From Oscillospiraceae bacterium (lineage in GTDB: Bacteria > Bacillota > Clostridia > Oscillospirales > Acutalibacteraceae): a DNA stretch of 64,000 nt. The position numbers and the translations under genes were made by a program. Where the stretch lies: contig SVPH01000007.1 in assembly GCA_015065965.1 (NCBI GenBank), positions 1 through 64,000 of the forward strand, written 5' to 3'. Below, one piece after another: positions 1 through 64,000 of the stretch. The notes below the pieces were generated by a model, which did not search any database, had not been told where the DNA came from, and worked only from the letters and a program-made list of their open reading frames with translations. The number at the start of each line of letters is the position of its first letter. Position 1 is the stretch's first letter.

Positions 1-194
1 CAGGCGAAATCGGAACATACTTCTGCGATGAAATGGATTGCAAAGTCGGTCTGTATGAAGAAATGGGAGAATATGAAAAGGCTTATAATGAATGCATGAA
101 AATGGCAGATATCTACCGCAGCAGAGGCTACGATGTTGAGGCTGATATAGCAGAAAAACGTGCTGAAGAAATTAAAAACAAAATTGAAAAATAA
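1..194 (+). CDS. C-terminus of an unidentified protein (partial, TPR-like)
   Basis: The open frame enters from the left edge and stops with TAA at 192-194. The visible ~63 residues are charged and helical (YEEMGEYEKAYNECMKMADIY), which resembles a tetratricopeptide helix pair, followed by a Lys/Glu-rich tail. No catalytic motif is visible. It is followed by a strong bidirectional hairpin shared with the convergent sigma-factor gene. It may be cargo of the mobile element, because the left half of the interrupted spoVT gene is not in the window and so the element should continue leftward. The function is not identifiable from this fragment. Confidence 0.6.
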   Translation, partial: GEIGTYFCDEMDCKVGLYEEMGEYEKAYNECMKMADIYRSRGYDVEADIAEKRAEEIKNKIEK

Positions 195-197
195 GCA

Positions 198-236
198 AAC
201 AAGCGGCGGAGAAATCCGTCGCTTGTTCTTTTCAGA
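198..236. terminator. Bidirectional intrinsic terminator
   Basis: AACAAGCGGCGG pairs with CCGTCGCTTGTT around a short AGAAAT loop and is followed by CTTTTC. It lies between two convergent stop codons, so it can serve both the partial gene and the leftward operon. Confidence 0.8.
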
Positions 237-957
237 AAATTATGAGCCATTCCTTTTCTTTTTCATCGGGCGGAACATAGTTATTGATATATTTCCACTG
301 TGATTCGAAATGAGTTCTGATAATTTTCAGAGCTTGTTTCTCAAGAGTTTTTGCGCGGGATTCGGATAAACTGAAATGGGTTGCAGTCTCTTTTCTTGAA
401 CGATAAATATTGTCTTCGATACCGAAACGGTAGGAAATATATTGCCACTGTCTTTCGCTCAGGAGAGCGGTTGCTTCGTTGACGATGCTGTATTTTTTCT
501 CTTTGAAAAACACGTTTTCAGGAGTGTTACAGTAGATATCTGCCTTGCGTTCAAAGAGAGTACGTTCGATATATTCGGCATTGGTTTCGCCGTCGTAATC
601 ATCTGTATCATCATCAAAACTTGTGAAGGTGACAGGGTATTCTTCATCGGTTTCTTTGTTTTTTATTGTTTTGTTACAGTCCGTTGTTTCGATGAAAAGA
701 TTGATATGTTTTACAATCCAATATGTGGCGTAGGTAAGAAATTTTGTTCCGCGTTCGGGGTCGAATCTCGGAATTGCTGTGAGCACTCCGACGACTCCTT
801 CCTGAAAAAGTTCTTCGGCTTCTATGCCGTAATCTTTATATGCTTCAGCCTGATCGTTTGCGATTTTCCAGATGTATTTTTCAACGTTTTTCAGCAAATC
901 GCATTTTGCGTTTTCATCACCGCTCTGTGCAAGAACACAAAGTTCTTCGTTGGTCAT
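232..957 (-). CDS. Sigma-70 family RNA polymerase sigma factor of the mobile element
   Basis: This 241-aa protein has a sigma-70 region 2 (about residues 45-90, with GVVGVLTAIPRFDPERG and TYATYWIVKHI) and a C-terminal region 4-like helix-turn-helix (about residues 165-220, LSERQWQYISYRFGI, then SRKETATHFSLSESRAKTLEKQA). Region 1.1 and a clear region 3 are absent, so it is an alternative rather than housekeeping sigma factor. Its ATG overlaps the stop of the upstream XRE gene (ATGA), indicating translational coupling. It is the last gene of the HIRAN-peptides-XRE-sigma operon. The likely role is transcription of element genes; the target promoters are unknown. Confidence 0.85.
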   Translation of the reverse strand: MTNEELCVLAQSGDENAKCDLLKNVEKYIWKIANDQAEAYKDYGIEAEELFQEGVVGVLTAIPRFDPERGTKFLTYATYWIVKHINLFIETTDCNKTIKNKETDEEYPVTFTSFDDDTDDYDGETNAEYIERTLFERKADIYCNTPENVFFKEKKYSIVNEATALLSERQWQYISYRFGIEDNIYRSRKETATHFSLSESRAKTLEKQALKIIRTHFESQWKYINNYVPPDEKEKEWLIIF

Positions 958-1760
958 CTGTGTTTACCTTTCTGCGGTTTTATGAAAATCGGTATCAAAG
1001 CGTTGCGAAGATTATCTTTCATTTCCTGAGTAATTCCGTCGAAGTTACTTATCTGGTCAACAACAGCATCTGCCATTTTTTCTGCTGTTATTCTTCTGTA
1101 TGACAGACTGCCGCCACCTTTGGCAAGGCTCTGCCTGATGCCTGCAAAAGTTTCTTGCGTAAGTTTTTTTGAATGTGAAAAATCGGTGTCGACGGTTTTC
1201 TTTATATCTTTTACGATGGACATAAATCCGTTTTCAATCATAGTCAGGTCAGCTTGATATGCCGGAGTTTTTGCATTGCGTATATCTTCCGACACCTGCT
1301 TTGAAATTTCATCATCACCGCATACATTTCTGCTGATCATTTCATAAAGCAGGTTCTGCGCTGCAAACCCTTCGGCAAAAGTACCTTTGAAAAAATGAGC
1401 GATTTTATTCAACAGCGTTCCGAAGTCCGGATGTTCAAGCAGCATATTCAGAATATCGGGGTCAATCTCTCCCGTATAAATTTTCTTTGCAGCTTCGGAA
1501 GTCAGACCGAGTTCACCTATACTGAAATTTTTCGGTTCTGGATCATCGGAAAGTCCGAGGATGAAATCTGTTGACACCCCGAAAAGTTTTGCGATACTCA
1601 GAATCACATCGCTGTCGATTTTTTGTGATTCTCCCTTTTCGATTCTGCTGATTGTTGAATTGCTGACGTTAACCTGCTTTGCAAGTTCTTCCTGACTCCA
1701 GCCTTTGTTCTTACGCAAATCGACAATTCTGTCTCCCGGTGTTCCGCGTAAATATGTCAT
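954..1760 (-). CDS. XRE-family helix-turn-helix regulator
   Basis: This 268-aa protein begins with a Cro/CI-type HTH (about residues 8-65: LRKNKGWSQEELAKQVNVSN, then STISRIEKGES and an IAKLFGVSTDFILGLSDDP end). The remaining ~200 residues are helical and match no domain I recognise; they may sense a signal or mediate dimerisation. AGGAGG precedes the ATG by 7 bases. The gene follows two tiny hydrophobic-peptide ORFs and overlaps the sigma-factor start by 4 bases. As a lysogeny-type regulator next to divergent promoters at about 2.35-2.65 kb, it probably controls both operons of the element; this is inference. Confidence 0.88.
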   Translation of the reverse strand: MTYLRGTPGDRIVDLRKNKGWSQEELAKQVNVSNSTISRIEKGESQKIDSDVILSIAKLFGVSTDFILGLSDDPEPKNFSIGELGLTSEAAKKIYTGEIDPDILNMLLEHPDFGTLLNKIAHFFKGTFAEGFAAQNLLYEMISRNVCGDDEISKQVSEDIRNAKTPAYQADLTMIENGFMSIVKDIKKTVDTDFSHSKKLTQETFAGIRQSLAKGGGSLSYRRITAEKMADAVVDQISNFDGITQEMKDNLRNALIPIFIKPQKGKHR

Positions 1761-1774
1761 TTATCAGTCCTCCT

Positions 1775-1840
1775 TTAATCTTTGGAAATTTCATTAATGA
1801 ACACTCCAACCGACAATGCAATCAAAGCAATTACCCACAT
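1775..1840 (-). CDS. Tiny single-pass membrane peptide (21 aa)
   Basis: This ORF is too short for the ORF track. The minus strand reads MWVIALIALSVGVFINEISK plus a final D, then TAA. It is preceded by GAGGTG at a spacing of 6 from the ATG. Residues 2-15 are strongly hydrophobic and the tail is charged, as in small single-span membrane peptides. It lies 13 bases after the stop of a second similar peptide and its stop is 14 bases before the XRE ATG. The pattern of RBS, ATG, hydrophobic core, charged tail and stop, twice in a row, argues for real genes. Function unknown. Confidence 0.6.
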   Translation of the reverse strand: MWVIALIALSVGVFINEISKD

Positions 1841-1852
1841 ATTCAACACCTC

Positions 1853-1921
1853 TTATAATCCTTTTGTCCACTCTTTATAAAACGCCGATAATCCCAACAA
1901 CAAGACAAATAACCATATCAT
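1853..1921 (-). CDS. Tiny single-pass membrane peptide (22 aa)
   Basis: This ORF is too short for the ORF track. The minus strand reads MIWLFVLLLGLSAFYKEWTK plus GL, then TAA. GAGGG lies 6 bases before the ATG. Residues 2-14 form a hydrophobic core followed by a Lys/Glu/Trp tail. It follows the HIRAN gene by 12 bases and precedes the sister peptide by 12 bases. The two peptides share layout and length but little identity. They could be membrane-active toxins, regulators of a membrane protein or signalling peptides; the sequence does not decide. Confidence 0.6.
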   Translation of the reverse strand: MIWLFVLLLGLSAFYKEWTKGL

Positions 1922-1933
1922 ATTTATTCCCTC

Positions 1934-2320
1934 TTAAAATCCGATTTTTGCTTTGGTTTTGGGTTTACTGTTACCCGATTCCTTTTCTTTGACGGGCGGA
2001 GCATCTTTGTCGCCTTCTACCTCATCGGGTGAAAGCACAAGTGCGATAACGCTTGAATGAGTGATAAACATTGTCTGAGCATAGGCATAATCATCAATTT
2101 TGTCGTAGAGTCTGCCTGCACTGACCGTACCTGCATAAACGGTGCTTGTGCTGTTGGCAACGTAGCCGATTGTGTCGATAGCGGGAAGCTCGGCGCGTAT
2201 TGCTTCTTCGTCATAATCGTTATCATCTTCTTTGACGATTCTGAAAATCTTACCGACTTTGAACGGCTTCATGCCGAAATAATTCTTGACTCCTGTTATC
2301 GTGATAAAAACATTTTCCAT
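1934..2320 (-). CDS. HIRAN-domain protein
   Basis: This 128-aa protein matches the small stand-alone HIRAN proteins of Firmicutes mobile elements: ITGVKNYFGMKPFKVGKIFRIVKEDDNDYDEEAIRAELP, then DTIGYVANS and a SAGRLYDK segment. HIRAN is an OB-like fold that binds damaged or 3-prime-ended DNA in larger helicase proteins. Here only the domain (about residues 1-95) and a Lys/Pro-rich tail are present. It is the first gene of the leftward operon, with GGAAAAAAG upstream of its ATG. A role in recognising DNA ends during transfer or repair is plausible but not shown. Confidence 0.75.
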   Translation of the reverse strand: MENVFITITGVKNYFGMKPFKVGKIFRIVKEDDNDYDEEAIRAELPAIDTIGYVANSTSTVYAGTVSAGRLYDKIDDYAYAQTMFITHSSVIALVLSPDEVEGDKDAPPVKEKESGNSKPKTKAKIGF

Positions 2321-2559
2321 AACTTTTTTCCTTTCTTTTCTTTAAAAATCCGAACTTCACTTTGGCAATTAACGTATCTTACACCTATATAATATAATTT
2401 TTAATGTCCCAAAAAACGGACTCTGAAACAGTAAAAATCACTTAAAATTTGCAGATTTGCAAGTTTTCAGCCCGAATCGAATGGCAAAATTGCAGAAACA
2501 GCGGATTTCAGAGGTATACACTTTTTCACCGTATAATGATATTGAAGGGCGGTGATGCA

Positions 2560-2574
2560 ATGAAAAAACCATAG
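2560..2574 (+). other. Possible leader mini-ORF (MKKP)
   Basis: ATG AAA AAA CCA TAG follows GGGCGGTGATGCA, about 20 bases after the TATAAT, and precedes an intrinsic-terminator-like hairpin. It could be an attenuation leader peptide or chance. Confidence 0.3.
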
Positions 2575-2594
2575 AAAACTTAATATTGCTTTAT

Positions 2595-2632
2595 CGGACT
2601 GTGAGCTTTGTTTACGGTCCGTTTCTATTTTT
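2595..2632 (+). terminator. Attenuator-like hairpin before the CHC2 gene
   Basis: CGGACTGT pairs with ACGGTCCG (8 bp with one G-U) over an 11-base loop, followed by TTTCTATTTTT. It lies between the presumed promoter and the first gene of the rightward operon, so it would act as conditional termination rather than an operon end. Confidence 0.5.
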
Positions 2633-2652
2633 AAAAACGAAAGGAGTTATTT

Positions 2653-3225
2653 ATGTCAATTTATGAAGCAGTCAGATCAAAAGTAAATCTGCGCATGGCG
2701 GCAGAAAAATACGGAATGAATATCGGTAAAAACTCGATGGTACGCTGTCCGTTTCACGATGACCGTACACCGAGCATGAAACTCAACAACAAATACTATT
2801 ACTGCTTCGGTTGCGGCGCAAAGGGTGACGTTATCAGTCTTGTCGCAGAGCATCTCGGCTTGTCTGCCGCCGATGCGGCGCAGAGAATTGCTGATGATTT
2901 TGTAATTGAAAAAGAAAACAAATCCGTTATTGCAAAGTTGAATTTTCACAAAGAAAAACAGAAACGGCGTGACAGATGTGTGCGTGTTCTCTGTGATTAC
3001 AACCGCATTTTGCGGAAATGGATGACTGACTATGCACCGAAAACGGCAGATGAAAAACTGCATCCGAGATTTGCCGAAGCTTGCCGTATGCTCGAAGTTA
3101 CCGAATACATGGCGGAGCTTCTCAACACAGGCACAAAAGAAGAACAGAACGAGGTTGTTGACGACCTTTTCCGCAACAACTGTATTGAACATCTTGAAAA
3201 ATATATCAAAGAAAACAAGGAGTGA
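2653..3225 (+). CDS. CHC2 zinc-finger protein (DnaG-primase N-terminal domain only)
   Basis: The N-terminal ~85 residues form a primase-type CHC2 zinc ribbon: VRCPFHDDRTPSMKL supplies the first Cys and His, and YYYCFGCGAKGDVISLV supplies the last two Cys. The remaining ~100 residues are helical and lack the TOPRIM catalytic domain, so the 190-aa protein cannot be a full primase. Such short CHC2 proteins are common next to Mob genes in Firmicutes elements. GAAAGGAG precedes the ATG. The stop overlaps the GTG of the next gene (GTGA). A role in DNA binding during element replication or transfer is likely but inferred. Confidence 0.8.
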   Translation: MSIYEAVRSKVNLRMAAEKYGMNIGKNSMVRCPFHDDRTPSMKLNNKYYYCFGCGAKGDVISLVAEHLGLSAADAAQRIADDFVIEKENKSVIAKLNFHKEKQKRRDRCVRVLCDYNRILRKWMTDYAPKTADEKLHPRFAEACRMLEVTEYMAELLNTGTKEEQNEVVDDLFRNNCIEHLEKYIKENKE

Positions 3226-4214
3226 TTTTTATAGGCAAAGAAACGAAAAGTCAGCACGCAATAATGAGATTTGCAAAATACAAGGGTCCCGAAATCAGCA
3301 GAATTGAGGCTCATAATGAACGCACGAAAGAGGTTTACTCAAGCAATCCCGACGTTGATACCGAGAGAAGCAAATACAACATTCATCTTGTTAAACCGAA
3401 TTCAAAATACCGTGCAGAAGCAGAAAGACAGATTGCAGCCGCAGGCTGCAGAACAAGAACAGACAGCGTCAGAATTGTTGAAACGCTGATAACAGCAAGT
3501 CCCGAATTCTTCAAGGGAAAGAAAAAAGCACAGGTCAGAGAATATTTTGAACATTCACTGAAATTCATTCTGAAACATGTTCCAAAGGAAAGAATCATAT
3601 CTGCGGTAATTCACGTTGATGAAAAAACACCGCATATGCATCTGTCGTTTGTACCGATAACAGAAGACGGCAGACTGAGTGCAAAAGACATAGTAGGTAA
3701 CAGAAAAAAGCTGACTTGGTGGCAGGATGAATTCTGGAAACACATGGTGAAGAAATATCCCGATATGGAACGCGGCGAAAGTGCAAGCGTGACGGGAAGA
3801 ACACATATTCCTCCCTCGCTTTTCAAAGAAGCTGTGCATCTTAACCGCATGAAGGAACAGATTATGACCCTGATGGCGGATACAAACATAATCAATAAAA
3901 AGACAAAAACCGAGGAGCTTGAAGCTCTTCTTGAAAGATATATTCCCGGAGTTGAAGCTTTGAGAACAAAGCTGAAAAGATACGATAAGGCATATAAGGA
4001 GCTGACCGAAGAAGTCAGTGAACTCGAAAAGAAGCTTGACTCTGCATCAAAAGACAGCGTGCAGAGAAAGCTTGAAATTAATCAGAAACTCAGCGAACTT
4101 GAAGAACTGAGGAAAACAGTTGATGCTATTCCGCCCGAGTTTATAAAAACCGTAAGGAATAACGCGGCGAATAAAGAAGCCGCCACAAGTAAAAATAAGG
4201 AGAAAGGAGTGTGA
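3222..4214 (+). CDS. mobV: MobV/Pre-type relaxase (plasmid recombination/mobilization protein)
   Basis: This relaxase nicks the origin of transfer so that the element can be mobilised by a helper conjugation system. Residues ~10-215 show the Pre/Mob fold: SQHAIMRFAKYKG at the N-terminus, then the metal-binding HVDEKTPHMHLSFVP motif near residue 130. Residues ~240-320 are heptad-rich coiled coil (LTEEVSELEKKLDSASKD). The track start is GTG at 3222, overlapping the previous stop. AAGGAG lies directly against it, so initiation may be downstream; the in-frame ATA at 3231 is best spaced but non-canonical, and ATG 3264 would remove the conserved SQHAI residues. No coupling-protein or T4SS genes are visible, fitting a mobilizable rather than self-conjugative element. 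Confidence 0.88.
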   Translation: MIFIGKETKSQHAIMRFAKYKGPEISRIEAHNERTKEVYSSNPDVDTERSKYNIHLVKPNSKYRAEAERQIAAAGCRTRTDSVRIVETLITASPEFFKGKKKAQVREYFEHSLKFILKHVPKERIISAVIHVDEKTPHMHLSFVPITEDGRLSAKDIVGNRKKLTWWQDEFWKHMVKKYPDMERGESASVTGRTHIPPSLFKEAVHLNRMKEQIMTLMADTNIINKKTKTEELEALLERYIPGVEALRTKLKRYDKAYKELTEEVSELEKKLDSASKDSVQRKLEINQKLSELEELRKTVDAIPPEFIKTVRNNAANKEAATSKNKEKGV

Positions 4215-4220
4215 TTCTAT

Positions 4221-4469
4221 TTGGAAATTAACGTTAGAGATGACAAGAAAATTGTCGATATATGGCTTACAAATGCCGAAAAAAATGACCCAGTTCTTCG
4301 AGAGGGTCTGAACGACATTTATAAGAAATATAAAGAAATGAAATATCTTGTTGCCGTGTTTGAATCCGGAGAAAAGGATTTGTATCAGGGCACGCTTGAT
4401 TTGCTTGCATATAACAAACGCCGCATTCCCGAGCTTGAAGTTAAGAAAGAAAAGCAGGCGGCTTTATGA
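4221..4469 (+). CDS. Small hypothetical protein of the mobile element
   Basis: This 82-aa charged helical protein starts at TTG 4221 with AAAGGAG about 13 bases upstream, and lies 6 bases after the relaxase stop. It contains KYKEMKYLVAVFESGEKDLY and a basic C-terminus. No known domain is recognised. Position directly behind the relaxase suggests an accessory transfer or regulatory role; this is inference. Confidence 0.6.
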   Translation: MEINVRDDKKIVDIWLTNAEKNDPVLREGLNDIYKKYKEMKYLVAVFESGEKDLYQGTLDLLAYNKRRIPELEVKKEKQAAL

Positions 4470-4577
4470 TAAATTTAATTTTTCACTTGAAATTTGATGA
4501 AATATGTTGTACAATGTTGTCTGTAATAACACAAAACACAATCAGATAACTTTGATAACAGAAAAGAGGTGTAAAAA

Positions 4578-6743
4578 ATGACAGAAAAATTCAATATTGC
4601 GGGCTATGTCCGCATTTCGGTCGATGATGAACTTGACCGAGACAATGTTTCAATTGAAAACCAGAAGGCAATTATTGCCGATTATGTAAAAATCAATTTC
4701 CCCGGTAGCGATCTCACCTTTTTTGAAGAACGTGACCGCTCAGGTTACACTTTTGAACAGCGTGAAAGCTATCAGGAAATGCGGAAGGGTCTTTTATCCC
4801 ATAAATACGATATTCTTATCGTAAAAGACTTTTCAAGATTCTCGCGCCGTACCAGTCAGGGTCTTATGGAATTGGAAAATTTCCGTGACGAAGGTGTGCG
4901 TATTATTTCTATTGGCGACACCGTTGACTTTCCCAATAACAACGACTGGTTCAAAATTTCAATTCATTTTATTATGAACGAAATGCCCGTTACGGAAACT
5001 TCAAGAAAAGTCAAGAACGTTATAGAACGTCGCCAGAATGACGGTGAATGGATTTGTGCCGCGCCTTACGGCTATATCATCAATACCCATAAGAAATTTG
5101 AGATTGTTCCTACAGAAGCAGAGATCGTCAGAAAAATCTTTGACCTTTATATTAATGAAGGTATGGGTTATAACAGCATCGCAAATTATCTGACCGACAG
5201 CGGTGTTCCGACGCCGAGAATGTCAGAGCAGATGCGAAAGGAAGCCGAAGGTAAAGAGTATAAGCGGCAGGTCAAGGCTGTCTGGGCAATCGAAACGATT
5301 CACGGTATACTTCAGAACGATTTCTATATCGGCACTCTGAGACAAAGCAAATATACACGGGTAAAAATCAACGGCAAAAGCAAAAAACTTGATGACGGAA
5401 ACCATATTATCCATGAAGATCATCATCAGGCAATTATTGATTACCGTACTTTCGCTCTTGCCCGTGCGGCTATGGAAAGCCGTTCACGCAACAACTACCG
5501 CGGCGTAAAAATCAACGATAATATTTATTCAGGTCTCCTTAAATGCGGTGACTGCGGAAGTCCTATGTTTGCTACGGGCGGACAGTCAAGAAAATCTGCC
5601 TATACCTGTGGAACCTATCACAGAAGAGGACTCAAAGGTTGCACAAGTCATCATATCCGTGTGGACAAGCTTGATGAAGTCGTAAAGCTTTACGTTGAAA
5701 AAATCATGCAGAATTCTGCAGCTATGATTGATCAGCTCAATGCTGACCTTGAATGCGAAAATGAGAATATTGAAGAAACCGAGCAGACGGCAGAAAATAT
5801 CGCCAAGGTTCTTGTTGATCTGAACGAAGAACTTAAGGTAACAAAACGTATGCGCATCCGCGAAATCATGAAAAATCCTGACCGCGAGGCGGATATTGAA
5901 GATATGTACGACGAGCTTGAATCTGATTTGCAAAGAAAGATTGACGGTCTGAATCATCAGCTTGATATGCTCTCGGACAAACGCAACACAATTATAAGAG
6001 TTAACCGTGTTGCAAAAACTGCAATCGATATTTTCTCTGATATTCTCACAAAAGAAAAGCTCGAGCGTAATGATCTCGAGCTGATAATCGAAGCAATTTA
6101 TGTTTTTGAGGATCATATTGAAATAAAGCTTCAGCGCGATATTGATATGATTCTCAGATGCGGAACACTTCCCGAACCCTTGGAGGAAGCCGCAAATTTT
6201 AATTCAGGCACTGTAGATATCTTATCTGCTGAATTAGTCCAAGTGAGCAGAAATCACTCGGACAAGGTTTACAGTGTCAATGTTATCAGTAACGGCGACC
6301 CGTTGGAGATTTACACGGATGCGGACGGTGAGGTAATTTTTAAAAAATATTCGCCTATCGGAGAACTATCTTCGATTACGGGGCAGTATGCCGATGTGCT
6401 TGCGAGGGGTACGGGCCTTGCGGTTGTTGTTACCGACAGGGACAGTGTTATCGCATGCGCAGGCATATCAAAGAAAGAGATGCTTGACCGCAGAGTAAGC
6501 CGCAGCCTTGAGGGGCTTATGGAGCGCAGAGAAAACTATGTGTGCTGCGTGGACAGTGAGCGAATGAAGCCCATTGAAGGTGTTGACAAAGAGGCAGCGG
6601 TAGCGTTCCCGATTGTAGGCGGCGGAGATGTTTCGGGCGCAATTGTGATGCTGCTCAACGAAAACGGCTCATGCCCTACGCAGACGGAAACAAAACTTGC
6701 TCAGATTGCGGCAAACTTCCTCGGAAAACAGATGGAAGAATAA
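4578..6743 (+). CDS. Large serine recombinase fused in frame to the C-terminal part of SpoVT
   Basis: Residues ~7-150 are the resolvase catalytic domain with Ser14 in YVRIS and the VKDFSRFSRRTSQGL arginine segment. Residues ~160-285 are the recombinase domain, a zinc ribbon (CGDCG ... YTCGTYHRRGLKGC) spans ~323-358, and a coiled coil spans ~385-475. From residue 573 the protein is SpoVT: GDPLEIYTDADGEVIFKKYS, then a GAF-like sensor domain ending FLGKQMEE. SpoVT normally has ~178 residues; here its first ~30, the N-terminal part of the AbrB domain, are missing. The element has therefore integrated inside spoVT and the reading frame continues across the attachment site. Whether the hybrid protein remains an active recombinase is not known. 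Confidence 0.88.
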   Translation: MTEKFNIAGYVRISVDDELDRDNVSIENQKAIIADYVKINFPGSDLTFFEERDRSGYTFEQRESYQEMRKGLLSHKYDILIVKDFSRFSRRTSQGLMELENFRDEGVRIISIGDTVDFPNNNDWFKISIHFIMNEMPVTETSRKVKNVIERRQNDGEWICAAPYGYIINTHKKFEIVPTEAEIVRKIFDLYINEGMGYNSIANYLTDSGVPTPRMSEQMRKEAEGKEYKRQVKAVWAIETIHGILQNDFYIGTLRQSKYTRVKINGKSKKLDDGNHIIHEDHHQAIIDYRTFALARAAMESRSRNNYRGVKINDNIYSGLLKCGDCGSPMFATGGQSRKSAYTCGTYHRRGLKGCTSHHIRVDKLDEVVKLYVEKIMQNSAAMIDQLNADLECENENIEETEQTAENIAKVLVDLNEELKVTKRMRIREIMKNPDREADIEDMYDELESDLQRKIDGLNHQLDMLSDKRNTIIRVNRVAKTAIDIFSDILTKEKLERNDLELIIEAIYVFEDHIEIKLQRDIDMILRCGTLPEPLEEAANFNSGTVDILSAELVQVSRNHSDKVYSVNVISNGDPLEIYTDADGEVIFKKYSPIGELSSITGQYADVLARGTGLAVVVTDRDSVIACAGISKKEMLDRRVSRSLEGLMERRENYVCCVDSERMKPIEGVDKEAAVAFPIVGGGDVSGAIVMLLNENGSCPTQTETKLAQIAANFLGKQMEE
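6285..6310 (+). other. Inferred right attachment junction of the element within spoVT
   Basis: The translated frame changes from recombinase-type sequence (VYSVNVISN) to SpoVT sequence (GDPLEIYTD) at 6294. Large serine recombinases cross over within a short core, so the core is expected in or next to GGCGACCC. The exact crossover cannot be fixed without the left junction. Confidence 0.6.
6294..6743 (+). pseudogene. spoVT: spoVT 3-prime fragment (AbrB C-terminal half plus GAF-like domain)
   Basis: These ~149 codons match SpoVT from about residue 31 onward, including FKKYSPIGELSSITGQYADV, TDRDSVIACAGISKKE and the terminal helix IAANFLGKQMEE. SpoVT is a forespore transcriptional regulator expressed under SigG; its AbrB N-terminus binds DNA and its GAF-like half tetramerises. 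Without the N-terminal strand-swapped AbrB residues, this piece cannot bind DNA normally. It may be restored by element excision. Confidence 0.85.
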
Positions 6744-6764
6744 AGAATTTAACTTTTTCACGCA

Positions 6765-6820
6765 AAAATCAATCCCTGTGACACTGTTGTGTATCATAGG
6801 GATTTTGCCATGTCTTTTTA
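6765..6820. terminator. Intrinsic terminator after spoVT
   Basis: AATCCCTGTGA pairs with TCATAGGGATT around a short apical stem (GACAC/GTGT), followed by TTGCC and CTTTTT. It lies between the convergent spoVT fragment and the LRR gene, so it may serve both. Confidence 0.65.
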
Positions 6821-6823
6821 AAT

Positions 6824-9800
6824 TCAGAATATACCCTTGTAAATCTGCGGAATGGTTTTGGTAAGACCGAAAAGTTTCTTGAAGAATGCGATAATCTTAT
6901 CAAAGAATCCTGCTTTCGAGGTCATAACCTGTTCATCCTTTGAAACGGCATTACCCTGAGCATCATAGACTGTTGCGGTGAAGGTTGTATCACCCTTTGA
7001 ACTCGGTGAAATTTTGCAAGTTGTACCGTCGGAAGAAACATCCATATCAAAGTTGCCGTTTGAGGCAGTCCATTCAACATAACCGCCCTCGGGAATTTTT
7101 GATGCATCAACATGGAGAATTATTGAATCACCATAACTGATTGATGAGGTTGAGGGATTTACAACTAAAGAATCATCTTGAATTACATAATTAAAATGCA
7201 AAGCTGTCGAACCACTTAATCCACGATTAGTAAGAACACGTTGATTCATATACTCTTGACCATATTTTTCCAAATCCTGTTTAAAAAACACATTGTCGCC
7301 CCAATACATCTCATTCCAATCATCTTGGCTACCAACATAATAAACATCTGTTATATTATCGCATCCCTCAAACACTTTGCCATTCAATTTAGCTTTTAAA
7401 GGAATTACAACATATGTTAAATTCACACAATCTTTAAACAAGTTTTCGTTAACCCAAGTTACCTCATTGCCTAAATTAATTTCTTTTATTGAGTCACAAC
7501 CCTTAAAAGCATCTGGGCCTATGGTAACATAATTTACAGCATTAAAATCAATTATTTTTAGATTTTCGCAGTATAAAAACGCTTCTGCTCCAATGCATGT
7601 TACATTTTCTGTAATGGAAATACCTGAAAGTTTTTTACAGTACCAAAATGCACATTCACCAATTTCTGTAACCTTTTCGGGAATTTCTATATTTTCCACC
7701 AAGGTGCAATGATAAAACGCATAGGGTGGTATTGTTGTAACATTATCTCCTATATATATTCGCTTTACAGGACACCCTTCAAAGACTGCTCTGTTTGAGC
7801 CGCCCATAGTTTCGCAGTTTGTTGAATTAAATTCTACTGTGCTAATACCGCTATCCTTAAATGCCCAACCACCAATTGCAGTAACATTCTCAGGAATTGT
7901 AACACTTTTCAAATTTTTGCAACTTCTGAATGCTGCTTCACCAATTTTAGTAATTGTTTGAGGAAATTTAATGCTATTTATTGAACTGCCTAAAAACGCA
8001 CCGTCTGGAACTACTGTCGTTCCTTCTTCAAAAGCAACTGAAAAAGAATTTTTGCAAGCTAAAAAAACCGAATACTGATATTTCTGTACTGTATGGGGAA
8101 TTGTTACTGTAGATTTATTAAATCTTTCAGGGAAAGCTATTAGTTCTGTATAATTTTTATCATATAGAACACCGTCTTTACTTGAAAAGGTTGCGTTTTG
8201 TAAATTAACATTTATTTTCTCACAATTTGAAATACTATCAGGTATTTTTTCTACAAATGGACCTATGTTTATAGTTTTTATACTTGAATTTAAATGCAAC
8301 CAATCCATTTCGTTTCCCGAGTTTGTTCCTATCGAAAAATTTGTACAATTTTTAGCATTATAATTTATGATTTCTATATTATCGTTGCCGAAGAGTAATC
8401 CGCCAATACTTGTAACATCTTCAGGAATTGTGATTTCTCTTATGTTACAATCTTCAAAAGCGCATGCACCTATTGTGGTAATACTATTAGGTATATTTAT
8501 TTTCTCAAGTGAGTTGCAATACATAAACGCACCATCACCAATGATTTTTATTTTACTGTAAATAGCAACTTCTTTTAATTGGCTGAATCCATAAAAAATA
8601 TGATTGCCTATATTATTAATGTCTCCATAAAGATTAATCTCATTTACTTGTTTTTTTATTTCACCCCAATAATTATCCGATGATGACATACTGTATTTAT
8701 TCATATTACCATTTCCATTGATAACCAGTCTTCTGGTATCTTTATTAAATATCCATGTTACATTACCACCGCATTTACCGGTAACATATTTGCTGTCTGC
8801 TTCAGTTGTACCTTCGTCATCTTCGCCGATAACAGTAATTTTTATTGTATCGCAGATTTCCGGGTTATCAATAGAATAAATCGTAACATTTGCAGTGCCT
8901 ATATTCTCTTCAAGGGCATATGTTTGAATGCCCATTGGTTCACGGCTTTTTACGACTGCTTCATTATCGCTTCTTATCCCTAAACTACCTTCATAATCAA
9001 GAGGAGCAATTGTCCAACTGTAACTCATAATTTCTCCGACTCTGAAAGTAACCTCGTCTTTATCCATTGTAATAGACTCAATATATTTCGGCTCAATCTC
9101 TTCTTCTGTAAGAGTCTTGAAAAATTCAGGATAATCTTCCTCAATGCATTTTTTCCAACAGTTTACCACGTTGTTATAGAGATCTTTACTATTATCCAAA
9201 ATATAAATTGCTGTTTCTTCAAAATTATCAAAGGATTCACCTGTAATTAATTTGCTAATAATCCCTTTATTGCATGCAATGTTTATCATTTCTATTCCTG
9301 CTTCACCAGCTAACAAGTAAAGCTTATATGAAAAGCGTGTAGCAAATGTAAAAAGAGATGCATTATTACTGTTCACAGAATCATAACAACTTTCGCCATA
9401 ATCTTCATATAAGGCACAAGAAACGGCTTCAATTTGGGTCATTATTTTCAGATATTCATACTGTTCAATCAAGTCCTCTGTGCCGAATAATATGTTACAA
9501 GCAAGCGCTCCTATTTCACCGCCAATATACAAACCTGTAAGGAAAGGGAAGACAGCACAGCAACCTGTCCATGCATAATCAATTAGTTTATCTGTTGCTT
9601 CCATTCCTAAAACAAAACCTACATCAATAATTGTTTTTTCAACAACTCCAACCCAATCATTTGATATGGTGTTGATAACAGTTTGAACCGCTGCGGAGAA
9701 AACAGAATTTGGAGACTTATCCTTTAAATCATACAAATATTCAATAACTTCCGCACCGCTGTCAAGCATAGAAACATACATTGACACGCTGTCAATTATA

Positions 9801-10504
9801 TTTATTGCACTAATAACACCTCCGGCTATATCATCAGCAATAGAGATGTATTTATTAACTATGTCAGTATATTCTCCTAAAGCCGACCATTTACTTTCAA
9901 CATCCTTGCCGTTAGTTAAAAAAGCAAAGGCTGTATCAATAAGTTCTTGCTTTTCTGTTCCGTCAAGGCTTGTTTTATCAAGAAGTTCAGCCGTTTTAGA
10001 TGAACTAATTATTTTATCGGTAAGTCCTGTTGCTTTCGATAGTGTATTAGAATAAGAAAACTCTGTATATTTTTTGTCGCTTAATGCACTAAATAAAACA
10101 GCGAAAAGAACTTCTTCATATTGTCGTTGAAATTCCAAAGCCTCTGCTACACTCGAAGGATCTGAAATCATACGTATGGCTTCCCACGCTTCGACAGCTA
10201 AAAGAAATTCTGGACTATTATTGAAAGAACTATACGCAGTTTGAGACAAACTGAGTTGTTTTAACATATTGAGGAATGATAGATAAAAACTGCCACCATA
10301 ATGTCCTACTGCTTCATCAAAATTTACATAAACATTATAAGCGACTAAATCGAAATCTTCAGGCAAATCACTGGCTTCTATCGCCTTTGCTTTAGTTGAA
10401 AAATTCGGTAAATCAACGCCTACAAATCCTGCGATTGGCACAGAACCTAACAGTATTATCACTGCAAGAAAAATAGATAATGTGCGTTTGAAAATTCTTT
10501 TCAT
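6824..10504 (-). CDS. BspA-like leucine-rich-repeat surface protein
   Basis: The likely start is ATG 10504 (GGAGG eight bases upstream), not the GTG at 10519 of the track. A signal peptide (MKRIFKRTLSIFLAVIILLG ... KAKA) is followed by ~430 residues of unrecognised, largely helical sequence. A bacterial Ig-like segment follows (about 480-570, MDKDEVTFRVGEIMSYSW). Many LRR_5/BspA repeats (about 610-1080) show AFxxC and IPxxVTxIG patterns, then a second Ig-like domain. The protein ends in a basic amphipathic tail, FFDKIIAFFKKLFGLTK. No LPXTG motif is visible. BspA-like proteins bind host or bacterial surfaces. A structured leader RNA with a terminator precedes the gene, so expression is probably attenuated. 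Confidence 0.85.
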   Translation of the reverse strand: MKRIFKRTLSIFLAVIILLGSVPIAGFVGVDLPNFSTKAKAIEASDLPEDFDLVAYNVYVNFDEAVGHYGGSFYLSFLNMLKQLSLSQTAYSSFNNSPEFLLAVEAWEAIRMISDPSSVAEALEFQRQYEEVLFAVLFSALSDKKYTEFSYSNTLSKATGLTDKIISSSKTAELLDKTSLDGTEKQELIDTAFAFLTNGKDVESKWSALGEYTDIVNKYISIADDIAGGVISAINIIDSVSMYVSMLDSGAEVIEYLYDLKDKSPNSVFSAAVQTVINTISNDWVGVVEKTIIDVGFVLGMEATDKLIDYAWTGCCAVFPFLTGLYIGGEIGALACNILFGTEDLIEQYEYLKIMTQIEAVSCALYEDYGESCYDSVNSNNASLFTFATRFSYKLYLLAGEAGIEMINIACNKGIISKLITGESFDNFEETAIYILDNSKDLYNNVVNCWKKCIEEDYPEFFKTLTEEEIEPKYIESITMDKDEVTFRVGEIMSYSWTIAPLDYEGSLGIRSDNEAVVKSREPMGIQTYALEENIGTANVTIYSIDNPEICDTIKITVIGEDDEGTTEADSKYVTGKCGGNVTWIFNKDTRRLVINGNGNMNKYSMSSSDNYWGEIKKQVNEINLYGDINNIGNHIFYGFSQLKEVAIYSKIKIIGDGAFMYCNSLEKINIPNSITTIGACAFEDCNIREITIPEDVTSIGGLLFGNDNIEIINYNAKNCTNFSIGTNSGNEMDWLHLNSSIKTINIGPFVEKIPDSISNCEKINVNLQNATFSSKDGVLYDKNYTELIAFPERFNKSTVTIPHTVQKYQYSVFLACKNSFSVAFEEGTTVVPDGAFLGSSINSIKFPQTITKIGEAAFRSCKNLKSVTIPENVTAIGGWAFKDSGISTVEFNSTNCETMGGSNRAVFEGCPVKRIYIGDNVTTIPPYAFYHCTLVENIEIPEKVTEIGECAFWYCKKLSGISITENVTCIGAEAFLYCENLKIIDFNAVNYVTIGPDAFKGCDSIKEINLGNEVTWVNENLFKDCVNLTYVVIPLKAKLNGKVFEGCDNITDVYYVGSQDDWNEMYWGDNVFFKQDLEKYGQEYMNQRVLTNRGLSGSTALHFNYVIQDDSLVVNPSTSSISYGDSIILHVDASKIPEGGYVEWTASNGNFDMDVSSDGTTCKISPSSKGDTTFTATVYDAQGNAVSKDEQVMTSKAGFFDKIIAFFKKLFGLTKTIPQIYKGIF

Positions 10505-10523
10505 TTGCAATTCCTCCACAAAT

Positions 10524-10551
10524 CAAAAAGTGCGCAGCCGAAACTGCGCAC
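10524..10551 (-). terminator. Intrinsic terminator inside the LRR-gene leader
   Basis: On the minus strand GTGCGCAG-TTTCGG-CTGCGCAC is followed by TTTTTG and lies 20 bases before the LRR ATG. An upstream CTGCG (plus 10558-10562) can pair with the CGCAG of the 5-prime arm, giving a competing antiterminator. Confidence 0.8.
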
Positions 10552-10668
10552 GAAAAACGCAGCCTACGACTCTGTTGCGACACAGTTTACCCAAAACAGG
10601 ATATGACCATCAAGGCATACGTTTTTACCAAAAGTATGCCTGTTCTGGGAAATATTAAACTATGTCGC
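10524..10668 (-). ncRNA. Candidate riboswitch-like leader RNA of the LRR surface protein
   Basis: The transcript predicted from the promoter at 10675-10703 begins at a 13-bp closing stem (GCGACATAGTTTA with TAAACTGTGTCGC, one G-U). Inside are nested helices: CCCAGAACAGG with CCTGTTTTGGG, and GGCATAC with GTATGCC over a 13-base loop, with an unpaired TTGATGGTCATAT on the 3-prime side. It is followed by mutually exclusive antiterminator and terminator helices. I do not recognise a known class; the c-di-GMP-I core sequences are absent. It could sense a metabolite, ion, protein or temperature. Confidence 0.6.
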
Positions 10669-10674
10669 ACGAAT

Positions 10675-10703
10675 AGTATACCACCATATTTCTCATTTTT
10701 CAA
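10675..10703 (-). promoter_or_regulatory. SigA-type promoter of the LRR leader
   Basis: TTGAAA (plus 10698-10703) and TATACT (plus 10675-10680) are separated by 17 bases on the minus strand. The predicted +1 is at the first base pairs of the leader closing stem. Confidence 0.8.
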
Positions 10704-10790
10704 TAATAAATGGTGGAGAAATATTTAATAATTATGGTATTTGGAAGTGCACCTTGCGGTGCACACGAAAAGAACGGAATTAAGTTTATC

Positions 10791-10814
10791 GTAGGGGACG
10801 GGTTTCCCGTCCCG
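10791..10814. repeat. Dispersed intergenic repeat copy 1
   Basis: GTAGGGGACGGGTTTCCCGT plus CCCG is a palindromic unit found identically at 44815-44838. In both places a degenerate TGCRCCTTRCGG-CACACG sequence lies close by (10748-10767 here). Confidence 0.75.
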
Positions 10815-10907
10815 AATGCGTTGCAGGTGGCACAATTTTTCTACAGTGGTGCGGTTACGCAATATTTGTGTGACCGGTTTTCCACCTCATCCACCGCAGG
10901 CGGTCCT

Positions 10908-10928
10908 CCTTCTCCTCAAAGGAGAAGG
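10908..10928. repeat. Palindromic intergenic unit
   Basis: CCTTCTCCT-CAA-AGGAGAAGG is a perfect 9-bp inverted repeat in the same 460-bp gene-free stretch. It resembles dispersed REP-like hairpins rather than a terminator, having no T tract. Confidence 0.5.
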
Positions 10929-10937
10929 CGTTTCAGA

Positions 10938-10970
10938 CAAAAAAACGGCGGGATGTATCATCTCGCCGTT
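10938..10970 (-). terminator. Terminator of the antiporter gene
   Basis: On the minus strand AACGGCGAGATGATACATCC and CGCCGTT form a hairpin followed by TTTTTTTG, 12 bases after the antiporter stop. Confidence 0.8.
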
Positions 10971-10981
10971 TGATGTGACTG

Positions 10982-12265
10982 TTAATATTTTGCAGGGGCA
11001 GTGCGGTGTTTTCTGTTCTTGTGGTGAGGTTTCGGCTCGATGTTGCCGGCTTTTGTGAGAGCAATTTTTGTGAGCACGGGACCGAAAAGTTCGTAAATAA
11101 GAACAGAGAAAAGAACTATGTTCCTTATCATTGTGCCGACTTCACCGAGTTCAAGCGCAGTAACGGACATGCCGAGCGCAACGCCTGCCTGAGGCAGAAG
11201 CGTGATGCCGAGGTATTTGGTGGTTTTTTCATCGCATTTTGTTATTTTTGCGCTTGAGTATGCACCGAAGTATTTACCGAGCGAACGTGAAACTATGTAT
11301 GCCGCGCCGATGCCTACGATTGTGATATCGGTAAATACACTCAGTTCAAGTTCTGCGCCGCTGAGAACAAAGAAAAGTGCGAAAAGAGGAACGGTCCATT
11401 TATCGGTTTTCTCCATAATTTCCGCTGAAAAGTCGCAGACGTTGCAGAAGATTGTGCCGAGCATCATGCATACGAGAAGAGCGGAGAAACCTATGTGAAT
11501 GCCGCCGATTTCAAATTTGAGCATTGAAAGCGCAACGGTAAAGATAACGCAGGTGACGGAGAGGCACAGACGCTTGCTGTTTGAACTGAAAAATCTCTCG
11601 AAAACGGAGAAAAGCAAGCCCATAACCGTGCCGAGAAGAAGTGAAACTGCTATTTCAATCAGCGGTTCAACAATGATTGCGGTAACGCTGAACTGACCGT
11701 GTTCGATTGCCTTTGCAATACCGAAAGAGATTGCAAAAATGATAAGACCTACGGCATCATCAATTGCAACTATGGGCAGGAGCAAGTCTGTGAGTTTACC
11801 TTTTGCCTTATACTGACGGACAACCATCAGAGTTGCGGCGGGAGCGGTTGCGGCTGCAACTGCGCCGAGGGTGATTGCCATTGACAGAGGAAGTTTTTCC
11901 TCGCCGAGAACAAAGTGAAGACCGATAAGAGCGGCATCAACAAGCAGAGTTGCAACAACTGCCTGCATGATACCGATGAAAGTTGCCTGTCCGCCGACTT
12001 TTTTAAGTTGCGAAATTCTGAATTCGTTGCCGATTGCAAAAGCAATGAAGCCGAGGGCAACGTTTGAGATTATTTCAAACTCTTTTACATTTTCGTGTGA
12101 AATGAAGCCGATACCGTCAATTCCGAGTCTGCCGAGGCAGTAGGGTCCGATGAGGATGCCTGCAACAAGATATGCGGTTACCGAGGGAAGACCGAGCGGC
12201 TTTGCGATACGGGACATAATAAGACCTGCACCGAGTGCTATGGATATACAAAACAGAGTTTCCAT
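10982..12265 (-). CDS. CPA2-family cation:proton antiporter
   Basis: This 427-aa integral membrane protein has about 12 hydrophobic segments and the Na_H_Exchanger fold. The discontinuous-helix region near residue 150 (AAATAPAATLMVVRQYKAKG) and the acidic IVAIDDAVGLIIFAI pair (Asp-Asp near 170) are the cation-binding signature of CPA2/Kef-type exchangers. The N-terminal LGLPSVTAYLVAGILIGPYC is also typical. There is no TrkA-N (RCK) domain at the C-terminus, so regulation by nucleotides is not expected. It is monocistronic with its own terminator. Substrate choice between Na+ and K+ cannot be decided. Confidence 0.88.
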   Translation of the reverse strand: METLFCISIALGAGLIMSRIAKPLGLPSVTAYLVAGILIGPYCLGRLGIDGIGFISHENVKEFEIISNVALGFIAFAIGNEFRISQLKKVGGQATFIGIMQAVVATLLVDAALIGLHFVLGEEKLPLSMAITLGAVAAATAPAATLMVVRQYKAKGKLTDLLLPIVAIDDAVGLIIFAISFGIAKAIEHGQFSVTAIIVEPLIEIAVSLLLGTVMGLLFSVFERFFSSNSKRLCLSVTCVIFTVALSMLKFEIGGIHIGFSALLVCMMLGTIFCNVCDFSAEIMEKTDKWTVPLFALFFVLSGAELELSVFTDITIVGIGAAYIVSRSLGKYFGAYSSAKITKCDEKTTKYLGITLLPQAGVALGMSVTALELGEVGTMIRNIVLFSVLIYELFGPVLTKIALTKAGNIEPKPHHKNRKHRTAPAKY

Positions 12266-12391
12266 AATTCTTTACCTTTCATATATAAAATTTTATCCTA
12301 AATAGGTATATCACACCCAAAAATCAAAGTCAAGAAAAGTTTTTCTTTTAAAACAAAAATTGTAACTGTGTTACTAAATGTTGATAAAATA

Positions 12392-12421
12392 TTGACATCT
12401 TGTTAACAAAAGTGCTAATAT
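12392..12421 (+). promoter_or_regulatory. Promoter of the M28-like peptidase gene
   Basis: TTGACA (12392-12397) and TAATAT (12416-12421) are spaced 18 bases apart, 30 bases before the ATG with GAAGGAGGAAT. Confidence 0.7.
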
Positions 12422-12450
12422 AAATTCAGAATTTTGAAGGAGGAATAACC

Positions 12451-13692
12451 ATGGATTTAAAGAAACTTATTGACCAGAAAGACAAAGCCGCAAAGTACAT
12501 AATCGATGAAATCACTCATGTTATCAAAACCTGCGGCAAAAGAGACCCGGGTTCGGAGGGTGAGAAAAAATCCTGCGAATATATGGCAGAGGTTCTCAAA
12601 AAAGACTGCGGATGCGAAGATGTTAAAATTGAAGGCTGCGAAGTTGCTCCCCGCGCATTCTACGGCTGGATTTATTTCACAATAACCTTTGTTCTGCTTG
12701 CGGTTGCAGCGTTTTTCTTTGTTCCCGTTGTTTCAATTCCGCTGATTATTGCAGGTTTTGCAATTGTTCTTATTCAGTTCGGTGTATATAAGAAACTTCT
12801 TGATCCTCTTTTCAAAAAGAAGACCAGTCACAACGTTACCGCTATCAAAAAGTGCACAGGCGAAGTCAAGAGAAGAATTATCTTCAACGGTCACCCCGAT
12901 GCAACATGGGAATGGCCCGTTAACTATGCTCTCGGCGGCGTAGGTTTTGAAGGCCACGCAATCATTGTTGCTGTCGGTGCGATTTATTACCTTGTTCTAG
13001 CAATAATGTATGTTGCTCAGAACGGCATCGGTGCGGGTATGCCCGATATGGAAAATCCGCTTGTAAAAGCCGCTCTCTGGGGACTTCTCTTTGTTCCCTT
13101 TATGTTTGGCCTTTACTTCATGGTTAACTATAAGAGAGTTGTTGACGGCGCAAACGATAACCTCACAGGATGCTACATGGGCATTGCAGTTCTTAAGGCT
13201 CTTAAGGATGAAGGCATTGAACTTGAAAACACAGAAGTTGGCGTTATCCTTACAGGTTCTGAGGAAATCGGTCTCAGAGGTTCAAAGGCATGGGTTGAGG
13301 CTCATAAAGATGAATTCAAGGATGTTCCTACATTTATCTATGCGTTTGACACAATCAACGAATCAAAATATCTCATGGCAAACTACCGCGACCTTAACGG
13401 TACGGTAAAATCAGATGCTGAAGTTGCCGATCTCTTCTATGAAGCGGCTTTAGCAGCAGGCGTACCCTGTAAGAAGGGCTGGATTCCTCCTCTCGGCGGC
13501 GCAGTTGATGCGGCAGCATTCACTCAGGGCGGTTTCAGAGCAGCAGGTGTTACAGGTCTTAACCACAAACTTGAAAGATATTATCACACAAGACTTGATT
13601 CATATGACAACATGAACGCAGAGGGTATTGCAAACTGCTATGCAGCAACGGTAAAGACCCTTGAAATGTTTGATAACGGCGCAAAACAGTAA
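12451..13692 (+). CDS. Membrane-embedded M28-like zinc peptidase
   Basis: This 413-aa protein carries the five expected M28 metal positions: His148-x-Asp150 (NGHPDATWEW), Asp236 (DGANDNLTG), Glu271-Glu272 (GSEEIGLRGS), Asp300 (AFDTI) and His379 (RYYHTRLDS). Unlike secreted M28 aminopeptidases it has no signal peptide and contains four transmembrane segments. Two (about 72-113) lie before the HxD and two (about 168-190 and 207-226) lie between the HxD and the second ligand. This puts all ligands on one membrane side, probably the cytoplasm. A paralogue with the same layout lies at 39388. Substrates are unknown; aminopeptidase activity is inferred from family. Confidence 0.82.
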   Translation: MDLKKLIDQKDKAAKYIIDEITHVIKTCGKRDPGSEGEKKSCEYMAEVLKKDCGCEDVKIEGCEVAPRAFYGWIYFTITFVLLAVAAFFFVPVVSIPLIIAGFAIVLIQFGVYKKLLDPLFKKKTSHNVTAIKKCTGEVKRRIIFNGHPDATWEWPVNYALGGVGFEGHAIIVAVGAIYYLVLAIMYVAQNGIGAGMPDMENPLVKAALWGLLFVPFMFGLYFMVNYKRVVDGANDNLTGCYMGIAVLKALKDEGIELENTEVGVILTGSEEIGLRGSKAWVEAHKDEFKDVPTFIYAFDTINESKYLMANYRDLNGTVKSDAEVADLFYEAALAAGVPCKKGWIPPLGGAVDAAAFTQGGFRAAGVTGLNHKLERYYHTRLDSYDNMNAEGIANCYAATVKTLEMFDNGAKQ

Positions 13693-13697
13693 AAAAA

Positions 13698-13731
13698 TAA
13701 GGGCTGTCGAGGACAGCCCTTTATTATTTTT
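13698..13731. terminator. Bidirectional terminator
   Basis: AAGGGCTGTC-GAG-GACAGCCCTT followed by TATTATTTTTG on the plus strand, with an A tract before it that serves the convergent gene. Confidence 0.85.
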
Positions 13732-13734
13732 GAA

Positions 13735-15405
13735 TTAACAAGGTGTAATTTCATAGAACACAACGGCGTTGGGGTCAAGGGTGATATCAAGGGCAATTTC
13801 GCCGTTTTCAACCGTTACCGTCTGTTCGGTCGGTGTAAGTTTTGAGCATTCAATATATTTATTGCGCAGTTCGCTCTGGTAAATTGCTCTTGCTTCGGGG
13901 TTGTTGAGAGTGGTAGGATTGTCAAGGTTGGGGTCGTCGGGCGACCATGCGAAGCAGTCATCGCCGATTCCGTATTTGATTCTGTCCTCCTGCCATTCGT
14001 CAAAATAGTTACAGTCATCGTCTATTACATAGGCGGTGATTTTTACTTTTTTGCCGTCAAACTGCGGAACTTTGACAGTCATTTCAATATCGGCAGGAGC
14101 AGTATAGTCAACCTTGTTTTTGAAGTTGTATGCCATTATGTGCAGTGTGTCTGTGCTGTCATTAAAAGCGGAAACTGCTTCAACCTCTGCTTTGGGAACA
14201 AGACCGAAAGAGGTTTTCTTTGTCTGTGCAAGTTTTGCACCGTTAAATTTTGCGGCGTTGCTTGCAACATGGTAACTGACTGTGGGATAACCGTCAATCA
14301 GACCGTTTGAAAGGTATGACCATGATGAAAAATAGTTAATGTTATTTTCAAACATTGTTTTATATATTCTTGCATCGTAGCCTGCCTGATATGTAAAACC
14401 GCAGGTTCTTGTAAAGAGTTCATCGCCGATTGTTCCGCTTGAGTTACCGCAGAGGATTCTGCCTTCGTCAATGCCGTAGATGAGGTTGTTGAGTCCGTAT
14501 TTCTCGGCGGTTGAGCGAAGATAATTTATTGTTTCGGCAAGGGTTTTGCCGCCTGTATATTTGCCGGGAGTGCTGTCATAGAAAGATGCGGAAAGGTAAC
14601 AGAGGCGTGAGCCTTTTTTGCCTGTTTTATAATTTGTGCCTTGAGCGCAGTGCTTAATGAAAATTTTTTCGTCCCATAATCCTTCGGTAACCGTCATTGA
14701 ATGTGCGCCCACAAAAACATCTCCGATAACATCTGTCAGTGCAGCAACGGTGTAATCATAGAGTTTGCAGTATTCTGCAGCGGATTCATCGGGGTCGCCG
14801 CTTTTTGCCATAAACCACGATGCGTTTTCATATTCGGTCATAACACCGAAACGCCATGTGAGAACTTCTTCTTTGCCGAACTCATCAACAAGAGCCTGAG
14901 CAATAGCGGCGATATAATTGTAATAGACATTATAGTCATCGGGGGGATAGATGTTTGTATCAAATTCCGCATCGGTATTTGCATTTGAGGAGTATTTGAG
15001 CGGAACACTGCCGAGTTTGAGAAACGGTTTTGCGCCGAGTTCAAGAACACCTCTGCAGTTTTCGATAAGCACGGTGAAATCGTAGTCGTCAAGCACGGTT
15101 TTGTCGGTAGGATCAACGAACAAATCTCTGGTCAGGTTGCCGCCTGTACACTGCATGAACTGAACATAGTCAACAAATTCAAAAATATTGTATTCTTCGT
15201 TGATTTTTTGGTTGACAAACGGATTGCCGTCTATTGACCATATGTTGACGTTGCTTGCGGGGTTTACCAGCACATCGCCGCATACCGAGGCATCAACAAC
15301 AAATTCATGGTTGTTTACAAGGTCTGTCACGTTTGCTGTTATTGTTGAAAAGAAACCGATTATTGCCGCAAGGATTGCGGAAATGATTTGTCTGAAATTA
15401 TTCAT
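13735..15405 (-). CDS. Secreted clan GH-A-like glycoside hydrolase (GH39-like)
   Basis: The start is set at ATG 15405 (AGGAG seven bases upstream); the track begins six codons earlier. An N-terminal hydrophobic segment (FRQIISAILAAIIGFFSTIT) is a signal peptide or anchor. The ~400-residue middle reads as a TIM barrel with candidate acid/base Glu in RFGVMTEYENASWF and candidate nucleophile Glu in YGIDEGRIL, as in GH39-type enzymes, where the first is normally an Asn-Glu pair; here it is Thr-Glu. The C-terminal ~130 residues form a beta domain that probably packs on the barrel. Beta-xylosidase-like activity is possible, but the family assignment is tentative. Confidence 0.6.
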   Translation of the reverse strand: MNNFRQIISAILAAIIGFFSTITANVTDLVNNHEFVVDASVCGDVLVNPASNVNIWSIDGNPFVNQKINEEYNIFEFVDYVQFMQCTGGNLTRDLFVDPTDKTVLDDYDFTVLIENCRGVLELGAKPFLKLGSVPLKYSSNANTDAEFDTNIYPPDDYNVYYNYIAAIAQALVDEFGKEEVLTWRFGVMTEYENASWFMAKSGDPDESAAEYCKLYDYTVAALTDVIGDVFVGAHSMTVTEGLWDEKIFIKHCAQGTNYKTGKKGSRLCYLSASFYDSTPGKYTGGKTLAETINYLRSTAEKYGLNNLIYGIDEGRILCGNSSGTIGDELFTRTCGFTYQAGYDARIYKTMFENNINYFSSWSYLSNGLIDGYPTVSYHVASNAAKFNGAKLAQTKKTSFGLVPKAEVEAVSAFNDSTDTLHIMAYNFKNKVDYTAPADIEMTVKVPQFDGKKVKITAYVIDDDCNYFDEWQEDRIKYGIGDDCFAWSPDDPNLDNPTTLNNPEARAIYQSELRNKYIECSKLTPTEQTVTVENGEIALDITLDPNAVVFYEITPC

Positions 15406-15447
15406 TTTAATGCTCCTTATCAAAAACGCCGAAAAAGGCAGACAGTT

Positions 15448-16140
15448 TTATCGCTGAACTTCGCCGGTTATGGCATTGATGACGTTATAATAGACCGCAA
15501 CATGTGAGTTCGAAATGTATTTATCCAGATGCATCGAACCGAAAAACCATCGTCTGAAACGGCAGACCTCAGAGAGTTCCTCAAGGTATGTGTTAAGTCC
15601 GGTAACACTTGCGGTTTCACTGTCTTTGAGTTTAAGGAAACTTTTGATTTTAACGGGCGGTTCGTGGGTGACTATGTAGTCAACGCGGCAGTTGAGTTTT
15701 TCAATGTTTGCCGCACCTTCAAGAAGTTCTTCACGGCTGGGGAATTCAAATTTTGACCATGCGTTTTTTTCAAACCTGATATCAATATCAGGGCTTTCTC
15801 CGCCGCCCATGGTGAAGAAGGTCATGTTGTCGATTCTGAAAATCTGGCCTCTCATAAGGTGATAAAGATTGCCGCAGATATGATGTACTTTGCCGCCGTT
15901 CCATTCGCTGACGGGGTAGGCGTTGAGCAGTTCGAAATTCTCATGCGTGCCGTCGATAAAGCAGATATTAAATTTTTTGTTGCCGAGTTTTTTCAGTATT
16001 TTCTGCTCGATTTTGCTGTTATCCCAGACAAAACCGAAATCACCGCAGACAATCAGGGTATCGCCTTTTTTGAGTTGCTTTATTGCAGGTGAATCAAAGC
16101 GAGAAATATCGCCGTGCATATCACCGGTTATATATACCAT
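15448..16140 (-). CDS. Calcineurin-like metallophosphoesterase
   Basis: The start is ATG 16140 (AGGAG eight bases upstream) giving MVYITGDMHGD; the track begins six codons earlier. Metal-ligand motifs of the superfamily appear in order: GDMHGD near residue 6, VCGDFGFVWD near 33, DGTHENFE near 68, and VTHEPP near 160. It is 230 aa long, without signal peptide or membrane span, so it is cytoplasmic. The substrate cannot be predicted; relatives act on phosphodiesters or phosphoproteins. It lies 42 bases upstream of the GH-A-like gene on the same strand and may be cotranscribed. Confidence 0.85.
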   Translation of the reverse strand: MVYITGDMHGDISRFDSPAIKQLKKGDTLIVCGDFGFVWDNSKIEQKILKKLGNKKFNICFIDGTHENFELLNAYPVSEWNGGKVHHICGNLYHLMRGQIFRIDNMTFFTMGGGESPDIDIRFEKNAWSKFEFPSREELLEGAANIEKLNCRVDYIVTHEPPVKIKSFLKLKDSETASVTGLNTYLEELSEVCRFRRWFFGSMHLDKYISNSHVAVYYNVINAITGEVQR

Positions 16141-16274
16141 GCAAATGCTCCTTTGCAATTTTCATAGATAGAATTACTATAACTTAAAACCGTAAAAAAA
16201 TCAAGGCGGTAAATATTAATTTATACATTCAAATAAAATTCATGAACAAAACTATTTATTTATTCGCTTTTTTG

Positions 16275-16283
16275 TGCTATAAT
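16275..16283 (+). promoter_or_regulatory. Extended -10 promoter of the carboxypeptidase gene
   Basis: TGC-TATAAT (TATAAT at 16278-16283) with no good -35 element, 44 bases before the ATG. Confidence 0.6.
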
Positions 16284-16326
16284 GCTATCCGTATGTGAAA
16301 AATTTTTGACTTAACGGTGTTGTGAT

Positions 16327-17700
16327 ATGAAAAAGATACTTACAATAATAATGATTTTTACGGTGCTTTTGAGTTCCGTATTTTCTCTTTCCGCAAATGC
16401 GGCTTACGATGAGGCAATGGAAGCGATGAAACTTTATTCGGACTGCGTTCTGCTTATGAGTGCGGATAACGGCGAAGTTGTGTTTGAAAAGAACGCAGGC
16501 AAGCAGACTCCTCCCGCAAGCCTTACAAAAATCGTAACGGCAATTGTTGTTCTGGAGAATTGCAAGGACCTGAATGCAATGGTAACCGTTCCCGAATCAT
16601 GCATAAAAGAACTTGACGGCACAGGCAGTTCGCTCGGCGGTCTTCAGGCAGGCGAAATGCTCAGCGTCTATAATCTGCTTGCAAGTCTGCTTATACAGAG
16701 TGCAAACGAGGCGGCAACAACCCTTGCCGATTACATAAGCGGCGGCGACAGAGCAAAGTTCATTTCAATGATGAATGAAGTTGCCGAAAGATTGGGCTGC
16801 AAAAACAGCCATTTTGTAAATCCGCACGGTTTGCATGACGAAAATCAGTATGTTACCGCTGAGGATATGGCAACTTTTATTCTCCATGCAAAGGAATTCC
16901 CTGCTTTTGAAGAGATTGTCGGCAAATCAAGTTACAAACTGCCTGCAACAAACATGCAGGAAGAGCGCAATGTTCTTAACACGAATTATCTGATGAACAG
17001 CGCATATAAAGATTATTACTGCAAGTATGTAACCGGCGGTAAGACAGGTTCAACTTCGGATGCAGGCAGATGCGTTGTTGTAACCGCTTCAAAAGACGGA
17101 TATAACTATGTTGCCGTTGCGCTCAACTCAACATTCAGCGATGTTGACGGCGACGGTGTCAACGAAAACGGCGCATTTCTTGACACAAAGGAAATGCTGG
17201 AATGGACTTTCAAGAATATCGAACTTGTTGCGATTTCGGATACAACCCGAATTGTAGGTCAGGTGCCTGTCAAATATGCAAAAACAACCGATTATTTGAC
17301 TCTTTCGCCTGCAGAAACGGTTTACAGCCTTGTTCCGGTCGGTACTGATTCGGGCAGCCTGCTTGTTGAGCCCATAGAAGATACTGTGCCTGAGTTTGTT
17401 AAGGCTCCCGTCAAAAAAGGCGAGGTTATCTGCAGAGCAAAGGTGCTTTATGCAGGTAATGTAATAAAAGAAATAGACCTTGTAGCAAGCATGGATGTTA
17501 AGAGAGGCGTTTTTGCCACAATCGGAACGGTTGCAAAAAACATTTTCTCAAACTGGCTTTTCAGAATAGTTGCGCTTGCGGTTATTGTTGTGCTGATTAT
17601 TCTTGTTTTCATAAACCGAAGAAGAAAAAAAGCAGCAAAACCTGCAAACAGCAAGGATTACAGAATACTCAATTACAACGATTTTATGAAACTTAAATAA
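16327..17700 (+). CDS. dacF: D-alanyl-D-alanine carboxypeptidase (S11, DacF/PBP5-like)
   Basis: It trims the terminal D-Ala from peptidoglycan stem peptides outside the cell. A signal peptide (MKKILTIIMIFTVLLSSVFS ... ANAA) precedes the penicillin-binding domain with Ser65-x-x-Lys68 in PASLTKIV, SAN in QSANEAAT and KTG in GGKTGSTSDAG. The PBP5 C-terminal beta domain follows (about 290-385), then a single transmembrane helix (about 400-430) and a basic cytoplasmic tail. This topology differs from the amphipathic anchor of E. coli PBP5 but is usual in Clostridia. The gene is followed after 10 bases by an acetyltransferase gene, probably in one operon. Confidence 0.9.
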   Translation: MKKILTIIMIFTVLLSSVFSLSANAAYDEAMEAMKLYSDCVLLMSADNGEVVFEKNAGKQTPPASLTKIVTAIVVLENCKDLNAMVTVPESCIKELDGTGSSLGGLQAGEMLSVYNLLASLLIQSANEAATTLADYISGGDRAKFISMMNEVAERLGCKNSHFVNPHGLHDENQYVTAEDMATFILHAKEFPAFEEIVGKSSYKLPATNMQEERNVLNTNYLMNSAYKDYYCKYVTGGKTGSTSDAGRCVVVTASKDGYNYVAVALNSTFSDVDGDGVNENGAFLDTKEMLEWTFKNIELVAISDTTRIVGQVPVKYAKTTDYLTLSPAETVYSLVPVGTDSGSLLVEPIEDTVPEFVKAPVKKGEVICRAKVLYAGNVIKEIDLVASMDVKRGVFATIGTVAKNIFSNWLFRIVALAVIVVLIILVFINRRRKKAAKPANSKDYRILNYNDFMKLK

Positions 17701-17710
17701 GGGGAAAGAA

Positions 17711-18862
17711 ATGGAATTATTTAAAGGAACGGGAATTAAAAGTGACGAAAAGGAACTTATTGAGGCGCTCGACGAGATTTTCTTTTCGGAAGAAGATAAT
17801 GATTTTATGAGTCTTCTGCCCAAACTCTACAAAGATAAATATAACCCCGGCGAGCATAACTTTATCATTAAAGAAGACGGAGTTATAAAAGCGGCTGTAG
17901 GCTGTTATCCGATGGATGTTACCGCCGGCGGCAGAAAACTCAGGCTTATGGGAATAGGCAATGTTGCGGTTGCAAAGGATTGCCGCCGCAAAGGATATAT
18001 GATCGAACTGATGAATGCTTCGCTCGAAAAGATGATTGCAGAGGGCTATGATTATTCGCTCCTTGGCGGACAGAGGCAGAGATATGAGCATTTCGGCTAT
18101 GTGCCTGCAGGCAGTTCAATGCGTTTTACCATCAACAAAGGCAATATCAGACGCCTGAGAAACGGCAATACAGATACTTCATTCACTGCAAAACCGCTGA
18201 GCGAAGATGATACAGGAGTTATTGCAAAAATCAAGGAAATCAACGATGCAATGCCGTTTTACGTTGAACGCAAGGCAGAGGAAATGATTGATATTCTCAG
18301 AAGTTGGAAGTGTGTGCCGTATGCAGTTTATGACGGCGATGAATTCAAGGGCTATTTTGCTTTCAACAGCAATGATTCTTTCGCCGAGATGAATGTTGTC
18401 TGCGTTGACGATATGCTTGATTTTCTTCTCTGTGCCATGCAGATTATGGGCAGCGAATCTATCTCGTTCACCGTTCCTGTTTATGACAGCAAAACCTGCG
18501 GATATATGGCAAAAATATGCTGCGGAATGGCTCTTTGCCATGTTGATCAACTAAACATCCTTAATTATAAAAATTTTGTTGAGGCTTTTCTTGCAATCAA
18601 AGCCAAGCGCATAAATCTTTGCAGCGGCACGCTGAATGTGCTTGTTCACGGCTATGCAAAAGATGAGAATATTGCAATCACCGTTGACGGCAAGAATGTT
18701 ACCGTTGCCGAAACGGATGCAAAACCCGATGTTGAACTTGACAACCTTGAGGCGGTTGCTTTCTTTGCAGGCAATTATTCGGCAAAAAGGATTGATCTGC
18801 CTGCCTTTGCTCAGAATTGGTTCCCCGTTGATTTCTATATGAACTGTCAGGATAATGTCTGA
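17711..18862 (+). CDS. Eis-like GNAT N-acetyltransferase
   Basis: This 383-aa protein has an N-terminal GNAT domain whose acetyl-CoA loop is visible in VAVAKDCRRKGYMIELMNAS (about residues 85-105) and LLGGQRQRYEHFGYVPAG. A second GNAT-like half follows (about 165-290) and the C-terminal ~100 residues resemble an SCP2 sterol-carrier-like fold, the layout of Eis-family enzymes. AAGGGGAAAG precedes the ATG. The gene lies directly behind dacF. The acetylated substrate is unknown; Eis relatives modify amines such as aminoglycosides, but no resistance claim is made. Confidence 0.8.
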   Translation: MELFKGTGIKSDEKELIEALDEIFFSEEDNDFMSLLPKLYKDKYNPGEHNFIIKEDGVIKAAVGCYPMDVTAGGRKLRLMGIGNVAVAKDCRRKGYMIELMNASLEKMIAEGYDYSLLGGQRQRYEHFGYVPAGSSMRFTINKGNIRRLRNGNTDTSFTAKPLSEDDTGVIAKIKEINDAMPFYVERKAEEMIDILRSWKCVPYAVYDGDEFKGYFAFNSNDSFAEMNVVCVDDMLDFLLCAMQIMGSESISFTVPVYDSKTCGYMAKICCGMALCHVDQLNILNYKNFVEAFLAIKAKRINLCSGTLNVLVHGYAKDENIAITVDGKNVTVAETDAKPDVELDNLEAVAFFAGNYSAKRIDLPAFAQNWFPVDFYMNCQDNV

Positions 18863-18908
18863 TTGTTTTGTATTATGCGCAAAATTTGTCTAAAATTTTT
18901 ATAGTCTA

Positions 18909-18937
18909 TTGACTAATCAAAAAAATAAAGTTATAGT
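18909..18937 (+). promoter_or_regulatory. Promoter of the epimerase gene
   Basis: TTGACT (18909-18914) and TATAGT (18932-18937) with 17-base spacing; the gene begins at 18989 behind CAAGGAGG. Confidence 0.7.
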
Positions 18938-18988
18938 ATATTTGTATGGTTTAATACTTGTATAATTATTCAAGGAGGAATAGTCCAA

Positions 18989-20008
18989 ATGAAAGTATTT
19001 ATGATTGGCGGCACAGGTCTTCTCGGCTGTGAAGCAGCAAGAATTTTTATCGAAAGAGGCCATCAGGTAAAGAGCGTTGCTCTTCCCCCTCTTCCCGAAG
19101 GCGCACCCATTCCCGAAGAAATGGAACTTGAATTCTGCAATATCTACGAAAAGTCAGATGAAGAAATCAAGGCCATCATGGCAGGCTGCGACTGCTTTGT
19201 TTTTGCAGCAGGTATTGACGAAAGAGTTGAATTCCCTGCACCCGTTTACGATGCATACTATAAGTATAACATTGCTCCTCTTGAGAGAATTCTTCCCCTT
19301 TGTAAAGAAATCGGCATGAAAAATGCTGTTATCCTCGGCTCATACTTTGCATATCTTGCAAAAGAGCGCCCCGATATGAAACTCACAGAGAAGCATCCTT
19401 ACATCAGAAGCCGTATCGCTCAGGAAGAAGTTGCATTTTCATTTGCAGACGAGAACTTCGACGTTGCAGTTCTTGAACTTCCCTATATCTTCGGCACACA
19501 GCCCGGCAGAAAGCCTGTTTGGGTTATCCTCATCGAACAGATTAAGATGATGGATAAACTTCCGTTCACAATGTATCCGGGCGGCGGCACAGCAATGCTT
19601 ACAGTTCGTCAGGTTGGCGAAGTTATCGTTGGCGCTGCTGAAAAGTCAAAGGGCGCAAAAGCATGGCCCATCAGCATGTATAACCAGACATGGAAAGAAT
19701 TCCTCAAGATTGTTTACGCTGCAAGAGGCATGGGCGAAAACAGAAAAGTTATCAGCGTTGCTCCCTGGATGATGCGTATGGGTCTTGGCGGTGTTAAGAA
19801 AGAATATGCTGCAAAGGGCATTGAAAGCGGTATTGATGTTGACGGACTTGCAGATATCATGGATATCAACCTTTTCATCGACAGAAAGTACAGCGTTGAA
19901 CTCGGCGCAACCGAAGATGATATCAAGGCTGCTATCACAGATTCAATCAAGGTGAGTCAGGCTGCATATGACGGCAAAGTTAAACTCCTTGAAATGAAGG
20001 GCGAATAA
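18989..20008 (+). CDS. NAD-dependent epimerase/dehydratase (extended SDR)
   Basis: This 339-aa protein begins with the Rossmann motif FMIGGTGLLGCEAARIF (GGTGLLG). The mid-domain GSYFAYLAKERPD and HPYIRSRIAQEE segments occupy the place of the usual YxxxK active site, but Lys in the second is Arg, so catalysis may differ. The C-terminal substrate lobe (about 190-330) follows. It acts in the cytosol, most likely on a sugar nucleotide or related carbohydrate. A terminator follows and separates it from the next, oxidoreductase-GNAT fusion gene. Confidence 0.8.
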   Translation: MKVFMIGGTGLLGCEAARIFIERGHQVKSVALPPLPEGAPIPEEMELEFCNIYEKSDEEIKAIMAGCDCFVFAAGIDERVEFPAPVYDAYYKYNIAPLERILPLCKEIGMKNAVILGSYFAYLAKERPDMKLTEKHPYIRSRIAQEEVAFSFADENFDVAVLELPYIFGTQPGRKPVWVILIEQIKMMDKLPFTMYPGGGTAMLTVRQVGEVIVGAAEKSKGAKAWPISMYNQTWKEFLKIVYAARGMGENRKVISVAPWMMRMGLGGVKKEYAAKGIESGIDVDGLADIMDINLFIDRKYSVELGATEDDIKAAITDSIKVSQAAYDGKVKLLEMKGE

Positions 20009-20047
20009 TCTGCTTAAAATAACGGCAGAGAAACATAAAAACATAAT

Positions 20048-20081
20048 AAAAAGGGGGTTGTTTTAAACAGCCCCTTTTTAA
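20048..20081 (+). terminator. Intrinsic terminator after the epimerase gene
   Basis: AAAAAGGGGGTTGTTTTAAA and CAGCCCCTTTTT form a hairpin (AAAAGGGG.TTG with CAG.CCCCTTTT) ending in a T tract. Confidence 0.8.
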
Positions 20082-20105
20082 CTGAAAATTGGTAAGGTGA
20101 TAATT

Positions 20106-21950
20106 ATGGCACAGTTAAAAATGTATTGGCTCAAAGGAACTCCAATTGCGGATTTGGTTTTGCCCGAAGGCTACTCAATGGTAAATTATAAGGAATGCGT
20201 TGAAGACAAAGCAGCATGGGTTGATTGCTGCAAAAACGGTCTTGTCGGCGATGACACAGCACCTGAGTTCTATGATGACTGCGTTGCTGATGTTGATGAC
20301 TGCGTTCCCGAAAAGGATACTTTCTTCCTTGATTATGAGGGTGAACACATCGGAACAATATCTGCAATTTATCATCCGGATACAAATTGCGGTCAGGTCC
20401 ATATGGTCGGCATCAAAACCGAATTCCGTGGCAAAGGTTTAGGCAAGTATCTTAATAATACTGCTGTTAAAAAACTTGCTGCGCAGGGCGTTGACTATAT
20501 CTATCTCACAACCGATGAATGGCGCATGGGTGCGGTCAAGAGTTATCTTACAGCAGGCTTTATTCCCGTTGAGTATGATGAGGATATGAAAGGCCGCTGG
20601 GAGTGGATGCTCTGTGAACTCGGCGTTGACAGCGTTGATATGGTTTATGAAGACTGCTCATTCTGCAGAAAAGTTGAGAAAGCACCCGTTATTAAAATCG
20701 GTGTTGTAGGCGTAGGCAGAGGCAGAACGATGATTAACCACTGCGAAAACGTTAAGGGTGCAAAGACCGTTGCAATCTGCGATAATTACGACATACTGCT
20801 CGATAAAGCCAAAAAAGACTATGCCGACAGAGATATCACTTTCTATGATAATTACGAAGATTTCCTTAATCACGATATGGATGTTGTTGTTCTTGCAAAC
20901 TTTGCAACAGAGCACGCACCCTTTGCCGTAAAAGCACTTGAAAAAGGCTTCCATGTTCTCAGCGAAGTTCTTCCCGTTCAGACAATGAAGGAAGCGGTTG
21001 AACTTATCGAAGCAGTTGAAAGAACAGGCAAGAAATATTTCTATGCAGAGAATTACTGCTACATGGGCGCTCCCAAAAAGATGAGAGAACTTTACCTTGA
21101 AGGTGAACTCGGCGAGTTTGAATACGGTGAAGGTGAATATATGCATAACTGCGAAAGCATATGGCATAACATTACCTTCGGTGATCCCGACCACTGGCGC
21201 AACACAATGCATGCTTGCTATTACTGCACACATTCAATCGGTCCTCTTATTCATATTACAGGTCTTAAACCCGTAAAGGTAACGGGATTTGAACTTCCGT
21301 TCAATGCAAGAATGGCAAGAATGGGTGCAAAGGCAGGCCCTGCAGGTGTTGAAATGATTACCCTTGAAAACGGTGCTGTTCTTAAGAGTATCCACGGCGT
21401 TGGCCCTTCAAGAAACTCCGTATGGTACAGTATCTACGGCTCAAAGGGCAGAATGGAATGTGCCCGTGAGGATGCTTGCGAAAGCGACCATGTAAACAAA
21501 CTCTATGTTAACATTGACGAATATGAGGGTCAGAATATAAATGAGCCCGAAGAAAGATCAACCGGCGATGAGTTCTCACGCCTTGCCGCTCCTTCAGGCC
21601 ACGGCGGTTCGGACTGGTATGTAATGCATAATGTTGTTGAAACCGTAAGAGGCAGAGATAACATGGATATTATTGATGTCTATGAGGCAATGGATATGTT
21701 CCTGCCCGGCATGTTTGCATACCGTTCGGTACTTCAGGGCGGTATTCCCCTTGATGTTCCCAATCTCCGTAATCCTGAGGAGAGGGAAAAGTGGAGAAAT
21801 GATACGGAATGCACCGTTGCAAAAGTAGCGGGTGATATGCTTGTTCCCAGTTACTCCAAAGGCAATCCCGATATTCCCGCGGAAACCTATGAAGCCATTA
21901 AAAAGAAATTTGAAGAAGAATGGGCAAAGAAAATTTCCGAAAATAAATAA
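20106..21950 (+). CDS. Fused GNAT acetyltransferase and Gfo/Idh/MocA oxidoreductase
   Basis: The ATG at 20106 (AAGGTG upstream) is preferred over the track GTG at 20097. Residues ~1-190 are a GNAT domain with acetyl-CoA loop IKTEFRGKGLGKYLNNTAVK. Residues ~200-614 are a Gfo/Idh/MocA dehydrogenase with NAD-binding motif IGVVGVGRGRTMI, followed by the C-terminal alpha/beta domain. The conserved Glu-Lys-Pro of this family, whose Lys is catalytic, appears here as VLSEVLPVQT without Lys, unlike the intact SEKPV of the gene at 61635. The fusion suggests consecutive steps on an amino- or N-acyl-sugar; this is inference. A GPH transporter follows by 14 bases. Confidence 0.82.
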   Translation: MAQLKMYWLKGTPIADLVLPEGYSMVNYKECVEDKAAWVDCCKNGLVGDDTAPEFYDDCVADVDDCVPEKDTFFLDYEGEHIGTISAIYHPDTNCGQVHMVGIKTEFRGKGLGKYLNNTAVKKLAAQGVDYIYLTTDEWRMGAVKSYLTAGFIPVEYDEDMKGRWEWMLCELGVDSVDMVYEDCSFCRKVEKAPVIKIGVVGVGRGRTMINHCENVKGAKTVAICDNYDILLDKAKKDYADRDITFYDNYEDFLNHDMDVVVLANFATEHAPFAVKALEKGFHVLSEVLPVQTMKEAVELIEAVERTGKKYFYAENYCYMGAPKKMRELYLEGELGEFEYGEGEYMHNCESIWHNITFGDPDHWRNTMHACYYCTHSIGPLIHITGLKPVKVTGFELPFNARMARMGAKAGPAGVEMITLENGAVLKSIHGVGPSRNSVWYSIYGSKGRMECAREDACESDHVNKLYVNIDEYEGQNINEPEERSTGDEFSRLAAPSGHGGSDWYVMHNVVETVRGRDNMDIIDVYEAMDMFLPGMFAYRSVLQGGIPLDVPNLRNPEEREKWRNDTECTVAKVAGDMLVPSYSKGNPDIPAETYEAIKKKFEEEWAKKISENK

Positions 21951-21964
21951 AGGGAGAAATTTTT

Positions 21965-23455
21965 ATGGAAAACAAAAAGTTCGTCAGTAAAAAAGAGCTG
22001 TGGATGTTTGCTCTCGGCGCAGGCGGTCAGGGCATGATTTATGCCATGATGTCAAGTTACATCAGTGACTACTATGTAAACGTTTTGCAACTTCCCCTTA
22101 TGTTTGTTCTGGTTCTGATGCTTGCTGCAAGAGTATGGGATGCAATCAATGACCCTATGATGGGTATGATTGTTGACAGACGTTCAATGAAAAACGGCAG
22201 AATGAAGCCTTATATCATTATGGCAACGCCCGTTATTGCCGTGCTTACTCTCCTTATGTATCTCAGCCCCGATATGGAACAGACTCCGCTTATGATTTTC
22301 TCGGCGGTTGTATATATTCTTTGGGGTATGGCTTACACAATGGCGGATGTTCCTTTTTGGTCTCTTCCCAATGTTCTCACACCCAACTCAAAAGAGCGAA
22401 GCGATGTAATCTCTTTCACAAAGATTATCAACAGCATCGGTTCGGCTCTTCCCGAAGTGCTTTTCCTTGCAATCCCTCTTATCCTTAATGCGATTTATGC
22501 AAAATCGGGTAATGCACCCAATCCGCTTGACTTTGAAAAGAAAAAATATTTCCTTATCGCTCTTTTTGCGGTTGTTATCGGCGGATTAATGTATGTTAAC
22601 TGCTACTTCCATATTAAAGAAAGAGTTACGCTTCCCGATAAAAAGAAAATTCCCGGTCAGCCTTCAAGCCTTTCCAGACTTTTCAAATGTAAACCCCTGA
22701 TGCTTGTTGTTATTATGGGTATTCTTTCAAGCGGCAGATATCTTGTTCAGGCTGCGGCTATTCACGTTGCACGCTATTCATTCTATATCGGCCCTGAGAA
22801 TCCCACTCAGGCAGATATTCTCAACAGTATCAGCCTTGTAAAAACAATTTTCCAGGTTTGCACAATCGTTGGTATGTTCGGCACAACTCTTGTTATGCCC
22901 ATACTTATGAAGAAGTTCGACTACAAGAAAATTGTTATCACAACCTGTCTTGCAGGTTTTGCAGCAAGCGTAGTTACAACGGTTATCGGTTATGCAACAA
23001 ATCTTTCAAGCATTTATATCCTTGCTCCGTTCATTGTTATTCAGTCCATTCCTCTCGGCGTTATCAATGTTATCTCATATGCTATGATATGTGACAGCCT
23101 TGACTATATGGAACTTACAACGGGTCACAGAGAGAACGGTCTCGGCTCGGCTTGTCAGGGCTTTATCAACAAGATCGGCAACGCATTTGCAACCTGCGGA
23201 ATCATCGTGCTTTACATGGCAATTGATATGGATCCTGCTGCAATGCTTTCAAAAGAAGCAATTATGGCGGCTACCGATGTTGCACCCGATCAAAGATTTG
23301 CAATGTTCTGCCTTGTTTCTCTTCTCCCCGGCATCAGCATGCTGCTCTGCTCAATTCCCATGTTCTTCTACAAGATAGCAGGCAAGGAAAAAGAGAAGAT
23401 GCTCAAAGACCTTGCTGCAAAGCGTGAAGCGGATGGTTTTGCAGTTACAGAATAA
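21965..23455 (+). CDS. GPH-family sugar:cation symporter
   Basis: This 496-aa protein has about 12 transmembrane segments and the MelB/GPH signature: RVWDAINDPMMGMIVDRR after helix 2, WGMAYTMADVPFWSLPNVL near residue 120, and DSLDYMELTTGHRENGL in the second half. GPH carriers import glycosides, pentosides or hexuronides with Na+ or H+. It lies 14 bases behind the GNAT-oxidoreductase fusion with GGGAGAAA upstream of its ATG, so the pair probably imports and modifies one carbohydrate. The substrate is not identifiable from sequence. Confidence 0.88.
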   Translation: MENKKFVSKKELWMFALGAGGQGMIYAMMSSYISDYYVNVLQLPLMFVLVLMLAARVWDAINDPMMGMIVDRRSMKNGRMKPYIIMATPVIAVLTLLMYLSPDMEQTPLMIFSAVVYILWGMAYTMADVPFWSLPNVLTPNSKERSDVISFTKIINSIGSALPEVLFLAIPLILNAIYAKSGNAPNPLDFEKKKYFLIALFAVVIGGLMYVNCYFHIKERVTLPDKKKIPGQPSSLSRLFKCKPLMLVVIMGILSSGRYLVQAAAIHVARYSFYIGPENPTQADILNSISLVKTIFQVCTIVGMFGTTLVMPILMKKFDYKKIVITTCLAGFAASVVTTVIGYATNLSSIYILAPFIVIQSIPLGVINVISYAMICDSLDYMELTTGHRENGLGSACQGFINKIGNAFATCGIIVLYMAIDMDPAAMLSKEAIMAATDVAPDQRFAMFCLVSLLPGISMLLCSIPMFFYKIAGKEKEKMLKDLAAKREADGFAVTE

Positions 23456-23488
23456 AAATCAGTGAAATTAAAGAAAAGGTGACCCCGT

Positions 23489-25309
23489 TTGTCAAATAAA
23501 AAAGATTTAAGAAATATCGCAATCATTGCTCACGTTGACCACGGAAAGACTACTCTTGTTGATGAAATGCTCAAGCAGAGCGGAACTTTCCGTGAGAATG
23601 AGCAGGTTGCGGACAGAGTTATGGACTCCAACGACCTTGAGCGTGAAAGAGGAATTACCATTCTCTCAAAGAACACATCGGTTCATTATAAAAACACAAA
23701 AATCAATGTTGTCGATACTCCGGGTCATGCCGATTTCGGCGGCGAAGTTGAGCGCATTCTGATGATGGTTGACGGTGTGCTTTTGCTTGTTGATGCATTT
23801 GAAGGCTGCATGCCGCAGACAAGATTTGTTCTTAAAAAGGCACTTAACCTTAAAAAGAAAGTTCTTGTTGTTATCAATAAAATCGACAGACCCAATGCAA
23901 GACCCTATGAGGTTGTTGACGAAGTGCTTGATTTGTTCATCGACCTCGGTGCGGATGAAGACCAACTTGAATTCCCCGTTGTCTATGCCAGCGCAAGGGA
24001 CGGCTATTCAAGCCTTGACCCCAACAACCGCGGCGGCAATATGCAGACCCTGTTTGATGCGATTTTAGAAAATATCGAACCTCCCGAGGGCAACCCCGAA
24101 GAGCCTTTGCAGGTGCTTTTCTCAAGCCTTGATTATGATGACTATGTCGGCAGAATCGGTGTAGGCAGAGTTGAAAGAGGCAGGATTAAAAAGAATCAGC
24201 AGATTACTCTTTGCAAAACTGACGGCACAACCCAGAACGTAAGGGTTTCAAGGCTTTATCAGTTTGAAGGTCTTGCCAGAGTAGAGTGCGATGAGGCTGA
24301 AGCGGGCGATATTATCTGTGTTTCGGGCATTGAGGGTATCAATATAGGCGAAACAGCCTGTGACCCCGAAAATGTTGAAGCACTGCCTTTCATTAAAATT
24401 GACGAGCCTACAATTTCAATGAATTTTATTGTTAACGACAGCCCGTTTGCAGGCAAAGAAGGCAAGTTTGTTACCTCAAGAAATATCCGTGACAGACTCT
24501 TTAAAGAGGTTGAAACCAATGTGAGCATGAGAGTTGAGGAAACCGAAACAACAGATACTTTCAAAGTTTCGGGCAGAGGCGAACTTCACCTTTCAATCCT
24601 CATCGAAACAATGCGCCGTCAGGGCTACGAATTTCAGGTTTCAAGACCCAAGGTTATCTTTAAAGAAATCGACGGTCAGTTAATGGAACCCATGGAACTG
24701 CTTATTGTTGAAGTTCCCGAGCAGTATGTCGGAGCGGTTATCGAGAAACTCGGTTCACGCAAGGGTGAACTTGAAAATATGGGCGCTCGTGAAGGCGGCT
24801 CAACCCACCTTGAATTTAAAATCCCGTCAAGAGGTCTTATCGGCTACCGCGCCGAATTCCTCACCGATACAAACGGCAACGGTATCATGAACCAACTCTT
24901 TGACGGCTATGCTCCTTATAAAGGAGATATCCAGACCCGTGAAAGAGGCTCAATCGTTGTTCACGAAACGGGTACAAGCACCGCTTACGGTCTGTTCAAC
25001 ACTCAGGACAGAGGCAGGCTTTTCATTCCTGCAGGCGTTGATGTTTATGAGGGTATGATTGTAGGCGAATGTGCAAAGAATGAAGATATAGTATGCAATG
25101 TTTGTAAAACAAAGCATCTCACAAATACCCGTGCATCGGGTTCGGATGATGCGCTCAGGCTTGTGCCCCACAGCGTTCTCAGCCTTGAGCAGTGCATGGA
25201 ATTCATCAAAGATGATGAATTGCTTGAAGTAACACCCGATTCACTCAGACTCCGCAAAAGAATTCTTTCAAAGGAACTGCGTATGAAGCAGCAGTTTAGG
25301 AAAAAATAA
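23489..25309 (+). CDS. typA: Ribosome-associated GTPase TypA/BipA
   Basis: This 606-aa translational GTPase starts at TTG 23489 behind AAAAGGTGA. G1 is [10 protein letters not shown], the switch I region is RERGITI, G3 is [14 protein letters not shown], and G4 is NKIDR. Domains II, III and V follow, and the C-terminal domain diagnostic for BipA contains [22 protein letters not shown]. BipA binds 70S ribosomes and supports 50S assembly and stress responses. Length is normal. Its stop overlaps the ATG of ribF by one base (TAATG), so the two are translationally coupled. Confidence 0.95.
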
Positions 25310-26214
25310 TGACTGAGAAGAAAACCGCCGTCACTCTCGGCAGTTTTGACGGTTTACACAAGGGTCATATGAAAGTTATAGCCTGTGCTTTTGAAATGCA
25401 GCAAAAGCACGGGCTTTTGCCCCTTGTTCTTCTTTTTGACAAACATCCCATGCTTACGGTTTCGGGCAAAGCACCCGATATGATTCTGCAGCCTGTTTTG
25501 CGTGACGAACTGATTGCTAAGACAGGTGCAGGTAAGCGCATAATCTCATTCAGGGATGTAAAAAACATGTCCTGCAGGGAGTTTTTTGATGAGATTCTTA
25601 TTAAACGGCTCAATGCAGGCGGTGTGTGCTGCGGCTGGAATTACCGCTTTGGCAGAAATAACGAAGGCAACAGCGAAACATTAAGGGAACTGTGCGAGGA
25701 ATACGGTGTTGAATTTAAAATAACTTCGCCCGTTGACCATAACGGTGAACCTATCAGTTCAACCCGAATAAGGCAGGCGGTTGAATGCGGCGATATTGCC
25801 CTTGCAAACGCAATGCTCGGCAGGGAATTCAGGTATAAACAGACCGTTGTTGACGGTCAGCACAGAGGCAGGCTTATCGGTTCACCGACTATTAACCAAA
25901 GGTTTGACGAAGGCTTTGTCAAGCCCAAAAAAGGTGTTTATGCATCGGTAACCGTTGTTGACGGCAAGGAATATCCTTCAGTTACAAATATCGGTCTGCG
26001 ACCCTCATTTGAAAACGAAGATTTTCGCAGCGAAACCTGCATCTTAGGTTTCAGCGGCAACCTTTACGGTATTGATATTGAGGTAAGGCTGCTCGCATAT
26101 CTGCGTGATGAAATAAAATTCGGATCAATGGAAGCGCTTTCCGAGCAAATCCATAAAGATGCCGAAAAATCAAAAGAAATATTTGAAAACCGAGGTGAAG
26201 ACGGCAATGTATGA
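25309..26214 (+). CDS. ribF: Bifunctional riboflavin kinase/FAD synthetase
   Basis: RibF phosphorylates riboflavin to FMN and adenylates FMN to FAD. The N-terminal nucleotidyltransferase domain shows [15 protein letters not shown] and [16 protein letters not shown], and [20 protein letters not shown] closes it. The riboflavin-kinase barrel (about 180-300) contains [24 protein letters not shown] and the PSFE segment. At 301 aa it is about the usual length. It overlaps typA by one base at its start and the downstream uracil-DNA glycosylase gene by eight bases, forming a tight operon. Confidence 0.93.
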
Positions 26215-26779
26215 AACATGGGAGCAACTTAAGGCGGACTGCATGCAGTGCAGAAAATGCTCGCTTTGCGAAACAAGAACAAACCTTGTTTTCGGTGTAG
26301 GCAATGAGAATGCCGAGGTTATGTTCATCGGTGAAGGTCCCGGAGAAAACGAGGATTTGCAGGGTGAACCGTTTGTCGGCAGGGGAGGAAAACTGCTTGA
26401 TAAATACCTTGAAGCAATTGACCTTGACCGAAAAAAGAATATTTACATCGCAAATATGGTTAAATGCCGTCCTCCCAAAAACAGAGACCCTCTGCCCGAT
26501 GAGCAGGATAAATGCATTGATTGGCTCAGGGAGCAGACAAGGCTGATAAGACCGAAAATAATTGTCTGTCTCGGCAGAATATCGGCTCAGAGACTTATTT
26601 CCAAGGACTTCAAAGTTACAAAACAGCACGGAGAATTTATTGAAAAAGGCGGAATCCTCTTTATGGGCACATTCCATCCGGCAGCCCTTTTGAGAAATCC
26701 CAATCAGAAGCCCGATGCACTTGAAGATTTCCTTGCTCTTCAGAGAAAAATCAAGGAAATCTGCGACCATACTTATTAA
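26207..26779 (+). CDS. Family 4 uracil-DNA glycosylase (Fe-S)
   Basis: The start is ATG 26207, overlapping the ribF stop (ATGTATGA) behind GAGGTGAAG; the track adds 16 spurious codons. The enzyme excises uracil from DNA. Four Cys for the 4Fe-4S cluster are likely: two pairs near the N-terminus ([10 protein letters not shown]) and one near residue 85 (MVKCRPP). The active-site motif [20 protein letters not shown] and the C-terminal HPAALLRNP confirm family 4. The ~190-aa length is normal. Confidence 0.92.
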
Positions 26780-26795
26780 TAATAAGGGTGATACT

Positions 26796-28214
26796 ATGAC
26801 AACGGTAACCCAAAATAAAAGATATGTAGGCGTTAAGGAAACAGTTCTTTACGGCATTGCAAACGGCGGTCAGGTTATCGGCTACAACATGGTGCGCAAC
26901 CAACTGACCTTTTTCCTTGTAACCGTTTTCGGTGTGCCTGCTCAGGCTGTTGCAACCATGATTTTTGTAATGGGACTTTGGGATGCGTTCAACGACCCTC
27001 TTATGGGAACGGTTGTTGACCGCACACGCACCCGTTTCGGCAAACTGCGCCCTTATCTTATGTTTGTTCCGCTTCCTCTCGGCGCGGCAACCGTTCTTTT
27101 CTTCGGAGGAGCAACCTTCCTTGACGGTGTTCAATCAACAGGGCTGAAGATAGCCTATATGTGCATAACATATTTTATATGGGAAGTGCTCTACACAATC
27201 GGTGATATTCCTTATTGGGGTCTTTCGGCGGCTATTTCCCCGAATCCTGCCGATCGTTCAAGAGTTATCACTTCGGCACGCTTTATTTCAAGCATCATCG
27301 GCGGTTTGCCCGGCATTGTTGTGCCTGTCTGTATTGACCTTTCAAGAAACGGAACTATTCCCCTTGATATGGCTCAGGTTTTCCTTATTCTCGGCGTTGT
27401 TGCAGGCACTGTCGGCATGGGTCTTTTCTCGTTGGCAGGGTTCTTCACAAAGGAGAGAATTATCCAGAGTTCCGATGAACCCAAAGTGCTTGACTGTTTT
27501 AAATATCTTTTTAAAAACAAGCCGCTGCTTTTGCTTGTTTCGTCATCCGTTCTCGGTACAGTCGGCGGAATTGCAGATACATTCACTCAGTATTTCTACA
27601 CTTTTTCGCTCGGTACGGCGAGCCTTTCGCTTGTTGCGGGCATACCCGGCACAATCATGGGCTTTTTCACTTATCTGATTATGCCGAAAATTGAAAAAAT
27701 CGATTCCAAGAAACTCATTATCCGCATTGCTTTCATCAAAGCGGCGGTTACCGTCTGCGTTTTCCTTGCAGGCTGCAAATCCTATACAAATCCGCTTGTC
27801 ATCGTTCCGTTGCTTGCGGTTCAGGGCGTTTTCAACAGTATAGTTTCAAGCATTATGATGGTTATTCCCACAAAGATGATGGGCGATACGGTTGACTATA
27901 TGGAATGGAAAACAGGCGAGCGCAACGAGGGCATGACTTTCTCGCTGCTCACATTCATCAGCAAACTCACGGGATCGTTCAGTACAGCGTTTGCAACGGC
28001 GATTATTCCGATAATCGGTCTGAGTCAGGTCGGCTCGGATATGGTACTTGTTGAGGGCACGGTAAATACACGCCTTTGGCTGTGGGGTCTTGTAACATTC
28101 ATCCCTGCAGTGCTCAATCTTCTTTCACTTATTCCCTATATTTTCTATGATTTAAGCGGAGATAAACTTGCGGAAATAAGAAAAGAATTAGAAGAAAGAC
28201 GAATTTCAAAATAA
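26796..28214 (+). CDS. GPH-family sugar:cation symporter
   Basis: The start is ATG 26796 behind AAGGGTG; the track extends 27 codons upstream into the glycosylase gene. The ~472-aa protein has 12 hydrophobic segments and the GPH motifs LWDAFNDPLMGTVVDRTRTR, YTIGDIPYWGL and DTVDYMEWKTGERNEGM. It is a paralogue of the carriers at 21965 and 43230. It follows the glycosylase gene by 16 bases, but the functional link is with carbohydrate uptake. A terminator separates it from the fucose operon, so fucose is only one possible substrate. Confidence 0.87.
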   Translation: MTTVTQNKRYVGVKETVLYGIANGGQVIGYNMVRNQLTFFLVTVFGVPAQAVATMIFVMGLWDAFNDPLMGTVVDRTRTRFGKLRPYLMFVPLPLGAATVLFFGGATFLDGVQSTGLKIAYMCITYFIWEVLYTIGDIPYWGLSAAISPNPADRSRVITSARFISSIIGGLPGIVVPVCIDLSRNGTIPLDMAQVFLILGVVAGTVGMGLFSLAGFFTKERIIQSSDEPKVLDCFKYLFKNKPLLLLVSSSVLGTVGGIADTFTQYFYTFSLGTASLSLVAGIPGTIMGFFTYLIMPKIEKIDSKKLIIRIAFIKAAVTVCVFLAGCKSYTNPLVIVPLLAVQGVFNSIVSSIMMVIPTKMMGDTVDYMEWKTGERNEGMTFSLLTFISKLTGSFSTAFATAIIPIIGLSQVGSDMVLVEGTVNTRLWLWGLVTFIPAVLNLLSLIPYIFYDLSGDKLAEIRKELEERRISK

Positions 28215-28224
28215 TATATATTTA

Positions 28225-28253
28225 AAGACTTGCTTTGGGGCAAGTCTTTTTTA
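28225..28253 (+). terminator. Intrinsic terminator before the fucose operon
   Basis: AAGACTTG-CTTTGGG-GCAAGTCTT followed by TTTTA. Confidence 0.85.
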
Positions 28254-28274
28254 TTTAAAATATCAAAAACCCAC

Positions 28275-28303
28275 TTTACAAATAATAAAATTTGTTACAT
28301 AAT
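28275..28303 (+). promoter_or_regulatory. Promoter of the fucose operon
   Basis: TTTACA (28275-28280) and CATAAT (28298-28303) are 17 bases apart; an overlapping TATAAT at 28305-28310 is an alternative -10. Confidence 0.5.
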
Positions 28304-28336
28304 ATATAATGCTAAATTATAGAAAGAGGAAGCAAA

Positions 28337-30100
28337 ATGAAAAAATCAGGAACAACGGAGAAGAACTTTTCGTTGATAAAAAGGTTTTTTCCTTATCTGA
28401 GGAAGCATCTTAAAACCGAACTGCTGGTGCTTGCGTGTGCGGCAACATCGGCATGCTGTGAAATCGCTTTGCCGCTGATTGTCAGAAGAATAACCGACCA
28501 GGGCGTAAGCGACCCTGCAGGGCTTACGGTTAAATTGATTGTTACCATTGCAATCGCTTATATCGCTCTGCGCGGCATGGACAGCCTTGCGAGTTTCTGC
28601 CAGTCCTATTGGGGACACAAGATGGGCGTCAGAATTGAAAACTCCATGCGTGAGGATATGTTTGACCATCTGCAGAAACTTTCGTTCACATTCTTTGACA
28701 ATACAAAGGTCGGTCAACTTATGAGCCGCATGACATCGGACCTTTTTGATGTTGCCGAATGGGCGCATCACTTCCCCGAAATGGTGCTCATGACGGCGGT
28801 TAAATTCATTGCAAGTTTCTTTATCTTTGCAAATATGGATATCCGCTTTGCAATAGCGATTTTTATCCTTATGCCGCTTATGATAGTTCTTACAAAATAT
28901 TCAAGAACAAAGATGAGGGAAACTTTCAAAAAAGGCCGCCATCAGGTTGGTGAAATCAATGCAAGGATTGAGGACAGCCTGCTCGGCGTAAGAGTTGTGC
29001 GTTCGTTCACCAACGAAAAAGTTGAAAAAGAAAAATTCTCAAAGGGCAACGAAAAATATGTTGAAATAAAAAATAAGAGCCACAAGTATATGTCGCAGTT
29101 CCACGCAACGGTAAAACTTATTGACGGCGTTACATATATAACTGTTGTTTCTCTCGGCGCATTGCTTATGAAAGAGGGAATTACCTCTGCCGGCGATTTT
29201 GCCGCAAGCCTCCTGCTCATTTCAACCCTTCTCGGCTCAATCAGAACAATAGTTGATTTCAGCGAGCAGTTCAGCCGAGGCATAACGGGTGTTGAACGCT
29301 TTGTTGAGATTATGGATGAAGAACCCGATATTACGGACAGTGAAAATGCCGTTGACATTGAAAACGTTCAGGGCGAAATTGAGTTTAAAGATGTTTCGTT
29401 CAGTTATGTAAAGGGCGAAAAGGAGATACTCCACAGCCTTAACCTTAAAATCAGAAAAGGCGGCAATGTTGCGCTTGTAGGCCCGAGCGGCGGCGGTAAA
29501 ACAACTCTCTGCAACCTTATTCCCAGATTCTATGAAGCCGAGAGCGGCGAAATTCTGCTTGACGGCAAAAATATAAAGGATATCACTCTGCGCTCGCTTC
29601 GCTCAAATATCGGCGTTGTTGCTCAGGATGTTTACCTTTTCTCAGGCACAATCCGTGATAACCTTATTTACGGTAAGGCGGATGCAACCGATGAAGAACT
29701 TATTGAAGCAACCAAAAAGGCAGGCGCGCATGAATTTATAAGCGCACTTCCTGACGGCTACGATACCTATATCGGTGAGAGGGGAGTTAAACTCTCAGGC
29801 GGTCAGAAACAGAGAATTTCAATCGCCAGAGTTTTTCTCAAGAATCCTCCCGTGCTTCTGCTTGACGAAGCAACGTCGGCTCTTGATAATGAGAGTGAAA
29901 AACTTGTTCAGGAATCGCTTGAACGCCTTGCAAAGGGCAGAACAACTCTCACTATTGCGCACCGTCTGACAACTATACGCAATGCGGATGAAATCGTTGT
30001 TCTTACCGAGGACGGTATTGCCGAGCAGGGCAGCCATGCCCAACTTATGCAAAAAGGCGGAATCTACAGCAATATGTACAGCATGTACGCAACCATGTAA
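28337..30100 (+). CDS. ABC transporter, fused membrane and ATPase half-transporter
   Basis: This 587-aa type IV-like ABC exporter half has six transmembrane helices (about 20-310) then a nucleotide-binding domain: Walker A GPSGGGKTTL near 382, Q-loop region VVAQDVYLFSG, signature LSGGQKQRISIAR, Walker B VLLLDEATSALD and H-loop IAHRL. It probably works as a homodimer, since no partner half-transporter is adjacent. It begins the transcription unit leading into fucU after 25 bases. An exporter in a fucose operon is unusual; its cargo is not evident. Confidence 0.85.
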   Translation: MKKSGTTEKNFSLIKRFFPYLRKHLKTELLVLACAATSACCEIALPLIVRRITDQGVSDPAGLTVKLIVTIAIAYIALRGMDSLASFCQSYWGHKMGVRIENSMREDMFDHLQKLSFTFFDNTKVGQLMSRMTSDLFDVAEWAHHFPEMVLMTAVKFIASFFIFANMDIRFAIAIFILMPLMIVLTKYSRTKMRETFKKGRHQVGEINARIEDSLLGVRVVRSFTNEKVEKEKFSKGNEKYVEIKNKSHKYMSQFHATVKLIDGVTYITVVSLGALLMKEGITSAGDFAASLLLISTLLGSIRTIVDFSEQFSRGITGVERFVEIMDEEPDITDSENAVDIENVQGEIEFKDVSFSYVKGEKEILHSLNLKIRKGGNVALVGPSGGGKTTLCNLIPRFYEAESGEILLDGKNIKDITLRSLRSNIGVVAQDVYLFSGTIRDNLIYGKADATDEELIEATKKAGAHEFISALPDGYDTYIGERGVKLSGGQKQRISIARVFLKNPPVLLLDEATSALDNESEKLVQESLERLAKGRTTLTIAHRLTTIRNADEIVVLTEDGIAEQGSHAQLMQKGGIYSNMYSMYATM

Positions 30101-30125
30101 ATAAAGCACAGAAAGGAAAATCACT

Positions 30126-30551
30126 ATGCTTAAAAATATTTCACCTATCATTTCACCCGAACTTCTTAAAATTCTTATGGAAATGGGTCACGGCGATGAA
30201 ATCGTTATCGGCGACGGCAACTTCCCCGCTGCTTCAATGGCACAGCGCCTTGTTCGCCTTGACGGCCACGGTGTTGACGAAATCCTTGCAGCAATCCTTA
30301 AACTCATGCCTCTTGATACCTATGTAGAGGCTCCCGTTGCTCTTATGGATAACGCTGATCCTTCAAATCCGCCTCCCATCTGGGATGATTATAAAAAGAC
30401 AATCGTTGCCGAAGAGGGCGACAAGAATATCGAACTTATGGAAAGATTTGCTTTCTATGACAGAGCAAAAAAGGCTTATGCCGTTATCGCAACTGGCGAA
30501 ACTGCAATTTATGCTAATATCATCCTCAAAAAAGGCGTAGTAATTCAGTAA
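30126..30551 (+). CDS. fucU: L-fucose mutarotase (RbsD/FucU family)
   Basis: FucU interconverts the anomers of L-fucose so that the isomerase receives its preferred form. The 141-aa protein has the family pattern MGHGDEIVIGDGNFPAAS (His near residue 22) with a central RLDGHGVDEILAAIL and the C-terminal AVIATGETAIYANIILKKG. RbsD relatives act on ribose; the adjacent fucI and kinase support fucose here. It is followed by the kinase gene after 10 bases behind AAGGAG. Confidence 0.9.
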   Translation: MLKNISPIISPELLKILMEMGHGDEIVIGDGNFPAASMAQRLVRLDGHGVDEILAAILKLMPLDTYVEAPVALMDNADPSNPPPIWDDYKKTIVAEEGDKNIELMERFAFYDRAKKAYAVIATGETAIYANIILKKGVVIQ

Positions 30552-30561
30552 GGAGAACACC

Positions 30562-32031
30562 ATGGAAAAACGAGTTTTAGCCATTGACTTCGGCGCATCA
30601 AGCGGCAGGGCAATCATCGGCAAATTCGACGGCAAAAAAATCTCACTTGAAGAGGTACATCGCTTTTCAAATGACCCCGTTAAGGTCGGCAGCACAATGT
30701 ATTGGGATGTTCTGCGCCTCTTCTATGATATAAAGCAGGGCATTGTTAAAGCAAAACTCGCAGGCGGATTTGACAGCATCGGTATTGATACATGGGGTGT
30801 TGATTTCGGTCTGATTGATGAATTCGGCTGCCTTCTTGAAAACCCTGTTCATTACCGTGACGAAAGAACGGTCGGTCTTATTGAAGAATGCGCAAAAACC
30901 GTTCCCAATGAGGAGTTTTACGGTGCAACGGGCATACAGTTCATGGAACTCAATACGGTTTACCAACTCTATGCACTCAAAAAATACCGCCCTCATATTC
31001 TTGAAAGAGCGGACAGACTTCTCTTTATGCCCGACCTTTTCGGCTATATGCTTACGGGCAAAATGACAACCGAATATTCAATCGCAACTACATCTCAGAT
31101 GGTTGATATCAAAACAAAATCATGGGCAACCGGTATTCTTGAAAGGCTCGGAATTCCCTCACGTCTTCTCGGCAAGATTGTGCCTTCGGGCAGCATCCTC
31201 GGCAAGGTGCGCAAGGACATCTGCGAAGAATGCGGAATTGATGAAGTTGATGTTATCAGCGTTTGCGGTCACGATACTCAGAGCGCACTGACTGCCGTCC
31301 CTGCAGAGGATAAGGATTTTGCATTTCTTTCAAGCGGCACATGGTCGCTTTTCGGCACGGAACTTGACGAACCTATCGTCAATGAAAAATCCGTTGCGAT
31401 GAATGTTACAAACGAGGGCGGCTACGGCTCAACCGTAGGCTTCCTTAAGAATATTATCGGTCTTTGGCTTATTCAGGAGAGCCGCCGTCACTGGAACAGA
31501 CACGGCAGCGACTATTCCTATGCAGACCTTGAAAAACTCGCCCTTGCGGCAGAGCCTTTCAAGTGTTTCATCGACCCCGATGCACCTGAGTTTGTGCCTC
31601 ACGGCAACATCCCTCAGCGTGTGCGTGACTACTGCAAAAAGACAGGCCAGCCGATTCCCGAGAGCGTAGGCGAGGTTATGCGCTGTATTTATGAAAGCCT
31701 TGCAATGAAATACCGCCTTACTCTTGAAAATCTTGAGGATTGCACGGGTAAAACCTACCCTGCAATTCATGTTATCGGCGGCGGAACAAAGGATACACTC
31801 CTTTGTCAGTTGACCGCATCATCATGTAACAGAAAAGTTGTCGCAGGTCCGATTGAAGCAACCGTTCTGGGCAATATTGTTGTTCAACTCCTTTCCTGCG
31901 GCGCACTTGAAAGCATTGAGCAGGCAAGGCAGGTTGTGCGTGCAAGCGAAAACACAGTTGAATATGCTCCCGAAAACCCCGATGCATGGGCCAAGGCTTA
32001 TGAGAGGTTTAAGGAAGTCATCAATAAGTAA
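30562..32031 (+). CDS. FGGY carbohydrate kinase of the RhaB type, probable L-fuculokinase
   Basis: This 489-aa kinase begins with the ATP-binding segment IDFGASSGRAIIGKFDGK and has IDTWGVDFGLID, the substrate-side GHDTQSALTAVPAEDKDFAF, FLSSGTWSLFGTE and the C-terminal GGGTKDTLLCQLTA adenosine motif. By sequence it resembles rhamnulokinase. Its position between fucU and fucI indicates L-fuculose as substrate, which some RhaB-like kinases accept. No fuculose-1-phosphate aldolase is in the window, so the pathway must be completed elsewhere. Sugar specificity is inference from context. Confidence 0.85.
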   Translation: MEKRVLAIDFGASSGRAIIGKFDGKKISLEEVHRFSNDPVKVGSTMYWDVLRLFYDIKQGIVKAKLAGGFDSIGIDTWGVDFGLIDEFGCLLENPVHYRDERTVGLIEECAKTVPNEEFYGATGIQFMELNTVYQLYALKKYRPHILERADRLLFMPDLFGYMLTGKMTTEYSIATTSQMVDIKTKSWATGILERLGIPSRLLGKIVPSGSILGKVRKDICEECGIDEVDVISVCGHDTQSALTAVPAEDKDFAFLSSGTWSLFGTELDEPIVNEKSVAMNVTNEGGYGSTVGFLKNIIGLWLIQESRRHWNRHGSDYSYADLEKLALAAEPFKCFIDPDAPEFVPHGNIPQRVRDYCKKTGQPIPESVGEVMRCIYESLAMKYRLTLENLEDCTGKTYPAIHVIGGGTKDTLLCQLTASSCNRKVVAGPIEATVLGNIVVQLLSCGALESIEQARQVVRASENTVEYAPENPDAWAKAYERFKEVINK

Positions 32032-32065
32032 TTAAATAACCAACTATAGAAAGGAAGATGCTATT

Positions 32066-33862
32066 ATGGCAAAAAGCAGACTTATCGGCGATTATCCCGT
32101 TATCGGTATCCGCCCTGTTATCGACGGAAGAAGAGGCCCTCTTAAGGTAAGAGAATCCCTTGAGGAGCAGACAATGAACATGGCTAAAGCAGCCAAGGCT
32201 CTTTTTGAGGAAAACCTCCGTTATTCAAACGGCGAACCCGTTAAGGTTGTTATCGCTGACACAACAATCGGCAGAGTTGCCGAAACCGCAGCATGCGCAG
32301 CAAAGTTTAAGAAGGAAGGTGTTGATATCACCCTTTCAGTTACTCCCTGCTGGTGCTACGGCTCAGAAACAATGGATATGGATCCCAATACAATCAAGGG
32401 CGTATGGGGCTTTAACGCAACTGAAAGACCCGGCGCTGTTTACCTTGCATCGGTTCTTGCTGCTCATGCTCAGAAGGGTCTGCCCGCATTCGGCATTTAC
32501 GGCAAGGATGTTCAGGATGCTGACGACACTTCAATGCCCGATGATGTTAAAGAAAAACTTCTCCGCTTTGCAAGAGCCGCTGTTGCTGTTGCAACAATGA
32601 GAGGTAAGAGTTATCTTCAGATCGGTTCAATCTGCATGGGTATTGCAGGTTCATCAATCGACCCCGATTTTATCGAAGAATATCTCGGCATGAGAGTTGA
32701 ATCGGTTGACGAGGTTGAAATCATCCGCCGCATGAGCGAGGGTATCTATGACGAGGCTGAGTTCCAGAAGGCTCTTGCATGGACAAAAGAGAAGTGCAAG
32801 GAAGGCTTTGACAAGAACCCTGAATTCGTAAGAAAGAGCGACGAGCAGAAGGAAAAGGATTGGGAATTCGTTGTTAAGATGATGTGCATCATCAAAGACC
32901 TTATGAACGGCAACCCCAATCTCCCCGAAGGCAGAGAAGAAGAAATGGTTGGTCACAATGCTATCGCAGCAGGCTTCCAGGGTCAGAGACAGTGGACAGA
33001 CTTCTACCCCAACTGTGACTTCGCAGAGGCACTTCTCAACTCATCAGTTGACTGGGAAGGCGCAAGAGAACCCTATATCCTTGCAACAGAAAACGACGTT
33101 CTCAACGGTATCGGCATGCTCTTCATGAAACTTCTCACAAACAGACCTCAGATGTTTGCTGACGTTCGTACATACTGGAGCGGTGACTCTGTTAAGAGAG
33201 TAACAGGCTACGATATCGAAGGCAAGGCAAAGGATGCTGACGGCTTCATTCACCTTATCAACTCAGGCGCATGCTGCATTGATGCTTGCGGCGAGATCAA
33301 GGATGAAAACGGCAACGGTATCATCAAAGAGTGGTATAACGTTACAGACGAAGATGCTGAAAAGATTCTTGCTGCAACAACATGGAACGCAGCGGATAAC
33401 GGCTACTTCAGAGGCGGCGGATATTCATCACGCTTCCTTACCAGAGCGGAAATGCCCGCAACAATGATTCGTCTTAACCTCGTTAAGGGCCTCGGCCCTG
33501 TTCTTCAGATTGCTGAAGGCTGGACAGTTGCTCTCCCCGACGAAGTTTCGGATATCATCTGGAAGAGAACAGACTACACATGGCCCTGCACATGGTTCGC
33601 ACCCAGATGCAACGGCGAAGGTCCCTTCAAATCAGCATATGACCTTATGAACAACTGGGGCGCAAACCACGGCGCTATCTCATACGGACACATCGGCGCT
33701 GATATCATCACAATGGCATCAATGCTCCGTATTCCCGTTGCTCTCCACAATGTTCCCGAAGAGAAGATCTTCCGTCCTGCAGCATGGGGCGCATTCGGAA
33801 CAAAGGACCTTGAAGGCGCAGACTTCAGAGCATGCGAAAACTACGGTCCTCTTTACAAATAA
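32066..33862 (+). CDS. fucI: L-fucose isomerase
   Basis: FucI converts L-fucose to L-fuculose with Mn2+. The 598-aa length is typical. Recognisable segments are [21 protein letters not shown] at the N-terminus, [35 protein letters not shown], and the metal-ligand region with Glu and Asp around [19 protein letters not shown]-type sequence (here [15 protein letters not shown]). It ends the fucose operon, is preceded by GAAAGGAAG, and is followed by a strong terminator. Confidence 0.95.
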
Positions 33863-33867
33863 GATAA

Positions 33868-33908
33868 AAAATCAGCGGCACATCATTGCGATGTGCCGCT
33901 TTCTTTTT
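33868..33908 (+). terminator. Intrinsic terminator of the fucose operon
   Basis: AGCGGCACATC-ATTGC-GATGTGCCGCT followed by TTCTTTTT; the A tract before it may also serve the convergent galU. Confidence 0.9.
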
Positions 33909-34791
33909 AGAATGTTTTAACAAGTTCCTTGAGGTATGCCTTGAAATCTTCACCGATTTCATCGTGGTCAAGGGCAACTTCGCAGTTTGCTTTCATAATA
34001 CCGAGTTTGTTGCCCATATCATAACGCTTGCCGTCAAAGTCATATGCAAGCAGTTTGCCTGCCTTGCCGAGTTCGGTGAAAACATCGGTCAAATAGAATT
34101 CCTTGCCTTCGGGTGTTGCGGCAAGACCTTTTTCAATAAGGTCAAAGGTTTCGGGCGGCATAACGATTCTGCCGAGAATAGCATAGAGAGAAAGAATCTG
34201 CTCTGGTGTGGGCTTTTCAATGATTTCATAGCAGTTCATTGCTCTGTCCTCACCCTCAATGGGCGAAACGTTAAGAGTGCAGTAGAGCCTGATAAGTTCT
34301 TCGGGAACTTCTTTAACACCTACAACGCCTTTGTTGTATTTCTCATAACAGCGTGCAAGTTGAGCGGTAACAGGGTCTTCTGAAATGATAACGTCATCGC
34401 CGTAGAGAACAGCAAAAGGTTCATCGCCTACAAATGATTTACCGCAAAGGAGCGCATGGGCAAGACCTTTTGTTTCTTTCTGACGGATAAAATATATGTT
34501 TGCAAGGTTTGCAACCGCTTTAACATCCTCATAGAGTTTTTCTTTTGAAGCAACGCCTTTAAGGCCTGCTTCAAGTTCAAATGAATGGTCAAAATGGTCT
34601 TCGATTGCGCCCTTACCTCTGTTAGTGATAATGAGAATGTCTTCAATTCCTGCTGCAACGGCTTCTTCAACTATATATTGGATTGCAGGCTTGTCAACTA
34701 TGTTGAGCATTTCTTTGGGAACTGATTTTGATGCGGGGAGAACTCTTGTTCCGAGACCTGCTGCAGGAATAATCGCTTTTCTGACTTTCAT
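33907..34791 (-). CDS. galU: UTP-glucose-1-phosphate uridylyltransferase
   Basis: GalU makes UDP-glucose for wall polymers and polysaccharides. The 294-aa protein starts with the nucleotidyltransferase motif IPAAGLGTRVLPASKSVPKE, then MLNIVDKPAIQYIVEEAV, and contains AVLYGDDVI and YEIIEKPTP. Length is normal. GGAGG lies nine bases before the ATG. It is downstream of a zinc-ribbon membrane-protein gene on the same strand with a 21-base gap, so the two may be cotranscribed. Confidence 0.95.
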   Translation of the reverse strand: MKVRKAIIPAAGLGTRVLPASKSVPKEMLNIVDKPAIQYIVEEAVAAGIEDILIITNRGKGAIEDHFDHSFELEAGLKGVASKEKLYEDVKAVANLANIYFIRQKETKGLAHALLCGKSFVGDEPFAVLYGDDVIISEDPVTAQLARCYEKYNKGVVGVKEVPEELIRLYCTLNVSPIEGEDRAMNCYEIIEKPTPEQILSLYAILGRIVMPPETFDLIEKGLAATPEGKEFYLTDVFTELGKAGKLLAYDFDGKRYDMGNKLGIMKANCEVALDHDEIGEDFKAYLKELVKTF

Positions 34792-34812
34792 GATAAATCC
34801 TCCAAATCAAGG

Positions 34813-35895
34813 TTAAATATTTTTTATGAAGTCTGCTGCATAAAACAGCAGATTAATAAGCATGGTTTCGCCGAGAAAACTTGCGGCAAATGCGAGCGCC
34901 GAAAGTCCGCCGCGCCGTGCAATCATCAGCCTTTGCATATGAGGTTCGGCAACGCCGTCTTTGATTAATTTTATATCGGCAATTGCTTTTTTATAATAGA
35001 GTCTGTCCGCCGTCAGCGCGCATATGAGGCGAAGAACAGCGGTAATACCGAGGGTGATAAACATAGGTTTTTTGATTTTGGTGTAGAAATCACCCATCAT
35101 TTTTTCCATCTCGCCGGTCATGATTTCAAGTTCTTCACCGCTTGCTTCTTCAATGTTAAAAGAGTTTAGCGCATCGGTGTATTCCATTGCGGCATCGTAA
35201 ATTACATCCGAATAACCCGAAAGCAGAATAGATGCCGTTACAAACGCAACAAGAAAGAATGCGCCTGCCTTGTAAAGTTTTCTGTAGAAAAACCAATACG
35301 GAGCAAAGAAAAATGCTGCAAAATTAAAACCGATTTTTTTGCCGGATTCAAACTTTTTGAATTTTGGCAGGTATCTGTGAGCGCTTGCCTGAGTGTATAT
35401 CGCAAGTTCGCCGGCTGTGTTATCACCTATCTTTTCATCGGCATCAAAATCCGTTCCCGCTACCTTGGGATTACCGCCGAAAAATCCGCCCTGAGTTGTG
35501 CCGAGAGGTGCGCCGCACTGATTGCAGTGGAGAGCATCATCGGAGTTTTCTTTGCCGCAGAAAGCGCATTTTTTGTTGGTTGTATTATTTTGTGTCTGTT
35601 GTGAAAAAAGAGCACCGCAGTTGCCGCAGTGCAGCGCATCGGCCGGGTTTTCACTGCCGCATATGTGGCAGACACGGCTGTCGCTCGCTTGATCACTGTG
35701 CGTTTCTTCAGTTACCGGAGTTCTTTCCCTTTTCCAAACATAGCCCGATGCGTGAAGGTCATCGTTTGCGCATCTTCCGTTAACCATCCAGCATTCTCTG
35801 TGCTGAGGGGTTGCGCATATGGGGCATACAACAATATCCTCGCCGTCCCTGAGAGGTTTTTCGCAAACGGGACACGGCTGATTTTCATAATTCAC
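34813..35895 (-). CDS. RING-like/zinc-ribbon DUF2628 membrane protein
   Basis: This 360-aa protein begins with a prokaryotic RING-like zinc site (CPVCEKPLRDGEDIVVCPIC, then HRECW). Two zinc ribbons follow (CHICGSENPADALHCGNCG and CAFCGKENSDDALHCNQCG, about residues 75-130). Next comes a DUF2628-type segment with aromatic FNFAAFFFAPYWFFYRKLY (about 195) and several transmembrane helices. Such multi-zinc, membrane-anchored proteins are common in Clostridia. They may sense or bind partners at the membrane, but no activity is established. The gene precedes galU. Confidence 0.75.
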   Translation of the reverse strand: MNYENQPCPVCEKPLRDGEDIVVCPICATPQHRECWMVNGRCANDDLHASGYVWKRERTPVTEETHSDQASDSRVCHICGSENPADALHCGNCGALFSQQTQNNTTNKKCAFCGKENSDDALHCNQCGAPLGTTQGGFFGGNPKVAGTDFDADEKIGDNTAGELAIYTQASAHRYLPKFKKFESGKKIGFNFAAFFFAPYWFFYRKLYKAGAFFLVAFVTASILLSGYSDVIYDAAMEYTDALNSFNIEEASGEELEIMTGEMEKMMGDFYTKIKKPMFITLGITAVLRLICALTADRLYYKKAIADIKLIKDGVAEPHMQRLMIARRGGLSALAFAASFLGETMLINLLFYAADFIKNI

Positions 35896-36033
35896 GGAAC
35901 ATCATCTCCTTCATAAAGTGTAGAGAGACAAATTCAGGTTTGCTCACGCCACTTATACCGCAATTATGCATTATATATTTTACCTAATTATTAGCAAAAT
36001 TGCAATTATTATTTAAAAAATAATTGCTACTTC

Positions 36034-36061
36034 TTTACATTCTTGTTTTTTTTGATATAAT
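36034..36061 (+). promoter_or_regulatory. Promoter of prfB
   Basis: TTTACA (36034-36039) and TATAAT (36056-36061) with 16-base spacing, 33 bases before the ATG. Confidence 0.7.
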
Positions 36062-36094
36062 ATAAAATGAAAAATTATGTATCAGGAGATTTTT

Positions 36095-37213
36095 ATGGTT
36101 CAGTTTGAAGAATTAAGACTTTCTCTTCTTGATTATGAAGAAAAACTCAAGCAACTCCGTGAGGCACTCGGCCTTGATGATATGAATGCTGAAATTGAAA
36201 CCCTTGAGGCACAGACTGCCGAGGAAGGTTTCTGGAATGACCTTGCAAATTCCCAGAAGGTTCAGCAGAGAATCAGCCAACTCAAAAACAAGGTCGGAGC
36301 ATATAATTCGCTTGAAAATGAATATAATGACACACTCGTTCTCATTGAACTTTCAAATGAGGAAGAAGACCTTGATATGTTTGATGAGTGTAAGGCAGGC
36401 GTTGACGGTTTTGTATCAAAACTCGATGCGATGACCCTGAGCACTTTGCTCTCAGGCGAATATGATGCTAAGAATGCAATTCTCACCTTCCATGCAGGTG
36501 CAGGCGGAACAGAAGCGCAGGATTGGAATCAGATGCTTGTCAGAATGTATCAGCACTGGGGAGAAAAGCACGGCTTTAAAATCAGCATGCTTGACTTCCT
36601 TGACGGCGACGAAGCAGGTCTTAAATCCGCTGTTCTTCTTGTTGAGGGTGAAAATGCATACGGTTACCTTAAAGGAGAAATGGGTGTTCACCGCCTTGTC
36701 CGTGTATCGCCCTTCGATTCATCGGGCAGACGCCATACTTCATTTGCTTCTCTCGAAGTTATGCCTGAAATTGACGATACGGTTGATGTTGAAATCAATC
36801 CCGATGACCTCAGAATAGACTATTACCGTTCAAGCGGTGCAGGCGGTCAGAAGGTTAACAAAACCTCATCTGCTGTCCGTATTACCCATATCCCCACGGG
36901 CATTGTATGCGCCTGTCAGGTTGAAAGAAGCCAGCATCAGAACAGAGATGTTGCAATGAAAATGCTTAAGTCCAAACTTATCGAAATCAAGGAAAGAGAG
37001 CATCTTGACAAGATTGACGATATCAAGGGCGAGCAGAGAGAAATTGCTTGGGGCAGCCAGATACGCTCATATGTATTTATGCCCTATACCCTTGCGAAAG
37101 ACCACAGAACAGGTTTTGAAGCAGGAAATATCAACGCTGTTATGGACGGCGATATTGACGGCTTTATCAATGCATATCTCAAAATGGAATCCCTTAAAGA
37201 GAATGCAAACTGA
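36095..37213 (+). CDS. prfB: Peptide chain release factor 2
   Basis: RF2 terminates translation at UGA and UAA. The start is ATG 36095 with AGGAG nine bases upstream; the track begins six codons earlier. The ~372-aa protein has the helical N-domain, the tripeptide region with RVSPFDSSGRRHTSFAS, and the catalytic GGQ in SSGAGGQKVNKTSSAVRI. Many bacteria carry an in-frame UGA near codon 25 and need a +1 frameshift; here the frame is open through LREALGLDDMNAEIETLE, so that autoregulation is absent. It is followed at 33 bases by a cyclase gene. Confidence 0.95.
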   Translation: MVQFEELRLSLLDYEEKLKQLREALGLDDMNAEIETLEAQTAEEGFWNDLANSQKVQQRISQLKNKVGAYNSLENEYNDTLVLIELSNEEEDLDMFDECKAGVDGFVSKLDAMTLSTLLSGEYDAKNAILTFHAGAGGTEAQDWNQMLVRMYQHWGEKHGFKISMLDFLDGDEAGLKSAVLLVEGENAYGYLKGEMGVHRLVRVSPFDSSGRRHTSFASLEVMPEIDDTVDVEINPDDLRIDYYRSSGAGGQKVNKTSSAVRITHIPTGIVCACQVERSQHQNRDVAMKMLKSKLIEIKEREHLDKIDDIKGEQREIAWGSQIRSYVFMPYTLAKDHRTGFEAGNINAVMDGDIDGFINAYLKMESLKENAN

Positions 37214-37246
37214 TTAAATTATAAATTTAAACTGCGGGGTGAAGAT

Positions 37247-37858
37247 GTGAAACTGATTGATATTTCGAGAAAGTTTTTCGGCGGCGATGTTTATCCCGGT
37301 GACCCTGAGCCGAGAGCGGAGCAGATAAGCGAAATCGGAGCAGAATCGGAGTGCAATCTGTCAGTTGTTCATGCCTGTGTTCACAATGCAACCCACGTGG
37401 ATGCTCCGCTGCATTTTCTGCCTGAAGGCGAAACGATTGAAAATCTGCCGATTGAAACATTTATCGGTCCGTGTACGGTTATTCAGGTGCCTGCAGGTGT
37501 TATTACAGGGGAGTATGTTGACCGATATTTTCCCAAAAAGTGCGAAAGGCTGCTTATAAAAGGCGGAGGCAGAGCGTTTTTTATGGATTCGTCTGCGCAG
37601 GAACTGGCGGACAGGGGACTGATTCTTATCGGCACTGATTCGCTTTCCGTAGGCAGCAAGGGCAATCAGGTCGGTCCGCATAAAGCATTCCTGCAAAACT
37701 CCGTTGCCGTTCTCGAAGGGCTTGACCTTTCGGCTGTTAAACCCGGCAACTATTTCCTTTTTGCTCCGCCCGTCTGCTATAACGGATTGGAAGGAGCGCC
37801 CGCAAGAGCGGTTCTGATAGAAGACTATGTTTTCTGGTCAGGCAAAAAAGAGGTGTGA
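37247..37858 (+). CDS. Kynurenine formamidase-like cyclase family protein
   Basis: This 203-aa protein, starting at GTG 37247 behind GGGGTGAA, shows the cyclase/KynB metal motif with His and Asp in HNATHVDAPLHFLPEG (about residues 42-57), preceded by YPGDPEP. Later IGTDSLSV and the C-terminal NGLEGAPARAVLIED match the family. These Mn- or Zn-dependent hydrolases open amide or lactone rings. No tryptophan-degradation neighbours are present, so the kynurenine substrate is doubtful. The sugar transferase ATG begins two bases after its stop. Confidence 0.85.
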   Translation: MKLIDISRKFFGGDVYPGDPEPRAEQISEIGAESECNLSVVHACVHNATHVDAPLHFLPEGETIENLPIETFIGPCTVIQVPAGVITGEYVDRYFPKKCERLLIKGGGRAFFMDSSAQELADRGLILIGTDSLSVGSKGNQVGPHKAFLQNSVAVLEGLDLSAVKPGNYFLFAPPVCYNGLEGAPARAVLIEDYVFWSGKKEV

Positions 37859-37859
37859 A

Positions 37860-38459
37860 ATGAAACGCTTATTTGATTTTACGGTGAGCCTTCTGCTCAT
37901 CCTGATGCTGTTGCCGATATTTTTTATAATAGGCATCGTTATTGCAATTGATGCAGGCAACCCCGTTATCTATAAGCAATACCGCGTCGGCAAAGATAAC
38001 AAACTTTTCTATATCTATAAATTCCGCACGATGAAAAATAACACAAGGCTTGCCGCAACCAAGGATTTGACCGAGGCGGACAGCGTTATCACAAAGAGCG
38101 GAAGAATTCTGCGCAAAACAAGCCTTGATGAATTGCCTCAACTTTTCAATGTACTTAAGGGCGACATGAGTTTTGTCGGTCCCCGTCCTCTTATCCCAGA
38201 GGAAAAGGAAATCAGACTTCTTCGCAAGGAATACGGCATATACACCGTTCGCCCCGGTATAACAGGCTGGGCACAGGTTAACGGCAGAGATATGCTCACA
38301 GACGAAGAAAAAGCCCTGTTTGACAAGGAATACATTGACAAACAGAGCATTGCTTTTGATATTAAAATAATGTTTAAAACCGTTTTGGTTGTTCTCAAAA
38401 GAGAGAACATTTCAGAGGGCAGCGAGCCTGATAATAAATATAACTCAGGCAACTCCTAA
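37860..38459 (+). CDS. Polyprenyl-phosphate sugar-1-phosphate transferase
   Basis: The start is ATG 37860, with GAGGTG upstream; the track begins 11 codons earlier inside the cyclase gene. The ~199-aa monotopic membrane protein has a hydrophobic re-entrant helix (FTVSLLLILMLLPIFFIIGI), then the catalytic core of the bacterial sugar transferase family: YRVGKDNKLFYIYKFRTMKN, TSLDELPQLFNVLKGDMSFV, GPRPL and RPGITGWAQVNGRD. It transfers a sugar phosphate to undecaprenyl phosphate, starting a surface glycan. Its last 15 bases overlap the end of the convergent vanY-like gene. Confidence 0.9.
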   Translation: MKRLFDFTVSLLLILMLLPIFFIIGIVIAIDAGNPVIYKQYRVGKDNKLFYIYKFRTMKNNTRLAATKDLTEADSVITKSGRILRKTSLDELPQLFNVLKGDMSFVGPRPLIPEEKEIRLLRKEYGIYTVRPGITGWAQVNGRDMLTDEEKALFDKEYIDKQSIAFDIKIMFKTVLVVLKRENISEGSEPDNKYNSGNS

Positions 38460-39254
38460 GTATTCTTCGAGGCACTGACCGCTTGCTTTCATAGCCTGAG
38501 CGGCTTCAATGCCGACATATCTCCAGTGCCACGGCTCATATATGATTTTTGTTATATCCTGCTTATCCTCGGGGTAACGCAGGATAAATCCGTAATCTGC
38601 AGCATTTTCGCACAGCCAATTGAATTCATCTGTTTCCTCAAAGTTCTGATAAAGGCTGCAGATATCCATTGCAAGCCCTGCGTTATGCTCACTTGTGCCG
38701 GGAGGCAGAATAATTGTTGCCGCCATCTGGGTTGCTTCGGTTTTGCCGTAGCCTTCATTAATGTACTTCTGAATTTTGTTTTCAAAATTCCTTGTCTGCC
38801 TTTCAACCGAGCGGTAGCCGGAAACGGGAGTAAGTTCAATTCCGTCTTCAAGGGCAGCAAGGTACATTTCGTTGTAATGCGGCGCAACCCGGTAGTCGAG
38901 TTTGAGGCTGTTTGGGTCATCGGTGATGCATGGTGCAAGTTCAACCTCGTAGTCATCGGGCAGAATGTAATCTCTGTTAACGAGCAGCATTTTCCAGTCA
39001 CTCAGTTCAACATTTGCGTAAACCGGCTCAAATCCTGCATATGCATATTCGTAATCTTCGATTTTTTCGCCTGCGTATATGTCAGTTGTTGTCTGAACAA
39101 TCTGAGCAATTGTTGTTGAAACATCGGTGGAAGGCAGTTCATATTCGCTGCCTATGGCAGGGTTGGAACCGCCGGAAAGAGATGCTGTTATTCCGTAGCC
39201 CAGCAGAACAACGGCAAGTATGCCTATAAGCGCAACGGTTAAAGTCTTTTTCAT
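38445..39254 (-). CDS. VanY-type D-alanyl-D-alanine carboxypeptidase (M15B)
   Basis: This 269-aa protein has an N-terminal signal anchor (LTVALIGILAVVLLGYGITA), a ~100-residue linker region, and a peptidase M15B domain. The zinc-site motifs are SEHNAGLAMDIC (His and Asp) and EPWHWRYVG (His), with SGYRSVERQTRNFE at the domain start. It removes terminal D-Ala from muropeptides outside the cell. No vanHAX genes are nearby, so this is cell-wall housekeeping rather than a resistance cluster. GGAGG lies eight bases before the ATG. Confidence 0.9.
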   Translation of the reverse strand: MKKTLTVALIGILAVVLLGYGITASLSGGSNPAIGSEYELPSTDVSTTIAQIVQTTTDIYAGEKIEDYEYAYAGFEPVYANVELSDWKMLLVNRDYILPDDYEVELAPCITDDPNSLKLDYRVAPHYNEMYLAALEDGIELTPVSGYRSVERQTRNFENKIQKYINEGYGKTEATQMAATIILPPGTSEHNAGLAMDICSLYQNFEETDEFNWLCENAADYGFILRYPEDKQDITKIIYEPWHWRYVGIEAAQAMKASGQCLEEYLGVA

Positions 39255-39387
39255 ATCTGAATCCTCCGGAAGGAATATTATTTGCGCATACTATTCTAAA
39301 CCGAAAAAATACGGTTGTCAAATAAAAAACAAATTGTTTATATAAATTTAACAACAGGGGAAAGCCCTTGAAAGGAGTGTTTGTTCT

Positions 39388-40653
39388 TTGAAAGCAAACG
39401 AAAGTGTAAAAAATTACGAATCAACCCGCCGAATGTATGCAAACTACACTGCAAGAAGCATTAAAAAGGTTTGCAAGGAAATCGGCCCCAGATTCGCAGG
39501 CTCCGAGCAGGAGAAGAAGAGCATCGAATATATGGCAGAGGATTTGAAGACCTGCTGCGACGATGTAAAAATTGATTCCTATACCGTATCTCCCAAGGCA
39601 TTCCTTGGTTGGATACCTCTCTCTGTAGTGCTTATGACAATTTCATGCGCTCTCTTCTTTGTTGCGCAGTTTTTTGAAATTGCCCCTCTCTTTTATGTCA
39701 GCACTGCATTGACAGTAATATGCCTTTTCTTTATTGTTACGGAATTCCTTTTCTACAAGGAAACCCTCGATGTCTTTTTGCCTAAAAAGACTTCATATAA
39801 TGCCTATGGCGTCAGAAAACCCTCGGGCGAAGTAAAGCGCCGCATCATCTTCTGCGGTCATGCGGATTCTTCAATGGAATGGCGTTTTACCTATTGGGGC
39901 GGCCCAAAACTTGTTATTCCCGTTATCGGCGGCAGCGTTGTCGGCATTCTTGCTTCACTTGTTTTCAATATTATTGCTGTCGTAATGAACTTCACAAACC
40001 CCGAATTCATTTCATCAACCGCAATTGATGTTTTCAGTTATATTCTGCTTGCATTTATCGTTCTCTTCCTTGTTGCATCGCTTTTCTACGATAAAAAGCG
40101 CATTGTTGAGGGTGCAAACGATAACCTTACAGGCTGTTTTGCCTCAATCGCAATTCTTAAATTCTTTCAGGATAACCATATTCATCTTGAAAACACGGAA
40201 GTTGTTGCACTCTGTGCAGGCTCAGAGGAAATCGGCCTGAGAGGTTCAAAGGATTTCTGCGAAAAGCATGGGGATGAGTTCAAGGATGTTGAAACCGTTT
40301 TCGTTGCCCTTGATACTCTTCGCGATTATGACTTTATGGCAATCTATAACAAGGATATGACAGGCCTTGTAAAAAATGATGCCGATGCAAGCAAACTTGT
40401 TCAGGCAGGCGCAAAAATTGCAGGTTATGATGTTCCGTTCAAAACAGTTTCTCTCGGCGCAACCGATGCTGCTGCGGCAACACGAAGCGGCATGAAGGCA
40501 ACTGCTTTTGCGGCAATGGATCCCGCACCTGCACGCTACTACCACACAAGGCTTGATACTCACGAAAACCTTGACCTCAAAACAATTGAAGCAAGCCTTG
40601 ATATCTGCCTTGAAACTCTTTTCCTTTATGATGAAAAAGGCTTGAATGTTTGA
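39388..40653 (+). CDS. Membrane-embedded M28-like zinc peptidase (paralogue)
   Basis: This 421-aa protein is a paralogue of the gene at 12451, starting at TTG 39388 behind AAAGGAG. Metal positions are conserved: His158-x-Asp160 (CGHADSSMEW), Asp in EGANDNLTG, Glu-Glu in GSEEIGLRGS, Asp in ALDTL, and His in RYYHTRLDT. Two transmembrane segments precede the HxD (about 73-122) and two lie between HxD and the GANDN ligand (about 173-235), as in the paralogue, while the loop sequences have diverged. No signal peptide is present. Function is inferred as peptidase; substrates are unknown. Confidence 0.82.
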   Translation: MKANESVKNYESTRRMYANYTARSIKKVCKEIGPRFAGSEQEKKSIEYMAEDLKTCCDDVKIDSYTVSPKAFLGWIPLSVVLMTISCALFFVAQFFEIAPLFYVSTALTVICLFFIVTEFLFYKETLDVFLPKKTSYNAYGVRKPSGEVKRRIIFCGHADSSMEWRFTYWGGPKLVIPVIGGSVVGILASLVFNIIAVVMNFTNPEFISSTAIDVFSYILLAFIVLFLVASLFYDKKRIVEGANDNLTGCFASIAILKFFQDNHIHLENTEVVALCAGSEEIGLRGSKDFCEKHGDEFKDVETVFVALDTLRDYDFMAIYNKDMTGLVKNDADASKLVQAGAKIAGYDVPFKTVSLGATDAAAATRSGMKATAFAAMDPAPARYYHTRLDTHENLDLKTIEASLDICLETLFLYDEKGLNV

Positions 40654-40750
40654 TGATTAGGCATTTTCAACAAACAGATACATCTGAATTCTTTCACTTT
40701 CCACAAAATTTTTTATTTCATAAAATTTGGATGTATTTTGTTTGTTAATG

Positions 40751-40759
40751 TGCTATAAT
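40751..40759 (+). promoter_or_regulatory. Extended -10 promoter of the lipoprotein gene
   Basis: TGC-TATAAT (TATAAT at 40754-40759), same extended form as before dacF. A GCAAGCG/CGTTTGC hairpin follows in the 5-prime UTR. Confidence 0.6.
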
Positions 40760-40828
40760 ACACTTATTATTATTCAAAAAATTGCTTAAAGCAAGCGGTT
40801 TTGTCGTTTGCGAAAGGAGATTTACCGA

Positions 40829-41716
40829 ATGAACAAGAAAATAATGGCAGCAATCAGCATGATACTTGTGTTCTCATTCCTTTTTGCTTTTACAGGATGT
40901 AACAGCACAACAGAGGAAGAAACAACCACAACAACAATTACTGCAAAGACTCCTCTTCCCACTGATGTAACAACTTCTTTCAATGAAGAAGAAAGCCTTG
41001 TTATTACAGACACAACATATTCACCCGAACAACTTGCAGCAAACACCGTAACAATTTTTGAATATTTCAACCTTCATATCAACGAACTCAAGGGCGTTAA
41101 GGCTTCCGTTGAAATGGGTCAGGATAAGAGCATCGGCAAGGCAAAGGATGCTGAAGGCAACGAAGTTGCTATGAGCGACAACGATTATATCAATGCTGCT
41201 ATCACAACTCTTGACAGTTATATGCTCAAAACAGACGGCGCAAGCCTTGAATACGGCGAAGACCTTGTTCCTTTCCTCCCCGTTAAGGGCGCATCATATG
41301 TAAGCGCAATTACTCTTGACGAAGTTGAAAGCGCAACTTGTGTTGATACAGACGGTCAGAGAGTTATCACAGTTACTCTTAAGAGCCCTGCTCTCCCCGC
41401 AACAATTGAAAAGGCTTATGATATGGGCAATGTTGATGAGATTATGGCTGAGTTTGAGAAGGCAAACGCTTATCTTACCGCTACAAAGCCTACTCTTACA
41501 TATAAGGATTGCCAGATTATCATCACAGCAAATGTTGAAACAGACGAAGTTCACACAATCCAGTATGTGAAGAACATTGATGTAGCAACAGATGTTACAG
41601 GTCAGGGTTCACTTGCAGATATGGGCACTGTTCCCGTAACATTCCGTTACAGCAACACTGTTACCTATACTCTTGACAGAACAAATCCTGCCGAAACAAC
41701 AGTTGCAGCAGAATAA
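40829..41716 (+). CDS. Predicted lipoprotein of unknown function
   Basis: The start is ATG 40829 (AAAGGAGATTTACCGA upstream); the track adds seven codons. The signal sequence ends in a lipobox (LFAFTGC), giving an acylated Cys, then a Thr-rich stretch (TTEEETTTTTITA). The remaining ~240 residues alternate helical and beta segments with no catalytic motif. The C-terminal VTFRYSNTVTYTLDR suggests a beta fold, resembling the lipoprotein at 55013 (both end in sequence with KITNIKYSY/IQYVKNI-like strands). A surface location is clear; the role is not. Confidence 0.75.
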   Translation: MNKKIMAAISMILVFSFLFAFTGCNSTTEEETTTTTITAKTPLPTDVTTSFNEEESLVITDTTYSPEQLAANTVTIFEYFNLHINELKGVKASVEMGQDKSIGKAKDAEGNEVAMSDNDYINAAITTLDSYMLKTDGASLEYGEDLVPFLPVKGASYVSAITLDEVESATCVDTDGQRVITVTLKSPALPATIEKAYDMGNVDEIMAEFEKANAYLTATKPTLTYKDCQIIITANVETDEVHTIQYVKNIDVATDVTGQGSLADMGTVPVTFRYSNTVTYTLDRTNPAETTVAAE

Positions 41717-41727
41717 TTGAGTAAAAT

Positions 41728-41756
41728 TTAACCCCGCCAAACGGCGGGGTTTTATT
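41728..41756. terminator. Bidirectional terminator
   Basis: AACCCCGCC-AAAC-GGCGGGGTT followed by TTATTATTG, between the convergent lipoprotein and GH4 genes. Confidence 0.88.
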
Positions 41757-41760
41757 ATTG

Positions 41761-43083
41761 TTATTGATAATCTTTCATGTATTCGCCGTGGGCTTCAATG
41801 AGTTCGTCAACCATTGCCTTGATTTCGTCAATTGAAAGTTCAGCGGCGGTGTGGGGTTCAAGCATTGCAGCCATATAGATATCTTCGCGCTTCTTTGTAA
41901 CCGCAGCGTTGATTGTGAGAAGTTGAGCGTTGATGTTTGTCATGTTCATTGCTGCGAGTTGAACGGGCAGTTTGCCTACATGGCAGGGATGAATGCCTTT
42001 GCCGTCGATAAGGCAGGGAACTTCAACGCAGGCATCTGCGGGCAGGTTGTCGATAAGACCTGCGTTCAGAACGTTGCCGCCAATTTTATAGGGGTTGCCG
42101 GTAACGATTGATTCCATGATATATGAAGCATATTCGCCGCTTCTTTCATGTGTAATCTGACCGTTGTCAAGGATTCTTTCCTTTTCAGCCTTCCAGCCTG
42201 CAATCTGATTGACACAGCGGCGCGGATATTCGTCAAGAGGAATGTTATATCTTTCAATAAGTTCGGGGTACTTTGATTTGATATAGAAGCAGTTATATTC
42301 GGCATTATGTTCGCTGGATTCCGTGCAGTAGTATCCGAAGTTCTTTATATATTCAAATCTGACCATATCGCTGTGCTTTTCGGTTGCGTTCATTTCGGCA
42401 GCCTTTCTGCGGATTTCAGGGTAAAGGTCGTTGCCGTCCTTATCCTCAATCTCAAGCAGCCAGCCCATGTGGTTTATGCCGGCGATAAGTTCTTTTCTGC
42501 CCTCAAGTTTATCTTCCATGCCGAGTCTGTTGAGCAAATCTCTTGAGCAACTCTGAACGCTGTGGCAGAGACCGATGGTTTTAACTTTTGTATATCTCTG
42601 CATATAGCCCGAAAGGATTGCCATGGGGTTTGTGTAGTTAAGGAACCATGCATTGGGGCAAACTTCTTCCATATCGTTTGCGAAATCCTGAAGAACGGGA
42701 ATGGTTCTCAGACCTCTCATGATGCCGCCGATGCCGAGAGTATCGGCAATAGTCTGGCGCAGACCGTATTTTTTGGGCACTTCAAAGTCAATGATGGTGC
42801 AGGGGTCATAAAGACCTACCTGAATTGCATTAACAACAAAAGTAGCATCTCTGAGCGCTTCTTTTCTGTTTTCAACGCCGCAGTATTTTTCGATTTTTGC
42901 TCTGCCTTCGTTGATGTTGTTGTTCATTGCACTGAGGATAATGTAACTGTCCTCAAGTCTTTCCTCGTCAATATCATAAAGAGCGATAACGCTGTCACGC
43001 AGGCAGGGTGTGCACATACAGTCGCCAAGAACATTTCTGGCAAAAACGGTGCTGCCTGCACCCATGAAAGTAATTTTAACCAT
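41761..43083 (-). CDS. Family 4 glycoside hydrolase (alpha-galactosidase/alpha-glucosidase)
   Basis: The start is ATG 43083 (AGGAG eight bases upstream); the track adds 14 codons. GH4 enzymes use NAD and Mn2+ in a redox-elimination mechanism. The N-terminal Rossmann motif is FMGAGSTVFARNVL, and the Mn site includes Cys and His in GLCHSVQ and later NHMGW. LNYTNPMAILSGYMQRY and ADTLGIGGIMRGLRTIP are typical of alpha-galactosidase members (MelA-like). The ~440-aa length is normal. It is divergent from a GPH transporter gene, so the two probably form an alpha-galactoside uptake and cleavage module. Confidence 0.9.
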   Translation of the reverse strand: MVKITFMGAGSTVFARNVLGDCMCTPCLRDSVIALYDIDEERLEDSYIILSAMNNNINEGRAKIEKYCGVENRKEALRDATFVVNAIQVGLYDPCTIIDFEVPKKYGLRQTIADTLGIGGIMRGLRTIPVLQDFANDMEEVCPNAWFLNYTNPMAILSGYMQRYTKVKTIGLCHSVQSCSRDLLNRLGMEDKLEGRKELIAGINHMGWLLEIEDKDGNDLYPEIRRKAAEMNATEKHSDMVRFEYIKNFGYYCTESSEHNAEYNCFYIKSKYPELIERYNIPLDEYPRRCVNQIAGWKAEKERILDNGQITHERSGEYASYIMESIVTGNPYKIGGNVLNAGLIDNLPADACVEVPCLIDGKGIHPCHVGKLPVQLAAMNMTNINAQLLTINAAVTKKREDIYMAAMLEPHTAAELSIDEIKAMVDELIEAHGEYMKDYQ

Positions 43084-43113
43084 ATTGTTTCTCCTTTCGG
43101 AATTTGTAACTTT

Positions 43114-43142
43114 AATATAGCACACCGATAAAGGATTTACAA
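43114..43142 (-). promoter_or_regulatory. Promoter of the GH4 gene
   Basis: Minus-strand TTGTAA (plus 43137-43142) and TATATT (plus 43114-43119) with 17-base spacing and a TGC extension. Confidence 0.65.
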
Positions 43143-43171
43143 CAGAAAAAATTGTTTTACTTCAAAATTTA

Positions 43172-43200
43172 TTGCCTTATTTGTTTTTATATGTTAAGAT
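43172..43200 (+). promoter_or_regulatory. Promoter of the GPH transporter gene
   Basis: TTGCCT (43172-43177) and TAAGAT (43195-43200) with 17-base spacing. Confidence 0.55.
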
Positions 43201-43229
43201 ATAGCCATATTATTCAAGGATGTGACAGC

Positions 43230-44612
43230 ATGAATAAAGTTTCTCTCAGGGAAAAATTCGGCTACGGAGTAGGCGCAATCGGTCTTGACCTCAGTTACGG
43301 CATGTTCTATTCCTATTTGTCAATTTATCTTACAAATGCACTCGGCATCAGCCCTGTATTTTTGCTTGTTCTTGCGCCTCTTGCAAGGCTTTGGGACGGC
43401 ATAAATGACCCGATGATGGGCATGATTGTTGACAAAACAAAAACGAAGATGGGTAAATACCGTCCGTGGATTTTAACGGGCGCAATGCTTAATGCAGTTG
43501 TGCTCTGTCTGCTTTTCAACAACCCCGGTTTTGCAGCAGGCTCAACAGGTCTTTATATTTATGTTGCGGTGTTCTATGTGCTCTGGGGTATGACTAACAC
43601 CCTTGCGGACATTCCTTTTTGGTCAATGATTCCCTCTTTTGCGAGTGAAGAAAAGGACAGAAATCTTGTTTCAACAATCGCAAGAGCATTTTCGGGTCTC
43701 GGTCAGGGTATTGTTTCAATTTTCACTGCTATTGCGGTTGCTGCTCTCGGCGGCGTTGCAGGCAGTGACCTTGATACAATGAGTGCAGGAACGCTCACAA
43801 AAGGTTTCGGAAAATGGTCAATAATCATGGCGGTTGCGCTCATCTTCTTTGCGGGCATAAGTGTTCTTTCAACAAAAGAAAGACGCATTGTTGTCAACGA
43901 AGAGAAGTTCTCATTCAAAGCGGCAATCAACGCCATAAAACAGAATGACCAACTCCTTGTTTTCATGCTTTTTGCGATGATTTCAAACGCAGGTTTCTAT
44001 ATGACATCGGGTATCAGCAGTTATTATTTTGATGCTGTTGCAGGCGACCTTACATTGCAGTCAAAGTTCAATCTTATGGGAACTGTCGGTTCGGTTCTTT
44101 CGCTTCTTGTTATCCCTGTTTGTTCAAAATTCATGAGCAACCGTTCAACCTATAAACTTTCGCTCGGTATGGTTGCAGCGGGTTATATCGGCATGGCAAT
44201 CGTAGGCTATCTTTTTGACGGTAACGTTTATGCTCTCGGTGCATGCTATATTCTCACATCTCTCGGTACGGGAAGTATGTTCGTTAACCAGACTGTTATG
44301 CTTGCAGACTGCGTTGACTACGGTGAATATAAAACAGGCAAACGCAACCAGAGCCTTACTTTCTCAATGAAAGGTTTCTTGCAGAAAATGGCATATACCG
44401 TTCAGTCAATTATCATGTATGCCGCATTCAGCGTTACCGGTTTTGACGGCAACCTTGCTCAGCAGCCGGAAGCCGCAAAGAGCGCAATTTCTTTCCTTAT
44501 GTTCATTGTGCCTCCCGTTATGATTATAATTTCTTACATTATTTTCTCAAAGAAATACAAAATCCACGGTGAGTTCAAGCAGGAAGTGCTTAAAGCAGTA
44601 AGTGAAAAATAA
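43230..44612 (+). CDS. GPH-family sugar:cation symporter (MelB-like)
   Basis: The start is ATG 43230 behind AAGGATGTG; the track adds 26 upstream codons. The ~460-aa protein has 12 hydrophobic helices and the GPH motifs RLWDGINDPMMGMIVDKTKT, WGMTNTLADIPFWSM and ADCVDYGEYKTGKRNQSL. Divergence from the GH4 gene suggests import of an alpha-galactoside such as melibiose; this is inference from context. A terminator follows by 8 bases. Confidence 0.9.
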   Translation: MNKVSLREKFGYGVGAIGLDLSYGMFYSYLSIYLTNALGISPVFLLVLAPLARLWDGINDPMMGMIVDKTKTKMGKYRPWILTGAMLNAVVLCLLFNNPGFAAGSTGLYIYVAVFYVLWGMTNTLADIPFWSMIPSFASEEKDRNLVSTIARAFSGLGQGIVSIFTAIAVAALGGVAGSDLDTMSAGTLTKGFGKWSIIMAVALIFFAGISVLSTKERRIVVNEEKFSFKAAINAIKQNDQLLVFMLFAMISNAGFYMTSGISSYYFDAVAGDLTLQSKFNLMGTVGSVLSLLVIPVCSKFMSNRSTYKLSLGMVAAGYIGMAIVGYLFDGNVYALGACYILTSLGTGSMFVNQTVMLADCVDYGEYKTGKRNQSLTFSMKGFLQKMAYTVQSIIMYAAFSVTGFDGNLAQQPEAAKSAISFLMFIVPPVMIIISYIIFSKKYKIHGEFKQEVLKAVSEK

Positions 44613-44727
44613 GAACAAAAAACGCCGTCTCATACGAGGCGGCGTTCTTCGTGAAAAAATGTTATGAGAAATTGACTTCTTCAGGAGAAAGAAGATTATG
44701 TTTGCACAGTTAGTTGCAACTAACTGT
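44613..44727 (-). ncRNA. Candidate orphan small RNA under a palindromic operator
   Basis: A consensus promoter on the minus strand points into ~110 bases without a credible ORF that end in a terminator with a T6 tract (AACGCCGCCTCGTATGAGAC, then GGCGTTTTTTG). pnp upstream already has its own terminator at 44885-44919, so this second leftward terminator belongs to this unit. The RNA would begin with the palindrome as a hairpin. It may be an sRNA or the remnant of a deleted MarR-type gene. Confidence 0.5.
44621..44646. terminator. Terminator between the GPH gene and the orphan transcript
   Basis: AACGCCG-T-CTC-ATAC-GAG-G-CGGCGTT. The T tract is better on the minus strand (TTTTTTG) than on the plus strand (CTTCG). 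Confidence 0.85.
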
Positions 44728-44730
44728 GCA
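44703..44730. promoter_or_regulatory. 28-bp perfect palindromic operator
   Basis: TGCACAGTTAGTTG is followed by its exact reverse complement. It overlaps the predicted transcription start of the minus-strand promoter, the position of a repressor site. The TAGTTGCAACTA core resembles MarR-family operators; that assignment is inference. Confidence 0.7.
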
Positions 44731-44733
44731 TGT

Positions 44734-44762
44734 ATAATATCATATAATTTGGTGTTTGTCAA
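44734..44762 (-). promoter_or_regulatory. Consensus promoter of the orphan transcript
   Basis: TTGACA (plus 44757-44762) and TATTAT (plus 44734-44739) with 17-base spacing on the minus strand. Confidence 0.8.
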
Positions 44763-44814
44763 GAGTTTTTTAAAGGAAAATTATAGCCCGAAAATATTTA
44801 AAAAAGGTAACAGT

Positions 44815-44838
44815 GTAGGGGACGGGTTTCCCGTCCCG
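44815..44838. repeat. Dispersed intergenic repeat copy 2
   Basis: Identical over 24 bases to 10791-10814, with the degenerate TGCGCCTTACGGCACACACG unit just downstream (44847-44866). Confidence 0.75.
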
Positions 44839-44884
44839 CTTGAACATGCGCCTTACGGCACACACGGACAGACACTGAAATAAT

Positions 44885-44919
44885 GCAAAAAAACGGCAGG
44901 ATAAAAATATCCTGCCGCA
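44885..44919 (-). terminator. Terminator of pnp
   Basis: On the minus strand GCGGCAGGATA-TTTT-TATCCTGCCG is followed by TTTTTTTGC. Confidence 0.88.
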
Positions 44920-44930
44920 TTCTATTTTTA

Positions 44931-47120
44931 TTAGTCTCTCTTCTGTCTGCCGCCTCTGTCGCTGCGGAAATCTCTTCTGGGCTTTCTGGGAGCATCTGAA
45001 ACTGTGTTTTCGGGAACAAGACCTTCAACTTCGATAAGTGCCTCGCGGCGTGAGAAGTTGAGTCTGCCCTGATCATCCTTGGGAAGAACCTTAACGATAA
45101 CTTCATCGCCAACGTTAACTGCGTCTTCAACCTTTTCTGTTCTCTTAACATCGAGTTGGCTGATGTGAACCATGCCCTCTTTACCGGGAGCGATTTCAAC
45201 AAATGCGCCGAAACTCATAAGGCGGGTAACAACGCCCTTGTAGATTGCGCCGACTTCGGGGTCATTAGCAATTGTTTCAACAATGAAGATTGCTCTGCGT
45301 GCATCTTCGATATCTGTTGATGAAACAAAGATGTTGCCGTCTTCCTGAACGTCAATCTTACAGTTGCATTCTGCGCAGATTTTCTGGATAACCTTGCCCT
45401 GCTTGCCGATAACATCGCCGATCTTTTCAGGGTCAATCTTTGTTGTGAGCATCTTGGGTGCCCATTTTGAAAGTTCTGCTCTGGGTTCGGGGATAACGGG
45501 GAGCATGATTTCATCAAGGATGTAGCATCTTGCAGTGTAAGTCTTGTCAAGAGCCTCTCTGATAATTGCGGGAGTAAGACCGTGAACCTTGAGGTCCATC
45601 TGGATTGATGTGATACCTTTCTTTGTACCTGCAACCTTGAAGTCCATATCGCCGAAGAAGTCTTCAAGACCCTGAATATCAACCATGGTCATGAAACGGT
45701 CGCCTTCAGTGATAAGACCGCATGAGATACCTGCAACGGGAGCCTTGATGGGAACACCTGCTGCCATAAGTGAAAGTGTTGAACCGCAAACTGAGCCCTG
45801 TGATGTTGAGCCGTTTGATGAAAGAACTTCGGAAACAACACGGATTGTGTAAGGGAATTCTTCAACTGAGGGAAGAACGGGGATGAGAGAACGCTCTGCA
45901 AGTGCGCCGTGGCCGATTTCTCTTCTGCCGGGGCCTCTGCTGGGCTTTGTTTCGCCAACTGAATATGAGGGGAAGTTGTAGTGGTGCATATAACGCTTTG
46001 ATTCTTCTTCGTCAAGGCCGTCAAGCAACTGAGCGTCGCTCATGGGGCCAAGAGTTGTGATTGAAAGAACCTGAGTCTGGCCTCTGGTGAACATACCTGA
46101 GCCGTGAACTCTGTCAAGAAGGTCAACTTCTGCGTTAAGAGGACGGATTTCGTTGATACCTCTGCCGTCAACACGCTTGCCGTCGTCAAGAAGCCAGCGG
46201 CGAACAACGTATTTCTGAACTTTGTAAAGACATTCTTCAATCTTAACTTCCATGTCAGGATAGATTTCATCGAATTTTTCGTGAACCTTATCGTAAACGG
46301 GCTTAAGGCGCTCGTCACGGATTCTCTTATCGTCTGTATCAAGAGCATAGCGGATATCTTCGATTGCGAAGTCCTTGATTGCTTCGTACATCTCGGGATC
46401 GGGATCGTTTGAGGGGAAGTCAACCTTCTCCTTGCCGCATTCTGCCTTAATCTGATTGATGAATTCTACGATTCTCTGGTTTTCTTTATGAGCGAACATG
46501 ATGCCGTCATACATGTCGTCGTTTGAAACTTCGTTAGCGCCTGCTTCAATCATTGCAACAAGGTCGCTTGTTGAAGCAACGGTAACATACATATCGCTCT
46601 TTGCTCTCTGCTCAAGAGTGGGGTTGATAACATACTGACCGTCAACAAGACCTACAACAACGCCTGAAATGGGGCCGTCCCAAGGAATTTCTGAAATAGA
46701 AATTGCGATAGAAACGCCGAGCATTGCAGCGATTTCGGGCTGACAGTCGGGGTCAACTGACATAACGGTTGCAACAACGCCAACATCGTTTCTCATATCC
46801 TTGGGGAAAAGAGGTCTGATGGGTCTGTCGATAACACGCGATGCGAGAGTTGCCTTTTCACTTGCCTTGCCTTCACGGCGCTGGAATGAGCCGGGGATTC
46901 TGCCTACTGAATAGAGTTTCTCTTCATAGTCAACCGAAAGGGGGAAGAAATCAACACCCTCTCTGGGTTTTGCGGCCATAGTTGCTGTGCAAAGCACGTT
47001 TGTGTCGCCGTAGCGAACAAGGCATGAGCCGCCTGCAAGTTGAGCCATTTTGCCTACTTCAACAACAAAAGGTCTGCCTGCGATTTCTGTTTCGTACTTT
47101 TTGAATGCTTCAAAAAACAT
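44931..47120 (-). CDS. pnp: Polyribonucleotide nucleotidyltransferase (PNPase)
   Basis: PNPase degrades RNA from the 3-prime end using phosphate. The start is ATG 47120 (GAGAGGT upstream); the track adds 22 codons reaching into the leader hairpin. The ~729-aa protein has two RNase PH-like cores (first near 10-230; second near 320-550 with RGPGRREIGHGALAERSLIP), an all-helical linker, a KH domain (KIDPEKIGDVIGKQGKVIQK, about 560-610) and an S1 domain (YKGVVTRLMSFGAFVEIAPG, about 630-700), then an Arg-rich tail. It lies behind rpsO, the common bacterial order, with a terminator and a long leader hairpin between. Confidence 0.96.
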   Translation of the reverse strand: MFFEAFKKYETEIAGRPFVVEVGKMAQLAGGSCLVRYGDTNVLCTATMAAKPREGVDFFPLSVDYEEKLYSVGRIPGSFQRREGKASEKATLASRVIDRPIRPLFPKDMRNDVGVVATVMSVDPDCQPEIAAMLGVSIAISISEIPWDGPISGVVVGLVDGQYVINPTLEQRAKSDMYVTVASTSDLVAMIEAGANEVSNDDMYDGIMFAHKENQRIVEFINQIKAECGKEKVDFPSNDPDPEMYEAIKDFAIEDIRYALDTDDKRIRDERLKPVYDKVHEKFDEIYPDMEVKIEECLYKVQKYVVRRWLLDDGKRVDGRGINEIRPLNAEVDLLDRVHGSGMFTRGQTQVLSITTLGPMSDAQLLDGLDEEESKRYMHHYNFPSYSVGETKPSRGPGRREIGHGALAERSLIPVLPSVEEFPYTIRVVSEVLSSNGSTSQGSVCGSTLSLMAAGVPIKAPVAGISCGLITEGDRFMTMVDIQGLEDFFGDMDFKVAGTKKGITSIQMDLKVHGLTPAIIREALDKTYTARCYILDEIMLPVIPEPRAELSKWAPKMLTTKIDPEKIGDVIGKQGKVIQKICAECNCKIDVQEDGNIFVSSTDIEDARRAIFIVETIANDPEVGAIYKGVVTRLMSFGAFVEIAPGKEGMVHISQLDVKRTEKVEDAVNVGDEVIVKVLPKDDQGRLNFSRREALIEVEGLVPENTVSDAPRKPRRDFRSDRGGRQKRD

Positions 47121-47151
47121 TTTTCTACCTCTCTGTAAAATTATATTTCCA

Positions 47152-47242
47152 CAGGCGGCAGGCTTTGGGTTTAGCAATAAATCCAACCTCTGTTTTCACA
47201 GAAACTCGATTTACCGCTAAAACCGAGGGAATGCGCCGCCTG
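47152..47242 (-). promoter_or_regulatory. Long stem-loop in the pnp leader
   Basis: Three stacked helices fold the leader: CAGGCGGC with GCCGCCTG at the base (8 bp), GGTTTTAGCGGTAAATC with GATTTATTGCTAAACC-type pairing in the middle, and TCTGT-GAAA-ACAGA at the tip. The resulting ~40-bp imperfect duplex resembles the RNase III-cleaved pnp leader hairpin used for autoregulation in enterobacteria. Confidence 0.7.
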
Positions 47243-47322
47243 AAAGATTCGATTTTTTGACGGTTTAAAGTTGTAACAGGCTAACACTTTAATATATTAA
47301 CCCGACCTTTAAAACGACACAA

Positions 47323-47352
47323 AGCAGGCAAGATGAGTTCCTGCCTGCTTTA
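47323..47352 (-). terminator. Terminator-like hairpin between rpsO and pnp
   Basis: AAAGCAGGCA-(GGAACTCATCT)-TGCCTGCTTT on the minus strand, followed by a weak GTGTCGTTTT tract, so partial read-through into pnp is possible. Confidence 0.65.
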
Positions 47353-47360
47353 TTGATGAA

Positions 47361-47624
47361 TTATTTACGGATACCGAGTCTTGCAATGATTGAACGGTAA
47401 CGCTCAATGTCAACCTTCTGAAGGTAAGCAAGGAGGTTTCTTCTGTGACCAACCATCATAAGAAGGCCTCTTCTTGAGTGGTGGTCTTTCTTGTGCTCCT
47501 TAAGATGCTCAGTGAGGTCGTTGATTCTCTTTGTGAGAACAGCGATCTGAACTTCGGGTGAACCTGTGTCACCTTCGTGGAGAGCATATTCCTGCATGAT
47601 TGCGGTCTTTTCTGCCTGTGTCAT
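47361..47624 (-). CDS. rpsO: 30S ribosomal protein S15
   Basis: S15 binds the 16S rRNA three-way junction early in 30S assembly. The 87-aa sequence is canonical: [39 protein letters not shown] and [19 protein letters not shown] lies eight bases before the ATG. It has its own promoter and a structured 100-base leader. It precedes pnp, the usual neighbour. Confidence 0.98.
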
Positions 47625-47724
47625 TGTTTTTCACCTCATTTAAATATTTGCCTCAGATCCCAGAAAGCGGCAGGTGAACACCTCGTTGAGGTTTACTCCG
47701 CAACCCGAGAAACGGGCATGTGCA
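47625..47724 (-). promoter_or_regulatory. Structured rpsO leader, putative S15 autoregulatory element
   Basis: The leader contains CCCG-TTTCT-CGGG and ACCTC-AAC-GAGGT hairpins enclosed by GCGG/CCGC pairing. GTTCACCT in the leader is complementary to the Shine-Dalgarno AGGTGAA, so ribosome access could be switched. S15 represses its own mRNA in several bacteria through varied structures. Confidence 0.6.
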
Positions 47725-47730
47725 AATCGG

Positions 47731-47759
47731 ATTATATCATAAAGAAACCGACTTGTAAA
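47731..47759 (-). promoter_or_regulatory. Promoter of rpsO
   Basis: TTTACA (plus 47754-47759) and TATAAT (plus 47731-47736) with 17-base spacing on the minus strand. Confidence 0.85.
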
Positions 47760-47840
47760 GAGTTTTTTAAAAATTATTTTCACTGCCCAATTCGTGCTGT
47801 TTTGCATAGAATGGATTGAAAGCGTTTGCTTTCGCAGAAA

Positions 47841-47909
47841 AACAAGGCGGCTGCCGTCAACGGTGGCATTTATGCCCTTGGGGAGCCGGGCAGACACATG
47901 GCAGCCGCC
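47841..47909 (-). terminator. Large composite terminator of the M23 gene
   Basis: GGCGGCTGCC (plus 47900-47909) pairs perfectly with GGCAGCCGCC (plus 47846-47855), followed by TTGTTTTTC on the minus strand. The unusual 44-base loop holds a GCCC-GGCTCCCCAA-GGGC hairpin. Confidence 0.75.
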
Positions 47910-47920
47910 ATCATCATAGA

Positions 47921-48610
47921 TTATTCTGCTGAATTATCTCCGACTTTATTCAGCGCCTTAAGTGGGTCAACATATTCACCGTCAATCAGAATTTCAAGGT
48001 GAAGATGATCACTGTCGCTGATTTCAACAGGGATATGTCCGAGAGAACCTATTTTATCGTACTTTTCAACCTCGCTGCCTTCGGGCAGGCAACTGCCGCT
48101 TTTGAGCCCGCAGTAACGTACGGTCATTCCGTTGCCGTGGTCAATCTCAACAACCGTACCCCAGAAACTGTCGTCATAAACCTTTTTAACGGTGCCGTTT
48201 GAAACAGCAACAACATCGTTGCCTGCACTGCCGCCGAAATCAACGCCGTTATGAACTCTCCAGTCGCCCATTGTTTTAGACTCCACCATTTCGCCGTTGC
48301 TGAAATCTTTTGTGATATCCGTGCCCATAGGCAAAGCAAAATTGCCTGAGAAAGGTTTGTTCCCTTCAACTTTTTCGGTTGTGGAATAAACTCGCTCATC
48401 CTCGATGCCGCTGACTCCGATGTTAACCTCGTGGGTCAGCGGCTGAGTTGTTTCTTCAATGCTCCACTGAACGGTTACACGGCTGAAATCCTCTTCGCTT
48501 TCTGTTTCGGGAGAACCGACAAAACCGATTGTTGCGCCAATGCCGACCGCAACAAGGCATATCGCAAGGGCAAGATAAATATTGGGATATTTTTTGATTT
48601 TCTTTTTCAT
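47921..48610 (-). CDS. spoIIQ: M23 peptidase-domain membrane protein, SpoIIQ-like
   Basis: This 229-aa protein has a short basic cytoplasmic end, one transmembrane helix (IYLALAICLVAVGIGATIGF, about 10-30), a linker, and a LytM/M23 domain (about 110-215). Both zinc motifs are intact: WRVHNGVDFGG (HxxxD) and DHLHLEI (HxH). SpoIIQ spans the intermembrane space during engulfment and binds SpoIIIAH; Clostridia often keep the catalytic residues lost in Bacillus. Length and layout fit, but other membrane-anchored M23 endopeptidases look similar, so the symbol is tentative. Confidence 0.7.
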   Translation of the reverse strand: MKKKIKKYPNIYLALAICLVAVGIGATIGFVGSPETESEEDFSRVTVQWSIEETTQPLTHEVNIGVSGIEDERVYSTTEKVEGNKPFSGNFALPMGTDITKDFSNGEMVESKTMGDWRVHNGVDFGGSAGNDVVAVSNGTVKKVYDDSFWGTVVEIDHGNGMTVRYCGLKSGSCLPEGSEVEKYDKIGSLGHIPVEISDSDHLHLEILIDGEYVDPLKALNKVGDNSAE

Positions 48611-48803
48611 AGAAAAGCCTCTTTTCGCTGTTGTTTTCCCTCATATTTTTGGCAAAGAGAGTCCGTTTTATTCTTTAACAGCATTGAATACCAAAAAAAT
48701 TGAGCGTAACGGCAAAAATTTGAAAATATCTCTTGATACTTGCGGAGTTTTCTGCAATAATAATAGGGTATAAGTAAAATTATATTTATAGGAGTGTATA
48801 TAT

Positions 48804-50465
48804 TTGGATAATAAAAAACTTGCGGAACTTCTTTTTCCTCAAATTGATAAAACACCCGATTATTATGAGGAACTTTATCCCGAAAGAGGTCTTGCAGAGG
48901 GTGCAAGGGTAACCCGTTTTGCTCCTTCTCCTACAGGCTATCTTCATATCGGCGGTCTTTTCGGCGCACTTGTCGATGTGCTGACCGCTCAGTCAACAGG
49001 CGGCGTTTCATACCTCAGAATTGAGGATACCGATAAAAAACGTGAAATTGATGACGGTGTATCCGCTATTATCAACGGTTTTGATTACTTCGGCGTTGAG
49101 TTCAATGAAGGCGTAACGGGTTTTGGCACAGAAAAAGGCGCATACGGTCCATACACCCAAAGCCAGCGTGCAGAGATTTATCAGACAGTTGCAAAGAGCC
49201 TTGTTGAAAAGGGTCTTGCATACCCTTGCTTCTGCACCGCAGATGAACTTTCAGAACTGCGCAAAGAGCAGGAACAGGGCGATGCGCTTATTTGGGGCTA
49301 CTTCGGCAAATGGGCGAAGTGCCGCGACCTTACATTCGAACAGATTGAAAAGAATATTGCTGACGGCAAACCCTGGGTTCTTCGTTTGCGTTCAGAGGGT
49401 AATGAAGATAAAAAAATCATGTTTGACGATGTTATCAGAGGCAAGATTGAAATGCCTGCTAACATAATTGACGAGGTTCTTCTCAAATCAGACGGAATTC
49501 CCACATATCATTTTGCCCATGCGTGCGATGACCATTTTATGAGGACAACCCATGTTATCCGCGGTGAAGAATGGATATCATCAGTTCCCAAGCATATCGA
49601 ACTTTTCAAGGCTTGCGGATACAAAGTTCCCAAGTATGCTCATACACCGCAGGTTCTTAAAATTGATGAGGAAACAGGCGATAAGCGTAAACTTTCAAAG
49701 AGAAAAGACCCTGAAGCAGCAGTCAGTTATTTTGTTGAGGGTGGCTTCCCCAAGGAGAGTGTGCTTGAATACCTGCTCACTCTCATCAACTCAAACTTTG
49801 AGGATTGGCGCAGAGCAAATCCCAAGGAGGATATTTCAAAGTTCCCCTTCAACCTCAAAAAGATGAGTGCGAGCGGATGTCTTTTCGATCTTGTAAAACT
49901 TAACGACGTAAGCAAGAATGTTATCTCCGTTATGAGCGCACAGCAGGTTTATGATAACATTGCGGAATGGGCAAAGGACAATGACCCCGAATTTTACGCA
50001 ATCTTTACCGCAAACCCTGAGTATTCAACCGCTGCCGTCAATATTGACAGGGAGAATCCCAAACCCCGTAAGGATATTGCAAAGTGGAGCGAAGTTAAGG
50101 ATTATTTCTCATATCTCTATAACGAACTCTATACCGCGGATTACACTCTGCCGGAGAATGTTTCAAACGCAGATGCCGCCGCGATAATTGAAAAATACAT
50201 CGGCGAGTTCTCACTTGCAGATGATAAAGATCAATGGTTTGCAAGAATCAAGGATATGTGCGAACCTCTCGGCTTTACACCGAATGTTAAGGAATACAAA
50301 AAGAATCCCGATGCATTCAAAGGTCATGTCGGCGATGTTTCAACAGTTATCAGAATTGCGCTTACTTCACGCAGAAACACACCTGACCTTTATTCAATAA
50401 TGAATCTTCTCGGAGAAGATGAAATAAAAGCAAGGCTTAACGAAGCCTTAAATACTTGGAAATAA
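48804..50465 (+). CDS. gltX: Glutamyl-tRNA synthetase
   Basis: Class Ib synthetase charging tRNA-Glu. It starts at TTG 48804 behind AGGAGTG. The ATP-binding HIGH region is FAPSPTGYLHIGGLFGALVD and the KMSKS loop is KRKLSKRKDPEA. The 553-aa protein is longer than most GltX (~485), owing to an ~30-aa N-terminal extension and an enlarged anticodon-binding part. It is followed after 22 bases by glnS, so tRNA-Gln is charged directly here rather than, or as well as, by GatCAB. Confidence 0.93.
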   Translation: MDNKKLAELLFPQIDKTPDYYEELYPERGLAEGARVTRFAPSPTGYLHIGGLFGALVDVLTAQSTGGVSYLRIEDTDKKREIDDGVSAIINGFDYFGVEFNEGVTGFGTEKGAYGPYTQSQRAEIYQTVAKSLVEKGLAYPCFCTADELSELRKEQEQGDALIWGYFGKWAKCRDLTFEQIEKNIADGKPWVLRLRSEGNEDKKIMFDDVIRGKIEMPANIIDEVLLKSDGIPTYHFAHACDDHFMRTTHVIRGEEWISSVPKHIELFKACGYKVPKYAHTPQVLKIDEETGDKRKLSKRKDPEAAVSYFVEGGFPKESVLEYLLTLINSNFEDWRRANPKEDISKFPFNLKKMSASGCLFDLVKLNDVSKNVISVMSAQQVYDNIAEWAKDNDPEFYAIFTANPEYSTAAVNIDRENPKPRKDIAKWSEVKDYFSYLYNELYTADYTLPENVSNADAAAIIEKYIGEFSLADDKDQWFARIKDMCEPLGFTPNVKEYKKNPDAFKGHVGDVSTVIRIALTSRRNTPDLYSIMNLLGEDEIKARLNEALNTWK

Positions 50466-50487
50466 ACACTGAAAGGACAGAAAAACA

Positions 50488-52143
50488 ATGGACGAAATCA
50501 ATACCACCTCCAATTTTATATATGACTTCATTGACGAAGATCTTGCAAACGGCGTGAATACCCGTATTCAGACCCGTTTTCCGCCTGAACCCAACGGTTA
50601 TCTTCATATCGGCCATGCAAAGGCTATCTGCATTGACTTCAGCACTGCGGAAAAATACGGCGGCGAATGCAACCTGCGTCTTGACGATACCAACCCTTCA
50701 AAGGAAGATGTTGAGTATGTTGACGCAATCAAAGAGGATATCGAATGGCTCGGCTATAAGTGGAACAAAGTTCTTTATGCTTCAAGTTATTTTGATTTCA
50801 TTTATGAATGTGCAATTAAACTTATCAAGAAGGGTAAGGCTTATGTCTGCGATCTTTCAGCCGATGAAATCAGAGAATACAGAGGAACTCTTACCGAACC
50901 CGGTAAGAACAGCCCCTACCGTGAGCGTTCAATTGAAGAAAATCTTGACCTTTTTGCAAGAATGACAAACGGCGAATTTGCCGACGGTGAAAGAACACTC
51001 CGAGCAAAGATTGATATGGCATCGCCCAATATCAATATGCGTGACCCCGTTATTTACAGAATTGCTCATGTTTCACATCACCAGACAGGCGATAAATGGT
51101 GCGTTTACCCCATGTATGACTTTGCACATCCTCTTTCGGATGCAAGGGAAGGCGTAACCTATTCGCTCTGTTCGCTTGAGTTTGAAAACCACAGACCTCT
51201 TTATGACTGGTTCATTAAAGAAATCGGCTTTGAAGAGCCTCCCAGACAGATTGAGTTTGCCCGCCTTAACCTTAATTACTGCGTAACAAGCAAGAGATAC
51301 AACCTTGCAATGGTTCAGAACGGCACCGTTGACGGTTGGGATGACCCCAGAATGATTACTCTCAGCGGTATGAGAAGAAGAGGCTATCCTGCAGCGGCTG
51401 TGCGTGATTTCATAACCCGCATCGGCGTTTCAAAAGCAGACAGCGTTATTGATTACGGTTTGCTTGAAGCCTGCGTAAGAGATAACCTTAACGAAAATGC
51501 GCCCAGAGCAATGGCTGTTCTCAGACCTCTCAAGGTTGTTATCGATAATTATCCCGAAGGACAGAGCGAAGAAATAGAGGTTGAAATCAACCCCCTTAAG
51601 CCCGAACTCGGAAAAAGAACAGTTCATTTCTCAAGAGAAATCTTCGTTGAGCGTGATGACTTTATGATTGAGCCTCCCAAAAAGTATTTCAGGCTTTATC
51701 CCGGCAACGAAGTACGTCTTAAGAGTGCATACCTTGTAACCTGCAACAGTTGGGAAACCGACGAAAACGGCGAGGTTACCTGCCTGCATTGCACTTATGA
51801 CCCTGCATCAAAGGGCGGCGAAGCTCCCGACGGAAGAAAGGTCAGAGGTACAATTCATTGGGTCAGCGCTTCGGACAGCGCTCCCTGTGAAATCCGTCTT
51901 TATGACCGTCTTTTCAATGCTGAAAATCCCATGGTTGACGGCAAGGAGAATTATCTTGACCATCTTAATCCCAACTCACTTGAAATCCTCACGGGATGTC
52001 TTGTTGAGGGCGGACTCAGAGATTCAAAGTGCGGCGATACCTTCCAGTTTATGCGTCAGGGCTATTTTTGCGTTGATAAAACATCAACAGACGGCAAACT
52101 TGTTTTCAACCGCACGGTTGCTCTTAATTCCTCATGGAAATAA
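50488..52143 (+). CDS. glnS: Glutaminyl-tRNA synthetase
   Basis: GlnRS charges tRNA-Gln directly. The 551-aa protein has the HIGH region [20 protein letters not shown], the [19 protein letters not shown] segment, GlnRS-specific [20 protein letters not shown], and the KMSKS equivalent CVTSKRYN, followed by two anticodon-binding beta barrels. GlnRS is absent from most Firmicutes, which use the transamidation route, and present in some Clostridia by gene transfer. It sits in tandem with gltX. Confidence 0.95.
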
Positions 52144-52160
52144 TGAAAGGATAGTTTAAA

Positions 52161-52784
52161 ATGAAAGTTCTTTACAGAATTGTCAATGCGCTTCTTGCGG
52201 CGGCAATGTTCCCCGTTATAATTTTTGTGGACTTTATTGCGTTCCGCCTTTCAACACCTTTGGTTGATACGGTAGGTCTTCAGGAATCGTTTTCAATTAA
52301 ATTTATTATTGATGTTATTACCGGTAAAGAAGCCTTTTGGTATGAAATGATTTTCAAAAACGGTTCGGGCACCTTTACATGGCCCGTAGCCCTTAACCCG
52401 ATAAAGGGCAGGCTGATTGCGTTTGCAGTCTGCTTTGTGCTGATTGTTCTTATTGCCCTTTTCATTATCATTTGGTCAATATTCAGCAACAAGCGTATAC
52501 CCATCCTTGCGGCAAGCATTGCAGGTCTTATTGCAACAATTGTTATGATTGCATGTTTCAATTCGGCAGCATCTCTCTTTGTGGACGGCACAATTAATAT
52601 TGTTAATGTGTTTTCAACAAACTGGATTGTTTCTCTGCTCGGAAATGCGGTTACAACAGACGGACTTATTCTCGGCGGATTCCACAACGGTGTATTGTTC
52701 CTGTTTATAGGTTTGCTTGTCTGGACAGGTGCATATTACCTTGTTGAACTTGGCGAAACCAAAGAAGAAAAAGCAAAAATTTAA
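52161..52784 (+). CDS. Integral membrane protein of unknown function
   Basis: This 207-aa protein has about four or five hydrophobic helices (about 8-28, 86-112, 117-140, 150-170 and 177-196) and a charged C-terminus. No motif is recognised. GAAAGGA precedes the ATG, 17 bases after glnS; the GH127 gene follows after 12 bases. The chain of short gaps suggests it is cotranscribed with the synthetases or with the glycosidase. Confidence 0.7.
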   Translation: MKVLYRIVNALLAAAMFPVIIFVDFIAFRLSTPLVDTVGLQESFSIKFIIDVITGKEAFWYEMIFKNGSGTFTWPVALNPIKGRLIAFAVCFVLIVLIALFIIIWSIFSNKRIPILAASIAGLIATIVMIACFNSAASLFVDGTINIVNVFSTNWIVSLLGNAVTTDGLILGGFHNGVLFLFIGLLVWTGAYYLVELGETKEEKAKI

Positions 52785-52796
52785 TGAGGTGATAAC

Positions 52797-54626
52797 GTGA
52801 AAAGCGTTACATTTGATAAAATTAACCTCGGCGGTTTTTGGAAAAACAGATTTGATATAAATAAAACCGCAACAATACCCATGGTATATGACCGTTTTTC
52901 GGATACAGGCAGATTTGATGCTTTCAAGTTTGAGTGGAAAGATGGCGACCCGAACAGACCTCATATTTTTTGGGATTCCGATGTTGCAAAGTGGATTGAA
53001 GCGGTTGCTTATACAATCACCAAAACACCTGACAAGGAACTTGAGGCAATTGTTGACGGCGTTGTTGACCTTATTGAAAAGAACCGTGACGAAAGCGGAT
53101 ATTTTAATATTTATTTCACTGTCTGTGAGCCGGATAACCGCTTTACTAACCGCATGGCGCATGAACTTTACTGCGCAGGCCATCTTACAGAGGCGGCGAT
53201 TGCTTACTATAACGCAACGGGCAAGGATAAATTTCTGCGCCTGATGTGCGATTATATGGATTATATCGAAAAGGTGTTCATAATTGAAGATTCTGCTGAG
53301 TTCAGCACTCCCGGCCATGAAGAAATAGAACTTGCGCTGGTTAAACTTTATGACTGCACAGGCAATGAGAAATATCTTAAAATGAGCAGCCATTTTGTTG
53401 AAACAAGAGGAACATCAGAAAAAGACGAGAACAGCCCATATTATATCAGCCATGCTTATGACCAGACCCATAAACCCGTGCGTGAGCAGGAAAGGGCAAT
53501 CGGTCACAGCGTAAGAGCAACCTATCTCTACTGTGCTATGGCTGACCTTGCGTTAAGGCTCAATGACAAAACTCTTTATGATGCCTGCAGACGTCTTTTT
53601 ATGAGCATTGCCGAAAAGCAGATGTATATAACAGGCGGTATAGGCTCAACACATTACGGTGAGCGCTTTACTGAGGATTATCATTTGCCCAATGATGTTG
53701 CTTATTCCGAAACATGTGCATCTATCGGCCTTGCGCTTTTTGCAAGAAGAATGAGCCTTATTGAGCCCGATTCGATTTATGCCGATATTGCCGAAACTGC
53801 GATTTATAACTGTGCGCTTGCAGGTGTTTCTCTCAGCGGCAAAGCGTTCTTCTATGTAAATCCGCTTGAAATTAATGTTGAAAGACGAAGAAGAAACAAG
53901 GAATTTTTTCAGCATAATATCAGCGGCTTTGATATTACGCAGCGTGTGGAAGTTTTTGACTGTTCCTGCTGCCCTCCGAACATTGCAAGAATGATTGCTT
54001 CAATCGGTGATTTTCTCTATACATATAATAATGATACAGTTTTTGTTCATCATTATTTTAAGTCCGATGCGGAATTTGACGGAATAAAGATTGTTCAGAA
54101 CACCGAGTATCCGAATAACGGAGCGGTAAAACTGAATGTAAAGGGCATGAAGGGTAAAACGATTGCGGTCAGAATACCTTCATGGGCGGAGAATTACAGT
54201 ATCGGCGCAGAAGTCGCAAAAACAGAAAAAGGCTATGCATATATCGCAATTGATTGCGATGAGGCGGAAATCTGCCTTGATTTTGCAATGGAATGCCGCC
54301 TTGTTGCCGCAAATCCCGAAATTGAATCAGATGCAGGCAGAGTTGCTCTTTGCAGAGGACCTCTTGTTTATTGCGCAGAAAGAATTGATAACGGAATTGC
54401 TCTCAACAACCTCAGCATTTCTGCAGACCTCAATGCCGAAATTTTATTTAACGAAGAGATGCAGGCATATACCGTTGAAACTGACGGATTTGAGGATGGC
54501 GTATTTGATTCGCTTTACCGTACATACCGTCCCGATTTCAATTCAAGAAGAATAAAATTCATTCCGTATTTTGCTTTTGCAAACAGAGGCGAAAGCGATA
54601 TGCTGGTTTGGGTGAGAATAAAATAA
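52797..54626 (+). CDS. GH127 glycoside hydrolase (beta-L-arabinofuranosidase-like, DUF1680)
   Basis: This 609-aa protein starts at GTG 52797 behind GAGGTG. It has the GH127 (alpha/alpha)6 barrel signature, including TGGIGSTHYGERFTEDYHLP and the Zn-binding cysteines in EVFDCSCCPPNIAR, followed by C-terminal beta domains. Glu in YSETCA and the Cys of SCC correspond to the unusual Zn-Cys site where a Cys acts as nucleophile in the characterised bifidobacterial enzyme. It has no signal peptide, so it acts in the cytosol on imported arabino-oligosaccharides or glycopeptide fragments. Confidence 0.9.
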   Translation: MKSVTFDKINLGGFWKNRFDINKTATIPMVYDRFSDTGRFDAFKFEWKDGDPNRPHIFWDSDVAKWIEAVAYTITKTPDKELEAIVDGVVDLIEKNRDESGYFNIYFTVCEPDNRFTNRMAHELYCAGHLTEAAIAYYNATGKDKFLRLMCDYMDYIEKVFIIEDSAEFSTPGHEEIELALVKLYDCTGNEKYLKMSSHFVETRGTSEKDENSPYYISHAYDQTHKPVREQERAIGHSVRATYLYCAMADLALRLNDKTLYDACRRLFMSIAEKQMYITGGIGSTHYGERFTEDYHLPNDVAYSETCASIGLALFARRMSLIEPDSIYADIAETAIYNCALAGVSLSGKAFFYVNPLEINVERRRRNKEFFQHNISGFDITQRVEVFDCSCCPPNIARMIASIGDFLYTYNNDTVFVHHYFKSDAEFDGIKIVQNTEYPNNGAVKLNVKGMKGKTIAVRIPSWAENYSIGAEVAKTEKGYAYIAIDCDEAEICLDFAMECRLVAANPEIESDAGRVALCRGPLVYCAERIDNGIALNNLSISADLNAEILFNEEMQAYTVETDGFEDGVFDSLYRTYRPDFNSRRIKFIPYFAFANRGESDMLVWVRIK

Positions 54627-54638
54627 TTCAATATGAAT

Positions 54639-54716
54639 AAAAACGCTCCTTTAAGGCAAAATAATTCCAAACGGAAATCATCTTCCATTGAATTTTTTGC
54701 AAAAAGGAGCATTTTT
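54639..54716 (+). promoter_or_regulatory. Long hairpin that covers the ribosome-binding site of the next gene
   Basis: GCTCCTTT (54645-54652) pairs with the Shine-Dalgarno arm AAAGGAGC (54703-54710), GCAAAA-T-AATTC with GAATT-T-TTTTGC inside it, and GGAA/TTCC at the tip. The stem ends in ATTTTTATG, so it looks like a terminator whose 3-prime arm is an RBS. Confidence 0.65.
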
Positions 54717-54965
54717 ATGAAAAGAATATCATTTGCAATTATTGCCGCGGTTATCCTTATATCGGTTGTTTTTGCAGCATGCAACGGCACTGAAACGGGC
54801 AAGGTTTCAGACACGCAGAATAATGACCCCGTACTGACAACTCTTGAAGATATGCTTACCGAGGCGATGACAGATATGGAGAATATGTTTACCGACAATG
54901 TATCGGATACAAGCAGTTCTTCGGAGCACGATGCTTCATCGGCCAACACATCAACAACAGCATAA
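54717..54965 (+). CDS. Small predicted lipoprotein
   Basis: The start is ATG 54717 behind AAAGGAGC; the track adds 28 codons from the hairpin region. The 82-aa product has a signal sequence (MKRISFAIIAAVILISVVFA) with lipobox VFAAC and an acidic, Ser/Thr-rich mature part (TLEDMLTEAMTDMENMFTDN, then SDTSSSSEHDASSA). No domain is recognised. Its RBS is in a strong hairpin, so translation may be conditional. Confidence 0.6.
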   Translation: MKRISFAIIAAVILISVVFAACNGTETGKVSDTQNNDPVLTTLEDMLTEAMTDMENMFTDNVSDTSSSSEHDASSANTSTTA

Positions 54966-55003
54966 AAAGAGGACTCCGCATCAAGCCGATGCGGAGTCCT
55001 TTA
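54966..55003. terminator. Bidirectional terminator between lipoprotein genes
   Basis: AGGACTCCGCATC-AAGCC-GATGCGGAGTCCT, 13-bp perfect stem, with AAAAAG before and TTTACGG after. Confidence 0.85.
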
Positions 55004-55012
55004 CGGTTTTAA

Positions 55013-55900
55013 TTAATATTTGATGTCTGAGAATGTTGCGTTTGTAACTGCAGCGCCGCTGCCGTTGATTGTTACAACTGCCTTAAGAGCAAGAGTTGCA
55101 TCAAAAGCATATGAATACTTGATGTTTGTGATCTTGCCGTCTGCAACGGTAACTTCAACCTTTATGTTCTTGTAGTTTACGTTTGTATTGTTAACTGTGA
55201 TTGCATTTGTGAAATCAGCAATACCTTCAACAACTTCTTCGTGTGTGATAAAGTCATTTGTGAATCTTGAAAGAGGAGTAGCGCCTGTCTTCTTGGGGTT
55301 TGTTGCGTTAGCAAGTGTGAACTTGTAAACGCCGTTTGCATATGAGAATGAACCAAGGTCGCTTTCTTTGAGAGATGTAGCCTTAATCTTGTAGTTATCG
55401 CTGAGATCATCTTTGGGGAAAGCACCCTTCTTTGTGCCTATACCGAGGAAACCGCCAACAACTGTGTCGAGGTTTGAGTTCTCATCGATTGCGCTGATGA
55501 TGCCGTTAAGAATGCCTGTTGCACTGCCAACATCAATGGGGCTTGTGTACTCACAGTTTCTGTTGAAGTTATATTTGCCCTTTGCAGCCTTTGCTGTTTC
55601 AGCGTTAAGGAACTTAACGAAATCAGCCTTTGACATTTCAGCGTTTGCAACTGTTGTTTCACCTGCTGCAGTTGTTGTTTCGCCTGCTGCGGTTGTTTCA
55701 TCTGCTGCAGTTGTTGTTTCGTCTGCTGCTGCAGTTGTTTCGTCTGTAACGGGTGCTGCTGTTGTTTCATCTGCAACGGGAGCATCTGTTGTTTCGTCTG
55801 CTACGGTTGTGGTTGTTGTTTCATTGTCTCCGTTATCGCCGCATGCTGCAAAAGCAAAGAGCATTGCAAAAGCGAGAAGAACAGCAAGAATCTTTTTCAT
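55013..55900 (-). CDS. Predicted lipoprotein with Thr/Glu/Ala repeat linker
   Basis: The start is ATG 55900 (AGGAGG nine bases upstream); the track adds 17 codons. The signal peptide ends in lipobox LFAFAAC. A ~55-residue low-complexity linker follows (repeats of DETTAA and GETTTAA type), then a ~200-residue domain with alternating beta strands ending ATFSDIKY. No catalytic motif is visible. The linker resembles cell-wall-spanning spacers of Clostridia. The final domain resembles that of the lipoprotein at 40829 in strand pattern, which may indicate a family; this is a weak inference. Confidence 0.75.
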   Translation of the reverse strand: MKKILAVLLAFAMLFAFAACGDNGDNETTTTTVADETTDAPVADETTAAPVTDETTAAADETTTAADETTAAGETTTAAGETTVANAEMSKADFVKFLNAETAKAAKGKYNFNRNCEYTSPIDVGSATGILNGIISAIDENSNLDTVVGGFLGIGTKKGAFPKDDLSDNYKIKATSLKESDLGSFSYANGVYKFTLANATNPKKTGATPLSRFTNDFITHEEVVEGIADFTNAITVNNTNVNYKNIKVEVTVADGKITNIKYSYAFDATLALKAVVTINGSGAAVTNATFSDIKY

Positions 55901-55963
55901 GGTTTTTCCTCCTGAAAATATGTTTTTTGTTTTTGCGCGCAAAACGCACACTACTTAATTATA

Positions 55964-55992
55964 AAAATACCTCATAATGAACATTTTGTCAA
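55964..55992 (-). promoter_or_regulatory. Promoter of the lipoprotein gene at 55013
   Basis: Minus-strand TTGACA (plus 55987-55992) and TATTTT (plus 55964-55969) with 17-base spacing. Confidence 0.65.
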
Positions 55993-56068
55993 GTATGAAA
56001 GTTTAAAACAGGTTTACAAAAATCAACCGTTGTTTTTATGAATATTTACATAAAGTTAATATTTATGG

Positions 56069-56097
56069 GTGACATATTTAAAAAAATATGTTATAAT
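56069..56097 (+). promoter_or_regulatory. Promoter of the exonuclease III gene
   Basis: GTGACA (56069-56074) and TATAAT (56092-56097) with 17-base spacing. Confidence 0.65.
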
Positions 56098-56128
56098 TAC
56101 ATTAATTATATAATGGAGGACTGTGCGC

Positions 56129-56893
56129 ATGGCAATCAAACGGTTTGTTTCATGGAATGTTAACGGAATAAGGGCTTGCCTTCAGAAGGATTTTTACGAG
56201 AGTTTTGCTGCTCTTGATGCGGATATCTTCTGCCTGCAGGAAACAAAGATGCAGGAGGGTCAGGCAGAACTTAATCTTGACGGGTACAGTCAGTTCTGGA
56301 ATTATGCCGAAAAGAAGGGCTATTCCGGCACAGCCGTTTTTTCAAAAGAAGAGCCGGTTTCGGTTACATACGGCATCGGAATCCCCGAGCACGATACTGA
56401 GGGCAGAGTCATTACGCTTGAATTTGAAAATTATTACTTTATAACCGTTTATGTTCCCAATGCGCGTGACGGGCTTGTAAGGCTTGATTACCGCATGGAG
56501 TGGGAAGATGCATTCAGAAAATATATATGCGCACTTGACGAAAAAAAGCCTGTTGTTTTTTGCGGCGACCTTAATGTTGCCCATAAAGAAATAGACCTTA
56601 AAAATCCGAAAACCAACCGCAGAAATCCCGGTTTTACCGACGAGGAAAGAGGCAAATTCAGCGATATGCTGGCAAGCGGTTTTGTTGATTCTTTCAGATA
56701 TTTTTATCCTGACCTTGAGGGAGCATACAGTTGGTGGTCATACCGCTTTTCCGCAAGGGCAAAGAACGCAGGATGGAGAATTGATTACTTTATAGTTTCA
56801 GAGAAACTTAAAGAGCGCATGAAAGATGCGAAAATACACAATGAAATTTTCGGCTCGGACCACTGTCCGGTTGAACTTGAAATTGATGTGTGA
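56129..56893 (+). CDS. xth: Exodeoxyribonuclease III (AP endonuclease)
   Basis: This ~254-aa enzyme cuts abasic sites in DNA repair. The start is ATG 56129 with GGAGG nine bases upstream. Catalytic motifs of the Xth family are present: SWNVNGIRACLQKDF at the N-terminus, LQETKMQEGQAEL (metal Glu), CGDLNVAHKEIDL (Asp-Asn pair), WWSYRFSARAKNAGWRIDYF, and terminal SDHCPVELEI (Asp-His). Length is normal. The next gene begins 17 bases after its stop. Confidence 0.95.
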   Translation: MAIKRFVSWNVNGIRACLQKDFYESFAALDADIFCLQETKMQEGQAELNLDGYSQFWNYAEKKGYSGTAVFSKEEPVSVTYGIGIPEHDTEGRVITLEFENYYFITVYVPNARDGLVRLDYRMEWEDAFRKYICALDEKKPVVFCGDLNVAHKEIDLKNPKTNRRNPGFTDEERGKFSDMLASGFVDSFRYFYPDLEGAYSWWSYRFSARAKNAGWRIDYFIVSEKLKERMKDAKIHNEIFGSDHCPVELEIDV

Positions 56894-56910
56894 TGAAGGA
56901 GAAATTAATT

Positions 56911-58206
56911 ATGAATTCAAAAACATTAAAAATTCTTTGCGCCGTTCTGGCAGTGGTTATGGCTGTTTCGGGTGTGGTTTTCTTTATGTCAACGCTTGAC
57001 AAAGAGCCTTCTGCAAACATCGGCAGCGCAGAACCCGAAGTTTTTTCATATGAGCAGAGTGCTTATACAACAAACTCCGCTCTTTCCGTTAAAGGTGTAA
57101 ACGGTGAAATCTATCTGCCCACGGATTTTGAAAATATTTATTATACCGCAACTCTTGACGGCAGCGTGAAATTCTTTGAGTATTCCGGCGGTCAGTTGTT
57201 TGCAAGCACGCTTGCTCCCAAACAGGTTAAAACAAGTATCAAAGCAAGCCGCATTTCAATCCCCGTAACGGTAAATTATATTGAAAAAGACGGCAAGGTA
57301 TGCGGCTACGGCGTTTTCACATCGGATATGAGTGCGGATGTTGATGTTTATGCCTATGCTTTTGTTAAACTCACAATGAAGCCTGCAGGCTACGGCAGCG
57401 GTCACCTTCTCCTTGCCGATTTTGATAAGAACAACTTCTATAATGCGGAAAAACTTTATTCTGAAATCTATAATTTCAATCTCGAAAGCGGTAAGGCTTC
57501 AACATATGTTTCAAATCACACAAGAATGATTGATTCAAACGGCACCTTCCGTCAGGACTGGACCTTGCTTACCGATGATTTCATCAAAAATCTCGGCGAT
57601 GCAAAATATTTCCTTTCATCAAGATATTATAACGAGGACGATAAGGGTCAGAGAGCGGATGTTATGGTGCTCTCAAGTGCATACAAGCCTCAGATAGTTG
57701 TTGAAGATATCCTCGGTGTATGGTTTGTTAACGATGCAAACGGCATGCATTACCTTAAAAAGAACGAAAACGGCTTTGCAAACATGCTTAAAACGGGTGA
57801 CGGCGAGATTGTTCTCACTCAGTTTGATGGAGATTGGAGCGCAGATTACCTTCAGTGCGGCAAGTATCTTATAAACAAAAAGAGCCTTGTGATGGTTGAC
57901 CTGTTCACAGGCGTATCACAGACTTTTAAAGGAATTAATATTGAATCGGCAGATGTATTTTCACTCAGTCCCGACGGCACAAAGGCTGTTTTTGCCTCAT
58001 ACGGCGAGGCAAACGCAAACGGAACGCTTATTCAGAGCGTTACCTACTGCACGGTTGACGGCTCGGCTGCTCCTGCTGTTTATACAGAACCCATGCTTTT
58101 CAGCGAAAGTTCAGGTTTTGTATGGCTTGATAACTCAAGCGTTATGAGCGTGCGTGCTCTTTCGGCAGACGGCGCAAAGGCAGGCTCGGTTTCATATACT
58201 TTCTGA
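56911..58206 (+). CDS. Membrane-anchored extracytoplasmic protein of unknown function
   Basis: The start is ATG 56911 behind GAAGGAG; the track adds seven codons. A single N-terminal transmembrane helix (LKILCAVLAVVMAVSGVVFF) anchors a ~400-residue domain rich in beta strands. Late segments such as FSLSPDGTKAVFASYGEAN look like beta-propeller repeats of the TolB or WD40-like kind, and FVWLDNSSVMSVRALSADGA follows. No catalytic motif is seen. It is probably cotranscribed with the exonuclease gene but unrelated in function. Confidence 0.65.
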   Translation: MNSKTLKILCAVLAVVMAVSGVVFFMSTLDKEPSANIGSAEPEVFSYEQSAYTTNSALSVKGVNGEIYLPTDFENIYYTATLDGSVKFFEYSGGQLFASTLAPKQVKTSIKASRISIPVTVNYIEKDGKVCGYGVFTSDMSADVDVYAYAFVKLTMKPAGYGSGHLLLADFDKNNFYNAEKLYSEIYNFNLESGKASTYVSNHTRMIDSNGTFRQDWTLLTDDFIKNLGDAKYFLSSRYYNEDDKGQRADVMVLSSAYKPQIVVEDILGVWFVNDANGMHYLKKNENGFANMLKTGDGEIVLTQFDGDWSADYLQCGKYLINKKSLVMVDLFTGVSQTFKGINIESADVFSLSPDGTKAVFASYGEANANGTLIQSVTYCTVDGSAAPAVYTEPMLFSESSGFVWLDNSSVMSVRALSADGAKAGSVSYTF

Positions 58207-58207
58207 A

Positions 58208-58232
58208 TAAAAAAGCAGCCGAAAGGCTGCTC
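58208..58232. terminator. Terminator between convergent genes
   Basis: AGCAGCC-GAAA-GGCTGCT; on the minus strand it is followed by TTTTTTATT, serving the deaminase gene. Confidence 0.82.
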
Positions 58233-58236
58233 TCTG

Positions 58237-58743
58237 TCAGATATTTTCTTTTCTGAAATCAATGGTAAGTTCGTCTTTGGCAGGGGTGATCTGAGTATAT
58301 TTTACTCCTGCGCTGTCGAACATTCTCTTTGATGCCCTTACGCCAACGGTGTCGGCATATTTATCGGAGAGATAAAGAACCTCTTTTATTCCGCACTGAA
58401 TGATTGCTTTTGCGCATTCGTTGCAGGGGAAGAGGGCAACATAAATTTTGCAGCCTTCAAGGCTTGCACCGCCGCTGTTGAGAATGGCGTTAAGTTCTGC
58501 ATGGCAAACATAGGGATATTTTGTGTCAAACTCATCGCCCGAGCGTTCCCAAGGGAAATCGTCATCGCTGCAACCCAGAGGGAAGCCGTTGTAACCTACA
58601 GACATAATTTTGTTGCGGTTGTTAACGATGCAGGCACCGACCTGAGTGCTGGGGTCTTTGCTGCGGCGGGATGAAAGCAGGGCAATTCCCATAAAATATT
58701 CGTCCCATGAAATGTAGTCTTCTCTTTTAGGCATTGCGGACAA
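58237..58743 (-). CDS. Deoxycytidylate deaminase (ComEB-like)
   Basis: This 168-aa zinc enzyme converts dCMP to dUMP for thymidylate synthesis. Zn ligands and catalytic Glu are in VCHAELNAIL (HAE) and FPCNECAKAI (PCxxC), and CIVNNRNKIMSVGYNGFPLG is the typical N-terminal substrate loop. ComEB in Bacillus is the same family. GGAG lies 10 bases before the ATG. It stands alone, divergent from secA. Confidence 0.92.
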   Translation of the reverse strand: MSAMPKREDYISWDEYFMGIALLSSRRSKDPSTQVGACIVNNRNKIMSVGYNGFPLGCSDDDFPWERSGDEFDTKYPYVCHAELNAILNSGGASLEGCKIYVALFPCNECAKAIIQCGIKEVLYLSDKYADTVGVRASKRMFDSAGVKYTQITPAKDELTIDFRKENI

Positions 58744-58833
58744 CTCCTTTAATTCAGAATCTGATTGAATTCTATCATAAATATCGGAATATTACAATAT
58801 CAAAAAATAAAATACCTCATGAGGTGATTCAAA

Positions 58834-61581
58834 ATGGGTTTCTTAACCAAACTTTTCGGCGATTATTCAACCAAAGAAATAAAGCGCATTCGCCCGCTTT
58901 GCGATAAGGTTCTCAAACTTGAAGAGGAATATTCAAAACTCAGCGACGAGCAACTTCAGGCAAAAACTCCGGAGTTTAAAGAGCGCCTTGCAAACGGCGA
59001 AACGCTTGACGATATTCTTCCCGAGGCATTTGCCGCCTGCCGTGAGGCATCGTGGCGTGTGCTTGGTCTTAAACATTTCCCCGTTCAGATTATCGGCGGT
59101 ATCATTCTGCATCAGGGCAGAATTGCCGAAATGAGAACGGGTGAAGGTAAAACTCTTGTCGCAACCCTTCCCGCATACCTTAACGCTCTTTCGGGTGATG
59201 GTGTTCACATTGTTACCGTTAACGATTACCTTGCAAGGCGTGACAGCGAGTGGATGGGCAAGGTTTACCGTTTTATGGGTCTGACCGTCGGTCTTATTAT
59301 CCACGAAAAAGAAAATCCCGAGAGAAAAGAAGCCTATGCCGCTGATATCACATACGGCACAAATAACGAAATGGGCTTTGACTACCTGCGTGACAACATG
59401 GTTGTTTACAAAGAGCATAAGGTGCAGAGAGGTCACAACTTTGCCATCGTCGATGAAGTTGACTCCATTCTTATTGACGAGGCAAGAACTCCCCTTATCA
59501 TTTCGGGCAGAGGCGAAAAATCAACTGACCTTTATAAACTTGCAAACCGTTTTGCAACTTCACTTAAATGCGTAAGAATCAAAGAGGTTAATTCCAAAGA
59601 AAACATTGAAGACCTTGTTGACGAAACATGCGATTATGTTGTTGATGAAAAGGCAAAAACCGCAACTCTCACAAAGAGCGGCGTTGCCAAGGCTGAGGCT
59701 TTCTTTAACATTGAAAACCTCATGGATGCCGAAAATATGACAATTCAGCACCATATCAATCAGGCAATTAAGGCAAACGGTGTTATGCGCCGTGACGTTG
59801 ACTATGTTGTTAAAGATAATCAGGTTCTTATCGTTGACGAATTTACAGGCCGTATCATGATGGGCAGACGTTACAACGAAGGTCTGCATCAGGCGATTGA
59901 AGCAAAGGAAAACGTAAATGTTGAGCATGAGAGCAAAACTCTTGCAACAATCACATTCCAGAATTACTTCCGCCTTTATAAGAAACTTTCGGGTATGACC
60001 GGTACTGCGATGACAGAGGAAACCGAGTTTAACCAGATTTATAACCTTGATGTTATTGAAATACCGACCAATAAGCCTATGATAAGAAACGATATGCCTG
60101 ATGTTGTTTATAAAAATGAGCAGGCAAAGTATATCGCAGTTATCAAAACAATTGAGGAGTGCCACGAAAAGGGTCAGCCCGTGCTTGTAGGTACTGTTTC
60201 AATCGAAAAATCGGAACTTCTCAGTGCACTTCTTAAGAGAAAAGGCATAAAGCATGAAGTCCTCAACGCAAAACACCATGAAAAAGAAGCGGAAATTGTT
60301 GCTCAGGCAGGTAAGCCTTATGCCGTAACAATTGCCACAAACATGGCAGGTAGAGGTACGGATATCAAACTTGGCGGTAACTCTGAATACCTTGCAAAAT
60401 CAGAACTTCGCAAAAAGGGATACAGCGAGGAACTTATTGCAGAGGCAACAGGTTTTGCCGAAACAGATAATGAAGAAATCCTTAATGCAAGGGCAGAATA
60501 TTCCGCTCTTGAAAAGAAATACGATGAGCAGATTGCTCCCGAAGCAAAGCAGGTACGCGAGGCAGGCGGTCTGTTTATCATCGGTACGGAACGCCACGAA
60601 TCAAGGCGTATTGATAACCAGTTAAGAGGCCGTGCAGGCCGTCAGGGCGACCCCGGTGCAAGCCGATTCTTCCTCTCGCTTGACGATGACCTTATGCGTC
60701 TTTTCGGCGGCGAAAGGCTCACAGGCGTTATGAACACTCTCAAAACTCCCGAAGATATGCCCATTGAAGCAAAGATGGTTACAAACTCAATTGAAAGTGC
60801 ACAGAAAAAAATTGAGGGCAGAAACTTTGCAATAAGAAAGAGCGTTCTCCAGTATGACGATGTTATGAACCGTCAGAGAGAAATTATTTACGGTCAGCGT
60901 AATCAGGTGCTTGACGGCGAGGAACTCAAACCCGTTATTACAAAGATGGTTAACGAATGCATCAATGATGCGGTTGATTTCTTCTGTTCAGACAGCATAT
61001 CAAAGAAAGACTGGAACATTGAGGGTCTTAAGAACAAGTTCAAGGGCTGGCTCACATTGGATGACGATTTTGAAAACGGCTTTGATAAAGAGGAAGCACG
61101 CGAACTTCTTCTTGAAAGAGCAGAAACAAGATATACGGAAAGAGAAGAACTTTTCGGCACAGGTGAAAACGGAGAACCCGTTATGCGTGAACTTGAAAAG
61201 ATGGTTCTTCTTCGCAATGTTGACAGGCAGTGGATGGATCACATTGATGCCATGGACCAACTCCGCAGAGGTATCGGTCTGAGGGCATACGGTCAGACTG
61301 ACCCCGTTATTGCTTACAGAAACATCGGCTCCGAAATGTTTGACGGCATGGTTGAAGCAATCCGTGAGGATACCGTAAGGCAGATTCTTACCGTTGTTAT
61401 CAAGAGTCAGGAAGAAACAAAGCGTGAGCAGACTGCAAAGATAACCGCAACAAGCGGTGCAACCGACGGCACTGATAAAAAGCAGCCCGTAAGGAAAAAG
61501 GAAAAGGTTAAGCCCAATGACCCGTGTCCTTGCGGCAGCGGCAAAAAATATAAAAACTGCTGCGGCGATGTAAGAAAATAA
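58834..61581 (+). CDS. secA: Preprotein translocase ATPase SecA
   Basis: SecA drives protein export through SecYEG. The 915-aa protein has Walker [18 protein letters not shown], the DEAD-like [17 protein letters not shown], the helicase motifs [15 protein letters not shown] and [25 protein letters not shown], the preprotein cross-linking and scaffold domains, and the C-terminal zinc/SecB-binding tail [19 protein letters not shown] lies 11 bases before the ATG. Length is somewhat long for Firmicutes (~840), because of an insertion of about 50 residues before the second helicase motif ([20 protein letters not shown]). A terminator follows. Confidence 0.97.
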
Positions 61582-61591
61582 TAATGATAAA

Positions 61592-61627
61592 CCCCCGTAG
61601 GATTTTGAATTCCTACGGGGATTTTTG
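61592..61627. terminator. Terminator after secA
   Basis: CCCCGTAGG-ATTTTGAATT-CCTACGGGG followed by ATTTTTG. Confidence 0.85.
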
Positions 61628-61634
61628 TTATACC

Positions 61635-62705
61635 TTATATAATATCGTTGAACTCAACAACCTTGTTTGTTTTGCCTGATTCAAAAATCGCTTCAACAAG
61701 GCGCATGAGTCTGCGCTGCTGGTTGTGAGTAACGATAACGCTTTCCTCACCTTTAAGGTAAGCAAAAATATTTTTGTAGTATTCGCCCCAGTCAGCCTTC
61801 TGAACGGGAAGGGGATATGTATCAATGGTATCGTCTGTTCTGGGCGCCATTGTCTTTGTTATGCCTGCGCCTGCAACAATGGGCACGGCATCTCTGTTTT
61901 CCCAATCGGAGACCATAACGATTTTGCCGTTGCAGTTCCAATCGTTAACAACCGCTGTTCCGTTCTCGCCGAGCATATACCACAAGGGCAATTCAATGAA
62001 GTTGCTTGTGGTTACTTCAACATAGAATGAAAGTCCGTCGTCAAAAATCAGAGTTGTTCTGAATCCGTCATCACAGTTTTCGTTTGTAACATTGGTAAGT
62101 TCCGCATAAACTGTTTTGAGTTTTCTGGGCATTGTCATCATCAGCGCCTGATCAAGCAGGTGAATTCCCCAGTCAAAAACCATGCCGCCGCCGTGCTGAG
62201 GCTGGTTACGCCAGTCACCGGGTACGCCTCTTGAACCCTGAACTCTTGATTCAATGCGGAAAACGTTGCCGAGAGTGTTTTCATCAAGCAGTTTCTTCAT
62301 CGTGAGGTAGTCCTCATCCCAGCGTCTGTTCTGATGAACGGTGAAAAGTTTGCCGCATTCTTCGGCACACGCAATCATTTCTTCAAGGTCTGCGGTGCAG
62401 AGAGTAACGGGTTTTTCGCTGATAACGTTTTTGCCGTGGCGCATGGCGTCAATAGCAATTTCTTTGTGAACATCATTGGGCGTTGCAATGGTTACAAGGT
62501 CAATGCGTTCGTCGCTGAGCAGTTCTTCACGGCTTGAAAAAGCGTGAATTCCGTTTTCCTCGGCTTTGATGCATCTTTCAGGGTTAATATCATAGATGCC
62601 TACGAGTTCGGCATATTCACCCATTTCATTTTTGATTTTTCTTGCATGCCAATTGCCCATGCCGCCGTAGCCGATAACGGCAAAACCGAATTTGTTGTTA
62701 ATCAT
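61635..62705 (-). CDS. Gfo/Idh/MocA-family oxidoreductase
   Basis: This 356-aa dehydrogenase has the N-terminal NAD-binding motif FAVIGYGGMGNWHARKI and the catalytic-motif region NVISEKPVTLCTAD with the conserved EKP, then the alpha/beta C-terminal domain with GGGMVFDWGIHLLDQALMM, whose Asp and His are substrate contacts in this family. Likely substrates are inositols or sugars. It is last in a leftward cluster with two TIM-barrel sugar isomerase/epimerase genes, a common arrangement for inositol- or sugar-derivative catabolism. Confidence 0.9.
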   Translation of the reverse strand: MINNKFGFAVIGYGGMGNWHARKIKNEMGEYAELVGIYDINPERCIKAEENGIHAFSSREELLSDERIDLVTIATPNDVHKEIAIDAMRHGKNVISEKPVTLCTADLEEMIACAEECGKLFTVHQNRRWDEDYLTMKKLLDENTLGNVFRIESRVQGSRGVPGDWRNQPQHGGGMVFDWGIHLLDQALMMTMPRKLKTVYAELTNVTNENCDDGFRTTLIFDDGLSFYVEVTTSNFIELPLWYMLGENGTAVVNDWNCNGKIVMVSDWENRDAVPIVAGAGITKTMAPRTDDTIDTYPLPVQKADWGEYYKNIFAYLKGEESVIVTHNQQRRLMRLVEAIFESGKTNKVVEFNDII

Positions 62706-62744
62706 AAGATATGCGCTTCCTTGTCAATAGGGTTATTTTTAAAC

Positions 62745-63710
62745 TCAGACCCACCACATTTCGCCGGTGGATTCCGTAACGAGAACATCTTTGAGGAAAG
62801 TGACTGCCTTTGAAAGACCTTCGTTCTGGCTCATGAGAGAATCCTCGTGCTCAATGCTGATTGCATAGTCATAACCGACCATGCGGAGGTTTGAGATGAT
62901 ATCTTTCCAGTATGAATAATCGTTGCCGTAACCTACGGAGCGGAAAATCCATGAACGGTTGATTTCATCGCCGTAAGGCTTGGTGTCAAGCACGCCGTTA
63001 ACAGCGGTGTTATATTTGTCGATTTTTGTATCCTTTGCGTGGAAATGGAAGATTGCATCGCCCATTTTACGGATGCATGCAACAGGGTCCATTCCCTGCC
63101 AGATAAGGTGACTGGGGTCAAAGTTTGCGCCGATTTCTGGGCCTACAGCCTCGCGCAGACGCATAAGAGTGTCTGTGTTATAAACGCAGAAACCGGGGTG
63201 AAGTTCAAGAGCGATTTTGTTAACGCCGTGAGCCTTTGCAAACTCAACGAGGTTTTTCCAATAAGGAATAAGAACTTCGTTCCACTGCCAGTCAAGAATT
63301 TCGCCGAAATCGTTGGGCCAGGGGCAGGTTACCCAGTTGGGATATTTTGCGGTTTCGCAGTCGCCGGGACAGCCCGAGAATGTGTTTATCTGATGCAGAC
63401 CGAGTTTTTCCGCAAGAAGGATAGTGTTTCTTATTGTTTTATCAAAATCCGCAGCGATTTCCTTGTTGGGATGCACGGGATTGCCGTGGCAGGAAAGGGC
63501 GCTGATTTCCATATCGTATTTTTTGATAATAGCCTTGAATTCTTCAAGTTTTGTTTCGTCATTAAGCAGAGTTTCGGGGTCAGCATGAGCGTTGCCGGGG
63601 TAGCCGCCGCAGCCGATTTCAACCATTTCAATGCCGAGTGACTTGAAATATTTGAGCGACTCTTCAAGAGAGAGGTTTGAAAGTAATGTTGTAAATACTC
63701 CGAGTTTCAT
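62745..63710 (-). CDS. Sugar phosphate isomerase/epimerase (AP endonuclease 2-like TIM barrel)
   Basis: This 321-aa cytosolic protein is a metal-dependent TIM barrel of the xylose-isomerase-like group. Metal and substrate residues appear in KIALELHPGFCVYNT (Glu), GANFDPSHLIWQG (Asp, His), FHFHAKDTKI (His) and the final YAISIEHEDSL (Glu). Relatives include IolE/IolH and IolI-like enzymes and tagatose-type epimerases. AAGGAGA sits on the stop codon of the upstream gene, showing tight coupling in the cluster. Confidence 0.88.
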   Translation of the reverse strand: MKLGVFTTLLSNLSLEESLKYFKSLGIEMVEIGCGGYPGNAHADPETLLNDETKLEEFKAIIKKYDMEISALSCHGNPVHPNKEIAADFDKTIRNTILLAEKLGLHQINTFSGCPGDCETAKYPNWVTCPWPNDFGEILDWQWNEVLIPYWKNLVEFAKAHGVNKIALELHPGFCVYNTDTLMRLREAVGPEIGANFDPSHLIWQGMDPVACIRKMGDAIFHFHAKDTKIDKYNTAVNGVLDTKPYGDEINRSWIFRSVGYGNDYSYWKDIISNLRMVGYDYAISIEHEDSLMSQNEGLSKAVTFLKDVLVTESTGEMWWV

Positions 63711-63722
63711 AGAAAGATCTCC

Positions 63723-64000
63723 TTAGATAATGCTTTTGAGATATTTGAGGCTTCTTGCGATATCCTCAAAGCCCGTGGGTACGGGGTCATCGTTTTCAAC
63801 TATAAGCCATTCCATGCCGATATCTTTTGCTGCCTTTACAACAGCGGGGATATCGCAGTTGCCCTCGCCGAGGGCCTTGGGCTTGCCGTCAATGCCGTCT
63901 TTAACATGAAGGAGAACGATGTTATCCTTCTTTTCGGTGATGAGTTTATAATTATCCTCGCCTGCATGGAAACTCCAGTAAGTGTCGATTTCAAGCGAAC
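63723..64000 (-). CDS. Sugar phosphate isomerase/epimerase, C-terminal part (partial at right edge)
   Basis: The frame enters from the right edge and stops at TAA (plus TTA 63723-63725). The visible ~91 residues contain the end of a xylose-isomerase-like TIM barrel: LEIDTYWSFHAGEDNYKLI (metal ligand and substrate region), NIVLLHVKDG (His-x-Lys-Asp), LGEGNCDIPAVVKAAKDIGM, and EWLIVENDDPVP (final Glu). It is similar to but distinct from the adjacent gene. The stop is embedded in the RBS of the next gene. Confidence 0.85.
   Translation of the reverse strand, partial: SLEIDTYWSFHAGEDNYKLITEKKDNIVLLHVKDGIDGKPKALGEGNCDIPAVVKAAKDIGMEWLIVENDDPVPTGFEDIARSLKYLKSII

What the first reader, a model, noticed from the sequence alone, without database searches (positions are those of the whole stretch)
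1775..1921. Two tandem ~21-aa hydrophobic peptides in the HIRAN-XRE-sigma operon
Neither is in the ORF track. Each has its own Shine-Dalgarno, ATG, hydrophobic core, charged tail and stop, with gaps of 12-14 bases to all neighbours. Repetition of this layout between two certain genes is unlikely by chance. They could be membrane-active toxins, transfer-inhibition or entry-exclusion peptides, or signals read by the XRE/sigma pair. I know of no described role for such a pair in this context.
Basis: partly seen in the sequence, partly recalled or inferred. Interest (0 to 1): 0.7.

Follow-up and report, generated by a model that had tools for sequence, protein, structure and literature searches.

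The report
Twin tiny membrane-peptide genes, genus-specific
Two unannotated genes encoding related 21-22 amino-acid membrane peptides sit in a mobile element of a gut bacterium; relatives elsewhere in the same genus show they are real, selected genes that move as a small cassette, but what they do is still untested.

Summary
The peptides are real genes. I found 8 copies of peptide 1 and 7 of peptide 2 in 7 genomes of one genus. Every copy has ATG, Shine-Dalgarno and stop, and none is frameshifted. Selection is purifying (pooled 17 non-synonymous versus 25 synonymous changes, P about 1e-7). The two peptides are probable paralogues: a non-amphipathic hydrophobic core, then a conserved K-E-x-[ST]-K tail. 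They are not tied to XRE/sigma. Seven of 8 close HIRAN copies carry one or both peptides. They also occur without HIRAN: a peptide 1-peptide 2 pair standing alone, peptide 1 alone at the end of a different integrated element with its own predicted promoter, and peptide 2 behind an unrelated gene. No library family matches, and beyond the genus only chance matches were seen. Best reading: conditionally expressed single-pass membrane microproteins acting at the cytoplasmic membrane, toxin-like in design but without a detected RNA antitoxin. The gene call is near certain; the mechanism is inference (about 0.4). The element interrupts spoVT.

The parts
1853..1921 (-). peptide 1 gene, MIWLFVLLLGLSAFYKEWTKGL
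   Evidence: 8 copies in the genus, purifying selection
1775..1840 (-). peptide 2 gene, MWVIALIALSVGVFINEISKD
   Evidence: 7 copies in the genus, purifying selection
1929..1935 (-). Shine-Dalgarno AAGAGGG of peptide 1, overlapping the HIRAN stop codon
   Evidence: sequence; GAGAGG/GGAGGAGG/AAGAAGG kept in all copies
1849..1854 (-). Shine-Dalgarno AAGAGG of peptide 2
   Evidence: sequence; kept in all copies
1934..2320 (-). HIRAN-domain protein, 128 aa, first gene of the operon
   Evidence: Pfam PF08797, 27.2 bits against a cut-off of 24.7; 7 of 8 close homologues are followed by one or both peptides
2404..2421 (-). GTCCGTTTTTTGGGACAT, conserved element upstream of the HIRAN operon (probable promoter or operator part)
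   Evidence: not enriched genome-wide in relaxed form
954..1760 (-). XRE-family regulator, 268 aa, SD at 1769-1776
   Evidence: Pfam HTH_3
232..957 (-). sigma-70-like factor, 241 aa, overlaps the XRE stop
   Evidence: Pfam Sigma70_r2/r4, HTH_16
2653..3225 (+). CHC2 zinc-finger (primase-like) protein of the mobile element
3222..4214 (+). Mob_Pre (MobV-type) relaxase
4578..6743 (+). large serine recombinase, C-terminally fused to the SpoVT GAF half by integration

Best explanation
Peptides 1 and 2 are two probably paralogous members of a genus-specific family of very small single-pass membrane proteins, carried as a cassette, most often behind a HIRAN-domain gene, on integrative elements and in chromosomal islands of one Clostridia genus. 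Shown: both are selected genes with their own translation signals; they are hydrophobic and not amphipathic; they keep a charged C-terminal tail (KEWTKGL / KEISK); they can exist alone. Inferred: each inserts as one helix, N-terminus out and C-terminal tail in the cytosol (no charge before residue 15 or 16, lysines and aromatic residues after it); the two act together or as interchangeable versions; they are made when the operon is switched on and act directly on the cytoplasmic membrane or on a protein in it, slowing or arresting the cell if made in quantity, in the manner of small membrane peptides such as IbsC, DinQ or TisB. Confidence: real genes 0.97, membrane insertion 0.9, direct membrane action 0.4.
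For: Eight and seven copies with intact frames; purifying selection, P about 1e-7; core hydropathy 1.7-2.8 with low hydrophobic moment 0.04-0.19; gapless register between the two peptides, shuffle p = 0.005, and hhalign E 1.6e-5 at probability 79%; stand-alone units: L142, peptide 1-peptide 2 between a divergent and a convergent gene, and L144, peptide 1 with TTGACA-17-TATTTT at the end of a tyrosine-integrase/DnaB element; no HIRAN found in G314 and G315 and only a broken fragment in G308. Known small membrane type I toxins share size, one helix and a cationic, mostly cytosolic C-terminus (PMC8309996; IbsC is 19 aa).
Against: No toxicity, localisation or expression data. No antisense RNA candidate: opposite-strand promoter-like sites are at chance level in the window, Rfam gives only spurious hits and the leaders are unstructured. 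Strong open Shine-Dalgarno sites in an operon are unusual for a potent toxin. Tail charge of peptide 2 varies from -1 to +1. The core of about 14 residues is short for a membrane span. Paralogy rests on two short, similarly hydrophobic sequences.
Confidence: 0.45

Rival explanations
1. Non-toxic regulatory or anchoring microproteins: each binds one specific membrane protein through its helix and reads or tethers a cytosolic partner with the conserved KE-x-[ST]-K tail, in the manner of KdpF or AcrZ.
For: The tail is conserved more than the core (G10, L11, F14, K16, T19, K20, G21 invariant in peptide 1); strong constitutive-looking Shine-Dalgarno sites; clean presence or absence; small membrane proteins often regulate transporters (PMC7667032 introduction).
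Against: No constant partner: peptides occur with HIRAN, without it, beside sbcDC, beside a KAP NTPase, or alone at the end of an integrated element.
Confidence: 0.35
2. HIRAN-peptide module: the HIRAN protein binds DNA ends or stalled forks and controls the peptides, as HIRAN proteins are predicted antitoxins for HipA in other operons; the peptides are the effector.
For: 7 of 8 close HIRAN copies are followed directly by one or both peptides; chromosomal copies lie next to sbcD-sbcC; HIRAN next to HipA is predicted to be an antitoxin (PMC11706625).
Against: Peptides occur in three genomes without an intact HIRAN; one close HIRAN (G320) has no peptide and diverged HIRAN genes have none.
Confidence: 0.12
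3. Classical type I toxin-antitoxin: peptide genes repressed by an antisense RNA.
For: Size, helix, cationic tail, several copies per genome, location on mobile elements.
Against: No antisense promoter above chance, no structured or sequestering leader, no conserved non-coding flank; coding neighbours within 14 nt in the window; the gene alone in L144 has a leader of only about 20 nt.
Confidence: 0.07
4. Signal peptides or pheromones read by the XRE/sigma pair.
For: They lie directly upstream of XRE in this element, and 0.9-1.8 kb upstream of a related XRE in G316 and G314.
Against: 12 other XRE relatives of the genus lack them; peptides occur in loci without XRE; the polarity (hydrophobic first, charged last) is opposite to known pro-pheromones such as Shp or iCF10 (own knowledge).
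Confidence: 0.04
5. Entry-exclusion or superinfection-exclusion peptides of the mobile element.
For: Several copies are on integrative elements (window/L137, L140, L144).
Against: Also at chromosomal sites beside sbcDC and in loci without any transfer gene.
Confidence: 0.05

Closest known systems
Small membrane type I toxins (IbsC 19 aa, Fst 33 aa, TisB, DinQ, Lpt)
   Same: Very short, one hydrophobic helix, charged C-terminal tail expected in the cytosol, several copies, often on mobile DNA (PMC8309996)
   Different: No antisense RNA or sequestering leader found; here co-transcribed as a tandem pair inside an operon; no family-library match
Hol_Tox (PF16935), putative holin-like toxins of Firmicutes
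   Same: Short hydrophobic peptide; weak hit of peptide 2 (E = 0.1, 12.9 bits, cut-off 23.3)
   Different: Below the curated cut-off, matches only the hydrophobic part, peptide 1 has no hit
Genus-specific smORF families (GMSC catalogue)
   Same: Unannotated, short, lineage-restricted, possibly membrane proteins; about half of the families examined there are genus-specific (PMC11364881)
   Different: Here a tandem paralogous pair with a defined HIRAN cassette and several genomic contexts
HIRAN-HipA(-diDNase) operons
   Same: Small HIRAN protein in a mobile or defence-island setting, with a partner encoded beside it (PMC11706625)
   Different: No HipA or diDNase recognised beside these peptide genes; the neighbours are the membrane peptides

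Membership tests
Type I toxin-antitoxin systems | small hydrophobic peptide (<60 aa) with one predicted membrane helix and charged C-terminus | tested here: met
   21-24 aa, core hydropathy 1.7-2.8, K/E tail; features after PMC8309996
Type I toxin-antitoxin systems | antisense or adjacent RNA antitoxin | tested here: inconclusive
   three promoter-like sites against 2.9 expected in the window, no Rfam family; absence not provable from sequence
Type I toxin-antitoxin systems | toxic on overexpression | not testable with these tools
   needs an experiment
Hol_Tox (PF16935) | score above the Pfam gathering cut-off | tested here: not met
   12.9 against 23.3 bits for peptide 2, no hit for the other peptides tested
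Any Pfam, NCBIfam, PHROGs or PADLOC family (for the peptides) | match at the curated or default threshold | tested here: not met
   PADLOC was scanned with peptide 1 only
XRE/sigma-linked signal peptides | consistent linkage to the regulator genes | tested here: not met
   2 of 16 XRE relatives have peptides adjacent, and these are one element; peptide loci exist without XRE
HIRAN-linked module | peptide directly downstream of HIRAN | tested here: met
   7 of 8 close HIRAN copies, but 3 peptide loci lack HIRAN and diverged HIRANs lack peptides
Integrative and mobilizable element (host element) | relaxase, recombinase and integration site | tested here: met
   Mob_Pre relaxase and large serine recombinase; spoVT split at GGCGACCCGTT

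The most novel reading that the evidence does not exclude
HIRAN plus twin membrane peptides form a mobile DNA-damage or DNA-entry alarm: a HIRAN protein that senses DNA ends or stalled forks, next to SbcCD in its chromosomal form, controls two partner peptides that together depolarise or otherwise change the membrane. This would be a protein-only counterpart of SOS-linked TisB/DinQ and would give prokaryotic HIRAN proteins, called uncharacterised in PMC11090510, a function.
Probability: 0.1. Interest if true: 0.75.

Novelty: new member of a known kind. Interest (0 to 1): 0.42.

Why it matters
It shows by comparative evidence that genes of 21 codons, below the usual annotation cut-offs, are maintained by selection on mobile elements of gut Clostridia, and gives a defined cassette (HIRAN plus one or two peptides) with natural single-gene, paired and HIRAN-free variants. 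Those variants allow direct tests of whether the peptides need each other or HIRAN, and of what small bacterial HIRAN proteins do.

Tried and rejected
SOS control of the operon: the motif AGTCCGTTTTWTGGKAC upstream of HIRAN looked like an operator, but a relaxed form of it occurs 9 times in the genome against 11 for the reversed control and no hit precedes a recognisable SOS gene. Relatives outside the genus: profile searches of about 380-400 genomes of the family gave only chance-level partial matches, an exact pattern found only the window in 394 genomes of the order, and one viral contig (L135) carries FYKEWTKG inside an unrelated GC-rich frame, judged chance. Phage and plasmid collections: no peptide 1 match. 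Remnant of a larger membrane protein: rejected, since diverged copies keep start, Shine-Dalgarno and stop. Amphipathic, modulin-like peptides: rejected on low hydrophobic moment. Leader-peptide or RNA element: rejected on protein-level conservation and unremarkable folding. Downstream peptides behind diverged HIRAN genes: none.

Full report
Observation. On the minus strand the window reads HIRAN (1934-2320), peptide 1 (1853-1921), peptide 2 (1775-1840), XRE (954-1760), sigma (232-957), with gaps of 12, 12 and 14 nt and an overlap of 4 nt between XRE and sigma. Pfam confirms HIRAN, HTH_3 and Sigma70; on the plus strand lie a CHC2 zinc-finger protein, a Mob_Pre relaxase and a large serine recombinase. 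The operon is therefore on an integrative and mobilizable element.

Are the peptides genes? The nearest copy of the element (L003/L069/L137, goat-colon MAG RGIG2096) differs at four bases in the two peptides, all synonymous. Searches in the genus (45 genomes) found peptide 2 in G309 (twice), G314, G145, G315 and G316, with E from 1.7e-8 to 1.4e-3, and peptide 1 in G309 (three times), G316 (twice), G315 and G308, with E from 1.9e-14 to 3.6e-8. All 8 copies of peptide 1 and 7 of peptide 2 have ATG, a GAGAGG-like Shine-Dalgarno and a stop. Pairwise counts show few amino-acid changes for many silent ones; six independent contrasts give 17 non-synonymous and 25 synonymous changes, P = 1.0e-7 under neutrality. 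This is decisive for protein-coding function.

Anatomy. Both peptides have an uncharged core of about 14 residues, with low hydrophobic moment, and then F-[YWCFI]-[KN]-[EA]-x-[ST]-K in nearly all copies. They align without gaps (shuffle p = 0.005; hhalign E 1.6e-5, probability 79%), so they are probably tandem duplicates. The spacers before peptide 1 and peptide 2 are alike in the window (TAAGAGG...AATATG). Positive charge after the core and none before it suggests N-out/C-in; this is inference.

Context. Copies fall into these arrangements: HIRAN-p1-p2-XRE-sigma (window and G309:C5, one element); HIRAN-p1-p2 divergent from a MobV relaxase (G316:C58); HIRAN-p1-p2 followed by a KAP NTPase gene (G309:C3; the KAP protein matches QatA, PDC-S20 and PifA models); HIRAN-p2 (G145); HIRAN-p1 next to sbcD-sbcC (G309:C13, G316:C42); p1-p2 alone (G315); p2 behind an unrelated 82-aa gene (G314); p1 alone with a 10-of-12 promoter match at the end of a tyrosine-integrase/DnaB element near a tRNA-Arg gene (G308). 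One close HIRAN copy, in G320 beside sbcD, has no peptide. Of 16 XRE relatives in the genus only the two copies of this one element have the peptides adjacent, and the 77%-identical XRE-sigma pair (L004) lacks them. The peptide genes are thus a cassette linked to HIRAN and not to XRE/sigma, and they survive without HIRAN: none was found in G314 or G315 and only a fragment in G308 (these MAGs are 80-88% complete). More distant HIRAN genes have no such peptide behind them.

Distribution. Outside the genus, profile searches of 398 and 378 family genomes gave only short partial hits inside unrelated frames or at chance level; an exact DNA pattern hit only the window in 394 genomes of the order. 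Viral, phage and plasmid collections gave nothing convincing. Libraries of families gave no match; the only hint is Hol_Tox at E = 0.1, below its cut-off.

Mechanism. The peptides match small membrane type I toxins in size, helix and charged tail (PMC8309996), but no antisense RNA sign was found: promoter-like sites equal chance, Rfam hits are spurious and leaders fold no better than shuffles. In L142 a terminator-like hairpin lies just downstream on the opposite strand, where it most simply ends the convergent gene. I commit to single-pass microproteins acting at the cytoplasmic membrane when the operon is on (0.4), with a non-toxic regulatory subunit next (0.35). A HIRAN-controlled effector is attractive because HIRAN is a predicted antitoxin for HipA (PMC11706625) and its chromosomal copy lies by sbcDC, but the HIRAN-free loci speak against an obligate pair.

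Novelty. Genus-specific small protein families are common (PMC11364881), so this is a new family of a known kind; the new points are the tandem paralogues, the HIRAN cassette and the natural variants that make it testable. No paper in the searches made here describes the pair; only open-licence papers could be searched.

Noticed in passing
window 4578-6743; G000:C49:6232-6339 (L155/L183); intact in L145 near 14490 and L146 near 10051: The element interrupts spoVT: the serine recombinase reads in frame into the C-terminal half of SpoVT, and the AbrB half lies on another contig ending at the same GGCGACCCGTT core. This resembles sporulation-gene-intervening elements such as gin (PMC5595907); whether it excises in sporulation is open.
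   Followed up: partly
L137:7312-8038: The G309 copy of the element carries an extra gene pair between recombinase and relaxase, a minimal nucleotidyltransferase-like protein and a HEPN-like partner matching defence-candidate models (PDC-S09, PDC-M05B), absent from the window copy.
   Followed up: no
window 2404-2421 (-); L004, L126, L133, L139, L141, L145: A conserved element AGTCCGTTTTWTGGKAC, followed by a TATAAT-like box about 15 nt on, precedes several HIRAN copies, an XRE gene and other genes of the genus; its regulator is unknown and it is not enriched genome-wide in relaxed form.
   Followed up: partly
L138:2330-4838 and L145:8597-11120: KAP-family NTPase with a roughly 295-aa partner of unknown family, near HIRAN-peptide loci in two genomes; the KAP protein matches anti-phage models.
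   Followed up: no
L143, L145 and L140, downstream of peptide 2: Shared downstream sequence with GTTGTCGGGTTTTCCGACAACGG-like repeats that reads like a remnant of a replication-initiator C-terminus; suggests past deletion next to the peptide genes.
   Followed up: no
window 1934-2040: The HIRAN protein ends in a low-complexity tail with a conserved C-terminus (KPKTKAKIGF) in nearly all close copies, possibly an interaction tail.
   Followed up: no
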